DNA from: Candidatus Mediterraneibacter avicola
Lineage (GTDB): Bacteria; Bacillota; Clostridia; Lachnospirales; Lachnospiraceae
Direction: 5' to 3'
NCBI GenBank assembly: GCA_019115385.1
Contig: DXDR01000062.1
Span: 1-34,444, forward strand
DNA: 34,444 bases
Shown: positions 1 to 34,444 of the stretch, in pieces
Numbering within the stretch: position 1 is the first letter of the stretch
Layout: each line of letters begins with the position of its first letter
Made by a program: the position numbers and the translations under genes
The notes under the pieces: model-generated
What the model saw: only the letters and a program-made list of their open reading frames with translations
Database searches by the model: none
Told to the model about the DNA's origin: nothing

Positions 1-1
1 C

Positions 2-925
2 AGCGTGATCCACTACCAGCGGGATCTCGCCACCCTCACCGCCAGGGATTTTATCGACGTTGTCCGCCTGCACGCGGAGGACGGCGTGGACTTCGTGACT
101 CTGCACTGCGGCATCACGCGCAAGACGATCGAGCAGATCAAGAAGCATAAGAGAAAAATGAATATCGTAAGCCGCGGAGGAAGCCTCGTTTTCGCATGGA
201 TGAGCATGACCGGCGAGGAGAATCCGTTCTACGAATACTTTGACGAGATCCTGGATATCTGCGAGGAATATGACGTGACGATCTCCCTTGGAGACGCCTG
301 CCGTCCCGGCTGCCTGGCGGACGCCACGGACGTCTGTCAGATCGAGGAGCTCGTCCGCCTCGGAGAGCTGACAAAACGCGCCTGGGACCACAATGTACAG
401 GTCATGGTGGAAGGACCGGGCCATGTTCCGCTGGATCAGGTGGCCGCCAACATGGAAGTCCAGAAGAGCATCTGCATGGGCGCGCCTTTCTATGTTCTCG
501 GGCCTCTCGTAACAGATATCGCGCCAGGCTATGACCACATCACAGCTGCCATCGGCGGCGCTGTCGCGGCAATGAGCGGAGCGGCTTTCCTGTGCTATGT
601 AACGCCGGCAGAGCATTTGGCTCTTCCAAATGTGGAGGATGTCAAGCAGGGGATCATCGCCTCTAAGATCGCGGCTCACGCGGCAGACATCGCCAAAGGG
701 ATCCCCGGAGCCAGGGATATCGACGACCGCATGGCGGACGCAAGAAGGAATCTGGACTGGGATGCACAGTTCGAATGCGCCCTGGATCCGGAGACGGCAA
801 AGGCGATCCGCGACAGCAGGAGTCCGGAGGACGATCACAGCGACACCTGCAGCATGTGCGGCAAGTTCTGCGCGGTGCGGAGCATGAACAAGGCGCTGGC
901 GGGAGAATATATCGATATTCTGTAA
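2..925 (+). CDS. thiC: Phosphomethylpyrimidine synthase ThiC, C-terminal part (5' end outside window)
   Basis: ThiC is a radical SAM enzyme that rearranges aminoimidazole ribotide into hydroxymethylpyrimidine phosphate for thiamine synthesis. The reading frame is already open at the window edge, so the N-terminus lies outside; the first visible GTG is not a credible start. About 307 residues remain, including the conserved stretches [26 protein letters not shown] and [10 protein letters not shown]. Near the end is the ThiC-specific cluster motif [11 protein letters not shown] (CX2CX4C), which holds the 4Fe-4S cluster, so the C-terminus is complete. No other thiamine gene is visible; upstream partners or a TPP riboswitch would lie outside. 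It converges on fur. Identification is firm from sequence motifs. Confidence 0.96.
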
Positions 926-956
926 TGCCGGAGCGAAAGATTTTATTACATACACA

Positions 957-993
957 GATCGGATAGGGGAAGTTCCTTTCCCCCTATCCGATC
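957..993 (+). terminator. Hairpin after thiC (probable 3' end structure)
   Basis: A 13-bp perfect stem (arms 957-969 and 981-993, GATCGGATAGGGG and its complement) lies 32 bases after the thiC stop. No T-tract follows on either strand, so it may act as a 3' stabilising hairpin or a weak terminator rather than a canonical intrinsic one. Confidence 0.5.
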
Positions 994-996
994 AAC

Positions 997-1094
997 GCGA
1001 TACCTCGGGCAGCTCACGGCAAAGCCGCTCGCTGTCCGCTGCCCGTCAAATGTCTGCTCATGCAAGCACGGCAGCCGCTTGCCGGGTTTATCGC
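997..1094. other. GC-rich region able to fold into a multi-branch structure
   Basis: The ends GCGATA (997-1002) and TATCGC (1089-1094) can pair. Inside are an 8-bp stem CGGGCAGC/GCTGCCCG (1006-1013 with 1038-1045) enclosing CGGC/GCCG (1017-1020 with 1024-1027), a TGCT/AGCA hairpin (1055-1058 with 1065-1068) and CGGCA/TGCCG (1069-1073 with 1080-1084). It lies between the convergent thiC and fur genes and has no credible ORF. It could be a repeat element, a 3' UTR structure or a small RNA; I do not recognise a family. Confidence 0.4.
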
Positions 1095-1096
1095 AC

Positions 1097-1128
1097 AAAA
1101 AGAACAGCAGTTTTGCGAACTGCCTGTT
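1097..1128 (-). terminator. Intrinsic terminator of fur
   Basis: Read leftward, a 10-bp stem (AACA plus GCAGTT with complements, arms 1103-1112 and 1118-1128, one bulged base) is followed directly by C and five T residues. It begins 10 bases after the fur stop codon. Confidence 0.8.
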
Positions 1129-1137
1129 GAAAAAAGA

Positions 1138-1599
1138 CTATGCCTTTTTCCCCCTGCATTTCCTGCATAATCCGTAGAACTTTAATTCGTGGTCAAGAAC
1201 ATAGAATCCGGTGGCGTCCTCAATATGATGCTCCAGGTCATCCAGCAGATCATCATCAAAAGGAACCACCTCTCCGCACGCCCTGCATATGAGGTGATGA
1301 TGGCTGTGCTTTGCATCTCCTTTAATCAGATGCCCGATCTCGTACCTCACACACCCGTCATCCAGATTGATCCTGTCCACAAGCTGTATCTCCCAGAGGA
1401 GCTGCAGTGTCCGATACACTGTCGCCAGCCCGATCTCCGGGCAATCTTCTGACACCAGCTCATAGACATCCTCTGCGGTCATATGCACGCCGCTGTTTTG
1501 CTCCAGCACCGACAGAACCTGCAGCCTCTGGTGCGTAACCTTCAGCCCTTTTTCTCTTAACTTCTCTTTCAGCAGATCTTCTGTTTTTTTCTGTTCCAT
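1138..1599 (-). CDS. fur: Fur-family metal-dependent transcriptional repressor
   Basis: The 153-residue protein has the family's normal length. An N-terminal winged helix (residues about 15-85, with VTHQRLQVLSVL and the recognition region GLATVYRTLQLL) is followed by the metal-binding dimerisation domain. That domain carries the histidine-rich stretch HSHHHLICRACGEVV (about 98-112). Two CXXC pairs, C106/C109 and C145/C148, match the structural zinc site of Fur/PerR/Zur proteins. Known family members repress iron, zinc or peroxide genes. The exact metal cannot be read from the sequence, but the ireB-ruvX-DUF1292-fur order is common for the Fur copy in clostridia. The upstream GGGAG is about 14 bases from the ATG, so translation initiation may be weak. 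It is the last gene of the leftward block and has its own terminator. Confidence 0.9.
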   Translation of the reverse strand: MEQKKTEDLLKEKLREKGLKVTHQRLQVLSVLEQNSGVHMTAEDVYELVSEDCPEIGLATVYRTLQLLWEIQLVDRINLDDGCVRYEIGHLIKGDAKHSHHHLICRACGEVVPFDDDLLDDLEHHIEDATGFYVLDHELKFYGLCRKCRGKKA

Positions 1600-1682
1600 C
1601 AGTGTTCTTTCGTCTCCCTGCAGTAAATAAATATATTGTAAACATCCGAAGATTTTACATTTCTGAATTTACATTTCCATAC

Positions 1683-1943
1683 TTACATTTCTATACTTAC
1701 ATCTTCCAGCAGTTCTTCAAAAACCTTTGACACTGCCGCAAGTTCTGTTTCGTCTTCCACGATCTCATAGACGCGTTCCTGCCCTGCCCCGTCATCTGTC
1801 TCTTTTAAGATGAGGCACTCGCCGTCGTCGTCCTCAGAGTCTGACACAAGTATGTATGCCGCTCCGTTTATCTTTGTCTCCTCCAGGACAAAAAACTCGT
1901 CCTCGCCGGTTCCGTCCCCGAAGGAAAATTTCACTTTCTCCAT
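1683..1943 (-). CDS. DUF1292 family protein (YrzB-like)
   Basis: This is a very acidic 86-residue protein, rich in Glu and Asp, with the DUF1292 layout: a FSFGDGTGEDEFFVLEETKINGAAYILVS-like beta-rich core, then LILKET and a helical C-terminus. No biochemical function is established for the family. Its place directly after ruvX (5-base gap) and before fur is the conserved Firmicutes order, which supports the call. At its 3' end the DNA carries three imperfect copies of a TACATTTC-containing unit (about 1656-1692), partly in the last codons. Co-transcription with ruvX and ireB is likely. Confidence 0.88.
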   Translation of the reverse strand: MEKVKFSFGDGTGEDEFFVLEETKINGAAYILVSDSEDDDGECLILKETDDGAGQERVYEIVEDETELAAVSKVFEELLEDVSIEM

Positions 1944-1948
1944 ATATA

Positions 1949-2404
1949 TTAAATTCCTTTATAAGCTGTCGCGCTCTCTTTCTGCATCCCCAGATAATCC
2001 AGATACCCCTGCAGAATAAAGACTGCTGCGATCTTGTCGATATATTTCTTGCGGTTCTCCCGCCTGACGCCGCTCTCGATCAGCGTCTGCTCTGCAGACA
2101 CTGTAGTGAGGCGCTCGTCCCACATCACCACTTCCAGCCCGGTGCGCCTTTGGAGCATCGCCTTAAACTCCAGGCTCTTTTCAGCCCGCTCTCCGATATC
2201 ACTGTTCATGTGTTTCGGAAATCCAAGCACGATCTTCTCCACACCGTACTCCCGGATGATCTCCTCAATCCGCGCGCAGGTCCTCCTCAGCTTATTCTCC
2301 TCCCTGCGCTCGATCGTCTCAAGTCCCTGGGCCGTAATCCCCAGCGGGTCGCTCACCGCTACCCCCACAGTCTTCGTCCCATAGTCAAGTCCCAAAATCC
2401 TCAT
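1949..2404 (-). CDS. ruvX: Putative pre-16S rRNA nuclease / Holliday junction resolvase-like RuvX (YqgF)
   Basis: This is a 151-residue RNase H-fold protein. The start [19 protein letters not shown] carries the first catalytic aspartate (D7), [19 protein letters not shown] provides the second conserved block, and [17 protein letters not shown] the third, with its acidic residues. In E. coli the homologue YqgF takes part in maturing the 5' end of 16S rRNA, and a Holliday-junction role has also been proposed. It lies 7 bases after ireB and 5 bases before the DUF1292 gene, so it is mid-operon. Length and motifs are complete; no anomaly is seen. Confidence 0.95.
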
Positions 2405-2411
2405 AGCAGAA

Positions 2412-2675
2412 TTATTCCCATGAATTATGCTCGATATACGCTTTTAAAAGCTCCTCTACCAGTTCGTCTCTCTCTACTTTCATGACAAGACTTCTGGCTC
2501 CGTTGTAGCTTGTAATATATGTGGGATCTCCTGACATGATGTAGCCCACGATCTGATTTACCGGATTATATCCTTTTTCCTTCAGTGCCTTGAACACGAT
2601 CTCAAGAATGTCTTTTGCTGAAATCTGCGGTCCCGGCTCTACCTGAAAGAATTGAGTATTGCTTAAATCACTCAT
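2412..2675 (-). CDS. ireB: IreB family regulatory phosphoprotein
   Basis: The 87-residue protein belongs to the IreB (formerly UPF0297/YrzL) family: [14 protein letters not shown], then [20 protein letters not shown] and [22 protein letters not shown]. IreB of Enterococcus faecalis is phosphorylated on N-terminal threonines by the PASTA kinase IreK and affects cephalosporin tolerance. Here a threonine at residue 7 is the only one in the disordered N-terminus. An in-frame ATG exists 24 bases upstream, but the AAGGAGG Shine-Dalgarno lies just before the ATG at 2675, which decides the start. It is first of the ireB-ruvX-DUF1292-fur set; the kinase itself is not in the window. Confidence 0.93.
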
Positions 2676-2771
2676 TGTTTTATCCTCCTTAAACGTCATG
2701 CTGCTTTTTACTGTTCCTCTGGCAGGCCCCAGATACCCTATTTACAATTCTAATATAATCCCCTGCAAAAT

Positions 2772-4100
2772 TCAATGAATAATTTGTAAATCATTATCAA
2801 CTCGCACCTTTACGATGGTATTCTTCAGGCTCTCATCCCCGTCCAGCGCAATTCTGATATACTCCTTTGTATGCCCTGTCTGCATGATTTTCCCGCCGAT
2901 CACGGCTTCCTCCTCGACCAGCACTTCCACCTCTTTCCCGAGGAAGCTCTGCTCATATGCCTGCCGTTTTTTCTCCCCCAGTTCGATCAGAAGAGCACTT
3001 CTTTCCGCTTTTGTCTGCTCGCTGACCTGGTTTTCCATAACGGCGGCTTTTGTGCCCTCCCGGCGTGAATATTTAAAAATGTGTGTCTCGTAAAAATTTA
3101 CTTTATCTACAAATTCAAGCGACTCCCTGAACTCTTCTTCCGTCTCTCCGGGGAAGCCTGCGATCACATCTGTTGTCAGAGCCGGATTGTCAAAATACCT
3201 GCGCAGGATACAGCATTTCTCATAGTATTCTTCACTGGTATATCTGCGGTTCATCCGTTTTAATGTCCCGTCGCATCCGCTCTGCAGGGACAGATGGAAG
3301 TGAGGGCACATCTTCGGAAGTTCTGAGAGCGCCCGCGCGAACTCATCCGTTATGATCCCCGGCTCCAGGGAGCCCAGACGTATCCTGCGGATCCCCTCGA
3401 TCTGATGGACCGCCCGGATCAGCGCAAGCAGATGCCTGGTTCCGTCAAAATCAATGCCGTAGGAACTCAGGTGGATTCCCGTCAGCACCACCTCCTGATA
3501 ACCGTTGGAGGCAAGAGTCTGTACCTCTTCCAGCACATCTCCCACACTTCTGCTGCGGACTCTTCCCCTCACATAAGGAATAATACAGTAGGTACAAAAC
3601 TGGTTGCAGCCGTCCTGAACTTTGATGTAGGCTCTCGTGTGTTCCCCGGGCTTTGTCAGACGGAGCCCCTCATACTCTTTTGTCCGTCCGATCTCTTCGA
3701 CATCCTGAACGCCTGCTCCCTCTGCAGCGTCTGCACGCACTTTCCGCGCCGCCCTTTTTTCTTCGTATTCCCGGAGTGCTTTTATAAGATCTTTTTTCCG
3801 GTTATTTCCAAGGACAATATCAATGCACGGATCGGGCTCTTCTTTGCTGTTCTGAGCCTGTACATAACAGCCTGCTGCCACCACTACCGCGTCGGGATTC
3901 ATCTTCCTGGCCCGGTGGAGCATCTGCCTTGATTTTCTGTCTGCGATATTTGTAACAGTACATGTATTTATAATGTAAATATCCGCCCCCTCCCTGAAAG
4001 GGACAATCTCATATCCGGCCTTTTCCAGCATCTCCTGCATGGCCTCTGTCTCATAGGCGTTCACCTTGCATCCCAGGTTGTGCAATGCCGCTTTCTTCAT
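2772..4100 (-). CDS. mtaB: tRNA (t6A37) methylthiotransferase MtaB
   Basis: MtaB adds a methylthio group to t6A37 in tRNAs reading ANN codons. The 442-residue protein has the methylthiotransferase layout. An N-terminal UPF0004 domain carries cysteines C11, C47 and C78 for the auxiliary 4Fe-4S cluster. A radical SAM domain has CX3CX2C (C165, C169, C172 in DGCNQFCTYCIIPYVRGR). A TRAM domain forms the last 60-70 residues (about GKEVEVLVEEEAVIGGK onward). NLGCKVNAYETEAM at the start separates it from MiaB and RimO. The RBS GAGG lies 9 bases before the ATG. It lies 96 bases upstream of ireB and may be co-transcribed or separate. Confidence 0.95.
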   Translation of the reverse strand: MKKAALHNLGCKVNAYETEAMQEMLEKAGYEIVPFREGADIYIINTCTVTNIADRKSRQMLHRARKMNPDAVVVAAGCYVQAQNSKEEPDPCIDIVLGNNRKKDLIKALREYEEKRAARKVRADAAEGAGVQDVEEIGRTKEYEGLRLTKPGEHTRAYIKVQDGCNQFCTYCIIPYVRGRVRSRSVGDVLEEVQTLASNGYQEVVLTGIHLSSYGIDFDGTRHLLALIRAVHQIEGIRRIRLGSLEPGIITDEFARALSELPKMCPHFHLSLQSGCDGTLKRMNRRYTSEEYYEKCCILRRYFDNPALTTDVIAGFPGETEEEFRESLEFVDKVNFYETHIFKYSRREGTKAAVMENQVSEQTKAERSALLIELGEKKRQAYEQSFLGKEVEVLVEEEAVIGGKIMQTGHTKEYIRIALDGDESLKNTIVKVRVDNDLQIIH

Positions 4101-4131
4101 GCGCTTTTACCTCATTTTTCCTTATTGTTTC

Positions 4132-4160
4132 TTGACTTTTACCATATCATCCCGTAGAAT
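4132..4160 (+). promoter_or_regulatory. Sigma-A-type promoter of the HPr-like gene
   Basis: A -35 box TTGACT (4132-4137), a 17-base spacer and a -10 box TAGAAT (4155-4160) match the housekeeping consensus at 5 of 6 positions each. The start codon lies 55 bases downstream behind AAGGAGGG. Confidence 0.8.
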
Positions 4161-4214
4161 ATACGTAGGGTTAAGGCCCTTACTTTATTGTATGATTCAA
4201 GGAGGGAATTCAAA

Positions 4215-4448
4215 ATGAAAACAGTACAGATTTCATTAAACTCAATCGACAAAGTAAAATCTTTTGTCAACGAAATCACAAAATATGACAATGACTTCGA
4301 TTTAGTATCCGGAAGATATGTTATAGATGCCAAATCAATCATGGGAATCTTCAGTCTGGATCTTTCCAAGCCGATTGACCTCAACATTCACGCTGACGGC
4401 GATGTTGACGACATCCTTGCAGCTCTGGACGCTTACATCATTAAATAA
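4215..4448 (+). CDS. HPr-like protein lacking the phosphocarrier histidine
   Basis: The 77-residue protein aligns with the PTS phosphocarrier HPr over most of its length: KYDNDFDL, GRYVIDAKSIMGIFSLDLSK and the C-terminal DDILAALDAYI. S41 in KSIMG corresponds to the regulatory Ser46 phosphorylated by HPr kinase. The GIHARP segment that carries the catalytic His15 of HPr is replaced by NSIDKVKS, and the only histidine (H59) sits elsewhere. It therefore probably cannot pass phosphate through the PTS. By analogy with Bacillus Crh it could be a regulatory partner of HPr kinase/CcpA, but that is inference. An upstream in-frame ATG is rejected because AAGGAGGG stands just before the ATG at 4215. It is monocistronic, with its own promoter and terminator. 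Confidence 0.85.
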   Translation: MKTVQISLNSIDKVKSFVNEITKYDNDFDLVSGRYVIDAKSIMGIFSLDLSKPIDLNIHADGDVDDILAALDAYIIK

Positions 4449-4468
4449 TAATATAAAAAAGCAACAGA

Positions 4469-4501
4469 GAAGCGGCCTTATTCTGGCGGCTTCTTTTTTT
4501 G
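4469..4501 (+). terminator. Intrinsic terminator of the HPr-like gene
   Basis: A GAAGC-based stem of 9 pairs with one G/G mismatch (arms 4469-4477 and 4485-4493) and a 7-base loop is followed by seven T residues (4494-4500). It begins 20 bases after the stop codon. Confidence 0.85.
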
Positions 4502-4590
4502 CAATGGCGACGAGCAAAAGTCCGGGCTTGCCCGGGACCTTGGCGGCCGCTTACAACCCCGGAATGTGCTTTTTGGCACTTCCGGTGATC

Positions 4591-4627
4591 GAGCGGACTC
4601 TCTTACAGAGTGTCCGCTCCTTTTTTT
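4591..4627 (+). terminator. Second rightward terminator, overlapping the 3' end of thiI
   Basis: The arms GAGCGGAC (4591-4598) and GTCCGCTC (4612-4619), with an inner CTCT/AGAG pairing, are followed by a run of seven T residues (4621-4627). The right arm overlaps the last codons of the leftward thiI gene. It would block any readthrough from the HPr-like gene into antisense thiI. Confidence 0.7.
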
Positions 4628-5805
4628 CCGATCACGATCGTCTCCGTCGTATCCAGCGCTGTCTGCATCAGCTCATCAATCTTTTCCGACAGATTGAGTT
4701 CTGACTTTTCTATCCTTTCTATATTCGGCTTTGTCACCGGATGCTTTGCCACAAAGATGGTGCAGCAGTCCTCGAAGGGCTGTATGGACACCTCGTAAGT
4801 ACCGATCTTTTCCGATATCTCCACGATCTCCCTCTTATCAAATCCTACCAGAGGGCGGTACACCGGAAGGGTGCATACCGCATTGGTAGCTGCCAGGCTC
4901 TGCATGGTCTGGCTGGCAACCTGCCCGATACTCTCCCCTGTGATCAGTCCCAGGCAGCCGTCCTTTTTCGCGAAATGTTCCGCTATCCTCATCATGTACC
5001 GGCGCATGATGATCGTCAGTTCTTCGTGTGGACACTTCTCGTAAATATAAAGCTGGATATCCGTAAAGTTTACCACATGGAGCCTGATGGGACCTGAATA
5101 GACAGATACGAGCCTTGCCAGATCCATCACCTTTTCTTTTGCCCTCTCGCTTGTATATGGAGGGGCGTGGAAATATACCGCTTCGATCTCCACACCTCTC
5201 TTTGCGATCATGTATCCGGCCACCGGGCTGTCAATCCCGCCGGAGAGCAGGAGCATGGCGCTTCCGTTGGTTCCCACCGGCATTCCCCCCGGACCGGGAA
5301 TGATCTCGGAATACAGATAGACCTCCTCACGGATCTCCACATTGAGCCGCACATCCGGATTGTGTACGTCCACCTTCATTTCCGGGAAAGCCTCGAGCAC
5401 GGCCTCGCCCAGCGCACAGTTGATCTCCATAGAATTCATGGGATACCGCTTGTTGGCCCTTCTCGCCTCCACCTTGAACGTGCAGTTTCCTTCCGGATAC
5501 ATCTCGCCCATATAAACGACCACATCTTTTTTCAGTTCTTCGATCTCTTTCACCTCCCGGCGCACCACCGGGCAGATGCCTACGATCCCGAAGACGCGGG
5601 AAAGGCTCTCCACCGTGTCCTCGTAATCATATTCTCCATTACAGTCCACGTATACTCTTCCGTGGCATTTATGGACATAGAAATCTCCGTCCACATCCGA
5701 AAGGGCATAGCGGATCTGGCGGACCAGGGCATCCTCAAACATATATCTGTTTTTTCCCTTGATCCCTATTTCCCCGTATTTGATCAGAAACGAATGAAAT
5801 TTCAT
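4603..5805 (-). CDS. thiI: tRNA 4-thiouridine synthase ThiI
   Basis: ThiI adenylates U8 of tRNA and transfers sulfur to it to make s4U. In some bacteria it also serves thiazole synthesis. The 400 residues comprise an N-terminal ferredoxin-like and THUMP region (about 1-165) and a PP-loop ATPase domain with SGGIDS at 188-193. There is no C-terminal rhodanese domain, which is normal for Gram-positive ThiI; the E. coli protein is longer because of it. FEDCCTIFVAKHPVTKP near residue 345 carries conserved cysteines. It lies 74 bases after the cysteine desulfurase gene, the standard sulfur-donor pairing. thiC lies 3.7 kb away, but on the other strand. Confidence 0.96.
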   Translation of the reverse strand: MKFHSFLIKYGEIGIKGKNRYMFEDALVRQIRYALSDVDGDFYVHKCHGRVYVDCNGEYDYEDTVESLSRVFGIVGICPVVRREVKEIEELKKDVVVYMGEMYPEGNCTFKVEARRANKRYPMNSMEINCALGEAVLEAFPEMKVDVHNPDVRLNVEIREEVYLYSEIIPGPGGMPVGTNGSAMLLLSGGIDSPVAGYMIAKRGVEIEAVYFHAPPYTSERAKEKVMDLARLVSVYSGPIRLHVVNFTDIQLYIYEKCPHEELTIIMRRYMMRIAEHFAKKDGCLGLITGESIGQVASQTMQSLAATNAVCTLPVYRPLVGFDKREIVEISEKIGTYEVSIQPFEDCCTIFVAKHPVTKPNIERIEKSELNLSEKIDELMQTALDTTETIVIGKKGADTL

Positions 5806-5879
5806 GACTTTCTCCTTTTTCTATCCGGCGCAGACGGCCGTATCTCTTTACTGGCAGCTGAACCGCCTCACATGATTTT

Positions 5880-7037
5880 TCAGCGCCGCGTATATTTTCG
5901 AAGCATCGGTACACAATTATATAGTGTTTCCAGGGTATAGTCAATTTCTTCTTTTGTCGTGAACTCCGACATACTGAAACGCAGCGTAGCGTCCAGATAT
6001 TCTCTGGGAGCGCCAATGCCTTTGAGCACGCCGCTCACAGCCGGGTGATTGGACGAGCAGGCCGAGCCGGATGAAACGTAGATGCCTCTGTCTTCCAGCG
6101 TGTGCAGGAGCACTTCGCTGCGTACGCCCACAATACCCACACTGATGATGTGAGGTGCGCCGCCTTCGTCCGTCAGTCCGTGAACTGCCGTATTGTCAAT
6201 CTTTTTGATCCCATCCAGAAATCTTGCTTTTAATTCCCGCATGAGAGCGTTTTTTATCTCCATATCCTGGTAGATCATTTTGGAGGCAAGAGCCAGTCCG
6301 GCTATTCCCGGGACATTCTCCGTACCGGATCGGATATTTTTCTGCTGTTCTCCGCCAAACACAATAGGATGGATCTTTACATTCGGTCCGATATAGAGAA
6401 ATCCCACGCCTTTGGGGCCGTGGATCTTATGACCGCTGGCAGACACAAGGTCGATCCCCGTACGCTTTGGCCAAATCCTGTATTTGCCGAAGCCCTGGAC
6501 CGCATCTGTATGGAACAGGATCGATGAATCGTACTGCTTCACGATACGGGCCGCCTCCTCCACAGGCTGAACGGTTCCCACTTCATTGTTTACATACATG
6601 ATGGAGACAAGTATGGTCTCGGGACAAAGTGCTTCCTTCAGAGCATCCAGCTTCACTCTGCCGGCTGCATCCACGGGAAGATAAGTCACCCGGAATCCCT
6701 CTTCCTCTTCCAGATGTCTCATTGTATTCAGGATCGCCGGATGCTCGATAGAACTGGTGATCAGATGGTTTCCTCTTCTTCGCCCCGCCCTGGCACAGCC
6801 CATTAAGGCCAGGTTGTCGCTCTCTGTTCCGCCGGACGTAAAAAATATCTCGCCGGGATTTACCTTCATCAGCTTCGCCAGCGTCTCCTTCGCCTCCCGG
6901 ATATAGTGCTCTGCCTGTACGCCTTTCCTGTGCATGGATGACGGGTTCCCATAGTCCCGGCACATGACTTTATATACCAGTTCTCCCACTTCCGGATAGC
7001 ACATGGTCGTGGCAGAATTATCAAGATAAACTTCCAT
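5880..7037 (-). CDS. Cysteine desulfurase (IscS/NifS family, ThiI partner)
   Basis: This PLP enzyme removes sulfur from cysteine as a protein-bound persulfide. The 385 residues show LDNSATT at the N-terminus, FFTSGGTESDN, the PLP lysine K204 in SASGHKIHGPKG, and the persulfide cysteine C327 in SSGSACSSN. The active loop is long, as in group I (IscS/NifS-like) enzymes. Neither iscU nor another Fe-S assembly gene is adjacent. The next gene is thiI, so it most likely supplies sulfur for tRNA thiolation, like the NifZ-ThiI pair of Bacillus. The RBS AAAGGAAAGG stands just before the ATG. It follows rsmE by 23 bases. Confidence 0.94.
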   Translation of the reverse strand: MEVYLDNSATTMCYPEVGELVYKVMCRDYGNPSSMHRKGVQAEHYIREAKETLAKLMKVNPGEIFFTSGGTESDNLALMGCARAGRRRGNHLITSSIEHPAILNTMRHLEEEEGFRVTYLPVDAAGRVKLDALKEALCPETILVSIMYVNNEVGTVQPVEEAARIVKQYDSSILFHTDAVQGFGKYRIWPKRTGIDLVSASGHKIHGPKGVGFLYIGPNVKIHPIVFGGEQQKNIRSGTENVPGIAGLALASKMIYQDMEIKNALMRELKARFLDGIKKIDNTAVHGLTDEGGAPHIISVGIVGVRSEVLLHTLEDRGIYVSSGSACSSNHPAVSGVLKGIGAPREYLDATLRFSMSEFTTKEEIDYTLETLYNCVPMLRKYTRR

Positions 7038-7060
7038 TGTTCCTTTCCTTTTCTCTTTTC

Positions 7061-7816
7061 TTACTTTAAATTATGTCCTTCGCTCTCAAGATGATACATA
7101 AGGATGGAAAGAGCCGTAAGCCCTGCCGTCTCCGTGCGCAGGATCCGGCTTCCCAGCGATACCGGGCGTGCTCCCGACTCCTGTGCCCGCTCGATCTCCG
7201 CCGCATCGAACCCGCCTTCCGGTCCGATAAATATGCCCACTGACTGCCCCGGCCGGATGCCGCGGATGATGTCCGCCGTCTGCTTCATTCCCCGCTCCAG
7301 TTCATAGGGGATCAGTATCACATCCAGTCCGGCCGCCTGCTTCAGGGCTTCCGCAAAAGAAACCGGGCGGCTCACCTCCGGGATCACTGCCCGGCCGCAC
7401 TGCTCTGCCGCGCTTTTGGCAATCGCCTGCCAGCGGTTCGCCTTCTTTTCCGCTTTCTTCTCATCCAGTCTGACCACGGACCGGCCGGCTGCAAAGGGAA
7501 TCACTCCCGCCGCTCCAAGTTCCACTGCCTTCTGGACGATCCACTCCATCTTATCTCCCTTCGGGAGCCCCTGAAAGAGGTATATCTCCGACGGAAGTTC
7601 CGTATCCGAAATTTCTGTCTCAACGATCTCCAGAACCGCTTCCTGTCCCTCATATCCCGAAATCCTGCAGGTATATGAAATGCCCTGGCCGTTCTGGATC
7701 CGAACGGTTTCTCCCGGCTTCATGCGCAGCACATTTTTCATATGATTTACGTCTCCGCCGCACAGACGGATAACCCCGTCCTGTACCGCCGAGGTTTCTA
7801 CAAAAAAATTCTGCAT
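7061..7816 (-). CDS. rsmE: 16S rRNA (uracil1498-N3)-methyltransferase RsmE
   Basis: RsmE methylates U1498 of 16S rRNA with SAM as donor. The 251-residue protein begins MQNFFVETSAV. It has the N-terminal PUA-like part (GGDVNHMKNVLRMKPGE) and the C-terminal SPOUT domain with the knot motifs LFQGLPKGDKMEWIVQKAVELG, IGPEGGF and LGSRILRTETA. A longer in-frame start exists 30 bases upstream. The ATG at 7816 is preferred because it overlaps the prmA stop (TGATG) and has GAGG 8 bases ahead. The overlap implies translational coupling with prmA; this pair is conserved in Firmicutes. Confidence 0.95.
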   Translation of the reverse strand: MQNFFVETSAVQDGVIRLCGGDVNHMKNVLRMKPGETVRIQNGQGISYTCRISGYEGQEAVLEIVETEISDTELPSEIYLFQGLPKGDKMEWIVQKAVELGAAGVIPFAAGRSVVRLDEKKAEKKANRWQAIAKSAAEQCGRAVIPEVSRPVSFAEALKQAAGLDVILIPYELERGMKQTADIIRGIRPGQSVGIFIGPEGGFDAAEIERAQESGARPVSLGSRILRTETAGLTALSILMYHLESEGHNLK

Positions 7817-8769
7817 CAGTTTTTCCTCGCTGTCACGCAGACCCACTCGCCCTGATATGTCACATCCAGCACTTCCAGACCCGCGTTTTTCACTGCGTCC
7901 ACCACGGTATCTTCCTTGTCGTCAATAATCCCACTGGTGATATAGATGCCGCCTTTTTTCATCTGATGTACGATGACCGGCGTCAGTTCCACCAGCACGT
8001 CGGCCAGAATATTTGCCGCCACAATATCGTAACACTCGTATCCGGCTTTATCCTGCACGCCCCGGTCGTCGATGATATTTCCGATCATCACTTCATATTT
8101 ATCCCGGGAAATACCGTTAACTGCCATGTTCTCCCTGGTGGCGTCGATAGCGCAGGGATCCAGGTCGGTCCCCACGGAATATGCGGCGCCGAATTTCAGC
8201 GCCAGCATCCCCAGTATACCGCTTCCGCAGCCTACATCCAGTATCCTGGTGTCTGGCTTCACATATTTCCTGATCTGGCGGATGCACAGCTGTGTAGTCT
8301 CGTGCATACCGGTCCCGAAGGCCGTGCCCGGATCTATGTGGATTACCATCTTCCCGCTGTCCTCGGGCTTTACCTCCTCCCATGAGGGGATGATCAGAAT
8401 ATCGTCCACATAAAACTGATGGAAATACTGTTTCCAGTTGTTCACCCAGTCCACATCCTCGGTCTGGGATTCCTCGATCAGGCACTCTCCCACATCCACA
8501 TATGCAGACATTTCTTTTAATTCTTTTATCACCTGGCCTAAGATCTGCTCTTTATCATCTTCCTCTTCCAGATAAAAGCTTAAGTAGGCTACCCCGTCGT
8601 CAGGCTCCGCCTCAGGCAGTATATCCACAAACATCTGCTCCTTATCTGACTGAGAAAGGGGGATCTTATCCTCGATCTCCACGCCCTGAATGCCTAAATC
8701 CATCAGCATGCTGCTCACAATATCCTCCGCCTGGGTAGTTGTCTTCAGCCGGAATTTATTCCATTTCAT
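7816..8769 (-). CDS. prmA: Ribosomal protein L11 methyltransferase PrmA
   Basis: PrmA trimethylates ribosomal protein L11. The 317 residues comprise an N-terminal substrate-recognition domain (about 1-100) and a class I SAM methyltransferase domain. In that domain DPGTAFGTGMHETTQ (146-160) precedes motif I, LDVGCGSGILG (177-187), and YDIVAANILADVL is motif IV. Normal length is 290-320. AGGAGG precedes the ATG. It is followed by rsmE with a one-base stop/start overlap and preceded, after 22 bases, by the GH25 lipoprotein gene, so the whole block from GH25 to thiI may be one transcript. Confidence 0.96.
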   Translation of the reverse strand: MKWNKFRLKTTTQAEDIVSSMLMDLGIQGVEIEDKIPLSQSDKEQMFVDILPEAEPDDGVAYLSFYLEEEDDKEQILGQVIKELKEMSAYVDVGECLIEESQTEDVDWVNNWKQYFHQFYVDDILIIPSWEEVKPEDSGKMVIHIDPGTAFGTGMHETTQLCIRQIRKYVKPDTRILDVGCGSGILGMLALKFGAAYSVGTDLDPCAIDATRENMAVNGISRDKYEVMIGNIIDDRGVQDKAGYECYDIVAANILADVLVELTPVIVHQMKKGGIYITSGIIDDKEDTVVDAVKNAGLEVLDVTYQGEWVCVTARKN

Positions 8770-8791
8770 ATTTCCTCATCCTCCTGCACTC

Positions 8792-9697
8792 TTACTTTTC
8801 ATCCTCCTGAAACCACAAGTCCAGATCCACGCTGCCGTTGATACCCGGCACGCTCCCCGTCTCACTGTACTGCCAGATCTTATAGTCATATGGGCACTGG
8901 GGAACCGCGTGATAATCCGCATACCAAAAATCGTAGCCGGCCAGTTCCTCCATATCAAGTGTAAATGCCATCCACTTCATATTTGCATAGATCATAGCGT
9001 CATAGCCCTCGGACTCTATTGTGTCACAGAATATTTTACAGTAATTGGTATATTCCTGCCTCGTATTCTGATCTGTCCTTGCCGTATCGTATTTAATTTC
9101 CTCCGTATCATACACCACCGGGCCGCTGATATCATATCCGCGAATATGATCCAGGACGAATTCGGCCTCTTCCACAGCCTCCGAAGCGCTGATAGCCTGG
9201 GAGAAAAAGTAAACACCCACATCCAGCCCGGCATCCAGCGCGCCTTTGATATTTTTCTCATACATCGCATCCAGGACCAGCGCTCCGCTTTCCCCGTATG
9301 CCCTGTAGCCCAGACGGATTATGACAAACTCGACTCCGCTGGCCTTCACCTTTTTCCAGTCGATCGACTCGCCCTGAAATTCTGAAACGTCGATACCCAT
9401 TCTGGAAGATACGGCGTTGTCTTTATCTCTGTATTGCTTATAGCCTGTATTTTTATCCGTTTCAAGACAGGCAAAATCATAGGTACATTCTGGAACGTCC
9501 GGCAGAAGTTCTGCCTTATATTCATTCCCTTCCGCATCCTGAAATATATAGATATCCTTACCGTTTTCCTCCTCAATATTAATCCCCGCTGTATTCTCTT
9601 TCTCTGTTCCGGCCACCTGCCCCTGCATCTGACACCCGGTCAGGGACAGCAGGACGCAGAAAGCCAGCGCCGCAGATCTGTATTTTATCAGAGTCAT
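8792..9697 (-). CDS. GH25-family lysozyme-like lipoprotein
   Basis: The first 22 residues form a lipoprotein signal peptide ending in the lipobox LSLTGC (C22), so the protein should be anchored on the outer face of the membrane. A linker and small domain (about 25-98) precede a GH25 catalytic domain. That domain starts at GIDVSEFQGESIDWKKV (D103) and has FVIIRLGYRAYG, GVYFFSQAISASEAVEEA and the catalytic DXE motif as VVYDTEE (D197, E199). GH25 enzymes cut the beta-1,4 bond between N-acetylmuramic acid and N-acetylglucosamine. It probably trims peptidoglycan at the cell surface. GGGGGAG lies 7 bases before the ATG. The domain is complete, with W and Y residues toward the C-terminus as usual. 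Confidence 0.9.
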   Translation of the reverse strand: MTLIKYRSAALAFCVLLSLTGCQMQGQVAGTEKENTAGINIEEENGKDIYIFQDAEGNEYKAELLPDVPECTYDFACLETDKNTGYKQYRDKDNAVSSRMGIDVSEFQGESIDWKKVKASGVEFVIIRLGYRAYGESGALVLDAMYEKNIKGALDAGLDVGVYFFSQAISASEAVEEAEFVLDHIRGYDISGPVVYDTEEIKYDTARTDQNTRQEYTNYCKIFCDTIESEGYDAMIYANMKWMAFTLDMEELAGYDFWYADYHAVPQCPYDYKIWQYSETGSVPGINGSVDLDLWFQEDEK

Positions 9698-9765
9698 CTG
9701 TCCACTCCCCCGCTATTTTAATTGCTGTTTCTCCATCTAAGATACAACGATTTCTGTTTCCGCGC

Positions 9766-9792
9766 AAGTAAAACTAAAACGGATGCATTCCG
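9766..9792 (-). terminator. Weak candidate terminator after the MOSC gene
   Basis: Read leftward, CGGA and TCCG pair around a short loop (9780-9792) and are followed by TTTTAGTTTTACTT. A CCCGC/GCGGG hairpin lies just before it (about 9796-9815). Short stems, so the call is tentative. Confidence 0.4.
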
Positions 9793-9813
9793 CCCCCCGC
9801 CTCAGTTGCGGGC

Positions 9814-10260
9814 TCACTCTCCGCCGTAATCTGGCATACAGGTCATCTCATCGCCCGGACTTATTTTCCCGCCCCGGAGCACCTTTGCAAACACCCCTTC
9901 CCTCGGCATAATGCAGTCCCCCATCTGCTGAAAGATCCGGCATCCGTGATGACATTCTTTTCCAATCTGCGTGATCTCGAGAATAACCTCCCCGCATACA
10001 AGCCTTGTACCCAAAGGAAGAGCAGAAAAATCAATTCCTTCCACCACCAGATTTTCTCCGAAAGCGCCGGCTTCCACCTGTGCGCCCCGCTCTTTAACTT
10101 CCCTGATCTTGTCATAGGAAAGGAGACTGACCTGACGGTGCCATTTCCCCGCGTGGGCGTCTCCCTCAATTCCGTATTCTTCTATAAATCTTCCTTCTTC
10201 CACAGCCCTCTTTTCCGTGCCTTTTGAAGGGCTTGTACAAACTGCGATCACTTTTCCCAT
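9814..10260 (-). CDS. MOSC domain protein of the molybdenum-cofactor operon
   Basis: The protein has 148 residues. MOSC domains are found in Moco sulfurases and related proteins and are thought to deliver or bind Moco-sulfur. Seen here: GKVIAVCTSPSKGTEK at the start, YGIEGDAHAGKWHRQVSLLS, GAFGENLVVEGIDFSALPLGTRL and a conserved cysteine in IGKECHHGCRIFQQMG. These are typical of the small stand-alone MOSC proteins often linked to moaA and mogA. The ATG at 10260 is chosen because GGAGG precedes it; the longer in-frame start overlaps the moaA 3' end. It is the last gene of moaC-mogA-moaA-MOSC. Its activity on xanthine-dehydrogenase-type Moco is inference. Confidence 0.88.
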   Translation of the reverse strand: MGKVIAVCTSPSKGTEKRAVEEGRFIEEYGIEGDAHAGKWHRQVSLLSYDKIREVKERGAQVEAGAFGENLVVEGIDFSALPLGTRLVCGEVILEITQIGKECHHGCRIFQQMGDCIMPREGVFAKVLRGGKISPGDEMTCMPDYGGE

Positions 10261-10306
10261 TTCCGCTCCTCCACTGTATTTTTCGATATGCCAGTGTACT
10301 GTATCA

Positions 10307-11338
10307 CTAGCCGCCAATCCGGCTCATCCCCCGTTCCTCAAAGCCTGGGGAGTCTGTCCCTCCGTCATTCGCCGCTCCATCCTCCGGCCGCCTGCTCCGG
10401 CCAGCATCTGTTTCTCCAAAGCGATGGCAGGCAGGCTTGCTTAAAACGGACTGGCTGACTGCATCCTCAATCTGGGCGTCTGTTCCTCCGCCTCTGATCA
10501 ACGCCTTTATATCTGCTCCGTCCCCATACTGAAGACAGGGCTTGAGCAGGCCTTCCGCCGTGAGCCTGAGCCGGTTGCATGTGCGGCAGAACTTATGGCT
10601 GATGGCGCTGATAAAACCGATTCTCCCCTGAAAACCTGCAAACTGCACATACTCTGCCGGTCCGTTACCCAGTGGTTTCTCATATGGCTCCGGCTGCCCG
10701 AACCGACGTTCCAGCATCTCTCTTATATCTTTCCCGCTTTTTCCTGCAGATTCTTTTCCTGACCCAATAGGCATCATTTCAATAAAACGCACGTCCACCG
10801 GCCGGTCTTCTGCAAGTCCCGCAAGCCGCAGCAGATCTTCTTCTGTCCCGTCTTCCAGCGGTACGCAGTTGATTTTTACCGGAAGTCCCGGATATGCGAG
10901 CGCCGCGTCCAGGCCCTCCAGGACATGATCCAGGATGCCGCCTCTGGTCACCTGACGATACCGCTCTTCATCCAGCGTATCAAGGCTTATATTCACTGCA
11001 TCCAGGCCTGCGGCGGTCAGACTGCCGATCTGTTCTTTCAGCAGAGTGCCGTTTGTCGTCAGTGTAACCTGCTTCACCCCTGGAATCCGTTTTAACTTTC
11101 CGATCAGCACAGGGAGTCCTCTGCGCACAAGCGGTTCCCCTCCCGTCAGTTTGATGCGGGATATTCCCAGACCCGCTGCAATGCGGCAGAATCTTTCGAT
11201 CTCGTCAAAGGTCAGGATCTCCGCATGGGGCACAGGCGGCACGCCTTCCTCCGGCATACAGTAAGTACATCTCAGATTGCACCGGTCTGTGACGGACACC
11301 CTTATATATTCAATTTCCCTGCCAAACCGGTCCAGCAT
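10307..11338 (-). CDS. moaA: GTP 3',8-cyclase MoaA
   Basis: MoaA is the radical SAM enzyme that starts molybdenum cofactor synthesis by converting GTP to 3',8-cyclo-GTP. The 343 residues carry the SAM-cluster motif CNLRCTYC (C20, C24, C27), LTGGEPLVRR, and a second cluster motif CRTCNRLRLTAEGLLKPC near residue 250 that binds the substrate-side 4Fe-4S. The protein ends in RIGG; the C-terminal double glycine is essential in known MoaA. The region just before that end is rather long and polar (RSRRPEDGAANDGG). AGGAG lies 10 bases before the ATG. It sits 26 bases after mogA in the same operon. Confidence 0.95.
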   Translation of the reverse strand: MLDRFGREIEYIRVSVTDRCNLRCTYCMPEEGVPPVPHAEILTFDEIERFCRIAAGLGISRIKLTGGEPLVRRGLPVLIGKLKRIPGVKQVTLTTNGTLLKEQIGSLTAAGLDAVNISLDTLDEERYRQVTRGGILDHVLEGLDAALAYPGLPVKINCVPLEDGTEEDLLRLAGLAEDRPVDVRFIEMMPIGSGKESAGKSGKDIREMLERRFGQPEPYEKPLGNGPAEYVQFAGFQGRIGFISAISHKFCRTCNRLRLTAEGLLKPCLQYGDGADIKALIRGGGTDAQIEDAVSQSVLSKPACHRFGETDAGRSRRPEDGAANDGGTDSPGFEERGMSRIGG

Positions 11339-11364
11339 AGATTCTTATCTCCTCTGAATTCATA

Positions 11365-11898
11365 TTATATCTTCTCGTTTTGGGGAAGCTCTGCAAAATC
11401 CCTTCCGCACTCTCCTGCCTGCCCTGTCAGGATAGCAAGCCCGTGATCCAGCGTGGGCAGCACTGCGTCCAGATTCTCCTTCACCGCTTTCGGGCTGCCT
11501 GGCAGATTAATGATCAGCGTCTGATTTCGGATGACAGACACTCCCCGGCTGAGCATAGCCCGCGGTGTGACCTTCAGGGAAGCCAGGCGCATAGCCTCGG
11601 CGATCCCCGGAGCATTCCGCGTCGCTACCGCCAGCGTCGCCTCCGGCGTGCAGTCTCGCGGAGCGAAACCCGTTCCGCCTGTTGTGAAAACAATATCCGC
11701 TTTTATGTCATCACATAATTTATATAGACACTTTTTAATTTCTTCTTTGTCATCTGGAAGAAGCACTGTTTTCAGGATATCGTACCCTGCATTTTTAAGC
11801 ATCTCGCAGATGAGCGGCCCGCTTTTATCTTCTCTCTCCCCTGTATAGCCCTTATCGCTCAATGTCACGACTGCAGCTTTCCATCTTTGATGTCCCAT
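11365..11898 (-). CDS. mogA: MogA/MoaB family molybdopterin adenylyltransferase
   Basis: The protein has 177 residues. Members of the family adenylylate molybdopterin before metal insertion. The fold signature is complete: AVVTLSDKGYTGEREDKSG at the N-terminus, DIVFTTGGTGFAPRDCTPEAT in the centre and INLPGSPKAVKENLDAVLPTLDH near the end. Sequence alone does not separate MogA from MoaB; the family call is firm, the symbol less so. GGAGG lies 7 bases before the ATG. It is the second gene of the leftward Moco operon, 28 bases after moaC. moaD, moaE and moeA are not in the window. Confidence 0.9.
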   Translation of the reverse strand: MGHQRWKAAVVTLSDKGYTGEREDKSGPLICEMLKNAGYDILKTVLLPDDKEEIKKCLYKLCDDIKADIVFTTGGTGFAPRDCTPEATLAVATRNAPGIAEAMRLASLKVTPRAMLSRGVSVIRNQTLIINLPGSPKAVKENLDAVLPTLDHGLAILTGQAGECGRDFAELPQNEKI

Positions 11899-11926
11899 CT
11901 CTTTTCCTCCAGCCTCCTGCGCTTTT

Positions 11927-12454
11927 CTACATCAGATCAATTTCCCTGCGGCGGGATGCCTTCTCTTCTCTGTCTCTTCGCCGGTCATTGTATACATCGC
12001 CGCTCTTTCCTCCGGTCTTCCTTACCAGACGGATCTCTCCGAGTTCCATGGTCTTATCCAGAGCCTTGCACATGTCATAAATAGTCAGCAGAGCCACGCT
12101 CACCCCTGTCAGCGCCTCCATCTCCACACCTGTTTTGCCTGTCACTTTGACAGTACATGTACATAAGATCGAGCATTCGTTCTCATCCATGTCAAAATGA
12201 ACCCTGCAGTTGGTAAGCGGAAGGATATGGCACATGGGAATCATTTCCCAGGTACGCTTTGCTCCCATGATCCCCGCCGTCGCCGCCACGCCAAGGACGT
12301 CGCCTTTTTCTATGCTCCCGGATCTGACGGCCTGAAACACATCCCGGCTCACCAGTATCTTTCCCTCTGCGGAAGCCTCCCGGACTGTATTGTCCTTTTC
12401 GGTCACATCCACCATAACAGCCTTTCCGTTTTCATCAAAATGTGTAAATCCCAT
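11927..12454 (-). CDS. moaC: Cyclic pyranopterin monophosphate synthase MoaC
   Basis: MoaC converts the MoaA product into cyclic pyranopterin monophosphate. The 175-residue protein has THFDENGKAVMVDVTEK at the N-terminus, the substrate-site sequence KRTWEMIPMCHILPL, TGKTGVEMEALTGVSVALLTIYDMCKALDK, and a basic tail. ATGs at 12460 and 12454 are both possible: AAAGGG lies 2 bases from the first and 8 from the second, and E. coli MoaC aligns with the second, so 12454 is preferred. The longer reading frame upstream is unlikely. It is the first gene of the Moco operon; no Moco-riboswitch motif is evident in its leader. Confidence 0.93.
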   Translation of the reverse strand: MGFTHFDENGKAVMVDVTEKDNTVREASAEGKILVSRDVFQAVRSGSIEKGDVLGVAATAGIMGAKRTWEMIPMCHILPLTNCRVHFDMDENECSILCTCTVKVTGKTGVEMEALTGVSVALLTIYDMCKALDKTMELGEIRLVRKTGGKSGDVYNDRRRDREEKASRRREIDLM

Positions 12455-12693
12455 ATCCATAGCCCTTTCTGTTTTCCGCTGTCCCCGGTACCCTGCATCT
12501 GTTCTGCCGGATCTCAAATACTATAACGATAATACCACATTTGCAGGGATATTTGTAGCACAATTCGAATCTGCTGAAAGGGACCCCAGCTATAAAACAT
12601 CCGAAAATCAATGGATACCGATGACAGGAAAACGTATTCGTCGGTGTAGGCCGGGAGGATTGAGGCAGCTTTGGAATGTGCCATAGAAAAACA

Positions 12694-12790
12694 GAAACCG
12701 GGAAAACGGCGTTAAGATTTACAACAGGCTTTTGCGGGCTATACGGGCCAGCCAGTTGTATCTCTTATTTTTCGCCGTTTTTCCGGTTTC
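12694..12790. repeat. 97-nt inverted repeat between the ABC operon and moaC
   Basis: Arms 12694-12711 and 12773-12790 are 18 bases each and complementary with a single G-T pair (GAAACCGGGAAAACGGCG on the left). Inside, TACAAC (12720-12725) and GTTGTA (12755-12760) also pair, close to the same centre. The rest of the 330-bp gap (12461-12845) shows no credible ORF. No T-tract follows, so it is more like a MITE/REP palindrome than a terminator. Confidence 0.6.
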
Positions 12791-12845
12791 GTGATTTTTC
12801 CCGGCACAGGGAGCGGAGTCCCCGCCTTACCCCACAAATCCAAAT

Positions 12846-14681
12846 CTACGCACAGGTCTGATCTGCGCTTTCGAACTGTGAGTTGTACAGGTCTGCATAG
12901 AATCCTCCTTTTTCCAGCAGTTCTTCATGTCTTCCCTGTTCTACGATATCGCCGTCCTTCATTACCAGGATCAGGTCTGCATCCCGGATAGTTGACAGAC
13001 GATGAGCTATGATGAAGCTGGTGCGGCCTTTCATCAGATTATCCATTGCTTTCTGAATGAGCACCTCTGTCCTTGTATCTACAGAACTTGTGGCTTCATC
13101 CAGAATCAGGATCTTCGGGTCTGCCAGGATAGCTCTCGCGATCGTAAGAAGCTGTTTCTGTCCCTGGGAGACGTTGCTGGCCTCCTCGTTCAGTTCCATT
13201 TTATAACCGCCCGGCAGTGTCTGCACAAAGCGGTGTACGTGGGCGGCTTTCGCAGCCTGGATCACCTCTTCGTCCGTGGCGTCAAGTCTGCCGTAGCGGA
13301 TATTTTCCATGATAGAGCCATGGAACAGCCAGGTATCCTGAAGCACCATTCCGAACATTTCTCTTAAGTCGCTACGGTTGAATTCCCGCAGGTCGTGTCC
13401 GTCGATCCGGATAGAGCCGCTGTTTACGTCGTAGAACCGCATCAGCAGTTTGATCATGGTGGTCTTTCCCGCTCCGGTAGGTCCTACGATGGCGATTTTC
13501 TGTCCTTCCTTTACTTCAGCGGAAAAGTCATTGATAATGATCTTATCCGGGTTATATCCGAAATGTACATGTTCAAACCGGACATTTCCCTGGAGCCCTT
13601 CTGTTTTCACGGGATTCGGAACAGTCTGTTCCTCTTCTTCCTCCTCCAGGAATTCAAATACTCTCTCGGAGGCCGCTGCCGTGGACTGGAGCATATTTGC
13701 CACCTGCGCCACCTGCTGGATGGGCTGGGTAAAGTTTCTCACGTACTGGATAAAGGACTGGATATCCCCTACTTCTATGGTATTTCGGATTGTCAGGTAT
13801 CCGCCCAGTATGGCCACTGCCACATATCCCAGATTACCCACAAACTGCATGACCGGCATCATCATACCGGAAAAGAACTGGGATTTCCATGCGGAGTCGT
13901 AAAGTTTTCCATTGATCTGGTTAAACTCTCCGATCACGTCCTCTTCCTTATTAAATGCTTTGATTATGCTGTGCCCGCTGTAGATTTCCTCTACCTGGCC
14001 ATTTACATTTCCCAGATACTCCTGCTGGCCGCGGAAATATTTCTGGGAATGTTTCATTACAAATGAGATCAGCAGCACGGAAATAGGCAAAAGCAGGATC
14101 GCAACCAGTGTCATCAGCGGGCTGATGGAGAGCATCATAATAAGTACGCCAATGATCGTCGTCACGGATGTGATCATCTGGGTCGCACTCTGGTTCAAAC
14201 TCTGCCCCAGGGTATCCACGTCGTTTGTCACGCGGGAAAGCACCTCGCCCACAGGTTTCGTATCAAAATAATTCATGGGCATGCGGTTGATCTTTTCCGA
14301 AATTTCTTTGCGCAGGCGGTAGGTAGTCTTCTGAGACACGCCTGTCATAATGATTCCCTGTATGAAGGTACACAATGCGCTGATCAGATACAGCCCCAGT
14401 GTGATCAGAAGGATTCTTCCGATCTTCCCGAAGTCCATGCCGCTCCCTCCGGAAACAGTGCTCACCAGGCCGTTAAATATCTCTGTGGTAGCCTTACCCA
14501 GGATCTTCGGACCGGCGATATTAAATATAGTTCCGCATACGGCAAAGATAAATACAAATGCCATGTGCACTTTAAAGGCGCTCATATAATGAAATAGTTT
14601 CTTTATCGTGCCTTTAAAATCCTTTGCACTCTCGCCCGGCATACCGCCGCGCATACCTCTTCCCATTGGTCCTCTAGGCAT
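12846..14681 (-). CDS. ABC exporter half-transporter with the catalytic ATPase site (heterodimer subunit B)
   Basis: The protein has 611 residues. After a Met/Gly/Arg-rich N-terminal tail come six membrane helices (about 37-330) and a nucleotide-binding domain. Walker A is GPTGAGKT (400-407), the signature is VSQGQ (504-508), Walker B is ILILDEATS with catalytic E529, and the H-loop is IIAHR (H560). The signature is non-canonical (SQ for SG) while Walker B and the H-loop are canonical. This is the mirror image of its partner, so the two should form one working and one degenerate ATP site as in TM287/288 or BmrCD. Its ATG overlaps the end of the upstream gene by 8 bases, so the subunits are translationally coupled. 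Drug or peptide export is likely; the substrate is unknown. Confidence 0.93.
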   Translation of the reverse strand: MPRGPMGRGMRGGMPGESAKDFKGTIKKLFHYMSAFKVHMAFVFIFAVCGTIFNIAGPKILGKATTEIFNGLVSTVSGGSGMDFGKIGRILLITLGLYLISALCTFIQGIIMTGVSQKTTYRLRKEISEKINRMPMNYFDTKPVGEVLSRVTNDVDTLGQSLNQSATQMITSVTTIIGVLIMMLSISPLMTLVAILLLPISVLLISFVMKHSQKYFRGQQEYLGNVNGQVEEIYSGHSIIKAFNKEEDVIGEFNQINGKLYDSAWKSQFFSGMMMPVMQFVGNLGYVAVAILGGYLTIRNTIEVGDIQSFIQYVRNFTQPIQQVAQVANMLQSTAAASERVFEFLEEEEEEQTVPNPVKTEGLQGNVRFEHVHFGYNPDKIIINDFSAEVKEGQKIAIVGPTGAGKTTMIKLLMRFYDVNSGSIRIDGHDLREFNRSDLREMFGMVLQDTWLFHGSIMENIRYGRLDATDEEVIQAAKAAHVHRFVQTLPGGYKMELNEEASNVSQGQKQLLTIARAILADPKILILDEATSSVDTRTEVLIQKAMDNLMKGRTSFIIAHRLSTIRDADLILVMKDGDIVEQGRHEELLEKGGFYADLYNSQFESADQTCA

Positions 14682-16965
14682 TATATCCCACCTCCATTTC
14701 TCCTGCTGCCGTGTAGCTTTTACTTTCTGACTGATTTTTGCCGGCTTCTCCCTTTACCGGATTTTTCAATTCAGATTCGGAAAGCTGTGAAGCGGCAATC
14801 TGGCGGTACACTTCGCAGTTCTTAAGGAGTTCCTGATGGGTTCCCATTCCCGCGACCTTTCCGTCGTCCAGTACAATGATCTGGTCTGCGTTGAGAATCG
14901 TACTGATTCTCTGAGCCACGATCAGCACAGTACTGTCTTTTGTTCTCTGCCGGAGAGCTTTTCTGAGCGTAACATCTGTCTTAAAGTCAAGCGCCGAGAA
15001 ACTGTCATCAAAAATAAATACTTCCGGATGTTTTGCTACTGCCCTTGCAATGGACAGTCTCTGTTTCTGTCCGCCTGATACATTTGATCCTCCCTGGGCA
15101 ATGGGGCTTTGGTAGCCTTCCGGCTTTTCTTCTATAAATTCAACGGCCTGCGCGATCTCTGCCGCCTCTTTCATCTCTTCCTCGCTTCCTCCCGGATTTC
15201 CGAAAAGAATATTGGATGCGATATCGCCCGAGAACAGGACTCCCTTCTGCGGCACAAATCCCAGCTTTTCACGCAGGTCGTGCTGTCTCACCTGGCGTAT
15301 GTCTGCTCCGTCCAGTGTAATGGAGCCCTCCGTAACATCATAGAAACGGGGGATCAGGTTCACCAGCGTAGACTTTCCGCTTCCCGTACTTCCGATGATC
15401 GCCGTAGTTTTTCCCGGCTCTGCGGTAAACGTTATATCGTGGAGGACATTTTCGTCTGCCCCGGGGTACCGGAAGGACACATGGCTGAATCTGAGCAGGC
15501 CTTTCTGCTCCCGGTCAAACGCAGCAGGCTTCTCCGGGTCATGGATCACTGTCTGGCTTGACAGCACTTCTTCTACACGGTCTGCCGCTACAGCAGCTCT
15601 CGGCAGCATGATCGAAAGCATACACAGCATGAGGAATCCCATGATGATCTGCATGGTGTACTGTATAAACGCCATCATGTCGCCGACCTGCATCTGGCCC
15701 TCGCTGATGCCGTGAGCGCCGTTCCACATGATGAGAACGGAAACGCCGTTCATGATCAGCATCATAACAGGCATCATAAAGGTCATGGCGCGGTTTACAA
15801 AAAGGTTCGTCCTGGTCAGATCCCTGTTTGCACGGTCAAACCGCTCTTCTTCGTGATCCTGCGTGCTGAAGGCACGGATGACTGGCAGCCCGGTCAGAAT
15901 CTCTCTTGTGACCAGGTTCAGTTTATCAACAAGATTCTGCAAGATCTTGAATTTCGGCATAGCCACAACAAAAAGTACCAGGATCACCAGCGCGATCAGG
16001 GCAACGGCCAGCCCTATGATCCAGGACATAGACACGTTTGTCTGGAAGACCTGGATGATTCCTCCTATGGCCAGGATCGGCGCATAGAGCACGATCCGCA
16101 GAAGCATCACCGTCAGCAGCTGAATCTGCTGGATATCATTCGTACTTCTTGTGATCAGTGACGCTGTGGAGAAATGGTCGAATTCGTTGTTGGAGAAGCC
16201 TACAACCTTGTGGAATACCCTGCTTCTGAGGTCGCGTCCCGTGGCTGCGCCCACCCGGGATGCAAGGAAACCGACAAGGATGCTGGCCGCCATTCCGAGG
16301 AAGGCCAGGCCTACCATTTTGCCTCCTGTAACAAGTAAATAATGGATCTGAATATTGTCCATATCCATCCCCAGCTCCTGGTAGGCACTCTTTACATACA
16401 CCACCGACGCCTGTTCCAGGATCGTGTCCGGCATATCTTCCATCTGCTCTTCCATACTCTGTATCATGGTTTCTCTCTGCTCTGCCGGAAGCATTTTCAG
16501 AAGATCAAAGATCGTCATGTCTTCCACGCCTGCCTGAGCCGGCATATTTGCTTTCAACTGCTCTTCGATCTGTTTTGTCATGTCGCTTCCTGACTCAAAC
16601 CCTGAAGCCAGCATCATAGGCCCCTGCAGAATCTCTCCAAGTTCTTCTGTCTTTTTTTCACTTTCTGACAAAGAATCCTTCAATATATATGCTTGTGTCT
16701 CATATGTGCTGTCATCCTCTGTGTAGGCGTCCAGCACCACACTCTGGCTTTTTTCCGGCACAAACAAAAGCAGCTTTTCCATTTCGTCTGCGGAAATGGC
16801 TTTCGGGATCTGGTCTTCCACGCCGCCCTGCTGGATTCCCACATTTACAATGTCAGAAGTATATGCGGGAAGCGACAGATCACAGTACGCCTGTATAAAA
16901 AGTATCACAATGATCGCAACGAGCGATTTCCAGTGCTCCGCCGCATACTTGAATAAGTTTTTCAT
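14674..16965 (-). CDS. ABC exporter half-transporter with degenerate ATPase site and large extracellular insertion (subunit A)
   Basis: The protein has 763 residues. The first membrane helix (about 15-35) is followed by about 160 mostly acidic, hydrophilic residues (45-205) before helix 2, where ordinary exporters have a short loop. This segment should lie outside the cell. The nucleotide-binding domain has Walker A GSTGSGKS (525-532), signature VSGGQ (629-633) and Walker B FIFDDSFS. An aspartate (D654) replaces the catalytic glutamate, and VAQR (Q685) replaces the H-loop histidine. It therefore supplies the canonical signature but a degenerate ATP site. Its ATG overlaps the marR stop (ATGA), and its end overlaps the next ABC gene, giving a tightly coupled three-gene operon. 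Confidence 0.93.
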   Translation of the reverse strand: MKNLFKYAAEHWKSLVAIIVILFIQAYCDLSLPAYTSDIVNVGIQQGGVEDQIPKAISADEMEKLLLFVPEKSQSVVLDAYTEDDSTYETQAYILKDSLSESEKKTEELGEILQGPMMLASGFESGSDMTKQIEEQLKANMPAQAGVEDMTIFDLLKMLPAEQRETMIQSMEEQMEDMPDTILEQASVVYVKSAYQELGMDMDNIQIHYLLVTGGKMVGLAFLGMAASILVGFLASRVGAATGRDLRSRVFHKVVGFSNNEFDHFSTASLITRSTNDIQQIQLLTVMLLRIVLYAPILAIGGIIQVFQTNVSMSWIIGLAVALIALVILVLFVVAMPKFKILQNLVDKLNLVTREILTGLPVIRAFSTQDHEEERFDRANRDLTRTNLFVNRAMTFMMPVMMLIMNGVSVLIMWNGAHGISEGQMQVGDMMAFIQYTMQIIMGFLMLCMLSIMLPRAAVAADRVEEVLSSQTVIHDPEKPAAFDREQKGLLRFSHVSFRYPGADENVLHDITFTAEPGKTTAIIGSTGSGKSTLVNLIPRFYDVTEGSITLDGADIRQVRQHDLREKLGFVPQKGVLFSGDIASNILFGNPGGSEEEMKEAAEIAQAVEFIEEKPEGYQSPIAQGGSNVSGGQKQRLSIARAVAKHPEVFIFDDSFSALDFKTDVTLRKALRQRTKDSTVLIVAQRISTILNADQIIVLDDGKVAGMGTHQELLKNCEVYRQIAASQLSESELKNPVKGEAGKNQSESKSYTAAGEMEVGYNA

Positions 16966-17414
16966 ACCTTTTCTTTCCTTTCATAGTTTTCCAGATTATC
17001 TTTCACCTGAAGCATCAGCCTTCTGAATAAAAGCTTCTCTTCCAGGCTCATACCGCTCAGGATTACCTCGTCCATGCGGCTGCCCACCTCTTTCACTGAC
17101 TGGATGCACGCTTTTCCGCGCTCCGCCAGGGCAAGACGCATCACCCGCTGATCCCATTTGTCCGGACTGCGCGTGATGTACTCCTCCCGCTCCATTTTCT
17201 GGATCGCAGACGTAATCGACGGAGCCGTCATATTCAGTTCCTCTGCCAGTTCCCGCTGGGACATCGTCCCCCTGCGGTGAAGCGTAAACAAGATAGCCGC
17301 CTGGCTGCGGTTCAGGTCAAACTCCTTATACATGCCCTTCGCAGTATTTATCATCTGATGCAGGGCAATACCCATAATCCCCATAAGAGGGATCTCATCC
17401 ATTTTACATTGCAT
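16962..17414 (-). CDS. MarR-family regulator of the ABC exporter operon
   Basis: This 150-residue winged-helix regulator has QAAILFTLHRRGTMSQRELAEELNMTAPSITSAIQKMEREEYI and the wing DKWDQRVMRLALAERGK, a complete MarR DNA-binding domain. The longer reading frame starts at GTG 17441. AAGGGAG stands 8 bases before the ATG at 17414, and the predicted -10 box overlaps the GTG region, so 17414 is chosen. The gene is first in the operon and overlaps the first ABC gene by four bases. MarR proteins in this position usually repress their own operon and are released by the transported ligand. The likely operator is the palindrome at 17459-17474. Confidence 0.92.
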   Translation of the reverse strand: MQCKMDEIPLMGIMGIALHQMINTAKGMYKEFDLNRSQAAILFTLHRRGTMSQRELAEELNMTAPSITSAIQKMEREEYITRSPDKWDQRVMRLALAERGKACIQSVKEVGSRMDEVILSGMSLEEKLLFRRLMLQVKDNLENYERKEKV

Positions 17415-17442
17415 TTCCTGCTCTCCCTTACCTTTCTGCACA

Positions 17443-17471
17443 TAATGCCAAAAATAATTTAGTTAGACAAC
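17443..17471 (-). promoter_or_regulatory. Candidate promoter of the marR-ABC operon
   Basis: Read leftward, TTGTCT (-35), a 17-base spacer and CATTAT (-10) lie just ahead of the marR RBS. Each box matches the consensus at 4 of 6 positions. The -35 box falls inside the palindrome at 17459-17474. Confidence 0.45.
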
Positions 17472-17474
17472 TAA
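17459..17474. promoter_or_regulatory. Palindromic operator candidate for the MarR/ABC operon
   Basis: TTAGTT-AGAC-AACTAA is a perfect 6-bp inverted repeat with a 4-base centre, the size typical of MarR sites. It lies 45 bases upstream of the marR start and overlaps the candidate -35 box. A related TTAGTAT/GTTAG sequence follows at about 17477-17490. Confidence 0.6.
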
Positions 17475-17578
17475 GTATTAGGTTAGTATTATTGCATAAA
17501 AAAATCAAGCAAAAAAATATAAATTCACATTTATTTCATACTTTTTATATAAATTTATTTTAGGTGTTGAATTAATTC

Positions 17579-17632
17579 TTCAAAAGGGGTCAGACCCCTT
17601 TTGAAAATATCGTCTGACAATTCTGAATTATC
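17579..17632. repeat. Palindromic REP-like unit (single copy)
   Basis: Bases 17579-17605 form a perfect 27-base palindrome around A17592 with the core AAAAGGGGTCAGACCCCTTT. It is followed by a tail containing CTGACAATTC (17614-17623). The same plan (GGGGTC-type hairpin plus CAGACAATTC-type tail) recurs twice at 21849-21943. It lies between the divergent marR genes in an AT-rich gap. Confidence 0.65.
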
Positions 17633-17657
17633 TAAGTATATCGGTTTTTCTCTCTGG

Positions 17658-17687
17658 TTGACAACCCTTGCCCAGCGGTGGTATATT
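17658..17687 (+). promoter_or_regulatory. Promoter of the second marR gene
   Basis: A perfect -35 box TTGACA (17658-17663), an 18-base spacer and TATATT (17682-17687) lie 34 bases ahead of the ATG at 17721. The RBS AAGGAG (17708-17713) lies between. Confidence 0.8.
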
Positions 17688-17705
17688 ATCTCATAGTATG
17701 AGATA
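17687..17705. promoter_or_regulatory. Palindromic operator candidate for the second MarR protein
   Basis: TATCTCAT-AGT-ATGAGATA is a perfect 8-bp inverted repeat with a 3-base centre. It starts at the last base of the -10 box and covers the transcription start, a position suited to autorepression. Confidence 0.65.
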
Positions 17706-17720
17706 TAAAGGAGATACAGT

Positions 17721-18143
17721 ATGGATTATCGTAATCGTGCAGAATATTTCCTTCATTATATGAGGCAGCTGAACCGTACGGCTATGATCCGCGACCTGAC
17801 GAGCCTGGCCTCCGGTGAGCAGGCTGTCCTTTACTATCTGGCCTTCCAGCACGACGGCGCTTCGGCAGGGGAATTGACCTCTGCTTTTAAGATCCGAAGT
17901 TCCAGAACTGCGGCTATTCTGAATACTCTGGAGAAAAAAGGTCATGCCAGACGGCTCCAGAATCCTCGGGATAAGCGCCAGGTTCTGGTCTATATCACCG
18001 AAGCAGGAAAGCAGGAGGTAAAGGGACGGTATCAGGATGTCGTCAGCCGCATGGCTGAATTTCTGGAACTTCTGGGGCCGGAGGACTCGGAAGAATTTAT
18101 CCGCATTGTGCGGGATGCTGTTCTCAGAAACAGTGGTGAATGA
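17721..18143 (+). CDS. MarR-family transcriptional regulator
   Basis: The 140-residue protein has a winged-helix domain (about 35-105): GEQAVLYYLAFQHDGASAGELTSAFKIRSSRTAAILNTLEKKGH and the wing NPRDKRQVLVYITEAGKQEV. Helices on both sides would form the dimer interface. The start is set by AAGGAG 7 bases before the ATG. The gene has its own strong promoter with a palindrome over the start site, so autoregulation is likely. The next gene, a cytidylate-kinase-like protein, follows after 17 bases, and no transporter is adjacent, so its target outside this small operon is unknown. Confidence 0.9.
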   Translation: MDYRNRAEYFLHYMRQLNRTAMIRDLTSLASGEQAVLYYLAFQHDGASAGELTSAFKIRSSRTAAILNTLEKKGHARRLQNPRDKRQVLVYITEAGKQEVKGRYQDVVSRMAEFLELLGPEDSEEFIRIVRDAVLRNSGE

Positions 18144-18160
18144 GAAAGGAGTTTTGTATT

Positions 18161-18763
18161 ATGAAATCACTTGCAATCGAAAGGGAATTTGGCAGCGGCG
18201 GCCGCGAAATCGGGAAAAAGGTAGCGGAACTGGCGGGAATCTCCTGCTACGACGGCAGCCTGATGGCCCAGGTCGCCGAGACGAAGGGCTTATCGCTTGA
18301 TATGCTGAAAGAATATGATGAAAAGAAAACCGGAAGTGTTCTGTACAACATCAGTCTTCTGGCAAGCTATAATTATAGCCGTAATAATTCACAGGTGTTT
18401 GAACTGTATTACGAACTGCAGAAAACCATCAAATCACTGGAAATGCAGGGTCCTGCAGTATTTATCGGCAGAAGTTCCACGGAGATCCTCCGGGACAGTC
18501 CGCGCACTGTCAGAGTATTTATCTATTCTTCCGATATGGACAAGCGGATCGAGCGGATTGTCCGCACAGAAAATGTATCTCCGGATCAGGCAAAAAAAAT
18601 GATGGATAAGAAAGAGCGAGAACGCCGGGATTATTTTAAGTTCTGGACAGATAAGGACTGGTCTGATAAAGCCAACTATGACATGGCGCTGAACACCTCC
18701 GTCCTTTCCACAGATGACTGCGCCCGTATCCTCCTTAGCGCAATCAAAGGGACGGCTGTATAA
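18161..18763 (+). CDS. Cytidylate kinase-like family protein
   Basis: The 200-residue protein belongs to the cytidylate kinase-like family (Pfam PF13189). It starts LAIEREFGSGGREIGKKVAELAG, where GSGGREIGKK stands in place of the ordinary kinase P-loop, followed by CYDGSLM. FIGRSSTEIL and VRVFIYSSDMDKRIERIV give the central strand-helix units. A lid-like region KKMMDKKERERRDYFKFWTDKDW precedes YDMALNTS. The substrate of this subfamily is not established; it is distinct from the housekeeping Cmk. A longer in-frame start exists at 18140, but AAAGGAG stands 10 bases before the ATG at 18161. It is co-transcribed with the marR gene and ends at a strong terminator. Confidence 0.87.
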   Translation: MKSLAIEREFGSGGREIGKKVAELAGISCYDGSLMAQVAETKGLSLDMLKEYDEKKTGSVLYNISLLASYNYSRNNSQVFELYYELQKTIKSLEMQGPAVFIGRSSTEILRDSPRTVRVFIYSSDMDKRIERIVRTENVSPDQAKKMMDKKERERRDYFKFWTDKDWSDKANYDMALNTSVLSTDDCARILLSAIKGTAV

Positions 18764-18804
18764 GTTTATATTCTTTAAAATAATAAAAAGCGTAAGCCGG
18801 CCTC

Positions 18805-18877
18805 AAAAAGCCGGGCAGTACCGCGGAAAAGTCCTTTCGAATGTCTTTCCGCGGTACTGCCCGGCTTTTTAATTGCA
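18805..18877. terminator. Very long perfect-stem terminator between convergent genes
   Basis: Arms 18805-18829 and 18846-18870 are perfectly complementary over 25 bases (core GCCGGGCAGTACCGCGG) with a 16-base loop. The right arm ends in TTTTT on the plus strand, and the left arm gives TTTTT on the minus strand. It can therefore stop transcription both from the kinase-like gene and from DUF4317. A 25-bp stem is unusually long. Confidence 0.85.
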
Positions 18878-18956
18878 GCAGTCAATTTTTTGTATCATCT
18901 TGCGTCTGATCAACCCCGGTTCGCTCTTTGGATTCGCCCCGTCTTCCGGCTATGTT

Positions 18957-20123
18957 TCATTCTTCGGGGAGAACGTTTCTGCTGTCTTCCCGGATATTCG
19001 CGATCGTTCTTACACTGATGCCATTTACCTCTATGTGATCATCCACTGGTATGACAAGGCACTGCCGCCCGTCAATAATCCTCGTTTCCACTAAATCTGC
19101 CCTTTCCGGATTGACTTTGATAACCACATCCGGGGTCTCTATATTAAATTTCTTTGTCTCTGCGATATTTGACGCCAACAGCTGTCCCTTTTCACCCGCG
19201 GTTTCCGCAAAATTTTTATCAAACATCTCCATCTTTTCATTGGAAACTCCGCTCTGCTCAAATATTTTCTTTACATCCGTGCGATCCAGGGCCAGCGGCT
19301 CCGGTTCTTCCTTATGTTCCTCGATCAGATTGTTGAGAGTTTCATGGATATTGCGCACGGTTTCATAATCTCCATCCTCCCCCAGCGTATCCTCTATAAT
19401 TGTCTGAAATGTTTCTTTCTGCGTATCTGCTGACATGGGGGTCACCGCCCCGAGGAGCTGCCCGATCATCTCCGGCTGAAGATCCTCGGATTTTTTTGTA
19501 TAGTACAGAACACTGTGCAGATCCGTTCCCCTGTCATTAAAAGCAGGGAAGAGAAATCCTTTGTCCGGCATATCCACGATCCAGTCGCGGATCCGATCCT
19601 GAATCCGATTGTCTTCTGCGTTATAACTGAGTCCTGCTTTTGAGAGAGTGACCGGGCAGATGCTCATCAGCAGGTACTCGTACACCTCATCTGAGGCGTC
19701 AAACATTTCTGCGCCGTCTGATGCTTTTCCCGGAATATCATACATTGCATGTATCAGGATTATATAGTAATTCTCTGCATATTCATAAGCAGCGATCACT
19801 TTATCGTAAAATTCTTCCAGAAGCATATCGTCTTCCAGCCTGCTGTCCCGGAGCTTTAGCAGGAATTCCTGAGTACCGCCCGGCATTTCCGCATCCAGAG
19901 GGAACTCCAGGTTAAGCATATTCTTACCCACGGTGCCTGAAAGTGTCTTTTTAAAAATATCAAAATATTTAAATGCTTCTTCCTCGGGAAGCGACAAAAA
20001 CGCATCCTTTGATTCCATCTTTTTGGTTTTTTCGTGGTCTACATAACAGCCGCAGATTCTTGTTATTGCGCAGTTACGCGGTGTAAATTGTTTGCGGATT
20101 TCCAGTATTTCTTTCTTGTTCAT
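18957..20123 (-). CDS. DUF4317 family protein
   Basis: The 388-residue protein matches the DUF4317 family found mainly in clostridia: MNKKEILEIRKQFTPRNCAITRICGCYVD at the start, LPEEEAFKYFDIFKKTLSGTVGKN, FPLFPAFNDRG-type central blocks and a C-terminal part with VVIKVNPERADLVETRIIDGRQCLVIPV. No function is established. There is no signal peptide or membrane segment, so it is probably cytoplasmic. The long upstream frame is rejected because AGGGAGG lies 8 bases before the ATG at 20123. It is transcribed alone and converges on the kinase-like gene. The C-terminal portion, with nucleoid-associated-protein-like short segments, is not diagnostic. Confidence 0.87.
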   Translation of the reverse strand: MNKKEILEIRKQFTPRNCAITRICGCYVDHEKTKKMESKDAFLSLPEEEAFKYFDIFKKTLSGTVGKNMLNLEFPLDAEMPGGTQEFLLKLRDSRLEDDMLLEEFYDKVIAAYEYAENYYIILIHAMYDIPGKASDGAEMFDASDEVYEYLLMSICPVTLSKAGLSYNAEDNRIQDRIRDWIVDMPDKGFLFPAFNDRGTDLHSVLYYTKKSEDLQPEMIGQLLGAVTPMSADTQKETFQTIIEDTLGEDGDYETVRNIHETLNNLIEEHKEEPEPLALDRTDVKKIFEQSGVSNEKMEMFDKNFAETAGEKGQLLASNIAETKKFNIETPDVVIKVNPERADLVETRIIDGRQCLVIPVDDHIEVNGISVRTIANIREDSRNVLPEE

Positions 20124-20313
20124 AACTATATCCTCCCTGAACACATCCGTACCGTCTAATATAAAAACATTTTTTTGTATTGTACGAAACAAAATCGTAT
20201 CTTTTGTCACCTTCTCTGCCTGACTGCATTTATCCAGCACATGGCAGTAGTCACTGGCCGGGACCGACCGCAGCCAACAATATTTTACACCTGATTTTCT
20301 CGAAAAAAAAGAT

Positions 20314-20342
20314 TTGATTTCCCTTGGGTTCTATGATATGAT
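20314..20342 (+). promoter_or_regulatory. Promoter of the MATE leader
   Basis: TTGATT (20314-20319), a 17-base spacer and TATGAT (20337-20342). A start near 20349 would give a leader of about 190 bases that contains the structured element and its terminator. Confidence 0.7.
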
Positions 20343-20385
20343 AGCCACGGATTTAATACAAGCTGTATACTATTATCCAAAAACA

Positions 20386-20494
20386 TAGCATTCAATTTGA
20401 GATCATGCTGGCTCCTGCCGCCGGGTAGGAGCAAAACAGAGCATTCAGCCCACGCCGGCAGGCCGCAGAAGGTGTGGGTATGAATGTTTTTTTA
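20386..20494 (+). ncRNA. Structured leader with terminator, candidate guanidine-IV (mepA-type) riboswitch
   Basis: In order: AGCAT/ATGCT (20387-20391 with 20405-20409); a hairpin GCTCCT/AGGAGC (20411-20416 with 20427-20432) with loop GCCGCCGGGT; and a terminator hairpin. The terminator pairs CATTCA and CCCAC (20442-20453) with GTGGG and TGAATG (20474-20486), followed by seven T residues (20487-20493). The first loop (CCTGCCG, spanning its edge) can pair with CGGCAGG in the terminator loop (20456-20462), giving a kissing-loop arrangement. Guanidine-IV riboswitches are known from Clostridia upstream of mepA MATE genes and use kissing loops and a terminator. The downstream gene is a MATE pump 47 bases later. 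The class assignment is from layout and context, not from a search. Confidence 0.62.
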
Positions 20495-20539
20495 TGATTA
20501 TGAAAAAGTTATAATTACGAAAGGAAAGAGTAAATCATT

Positions 20540-21844
20540 ATGAGCATTACGTCCACAGAAAAAATTTTCCCGGTCTTCCTCAAATATGTATCTGCAAATG
20601 TCCTCGGAATGATCGGTTATTCCTGCTACATTCTGGCAGATACGTTTTTTATCGCAAGAGGGATCGGCGCCGACGCTCTTGCCGCGCTGAATCTTGTTCT
20701 TCCGGCCTACAGCCTGATGAATGGTACCGGTCTGATGATCGGTATGGGAGCCGCTGCCCGTTATAGTCTTTCCGCGGCACAGCCGCAGGATAAAGTGCAC
20801 CGCACAATTTTTACCCACGCACTATACCTCGGCATACTGGCAGCTGTAATTTTCAGTTCTGCAGGAGTATTATTCCCGTCTCATATCGCAGCTTTGCTGG
20901 GGGCAAATGCCGATACGATCGGGTACGCGGCGGATTATATCCGCATTCTCCTTTTATTTTCGCCACTCTTTCTTAGCAACAATATTCTTCTTTGCTTTGT
21001 CCGCAATGATGGCTCGCCCCGCTTGTCCATGGCAGGCATGATCGTCGGAAGCCTTACGAATATTGTGCTGGACTATGTATTTATTTACCCGTTAGGCATG
21101 GGGATGACCGGCGCCGCAGTGGCCACGGCAACTGCACCGGCAGTAAGTATGCTGATCATGTCCCTGCATTTTATTAAAAAGAAAAATAATTTTCGCCCTG
21201 TACGCACAAAGATTTCCCTTATACGCTGGAAAGATATCTGTGCGCTCGGCGTATCCTCGCTAATTACAGAAATGTCTTCCGGCATCGTAATTATCGTATT
21301 TAACTTCCTGATCCTGGGACTCAGCGGCAATACCGGGGTGGCCGCTTATGGAATCCTGGCTAACATCGCGCTGGTGCTGGTGTCTATTTTCACCGGAGTC
21401 GGCCAGGGCATCCAGCCTGTCGTAAGCCGCTATGCAGGCGGGACAGGCCGAAGCCAGCGCATTAAGCTGCGCAAATACGCGCTGGGAACCTGTCTGGTGA
21501 TGGCAGCCCTCTCCTATTCGCTTATCAACATATTTGCGTTTCCTATCGCGGAACTTTTTAACAGAGAACATACCCCCATTCTCACCACTATTGCATCAGA
21601 AGGAATGCGGATTTACTTTATCAGCCTGTTTTTCTCGGGAATCAATATCGTAGCCGCCGCCTTTCTCAGTTCATCAGACCGGCCAAAAGAAGCATTTGTC
21701 GTGTCAATACTCAGGGGCTTCATACTCATCATTCCCATTGCATGGCTGCTGTCCGAACTTCTAGGCCTGACTGGCATCTGGATGGCAGTTCCCGCAACAG
21801 AAGCAATCGTATGCATTCTGTCAATTATCTTTATATTCAGATAA
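20540..21844 (+). CDS. MATE family multidrug efflux transporter (MepA-like)
   Basis: The 434-residue membrane protein has about twelve hydrophobic segments in two similar halves. Typical MATE sequences are present: YVSANVLGMIGYSCYILADTFFIARGIGADALAALNLVLPAYSL in the first half, GIVIIVFNFLILGLSGNTGVAAYGILANIALVLVSIFTGVGQGIQPVVSRYAG in the second. MATE pumps expel cationic compounds in exchange for sodium or protons. The RBS GAAAGGAAAG is close to the ATG. Expression is probably controlled by the leader at 20386-20494. If that is a guanidine sensor, the pump would export guanidinium or related compounds. The gene is monocistronic and ends 5 bases before a palindromic repeat that can act as a terminator. 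Confidence 0.92.
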   Translation: MSITSTEKIFPVFLKYVSANVLGMIGYSCYILADTFFIARGIGADALAALNLVLPAYSLMNGTGLMIGMGAAARYSLSAAQPQDKVHRTIFTHALYLGILAAVIFSSAGVLFPSHIAALLGANADTIGYAADYIRILLLFSPLFLSNNILLCFVRNDGSPRLSMAGMIVGSLTNIVLDYVFIYPLGMGMTGAAVATATAPAVSMLIMSLHFIKKKNNFRPVRTKISLIRWKDICALGVSSLITEMSSGIVIIVFNFLILGLSGNTGVAAYGILANIALVLVSIFTGVGQGIQPVVSRYAGGTGRSQRIKLRKYALGTCLVMAALSYSLINIFAFPIAELFNREHTPILTTIASEGMRIYFISLFFSGINIVAAAFLSSSDRPKEAFVVSILRGFILIIPIAWLLSELLGLTGIWMAVPATEAIVCILSIIFIFR

Positions 21845-21848
21845 CTCT

Positions 21849-21943
21849 GCTAAAAAGGGACAGACCCCTTTCGCCAATGTTTTCAGACAATTCCAGCGAA
21901 AGGGGTCTGTCCCTTTTTAGCAATATTTTCAGATAATTTCACC
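21849..21943. repeat. Tandem pair of REP-like hairpin units with a 25-bp inverted repeat
   Basis: Arms 21849-21873 and 21897-21921 are perfect reverse complements over 25 bases (core AAAAAGGGACAGACCCCTTT). Each arm is itself near-palindromic, and each is followed by a similar tail in the same orientation: AATGTTTTCAGACAATTCCA (21876-21895) and AATATTTTCAGATAATTTCA (21922-21941). The array is thus two 48-base units. It sits between the convergent MATE and pflA genes, and T-runs on both strands let it act as a terminator. Confidence 0.7.
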
Positions 21944-21956
21944 GTACAGGATCTGC

Positions 21957-22685
21957 TTATTTTCCGGTATGAAGCAGCTCATTTGCATTCCTGACGCGCT
22001 CATTTGTGGGTGGCTCAATCCCTGCCAGCGGATAATCGTAGCCCAGTTCTTTCCACTTGTATTCTCCAAGTGTATGATATGGGAGCACTTCCACCTTTTG
22101 TATATTTTTTAATCCTTTTATAAAATTATAAAGTTGCTTAAGATATTTATCTTCGTCATTTCTTTCAGGAACAAGCACATGGCGGATCCAGACAGGTTTG
22201 TCTATATCTGACAGATATTGTGCCATATCCAGAATATTTACATTGGTATGCCCGGTCAATATTCTGTGCTGTTCCTCATCTATATGCTTTAGATCAACGA
22301 GAAGAAGATCTGTATAATTCATCAATTCGTTAAACTTTCCGAAAAAGGGATCGTTCCTGGTAAACGGCGCACCACTTGTGTCTATCGTAGTATGGATTCC
22401 CTCTTTTTTGGCCTTTTTAAAAAGTTCAATCAGAAAATCCATCTGCATCAGCGGCTCGCCTCCGCTCACTGTGATCCCTCCCCCGTCCTTCCAGTAGGTC
22501 CGATAGCGCAGCGCCATCTGAATCAGTTCATCCACACTGCGCTTCTCTCCATCCATCATATTCCACGTATCAGGATTATGACAGAACTGACAGCGCATTG
22601 GACATCCGCTCACAAAAATCACAAAACGCACTCCTGGACCGTCCACAGAGCCAAAACTCTCAGTAGAATGAATAAAACCTTGCAT
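21957..22685 (-). CDS. pflA: Pyruvate formate-lyase activating enzyme
   Basis: PflA is the radical SAM enzyme that generates the glycyl radical of PflB. The 242 residues begin MQGFIHSTESFGSVDGPGVRFVIFVSGC and carry the CX3CX2C cluster motif (C28, C32, C35 in CPMRCQFC). The glycine-rich SAM stretch GGGITVSGGEPLMQ and LDLLLVDLKHIDEEQHRILTG-like sequences follow. A longer frame reaches 22724, but AAAGGAG stands 5 bases before the ATG at 22685. It follows pflB after 247 bases. That gap is largely filled by a palindromic element whose edge nearly touches the pflA RBS (about 6 bases), an arrangement that could affect pflA expression. Confidence 0.95.
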   Translation of the reverse strand: MQGFIHSTESFGSVDGPGVRFVIFVSGCPMRCQFCHNPDTWNMMDGEKRSVDELIQMALRYRTYWKDGGGITVSGGEPLMQMDFLIELFKKAKKEGIHTTIDTSGAPFTRNDPFFGKFNELMNYTDLLLVDLKHIDEEQHRILTGHTNVNILDMAQYLSDIDKPVWIRHVLVPERNDEDKYLKQLYNFIKGLKNIQKVEVLPYHTLGEYKWKELGYDYPLAGIEPPTNERVRNANELLHTGK

Positions 22686-22698
22686 CTTTTCTCCTTTC

Positions 22699-22927
22699 GG
22701 GGACGTAGTAAAGTTGAATTTCACTACGTCCCTAACTGAAATCAGCCCTGTCCCTTTTTTACTTTTGCCATGTCCCCTTCAGCAAAATGCACAATTTCAT
22801 TGTTAAAATACTCCGATAAACCGCTTCATAATTGTACACTTTTTATCAAGGGACACGGTGACTATCAAAAAGGGACAGGGCAAATCCTCAACGGGGACGT
22901 AGTAAAATCGAATTTTACTACGTCCCC
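22699..22927. repeat. 229-nt nested palindromic element between pflB and pflA
   Basis: At each end is a hairpin: 22699-22732 (GGGACGTAGT/ACTACGTCCC) and 22893-22927 (16-bp perfect arms GGGGACGTAGTAAAAT). Inside, GCCCTGTCCCTTTTT (22745-22759) is the exact reverse complement of 22867-22881. Both pairs share the centre 22813, and the sequence between them remains partly complementary, so the whole element is one imperfect palindrome. No ORF is credible. This is the shape of a MITE or a REP doublet. The inner arms share AAAAAGGGACAG with the repeat at 21849. Confidence 0.75.
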
Positions 22928-22932
22928 GAAAA

Positions 22933-25191
22933 TTACATTCTATCGTGGCAGGTTCTTGCGATTACGTCCATCTGCTGTTCTTTTGTCAGGTCGATGAACT
23001 TCACGGCATATCCGGATACGCGGATTGTGAAGTTTGCGTATTCTTCTTTTTCCGGATGTTCCATTGCGTCGATCAGTTTTTCTGTTCCGAATACGTTTAC
23101 ATTCAGGTGATGTGCCCCCTGATCGAAGTAACCGTCAAGCACGTGAACGAGATTGTTCTTTCTTTCGCTATCGTCATGTCCCAGTGCTCCCGGGCTGATA
23201 GTCTGCGTATTGGAAATTCCGTCAAGCGCCTGTTCATAAGGCAGTTTTGCAACGGAGTTTAGGGAAGCCAACAGTCCGTTCTTTTCTGCGCCGTAGGACG
23301 GATTCGCTCCCGGCGCCAGCGGCTCTCCTCCTTTTCTTCCGTCCGGAAGAGATCCTGTAGCCTTACCGTATACGACGTTGGAGGTAATGGTAAGGATAGA
23401 AGTTGTCGGCTCGGAATTTCTGTATGTGTGGCATTTTTTCAGCTTGCTCATGAATGTGCGGAGCAGCCATACCGCAATCTCATCTGCACGCTCGTCATCG
23501 TTTCCGTATCTCGGGAAGTCGCCCTCTACCTCATAGTCAACGGCAAGTCCGTCGTCGTCGCGGATTACTTTTACTTTCGCATATTTGATCGCACTTAAGG
23601 AGTCGACCACATGTGAGAATCCTGCGATACCGGTTGCGAACGTACGTCTCACATTTGTGTCAATAAGCGCCATCTCAGCAGCTTCATAATAATACTTGTC
23701 ATGCATGTAGTGGATCATATTCAGTGTATCTACATACAGCTTGGACAGCCACTCCATCATCTGATCGTATTTTTCCATAACTTCGTCATAGTCAAGGTAC
23801 TCAGATGTGATCGGTCTGTACAGCGGAGATACCTGCTGTTTTGTCTTCTCATCAACGCCGCCGTTGATCGCGTAGAGAAGGCATTTTGCCAGGTTTGCGC
23901 GGGCTCCGAAGAACTGGATCTCTTTTCCTGTCTCTGTTGCGGATACGCAGCAGCAGATGGAGTAGTCGTCGCCCCATACCGGACGCATTACATCGTCATT
24001 CTCGTACTGGATGGAACTTGTCTTAACAGAAATATAAGCCGCATATTTCTTGAAGTTCTCCGGCAGGTGTGAGGAGTACAGTACTGTCAGGTTCGGCTCC
24101 GGCGACGGTCCCATATTCTCCAGTGTGTGAAGGAAACGGTAATCGTTCTTCGTTACCATATGGCGTCCGTCCATTCCGATTCCTGCCATCTCCAGTGTCG
24201 CCCATACCGGGTCGCCGGAGAACAGCTCGTTGTAAGACGGAATTCTTGCAAATTTTACCATACGGAACTTCATAACCATGTGATCGATCAGTTCCTGTGC
24301 CTGCTCCTCAGTCAGAGTTCCGTTTTCCAGATCTCTCTGAATATAAATGTCAAGGAATGTGGAAACACGCCCTACGCTCATTGCCGCGCCGTTCTGCGTC
24401 TTGATCGCCGCAAGATAACCGAAGTACAGCCACTGAACTGCCTCTTTCGCATTCTTTGCCGGCTGGGAGATATCATATCCGTAGACGGAAGCCATCTCCT
24501 TCATACCCTGAAGAGCCCGGATCTGATCTGCGATCTCTTCGCGGAGACGGAAATCTGTTCCCTTCATTCCGTGTCTCTCGTACTCAACGAAATCAGACTG
24601 TTTCTTCTCGATCAGATAATCAATTCCGTAGAGAGCCACGCGGCGGTAGTCGCCGACGATACGGCCTCTTCCGTATGTATCCGGAAGTCCTGTGATAATC
24701 TTGTTGTGACGGGCTTTTTTCATTTCCGGTGTATAAATATCAAATACAGCCTGGTTGTGTGTTTTATGATATACTGTAAAGATTTCATGCAGTTTTTCAC
24801 TTGGTGTGTAACCGTATGTCGTACAAGCCTGCTCAGCCATTTTAATCCCGCCGTAAGGCATAAACGCTCTCTTAAGCGGCTTGTCCGTCTGAAGGCCCAC
24901 AACCTGCTCCAGGTCTTTCATCTCCTCATTGATGTATCCCGAGCCATATGCTGTCAGCCCTGACACCACCTCAGTCTCCATATCCAGAACGCCGCCTTTC
25001 GCGCGCTCTTCTTTCTGAAGTTTCTGCAGTTCTCCCCACAGTTTATCCGTTGCTTCTGTCGGACCCGCAAGGAAAGATTCGTCTCCGTCATACTGTGTAT
25101 AATTGTTCTGAATAAAGTCGCGAACATTGACTTCCTCTTTCCAGAGCTTTCCGTTAAAGCCTGCCCACTGGTCAAAATTTGCTTTTGCCAT
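22933..25191 (-). CDS. pflB: Formate C-acetyltransferase (pyruvate formate-lyase)
   Basis: PflB cleaves pyruvate with CoA into acetyl-CoA and formate, a core step of anaerobic mixed-acid fermentation. The 752-residue protein is full length. The catalytic cysteines lie in [23 protein letters not shown] (C413-C415). The glycyl-radical motif RVSGYAVKF near the C-terminus has the radical glycine at about residue 727. GGAGGAGG precedes the ATG at 25191. It has a strong promoter at 25273-25301 and is followed by the activase gene pflA, so the pair is complete. The stop codon lies only 5 bases from the edge of the palindromic element at 22699-22927. Confidence 0.97.
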
Positions 25192-25272
25192 TTCTTGAAA
25201 ACCTCCTCCGTGAAATCTTTTTACTATTTAAAATGAATCGGTGCCGGATTACTCCTCCACCTGTCATGCGCT

Positions 25273-25301
25273 AGTATAACATCCCGTTAAAAAAATGACA
25301 A
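25273..25301 (-). promoter_or_regulatory. Promoter of pflB
   Basis: Read leftward: TTGTCA (25301-25296), a 17-base spacer and TATACT (25278-25273), each 5 of 6 to consensus. The start codon is 82 bases downstream of the -10 box. Confidence 0.8.
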
Positions 25302-25311
25302 GGTTTATTCC

Positions 25312-25324
25312 GATAATCATTCTC
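25312..25324. promoter_or_regulatory. Fur-box-like sequence upstream of the pflB promoter
   Basis: Leftward GAGAATGATTATC matches 11 of 13 bases of the core GATAATGATAATC. It lies about 11 bases upstream of the -35 box. AT-rich clostridial DNA gives such matches by chance, so this is weak. Confidence 0.3.
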
Positions 25325-25609
25325 AAAAACTGGCTTGTTTCTAATTTTATACAATATACATGGCCTTAAAACATTTCTGTCCACATATCTTGTAGCCCTC
25401 GTCCGCCTTTTCTTTCAATACATACTCTCTTCCAGCTGCTCTTTCTGCATAAACCTGCATAGACCAAAGCAGCTCTGCAGTCTCTCCTAATCGCGCTACA
25501 CCAGTACAGCTTTCTCCAAATAACCGAACCGGCCGCGCAGAAAAATCCCGGCGGGAAAACATGCTTTCTGCCCTTCCTCGCCGGGGAGATCATCCTGTTA
25601 TGTAGAAAT
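25325..25609. other. Intergenic stretch between xdh operon and pflB promoter
   Basis: A 71-codon frame (25347-25562, leftward) and a longer overlapping one show no recognisable domain and no good RBS, so I do not call a gene here. The only supported element is the terminator at 25541-25586. Confidence 0.5.
25541..25586 (-). terminator. Terminator of the molybdenum hydroxylase operon
   Basis: CCCGGCG (25547-25553) pairs with CGCCGGG (25579-25585), extended inward by GGAA/TTCC past a bulge. Read leftward it is followed by ATTTTTCTG. It lies 24 bases after the stop of the Mo subunit gene. Confidence 0.65.
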
Positions 25610-27919
25610 TTATTTGTCCTTTTTTTCCTGTATGCCCCAGTATACTTTTTCCGCTGAGATCGGCAGTTCCCGTACAATAACGCCCACAGCATTCTGGACT
25701 GCATTTGAGATAGCCGGCGCCGGAGTATTAATTACTATTTCTCCAATGGACTTTGCCCCAAAAGGTCCGGTAGGTTCATAACTGCTCTCGAACTCCACGC
25801 GGATTTTTCCCACGTCAAGTCTGCTGGGAATCTTGTACTGCATAAAAGAATTACTGTAATTTTTACCTTTTTCATTGTAGACAATGTCTTCAAACAGAGC
25901 CATGCCTATTCCCTGGGCGATACCGCCTTCCACCTGAACGCGGGCCAGAGCCGGGTTGACCACAGTGCCACAGTCTACCACTGCCACATAGTCCACCATC
26001 TCCACCGTGCCGGTCTCCCTGTCGATCTCCACTTCGGCAATGCCCGCCATAAACGGCGGCGGTGAAGTGGGGGAGGAAAAGGCCTCGCTGGCCGAAAGCG
26101 CCTCATTACTAAAGCACATAACCTTATTTCCAATCTCTTTTCTGGAGATGGACTCGCCAGTTTTTAGATTTGTTACATTCTGTCCGTCAAACTGAACATC
26201 CTCCACAGAGCAGCCCAGATATCCGGCTCCCGTAGCACATATCTTCTCCCGCAGAGCCTCGCAGGTCTTTACTACCGCCATACCGGTCACGTATGTTGTA
26301 CTTGACGCGTACGAGCCGGTATCATAGGGAGAAATATCGGTATCAACTCCGTGGACCACGATCTCATCCATGCTGCATTCCAGGCATTCCGCCGCCATCT
26401 GAGACAGGATCGTATCACATCCGGTTCCCATATCTGTCGCGCCCACCATCAGGCTGTAAAAGCCGTCGTCATTCATCTTAATGGCAACCGCCCCGGTATC
26501 CACATGGGAAATCCCCGAGCCCTGCATGGCCAGCGCGACTCCCACGCCTCTTACCTTCCCGTTTCCGCACTCGTAAAACGGATATTTTTTGTCCCATCCG
26601 ATCATTTCCTTGGCCCGTGCAAGGCAGCGGTCAAGAGCGCAGCTGTCTGTTCTCTCATTGTAATACGCAGGCATCACCTGGCCCTCCCGGACAAGATTTT
26701 TCTCCCGCAGGACAGTCGGATCCATGCCCAGCTTCTGAGCCAGTTCATTTACCACAGACTCTACCGCAAAGATTCCCTGAGTAGCCCCGTATCCGCGGTA
26801 GGCTCCCGAGGACATCACATTGGTATACACAACGTCATATGTAAATCGGAACGCTTCTGTCTGTCCGTAGAGAGGAATCGATTTGTGCCCGGACAATCCT
26901 ACCGTAGTCGGACCGTGTTCGCCGAAGGCTCCTGTATTTGACAGAGTATACAGGTCGATCCCCCTGATCCTTCCATCTTTATCCGCGCCTACCCGGACAT
27001 GCAGTTCCATCTCATGACGCGGAGAAGACGCGATCAGGGATTCTTCCCTGGTAAATATAATCTTGGCCGGCCGGCCCGTCTTCCAGGTCACAAGCGCCGG
27101 ATAAATCTCTGATACCGAAGTCTGCTTTGCGCCGAACCCTCCCCCGATACGGGGCTTGATCACCCTCACTTTATATTTGGGAATATCAAGAGCATTTGCC
27201 AGAATTCTTCTCACATGGAAAGGAACCTGGGTGGATGAAACCACGTTCAGCCTGCCGTACGCGTCCAGATATGTATAGGTTCGGAATGTCTCCATCATAG
27301 CCTGCTGATTGGCTTTTGTGTGATACACCCGGTCCACCACATGATCGCAGGAGGCAAGCACTGCCTCGATATCTCCTGCGCCGCATTCGTCGTGAGCACA
27401 GAGGTTTCGCTTATTATCCGCCCCTACCTGGCAGAGGCTCCTCCAGTTATCCTCTGGATGAACCAGGATCGGATTGTCCTTTGCCTTCCTGAAATCCAGC
27501 ACAGGCTCCAGTTCTTCATAGCGTATACGCACCAGTTTCACAGCTTTTCTGACAGCCTCCTCGGAAACGCCGGCCACGATCGCAGCCGCGTCTCCCACAA
27601 ACCGCATCCTCTGATCCAGGATCAGCCTGTCATAGGGGCTTGGCTCAGGATATGTCTGCCCCGCCAGAGTGAAACGCTTGTCCGGACAGTCTTTATAAGT
27701 AAGAACGCACACGATTCCCGGAACCGCCTCCGCCCTGGATGTATCTATCTCCTGGATCAGAGCATGTGCATAGGGGCTTCTCACAATCTTTACGATCAGA
27801 CAGTCTGACGGCGCAAGGTCGTTGGTATAAACCCCTTTTCCCGTCACCAGAGACCCTGAGTCCACTTTTGGAACCGGCTGGTTTACATAACTCAGGTCAG
27901 AAATATTTTCTCTGTTCAT
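25610..27919 (-). CDS. xdhA: Molybdenum-binding subunit of a xanthine-dehydrogenase-family hydroxylase
   Basis: The 769 residues carry the large Moco-binding subunit features: VTGKGVYTNDL near the start, GGGFGAKQ, SGAYRGYGATQG, and GAKSIGEI near the C-terminus with the catalytic glutamate. These enzymes hydroxylate purines or other N-heterocycles using water. Which substrate applies cannot be decided here; xanthine is the default, and selenium-dependent purine hydroxylases are an alternative. A longer frame exists, but the ATG at 27919 overlaps the stop of the 2Fe-2S gene (ATGA), which decides the start. It is the last gene of FAD-FeS-Mo. Together with the Moco operon at 9814-12454 it suggests molybdenum use. 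Confidence 0.92.
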   Translation of the reverse strand: MNRENISDLSYVNQPVPKVDSGSLVTGKGVYTNDLAPSDCLIVKIVRSPYAHALIQEIDTSRAEAVPGIVCVLTYKDCPDKRFTLAGQTYPEPSPYDRLILDQRMRFVGDAAAIVAGVSEEAVRKAVKLVRIRYEELEPVLDFRKAKDNPILVHPEDNWRSLCQVGADNKRNLCAHDECGAGDIEAVLASCDHVVDRVYHTKANQQAMMETFRTYTYLDAYGRLNVVSSTQVPFHVRRILANALDIPKYKVRVIKPRIGGGFGAKQTSVSEIYPALVTWKTGRPAKIIFTREESLIASSPRHEMELHVRVGADKDGRIRGIDLYTLSNTGAFGEHGPTTVGLSGHKSIPLYGQTEAFRFTYDVVYTNVMSSGAYRGYGATQGIFAVESVVNELAQKLGMDPTVLREKNLVREGQVMPAYYNERTDSCALDRCLARAKEMIGWDKKYPFYECGNGKVRGVGVALAMQGSGISHVDTGAVAIKMNDDGFYSLMVGATDMGTGCDTILSQMAAECLECSMDEIVVHGVDTDISPYDTGSYASSTTYVTGMAVVKTCEALREKICATGAGYLGCSVEDVQFDGQNVTNLKTGESISRKEIGNKVMCFSNEALSASEAFSSPTSPPPFMAGIAEVEIDRETGTVEMVDYVAVVDCGTVVNPALARVQVEGGIAQGIGMALFEDIVYNEKGKNYSNSFMQYKIPSRLDVGKIRVEFESSYEPTGPFGAKSIGEIVINTPAPAISNAVQNAVGVIVRELPISAEKVYWGIQEKKDK

Positions 27920-28419
27920 CCTACCCGCACCCCCTTTTTCTCCGACAGGTATTTCTGTATGGCGCGCATCTGCCCCATATATCCGGTACAACGGCACAGA
28001 TTTCCCGCCAGATACTCTTTGATCTCCTCCACATCCGGAACCGCGTCCTCTGTTCTCCCGGAAGTTTCCGCCCTCTGTTCAAATTCTTTCATCATGGCAA
28101 GAACATTCATAATAAATCCCGGGGAACAAAAGCCGCACTGTTCAGCTCCTTCATTTGCGAGGAAATGCCCGAATTCTTCCGCCTCTTTCTCCACACCTTC
28201 CAGAGTCGTCACTTCGTGACCATCCACGCTGGCCGCCAGTACAGAGCATGACAGGCGGGATTTCCCGTCGATCCATACCGTACAGAGTCCACAGTTGGTT
28301 GTCTCGCATCCGCATTTTACACTCTTGCATCCCAGATCCCGAAGCACATTGAGTAAAACCGCATCCGGCGCAGCCTCCACGACAGTTTCTTTCTGATTTA
28401 AGATAAACCGTACTTCCAT
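27916..28419 (-). CDS. xdhC: 2Fe-2S subunit of the molybdenum hydroxylase
   Basis: The 167-residue protein has two 2Fe-2S domains. The plant-ferredoxin type is N-terminal, with C38, C43, C46 and C58 (GCETTNCGLC ... SC). The alpha-helical domain has C95/C98 (QCGFCSPG) and C142/C144 (LCRCTGY). It passes electrons between the Moco and FAD sites. A 14-residue acidic stretch (RAETSGRTEDAVPD, about 116-130) before the last cysteine pair is somewhat longer than usual. It starts directly after the FAD subunit gene stop and overlaps the Mo subunit gene by four bases. Confidence 0.94.
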   Translation of the reverse strand: MEVRFILNQKETVVEAAPDAVLLNVLRDLGCKSVKCGCETTNCGLCTVWIDGKSRLSCSVLAASVDGHEVTTLEGVEKEAEEFGHFLANEGAEQCGFCSPGFIMNVLAMMKEFEQRAETSGRTEDAVPDVEEIKEYLAGNLCRCTGYMGQMRAIQKYLSEKKGVRVG

Positions 28420-29223
28420 TTACATTTCCTCCGTCAAAATAGAGCTTATAGACCTGCCGAGCAGCACTTCCGCAAGATGCTGTCTGTACTGCGCGCTCCC
28501 CCGCATATTTGTCCCATAATCAAATTCCGCAGCGATCTCTTTTGCATAGCCCGCGATTGCCTCCTTCGTCTCGTCCGGCCTGAGCTGCCACTTTCTCTCG
28601 GTCAGCGCCGCTTTCATGGGCCTTGCCCCGACAGAAAAATACCAGGACTCTTCTCCGTGTACGATCCCTGTCACCACCGCACAGGCGATCACCGGAAAGT
28701 CCGTCTGCGTCTGGCGGATAGAAGAATATCGGAATTTCCTCTTTCCTTTGCGGATAATGATGGAAACAAGAATATCCCGGTCCGGTTTGCGGTTTACAAA
28801 CTCTGACAGTCGGATGATCCCCCCGTCATACAGCTCCACAAAAGTATCCAGGGCAAGAAAGGCCGTCAGCACATCTGAGAATCCGAACCTTCCGTAAATA
28901 CTGCCGCCCACGGTGGCCTGGTTGCGAAACTGTACCCCGACAATGTGGCGCACAGCCTCCCTGATCCCGTCTCCATATTCCTCCCGGAGCCTTTCACACT
29001 GCTCCAGCTGCCGGAGCGTACACATAGCTCCGATCTTAAATACCTTGTCCGTCTCTTCGATTTGATCCAGTCCCAGACCGGACAGATCGATCACCGTCTT
29101 TACCTTTGCGCTGCTCAGCCGCATCCACATCATTCCGCCCATCACGCGGCTGCTGCGGGCCTGATTCAGCTCATACGCCTCCTCCAGCGTCTTCGCTTTT
29201 ACATAATTACTGATCGTCAGCAC
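28420..29223 (-). CDS. xdhB: FAD-binding subunit of the molybdenum hydroxylase
   Basis: The 267-residue protein has the molybdopterin-dehydrogenase FAD fold: VKAKTLEEAYELNQ at the N-terminus, GGMMWMRL (pyrophosphate loop), IGAMCTLRQLEQC, VGVQFRNQATVGGSIYGRFGFSDV (second FAD loop), and a C-terminal part with FSVGARPMKAAL. The open frame continues far upstream, but the start is taken as GTG at 29223, because AAAGGAG lies 7 bases before it and the homologous domain begins there. It is the first gene of the operon. A promoter at 29483-29511 would give a leader of about 250 bases. Confidence 0.88.
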   Translation of the reverse strand: MLTISNYVKAKTLEEAYELNQARSSRVMGGMMWMRLSSAKVKTVIDLSGLGLDQIEETDKVFKIGAMCTLRQLEQCERLREEYGDGIREAVRHIVGVQFRNQATVGGSIYGRFGFSDVLTAFLALDTFVELYDGGIIRLSEFVNRKPDRDILVSIIIRKGKRKFRYSSIRQTQTDFPVIACAVVTGIVHGEESWYFSVGARPMKAALTERKWQLRPDETKEAIAGYAKEIAAEFDYGTNMRGSAQYRQHLAEVLLGRSISSILTEEM

Positions 29224-29482
29224 GACAGTTCTCCTTTCCCGATACGCCACCTGCCTGATATACCGCAATTCGCACTTAATGTCTGCCGGGATATCCGACG
29301 GATACCATACCAGCTGTATTTTCTCTCTTCCCATTGTAAAACCGGGCGCATGAAAGTGCAATTACATTTTCTCTCATTCGGCCATTTTACATAACAGTTC
29401 AGCCGCTCCATTCATAAAAGCGCACTTAGTGCTTATCACGGCCGTCACTGTTTTACTCATTCGTTTCTGAAAAGCGACAACA
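29224..29482. other. Long 5' leader of the molybdenum hydroxylase operon
   Basis: About 250 bases without a convincing gene. It holds the perfect palindrome GCACTTAGTGC (29422-29432), extended by AAG(C)/CTT on the flanks. I see no match to a known Moco or purine riboswitch. The palindrome lies about 50 bases downstream of the predicted start. Confidence 0.4.
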
Positions 29483-29511
29483 ATTTTATCACAGCACATA
29501 AAATATAGCAA
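29483..29511 (-). promoter_or_regulatory. Candidate promoter of the molybdenum hydroxylase operon
   Basis: Read leftward: TTGCTA (29511-29506), a 17-base spacer, TAAAAT (29488-29483). Confidence 0.55.
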
Positions 29512-29597
29512 ACAAAAAAATAAGATGGCGGGCAGCGGTCAGGTGTGAACGGTAATGGCCCTCCGTTCCCGTGCTATCGGAACATGCCTGAAACCAG

Positions 29598-29626
29598 TTG
29601 ACATCCCCCGGCGCCAATGGTATCAT
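29598..29626 (+). promoter_or_regulatory. Promoter of the lysine riboswitch-dapA unit
   Basis: TTGACA (29598-29603), a 17-base spacer and TATCAT (29621-29626). The predicted start lies about 10 bases before the lysine riboswitch. Confidence 0.8.
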
Positions 29627-29642
29627 TTCTTTATATAGAAAC

Positions 29643-29819
29643 GTAGATAGAGGTTGCATTTTTTATGAGTAAGGTGAAGGATGTATCAGGGACAGAGGAA
29701 TTCATCTGAAAGGGGAAAATGCCGAAAGGGTAAGGATCCTGAGGTCTTATTCTTGGGCATGGCGTGAAAAACGTCATGACTGTCATCGCAGGATGGAGAG
29801 CTATCTGAATATATACAGC
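29643..29819 (+). ncRNA. Lysine riboswitch (L box)
   Basis: The conserved blocks appear in order: AGAGGTTGC (29649-29657), GAGTAAGGTGAAGGAT, CATCTGAAAGGGGAAAATGC and CCGAAAGGG, then TTGGGCATGGCG, CTGTCATCGCAGGATGGAGAG. The ends AGATAG (29645-29650) and CTATCT (29811-29816) form the P1 stem. Lysine riboswitches lower expression of lysine synthesis or transport genes when lysine is abundant. The following gene is dapA, which fits, and a terminator at 29842-29869 supplies the off state. Confidence 0.9.
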
Positions 29820-29841
29820 TTCACAGAGAGAGGTATATCAG

Positions 29842-29869
29842 AGACGGCGCATCTTGCCGTTTCTTTTAT
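29842..29869 (+). terminator. Terminator of the lysine riboswitch
   Basis: ACGGC (29844-29848) pairs with GCCGT (29856-29860) across a 7-base loop, with two weaker flanking pairs, followed by TTCTTTTATT. It lies between the aptamer and the dapA RBS, as required for transcriptional control. Confidence 0.75.
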
Positions 29870-29946
29870 TGTTCACCATAAGTGTACCCGGGGACATCAG
29901 CCCAAAGCAGATCCCGGAGCGCTCACCATTTAAGGAGGAGAAAAGA

Positions 29947-30831
29947 ATGGCAATTTTTAAAGGCGCAGGTGTGGCTATCGTTACACCTATGAAAGAAAAT
30001 CTGGAAATCAATTATGATAAGCTGGATGAAATGCTGGAAGAGCAGATCGCCGGAGGCACAGACGCAATTATTATCTGCGGCACCACCGGTGAGTCGGCGA
30101 CCATGACTGAAGAAGAACACAGCGAAGCAATCCGCTTTACCGTTGAGCGGGTAAAACACAGGATCCCAGTCATCGCAGGAACAGGCTCCAACAGCACTGC
30201 AACGGCAGTCCAGCTCTCTCAGGATGCCATGAAGGACGGCGCGGACGGACTGCTCCTTGTAACCCCGTACTACAACAAAGCCACCCAGAACGGACTCATA
30301 GCACACTATACAAAAATCTGCACAGAAGCGCCGCTTCCAGCGATTCTTTATAACGTGCCAAGCCGCACCGGTTGTTCCATTCAGCCGAAAACTCTGGCAC
30401 ACCTTGTAAAAAATGTAGATTCCATTGTAGGCGTAAAAGAGGCATCCGGCAATATCGGCAGCGTAGCGGAGATCATGCATCTGTGCGACGGAAAACTTGA
30501 TCTGTACTCCGGAAACGACGATCAGGTCGTGCCGCTTCTCTCTCTTGGAGGAATCGGCGTGATCTCTGTTCTGTCCAACGTAGCTCCCACATATGTACAC
30601 GATATGGTCATGAAGTATCTTTCCGGCGACGTACAGGGCAGCGCAAAGATGCAGCTGGATGCGATCCCGCTGTGCAGCGCCCTCTTCTGCGAAGTGAATC
30701 CGATTCCGGTAAAAGCCGCCCTCAATCTGATGGGGAAAAATGTCGGACCGCTCCGCGCTCCTCTGACGGAGATCGAAGATGCCCACAAAGAGACGCTGCG
30801 CCAGGCAATGCAGGATTTCGGGCTGCTGTAA
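29947..30831 (+). CDS. dapA: 4-hydroxy-tetrahydrodipicolinate synthase
   Basis: DapA condenses pyruvate with aspartate semialdehyde, the first committed step toward diaminopimelate and lysine. The 294 residues show GTTGES (T46, T47), the Schiff-base lysine K164 in VGVKEASGNI and Y135 in LYNVPSRTG, all catalytic-site residues. A longer frame begins inside the riboswitch terminator, but GGAGGAG just before the ATG at 29947 decides the start. It is controlled by the lysine riboswitch upstream and ends at a strong terminator, so it is a single-gene unit. Confidence 0.97.
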   Translation: MAIFKGAGVAIVTPMKENLEINYDKLDEMLEEQIAGGTDAIIICGTTGESATMTEEEHSEAIRFTVERVKHRIPVIAGTGSNSTATAVQLSQDAMKDGADGLLLVTPYYNKATQNGLIAHYTKICTEAPLPAILYNVPSRTGCSIQPKTLAHLVKNVDSIVGVKEASGNIGSVAEIMHLCDGKLDLYSGNDDQVVPLLSLGGIGVISVLSNVAPTYVHDMVMKYLSGDVQGSAKMQLDAIPLCSALFCEVNPIPVKAALNLMGKNVGPLRAPLTEIEDAHKETLRQAMQDFGLL

Positions 30832-30833
30832 AC

Positions 30834-30889
30834 AACTGCAGGAACAGTTTGGGAATGTGCCCAGAACTGTTCCTGCAGTTTTATTTTTC
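30834..30889 (+). terminator. Terminator of dapA
   Basis: Arms 30834-30853 and 30860-30880 form a 20-bp stem (16 plus 4 pairs, one bulged G) with a 6-base loop, followed by TTATTTTTC. It starts 3 bases after the stop codon. The convergent degV-type gene may use the same structure, though the T-run is poor on the minus strand. Confidence 0.88.
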
Positions 30890-30971
30890 TGATGATTTTA
30901 ATTTTATACCCTCTCTATCCAAGGGCATACACGCCTCAAATCTGGAAATATCCTAAATCTCATTTCTGCCT

Positions 30972-31844
30972 TTACGACCGTTTTTTACCGTAAAATACAA
31001 GTCCTACCACGCCCGGTCCGGCATGGGTGCCGATACTGGGACTTACATCGTTGATCACAACATTGGTAAACCCGAGTTCTTTGACCATATCCGCCACATT
31101 CCTGGCTTCATCCAGGCAGTCTCCGTGGAGCACAGCCACCATACGGTCCTTTCCGTAGGAGTCTGTTTCAAGCGCCGCCTCCATCCTGCTCACAAGTGTT
31201 TTCAGAGATTTTTTCCTTCCTCTCACCGTGCCGTCGGCTTTCAGCTCTCCCGATGCCGTCACTGTCAGTATGGGCTTAATATTGACAAGGCTGCCCACCA
31301 CCGCCGTCGTCTTGGAAACCCTGCCTCCTCTCTGCAGATGGTTCAGATCATTCACCGTAAAGGACACATTGACATGATCCCGCTCTTCTGTCAGGATGTC
31401 GTACACTTCCTGCATCGTTCTGCCCTCTTTCCACAGCTCGACCGCCCGGTAAACAGACACGCCCTCTCCAAGAGATGCGTTCAGAGAGTCAAAGACCATG
31501 ATCTTTCTCTCGGGATAGTCCTCCAGAAGCTGATTTGCAGTCATCATCACATTGTTGCAGCTTCCGCTTAGAGCGCTGGAAAATGCAATATGAAGAATAT
31601 CTTTCCCTTCTTTCAGCAGCTTTTCAAACCGTTCCCGGATGACCTCGGGATTATTCGCCATTGATTTCGGCAGTTCGCCGTTGCGCATAGTCTCATAAAA
31701 TTCATGAGGCTCCATATTGAGCTGGTCTCCATAGACCGTATCGCCGAATGCATAATACTGCGGTATGATCGTCAGATTATTTTCCTTTATAAATGCCGGC
31801 AGCACATCTGAATTCGAATCCGTCGTAACAACATAATCAGACAT
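30972..31844 (-). CDS. DegV family protein (fatty-acid-binding fold)
   Basis: The 290-residue protein matches the DegV family, whose members bind a fatty acid and can work as FakB subunits that present fatty acids to the kinase FakA. Seen: VVTTDSNSDVLPAFIKENNLTIIPQYYAFGDTVYGD, the serine-rich IAFSSALSGSCNN loop, VFDSLNASLGEG, VNDLNHLQRGGRVSKTTAVVG and the end PSIGTHAGPGVVGLVFYGKKR. AGGAGG lies 7 bases before the ATG. Whether this copy is a FakB cannot be decided, because no fakA is nearby. It converges on dapA, and its upstream flank borders the IS91-like element. Confidence 0.92.
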   Translation of the reverse strand: MSDYVVTTDSNSDVLPAFIKENNLTIIPQYYAFGDTVYGDQLNMEPHEFYETMRNGELPKSMANNPEVIRERFEKLLKEGKDILHIAFSSALSGSCNNVMMTANQLLEDYPERKIMVFDSLNASLGEGVSVYRAVELWKEGRTMQEVYDILTEERDHVNVSFTVNDLNHLQRGGRVSKTTAVVGSLVNIKPILTVTASGELKADGTVRGRKKSLKTLVSRMEAALETDSYGKDRMVAVLHGDCLDEARNVADMVKELGFTNVVINDVSPSIGTHAGPGVVGLVFYGKKRS

Positions 31845-31890
31845 TGTTTTTCCTCCTGCTTGTACTTTTTTAGCTGCATCGCGCTATGAA

Positions 31891-31902
31891 CAATTGTACC
31901 AA
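31891..31902. repeat. Left 12-bp inverted match of the IS91-like element
   Basis: CAATTGTACCAA here is the exact reverse complement of TTGGTACAATTG at 34350-34361. Just to its right is a hairpin GTCGC/GCGAC flanked by GTACC and GGTAC (31896-31932), a plausible structured end. A further imperfect pair, TAGCAGTT (31960-31967) with AACTGCTA (32023-32030), follows. Confidence 0.45.
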
Positions 31903-32153
31903 GTCGCTGGCGCGACGGCTAGTGCAAGGTACATAATTCCGCTACTTTTCCGAAAAAAATAGCAGTTTTTGTATTTATGTTGTATTGTTAAGTTACCACG
32001 CCAAACAAACACATAAACCGCCAACTGCTATGCTTAGTTTAACATGGATTTTTAAACTCAACAACTACATATCTTATCTTTTTCCAAGACCGCCGCCTTG
32101 AAAGATCCGCTGCCTGTCGTTCTATTACTATATCTTTTCAAGGAGGCCCTGTC

Positions 32154-33017
32154 ATGGACTATTTTAAAACTTATCGGGAGATGATCTCTCTCCGCGGTCT
32201 TACTGACCATACCGTAAAATCTTATTCCACTTACATCCGTTCTTATCTGGAGTATCTGCAGACGATTCTTCTGAAACAACCAGAGAACGTCTCCTGGGAT
32301 GATCTCCGGGATTATATCCGCTGGCTGCAGAAGGAACGTTCTCTTTCGGACCGCACAATCAATGCCTGTATTTCGCAGCTCCGCTTCTTTACCATGTATG
32401 TGCTGCACAAACCCTGGGATCCCACCCAACTCCCTATGAGGAAGTTCGATTCTTATCTGCCCTTTGTCCCAACTCAAAAGGAAGCTGATATTTTTATCTC
32501 CACTCTCTCGGACCTCAAGCCTAAAGCCATGGTCTCCCTCATGTACTCTGCAGGACTCAGGGTAGGGGAAGTCTGTAACCTCCGTTACTGTGATATCGAA
32601 CGCAAAAATATGCGGATCCATATCGCCCATTCCAAAAGCCGTTCCGACCGCTACGCCATCCTTTCCCAAAAGGCCCTGGATCTCCTTACCCGATACTGGT
32701 TTGAATACGGTCGTCCAACGGAATGGCTTTTTCCGAAACAGACCGATTCTTCCCGTCCCATTGATACTTTTTATATCTGCCGTCATATGCGGGCCCATGA
32801 AGATTTCCTTGGATGGAAGCACCGGATCACCTGCCACTCTTTCCGGCACGCTTTTGGAACCCACCTTTATGAAAACGGGGCAGACCTGCTGACCATCAAA
32901 AATCTCATGGGACACAAGTCCCTGAATTCTACCCTGATCTACATTCATCTTGCCTCGTACCAGGCCAGAAATATCTCCTCGCCTTTTGACCGGATCGGAG
33001 GTGGATCCCATGAGTAA
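32154..33017 (+). CDS. Tyrosine recombinase/integrase (IS91-associated)
   Basis: The 287-residue protein is a full-length tyrosine recombinase. The N-terminal SAM-like core-binding domain (about 1-95: TDHTVKSYSTYIRSYLEYLQ) is followed by the catalytic domain with R136 (SAGLRVGEV), K161 (AHSKSRSDR), H228-X2-R231 (HSFRH), H254 (GHKSL) and the nucleophile Y263 (STLIYIHL). AAGGAGG precedes the ATG. The stop overlaps the transposase ATG, so both are co-translated. By analogy with other IS91-family members, it may help resolve or target the element; no phage genes are near. Confidence 0.92.
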   Translation: MDYFKTYREMISLRGLTDHTVKSYSTYIRSYLEYLQTILLKQPENVSWDDLRDYIRWLQKERSLSDRTINACISQLRFFTMYVLHKPWDPTQLPMRKFDSYLPFVPTQKEADIFISTLSDLKPKAMVSLMYSAGLRVGEVCNLRYCDIERKNMRIHIAHSKSRSDRYAILSQKALDLLTRYWFEYGRPTEWLFPKQTDSSRPIDTFYICRHMRAHEDFLGWKHRITCHSFRHAFGTHLYENGADLLTIKNLMGHKSLNSTLIYIHLASYQARNISSPFDRIGGGSHE

Positions 33018-34167
33018 TCTCAAGATCCAGAAGATCTGGCAGGATTCTTATGGGGACTACTGCCAGTCCGGACATTTCCAGTCAGAAGAACAGCGGAAAG
33101 CTTCCCGCGCAATCCTCGCCTGCAAGTCCGGCAGGCTTGGAGTCAATGTCAGCGAGTGCAGCGAATGCGGGCACATGGAATTCCACAATAGTTCCTGCCG
33201 TAACCGGAACTGTCCCTGCTGTCAGGCTGTCCTGAAAGAGGTCTGGGTTGATAAACGCAGGGCGGAAGTCATTGACTCCCCTTACTTCCATGTGGTGTTT
33301 ACACTCCCGCACGAACTTAATTCCCTGATTTACTGGAATCAAAAGCTTCTTTACGGCCTTCTCCATAAGTGCTGCGCTGAAACACTTCTGGAACTGAGTG
33401 CAGACCAGAAATACCTTGGAGCAAAGCCCGGGATCATCCAGGTACTCCACACCTGGAACCAGGAACTGGATTATCATGTCCATATGCACTGCATCATCTC
33501 TGGGGGAGGGCTTACTTCTGACCGCAGGATCCGGAAGTCTTCCGCAAAGTTTTTCATCCCGGTCAAAGTCCTCCGGGATAAGTTTAAAGGGAAATATCTC
33601 TCCCTTCTGGACGCCCTGTACCAACAGGAAAAGCTCGTTTTTTCTTCTTCCTGTCGAGCATTACAGGAACCCTCGGAATGGAAAACTTTTAAAAACAATC
33701 TTTACGGGAAAGACTGGTGCCCTTACATCAAAGAGACCTTCAACGGGTTTGGTAACGCCATCGAATATCTGGGACGCTATACCCACCGGATTGCGATCTC
33801 CAACAACCGGATCCTTTCCGTTACGGAAACAGAAGTCACCTTCTCTGCACGTGGCCGGAAACCCGGGGATCCAAAGCGGCAGATCACTCTCAGCTATGGA
33901 GAGTTTATCCGGCGGTTCCTGATGCATGTGCTCCCCGCCGGTTTCCAGAAGATCCGCTATTATGGATTCCTCAATAACCGGATGAAGTCCAGAAATCTGA
34001 AACTGATCTTCCGGATCCAGGGATGCCAGAGGTTCCGTCAGCGCTATACAGGCTTATCTATGGCGGAACTGCTCAAAGCAGTATGGAACATTGATCTGGC
34101 TGTCTGTCCGAAATGCGGCTGTGTTTCCATGCAGCATCTGGGGAGGAGCCATGCTCCTTTCCCATAA
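33010..34167 (+). CDS. IS91-family HUH (Y2) transposase
   Basis: The 385-residue protein has an N-terminal zinc-binding region with C50, C53, C63, C68, C70 and C71 (CSECGHMEFHNSSCRNRNCPCC). The HUH metal site is in YHVHMHCIISGGG (H156, H158, H160). The two-tyrosine motif is EYLGRYTHRIAIS (Y253, Y257), which in rolling-circle transposases forms the covalent DNA link. A C-terminal CPKCGC pair follows. GGAGG lies 8 bases before the ATG at 33010, inside the end of the recombinase gene; longer frames upstream are therefore rejected. Length is normal and no frameshift is seen, so it may be active. Confidence 0.94.
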   Translation: MSNLKIQKIWQDSYGDYCQSGHFQSEEQRKASRAILACKSGRLGVNVSECSECGHMEFHNSSCRNRNCPCCQAVLKEVWVDKRRAEVIDSPYFHVVFTLPHELNSLIYWNQKLLYGLLHKCCAETLLELSADQKYLGAKPGIIQVLHTWNQELDYHVHMHCIISGGGLTSDRRIRKSSAKFFIPVKVLRDKFKGKYLSLLDALYQQEKLVFSSSCRALQEPSEWKTFKNNLYGKDWCPYIKETFNGFGNAIEYLGRYTHRIAISNNRILSVTETEVTFSARGRKPGDPKRQITLSYGEFIRRFLMHVLPAGFQKIRYYGFLNNRMKSRNLKLIFRIQGCQRFRQRYTGLSMAELLKAVWNIDLAVCPKCGCVSMQHLGRSHAPFP

Positions 34168-34376
34168 ACAAAGGCTTTTTTCATACCGATTTTTTAAGGC
34201 CTCCCACCGGAAGGTCTGCGAAGCATGCCCGGAAATCCGTTTGCTGTTAGAAATTCACCTGATTTTCAGCTTTTCATATGGAATATGAACTTTTTCGGCT
34301 CTTCGGAAAGATACAATCTCCATAGGTTTTCCAGCTGATCGTCCGCGAATTGGTACAATTGGAAAGAATCACATTC
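34168..34376. other. 3' part of the IS91-like element, non-coding
   Basis: No convincing gene. The ori end of an IS91-type element is expected here. It includes ACCGGAAGGT-like short pairings (about 34206) and the right inverted match TTGGTACAATTG (34350-34361). Confidence 0.4.
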
Positions 34377-34413
34377 AGAGCAGTTCAGTTTTACTCAGAA
34401 CTGCTCTTTTTCT
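34377..34413 (+). terminator. Intrinsic terminator at the right edge
   Basis: AGAGCAGTTC (34377-34386) pairs with GAACTGCTCT (34398-34407) over 10 bases, followed by TTTTTCTC. It lies just outside the presumed IS end, so it may belong to the IS or to the gene that originally lay upstream. Confidence 0.75.
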
Positions 34414-34444
34414 CGCTCTGAATCTGATACTTTCCTAAAGAATT

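Follow-up and report, generated by a model that had tools for sequence, protein, structure and literature searches.

REP elements occur inside operons of E. coli, such as malE-malF, where the intercistronic palindrome is thought to stabilise the upstream cistron; both the repeat family and the host differ from those of the palindrome that we describe here, which lies between pflB and pflA of Candidatus Mediterraneibacter avicola. REP/RAYT and TIR/TIRYT systems are already known (PMC3733652, PMC8266576, PMC6006769, PMC8049555; here and below, comparisons apply to the available parts of the cited texts). In REPINs and their RAYTs, a non-autonomous, inverted doublet of palindromes coexists with a transposase gene at one locus (PMC3116915, PMC8049555), and there are fewer repeats where the transposase is missing (PMC8049555); the element at pfl resembles them in each of these respects. 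It differs from REPINs in that its GTAG lies within the paired stem and is not an unpaired tag, in that the composite has extra boxes, and in that a high-copy genome contains 6–30 hairpins, where E. coli genomes have at least 69 REPINs (PMC8049555). TIRtrons and their TIRYTs (Di Nocera et al. 2013, PMC3733652; subclass 2.1 of Quentin et al. 2018, PMC6006769) offer a second likeness, i.e., a Y1 transposase situated between long TIRs with a GGGGWSAS-type motif; as here, solitary and dimeric TIR copies are dispersed in some genomes, and double palindromic TIRs are mentioned (PMC3733652, PMC6006769).

Neither Clostrid nor Firmicutes occurs as a term in PMC3733652, and the available text of PMC3733652 and PMC6006769 makes no mention of the 22-nt phasing, the fixed-length core or the inverted TGCACAA of the pfl element. 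The C-terminal HTH that the available part of PMC6006769 gives for TIRYT subclass 2.1 was not detected by Pfam in the transposase associated with our element: at E-values up to 5, no HTH was returned for any of four proteins (this transposase, the genome's second Y1 protein and two relatives). The element differs from the known REP and TIR systems in its host group, strict phasing, fixed core and history at pfl, and a literature search that was broad in part, and that lay mostly outside the subscription literature, found no paper on these repeats in Lachnospiraceae. It extends the REP/TIR kind of system into gut Lachnospiraceae, and its 22-nt phasing and fixed core predict what the transposase binds.

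The site itself also has a described counterpart. In E. coli, the pflB-pflA gap contains a strong terminator and an RNase III site, and cleavage stabilises the pflB mRNA (PMC5371410). The terminator and the RNase III-cleaved duplex lie at the same place as our palindrome, for which a duplex is predicted only; the available part of that paper names no repeat element, and the comparison is one of descriptions. We think it likely, if well short of certain, that the palindrome is a long-lived transposase-dependent element that has secondarily been put to use as an RNA signal that splits the operon in favour of pflB over pflA. The history of the element as DNA is well supported, and its RNA function at pfl is something that we infer, as are the chemistry of transposition, the direction of the earliest steps and every other effect at the RNA level.

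The window, i.e., the whole 34,444-nt stretch of DNA that was analysed, is contig 49 of the host genome (G000; 2.58 Mb in 98 contigs). Both genes lie on its minus strand: pflB, encoding formate C-acetyltransferase (22933–25191; NCBIfam TIGR01255, over the cut-off), and pflA, encoding the pyruvate formate-lyase-activating enzyme (21957–22685; NCBIfam TIGR02493, over the cut-off), whose ribosome-binding site GGAG occupies 22691–22694. A GTG at 22724 that had been listed as the start of pflA lies inside the palindrome and is a mechanical assignment; the ATG at 22685 was taken instead. Between the genes lies a nested palindrome of 229 nt (22699–22927), and the repeat search and the sequence bear out what had been claimed for it, i.e., two hairpin copies and a 15-bp exact inverted repeat (22745–22759 and 22867–22881) that share one centre, 22813. 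The repeat search placed the outer arms at 22695–22732 and 22894–22931 (38 nt, 89% complementary), the inner arms at 22745–22796 and 22830–22881 (52 nt, 71% complementary), and the local hairpins at 22700–22715/22717–22732 and 22892–22908/22912–22928. The RNA folding energy of the palindrome is −103.4 kcal/mol (z = −13.3), and none of 200 dinucleotide shuffles folded to so low an energy.

Because the pfl genes are on the minus strand, the hairpin at 22893–22927 (h1) is transcribed first; it adjoins the pflB stop codon and has a GGGGACGTAGT stem, with GTAG within the stem. The other terminal hairpin (h2, 22699–22733, minus strand) lies directly ahead of the pflA ribosome-binding site (GAAAGGAG). 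Between them are two pairs of boxes, given here as read on the mRNA (minus) strand: unit 1 comprises GCCCTGTCCCTTTTT on the pflB side (22867–22881), 22 nt from h1, and AAAAAGGGACAGGGC, with which it pairs, on the pflA side (22745–22759); unit 2, 22 nt from unit 1, comprises ACCGTGTCCC on the pflB side (22850–22859) and GGGGACATGG on the pflA side (22768–22777). When the copies of GTCCC (starting at 22728, 22750 and 22772) and of GGGAC (starting at 22850, 22872 and 22894) are followed across the palindrome, their spacing is exactly 22 nt. The core between the innermost boxes (22778–22849) is 72 nt long here and 70–74 nt in relatives of the main length class, and its sequence drifts. Eleven nucleotides into the core, the mRNA strand reads TGTACAA (22832–22838), of which TGCACAA is the commonest form in relatives, and the inverted partner reads TTGTGCA (22788–22794); on the forward strand the pair appears as TTGTACA and TGCACAA, respectively, and its centre is that of the palindrome. 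By eye, TGCACAA was also weighed as a possible DnaA box and given up, since the bases ahead of it do not fit; the idea that the core retains vestiges of a transposase gene, checked only by inspection, was dropped too. Searching the whole window against Rfam at the gathering threshold gave no match to the palindrome, the sole match being a lysine riboswitch elsewhere (29640–29811, plus strand, 116.8 bits), and a promoter scan of 22600–23050 gave nothing on the pfl strand, its two weak matches lying on the plus strand.

The host genome contains 14 hairpins of the type GGGACGYAGY...RCTRCGTCCC, two of them at pfl, two flanking a transposase and ten elsewhere. This transposase is a 272-aa Y1 protein encoded beside glyS, with copies of the hairpin and boxes on either side, and contains a Y1_Tnp (IS200-like) domain (PF01797, 29 bits against a cut-off of 23); relatives at 68–80% identity occur in Mediterraneibacter, Lachnoclostridium, Clostridium sp. 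Marseille-P3244 and uncultured relatives. Against the NCBIfam model REP_Tyr_transpos (NF047646) its E-value is 1.2e-19, but its score of 70.6 bits is below the curated cut-off of 80. As in RAYTs, it is a single-copy gene at a vertically inherited locus: it adjoins glyS in all 44 loci tested (a first search gave 34 loci, of which ten distant ones were omitted and 24 kept, and 20 further loci were added, with some genomes represented twice), and also in G016 and G048. Contrary to a single copy, G031 and G051 have a second close transposase copy or fragment elsewhere. The tag that defines GTAG-tagged REPs, an unpaired GTAG at the foot of the hairpin, is absent. Hairpins lie within 100 nt of the transposase on both sides in 38 of the 44 loci and on one side in the other six.

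The original prediction saw in the palindrome the shape of a MITE or REP doublet mobilised in trans, for example by a REP-associated transposase, and suggested looking for a TnpA_REP gene in the genome; a RAYT-type Y1 gene lies beside glyS. The repeat family and the hairpins flanking this transposase in the same genome support the view, drawn from sequence comparison, that the palindrome is a REP-doublet- or MITE-like member of a family linked to a RAYT-type transposase; no support was found for an insertion here that is recent or freely mobile. The genome also encodes a second, distant RAYT-like transposase, about 40% identical to the first (contig C75; L063, 203–1102, minus strand), with a GGGGTCAGACCCC palindrome beside it. 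Contig C58 ends exactly at a hairpin (L058), and such repeats therefore probably break these assemblies.

The arrangement of hairpins and boxes recurs with little variation. Among 33 composites at pfl, the spacing is 22 nt in 55 of 56 cases for the GTCCC boxes of the 5′ side and in 59 of 61 for the GGGAC boxes of the 3′ side; 11 composites outside pfl, from nine genomes and with six at one site common to six genomes, give 22 of 22 and 18 of 21, respectively. Around the hairpins of G000 itself, each GGGACA/TGTCCC box within 60 nt sits at 22 or 44, and the copies L060 and L061 have no such box within this distance. The two hairpins of a pfl composite are 171–173 (six genomes), 192–196 (24), 217 (two) or 223 nt (one) apart, as if whole 22-nt units had been gained or lost. 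T..ACAA occurs 10–12 nt from the 5′ edge of the core in 26 of the 32 pfl cores that could be delimited (one of the 33 could not), and 14 of these cores show a loose TTGT..A close to the 3′ edge; outside pfl, these motifs are present in 9 and 10 of the 11 composites. Because composites elsewhere have the same architecture, the pfl copy is not special in its design. The shared site outside pfl lies 3′ of an L-fucose isomerase gene (L229–L233 and L236, the gene being identified by Pfam on L233 only), where each of the six genomes has a second composite.

What has been conserved in these copies is the sequence of the hairpins and boxes, and not merely their pairing, across diverged species, while the core is largely unconserved. 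In an alignment of 24 of the 33 pfl composites (the 227–231-nt class), the innermost 3′-side boxes are GGGGACAG, GGGGACAC or GGGGACAT in 23; these innermost boxes fit the TIR motif GGGGWSAS, although a strict fit fails for the GGGGACAT boxes and for the hairpin itself (GGGGACGT). Changes on both sides were found in 2 of 44 predicted pairs in the same alignment, so that covariation is almost nil, and compensatory change, being too rare, was abandoned as proof of RNA structure. Conservation of the sequence itself is what would be expected of DNA recognition rather than of RNA function.

Hairpin counts separate the 58 genomes of the genus into 37 with 6–30 copies and 21 with 0–3. The cognate transposase (at least 56% identity) is present in 32 of the 37 high-copy genomes and in none of the 21 low-copy genomes (Fisher test, 2e-11, uncorrected for phylogeny); among the 32, G003 has a fragment only and G007, G016, G045 and G049 have an in-frame stop. 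In the five high-copy genomes without it, there is no clear glyS match (G032, G041, G056), a contig ends inside glyS (G034), or glyS is present without the transposase (G029). Six of the low-copy genomes have a distant homologue (36–43%), four of them with a single hairpin at pfl (G010, G022, G035, G037). All 33 pfl composites are in genomes with at least six hairpins, and all 13 single or decayed pfl hairpins are in genomes with at most three hairpins and no cognate transposase. Sixteen of the 21 low-copy genomes have any such hairpin; in 13 of these the pfl hairpin is among the one to three that are left, and in six it is the sole one. Where the glyS site lacks the transposase, a single hairpin persists in G033 and G036 and a decayed one in G035, and the site bears no hairpin scar in the other transposase-free genomes. 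On the pfl tree, several branches of which are weak, Fitch counts gave 10 changes for the presence of the composite (500 label shuffles: mean 16.7, minimum 10) and 14 for that of the cognate transposase.

A pflA query matched 54 of the 58 genomes, the host's own included; G036 (contig end) and G047 (weak short match) were unreadable, leaving 52 gaps, of which 33 hold a composite, 13 a single or decayed hairpin (G037, G039, G010, G033, G013, G050, G022, G019, G035, G017, G011, G030, G009) and six none (G020, G023, G012, G021, G018, G055). The original prediction held that a single genome copy conserved at the same site in all relatives would point to a fixed operon RNA; the site is largely conserved, with a composite of diverged centre in 33 of the 52 gaps, and the genome holds 14 hairpins rather than a single copy. 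Because the composite is so widespread and its centre so diverged, there was no recent insertion at pfl. Since there are gapless or hairpin-free relatives, the element is dispensable rather than essential. In G012, G021 and G018 the gap is only 1–6 nt; in G012, which on the pfl tree is surrounded by close relatives that carry the composite, a single base separates the pflB stop from the pflA start, and this looks like a clean loss but could be an assembly effect. The gaps of G020 and G023 contain another hairpin and, by eye, a possible remnant of the h2 end.

Single hairpins appear to derive from composites in some genomes: in G010 and G013 the gap holds a composite that has decayed to one hairpin, and in G035 the single hairpin still lies between the outer flanks of the two hairpins seen in its relatives. 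In 6 of the 13 singles, both stem arms have changed together, to GCAG/CTGC, with the stem kept, and two more have changed in one arm only; among the composites, both arms have changed in 0 of 33 and one arm in one (G048). Because the six GCAG/CTGC singles fall into about three clusters on the pfl tree, they are not six independent events. Beyond the genus, the hairpin GGACGYAG...CTRCGTCC was found in none of 29 loci, each scanned over its full length (25 of them have pflA close by and four do not; all were taken from the best 30 places, own included, among the best-matching pflB genes). By eye, these loci include several unrelated terminator-like hairpins and several nearly gapless gene pairs, and the pflB-pflA gap of G095, from another genus (L207), holds a different hairpin, GGGGTCTGACCCC...GGGTCAGACCCC, which suggests convergent use of such repeats.

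On the reading that we prefer, the palindrome would be a non-autonomous element of the REP/TIR family, served by a cognate Y1 transposase of the RAYT/TIRYT type. Probably one or a few insertions between a tightly packed pflB and pflA early in the genus were followed by inheritance. The presence of the transposase would keep the element uniform in sequence; upon its loss, the composite would collapse to one hairpin and most of the repeat population would vanish, the pfl hairpin often being retained as an intrinsic-terminator-like stem. In the mRNA, a structure that follows the pflB stop and immediately precedes the pflA ribosome-binding site would most likely separate two messages, by partial termination and/or cleavage of the long duplex, protecting the 3′ end of pflB and keeping pflA, which is needed only catalytically, at a lower level.

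A terminator scan found no intrinsic terminator on the pfl strand of the window copy, where no T-run follows h1. A run of T5 or more directly follows the hairpin in 9 of the 13 singles (T4 or more in 10, with no real T-run in G039, G033 and G035); in composites, h1 is followed by T5 or more in 8 of 33 and by T4 or more in 12, and T5 or more follows none of the ten other copies in G000 on either strand (one copy being visible on one side only). RNA folding predicts a long duplex in the pflB-pflA gap, with the outer arms paired at long range in the minimum-energy folds of all 24 composites, and this duplex may act as an RNase III processing site. The T-runs after single hairpins, together with the E. 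coli parallel in the available part of PMC5371410, lead us to prefer operon splitting that favours pflB. By analogy, the palindrome may tune the PflB:PflA ratio, as the original prediction proposed, toward more enzyme than activator.

An element with its transposase, a single hairpin without it, and no hairpin form a natural series at one metabolic operon, so that the reasons why bacteria keep RAYT-type transposases and repeats, and the use that hosts make of them, become directly testable. A stronger reading, which we put forward tentatively, is that a transposase-dependent repeat became part of an operon of central metabolism, kept its strict 22-nt phasing for as long as the transposase persisted, and then outlived it, and that the collapsed hairpin has been retuned as a pflB terminator, through the paired change from GTAG to GCAG and a T-run. 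Bolder still is the notion that the family was seeded from an ancestral pflB terminator, which is prompted by the six transposase-free genomes whose sole hairpin of this type is the one at pfl.

It is also conceivable, though we think it unlikely, that the pfl copy is selfish or structural DNA, i.e., one of several old transposase-linked elements that is tolerated and has no useful RNA role. The 11 composites outside pfl (nine genomes, six copies at the fucose isomerase site), the conservation of primary sequence rather than pairing, and the existence of compact pflB-pflA gaps without the element all fit such an account. It does not, however, lead one to expect that the pfl hairpin would be so regularly among the last survivors in low-copy genomes (13 of the 16 that have any), nor that the singles would have a T-run in 9 of 13 cases and the paired arm change in 6.

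Repeated independent insertion at a hotspot, in place of one insertion inherited vertically, seems to us rather improbable. The deep lineages G011, G017, G009 and G048 have different junction sequences, hairpins of different families occupy one place (L059) in G000, G023 and G028, and another genus has the GGGGTCTGACCCC hairpin in its pfl gap; but within clades the junctions are held in common (CGGGGACG... and ...GTCCCCGAAAGGAG) and the cores can be aligned. A dedicated cis-regulatory RNA of the pfl operon, riboswitch-like or protein-binding and unrelated to mobile DNA, would account for the position of the element, which is unchanged in most of the gaps read in the genus, but is very improbable, given the occurrence of this hairpin at other loci and on both sides of the transposase, the lack of an Rfam match at the gathering threshold and a core whose sequence is largely unconserved.

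Outside pfl, flanking sequences from eight sites at which G000 has a single copy were used as queries against 14 selected congeners, and 30 congener loci were compared, giving 28 readable rows and 27 site-genome pairs (G032 appears twice; further hits were left out). The pstA-pstB site, compared in 11 genomes, is empty in G042, G020, G023 and G057, holds an intact hairpin in G004, G040 and G032, and a degenerate one in G056, G052, G041 and G003. The L060 site (seven genomes) has the hairpin in G031 and lacks it in six, and the L062 site, compared in one genome, has none. At the L059 site (eight genomes), four are short and empty (G003, G004, G057, G042) and four have other sequence, which in G023 and G028 clearly includes hairpins of different families. 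Given such empty sites in relatives, the distribution of the single copies is that of insertions, of which some are old. One composite pair in two genomes is 81% identical over about 230 bp, and its flanks do not align. The three hairpin families at the L059 site, in G000, G023 and G028, have a shared flank like TTCACAGA.TTTTCACA. Directly beside the hairpins L059, L060 and L061 of G000 there is a motif like TGTGAAAAAACTGTGAA, a possible target sequence that G057 has at its pstA-pstB site with no hairpin beside it.
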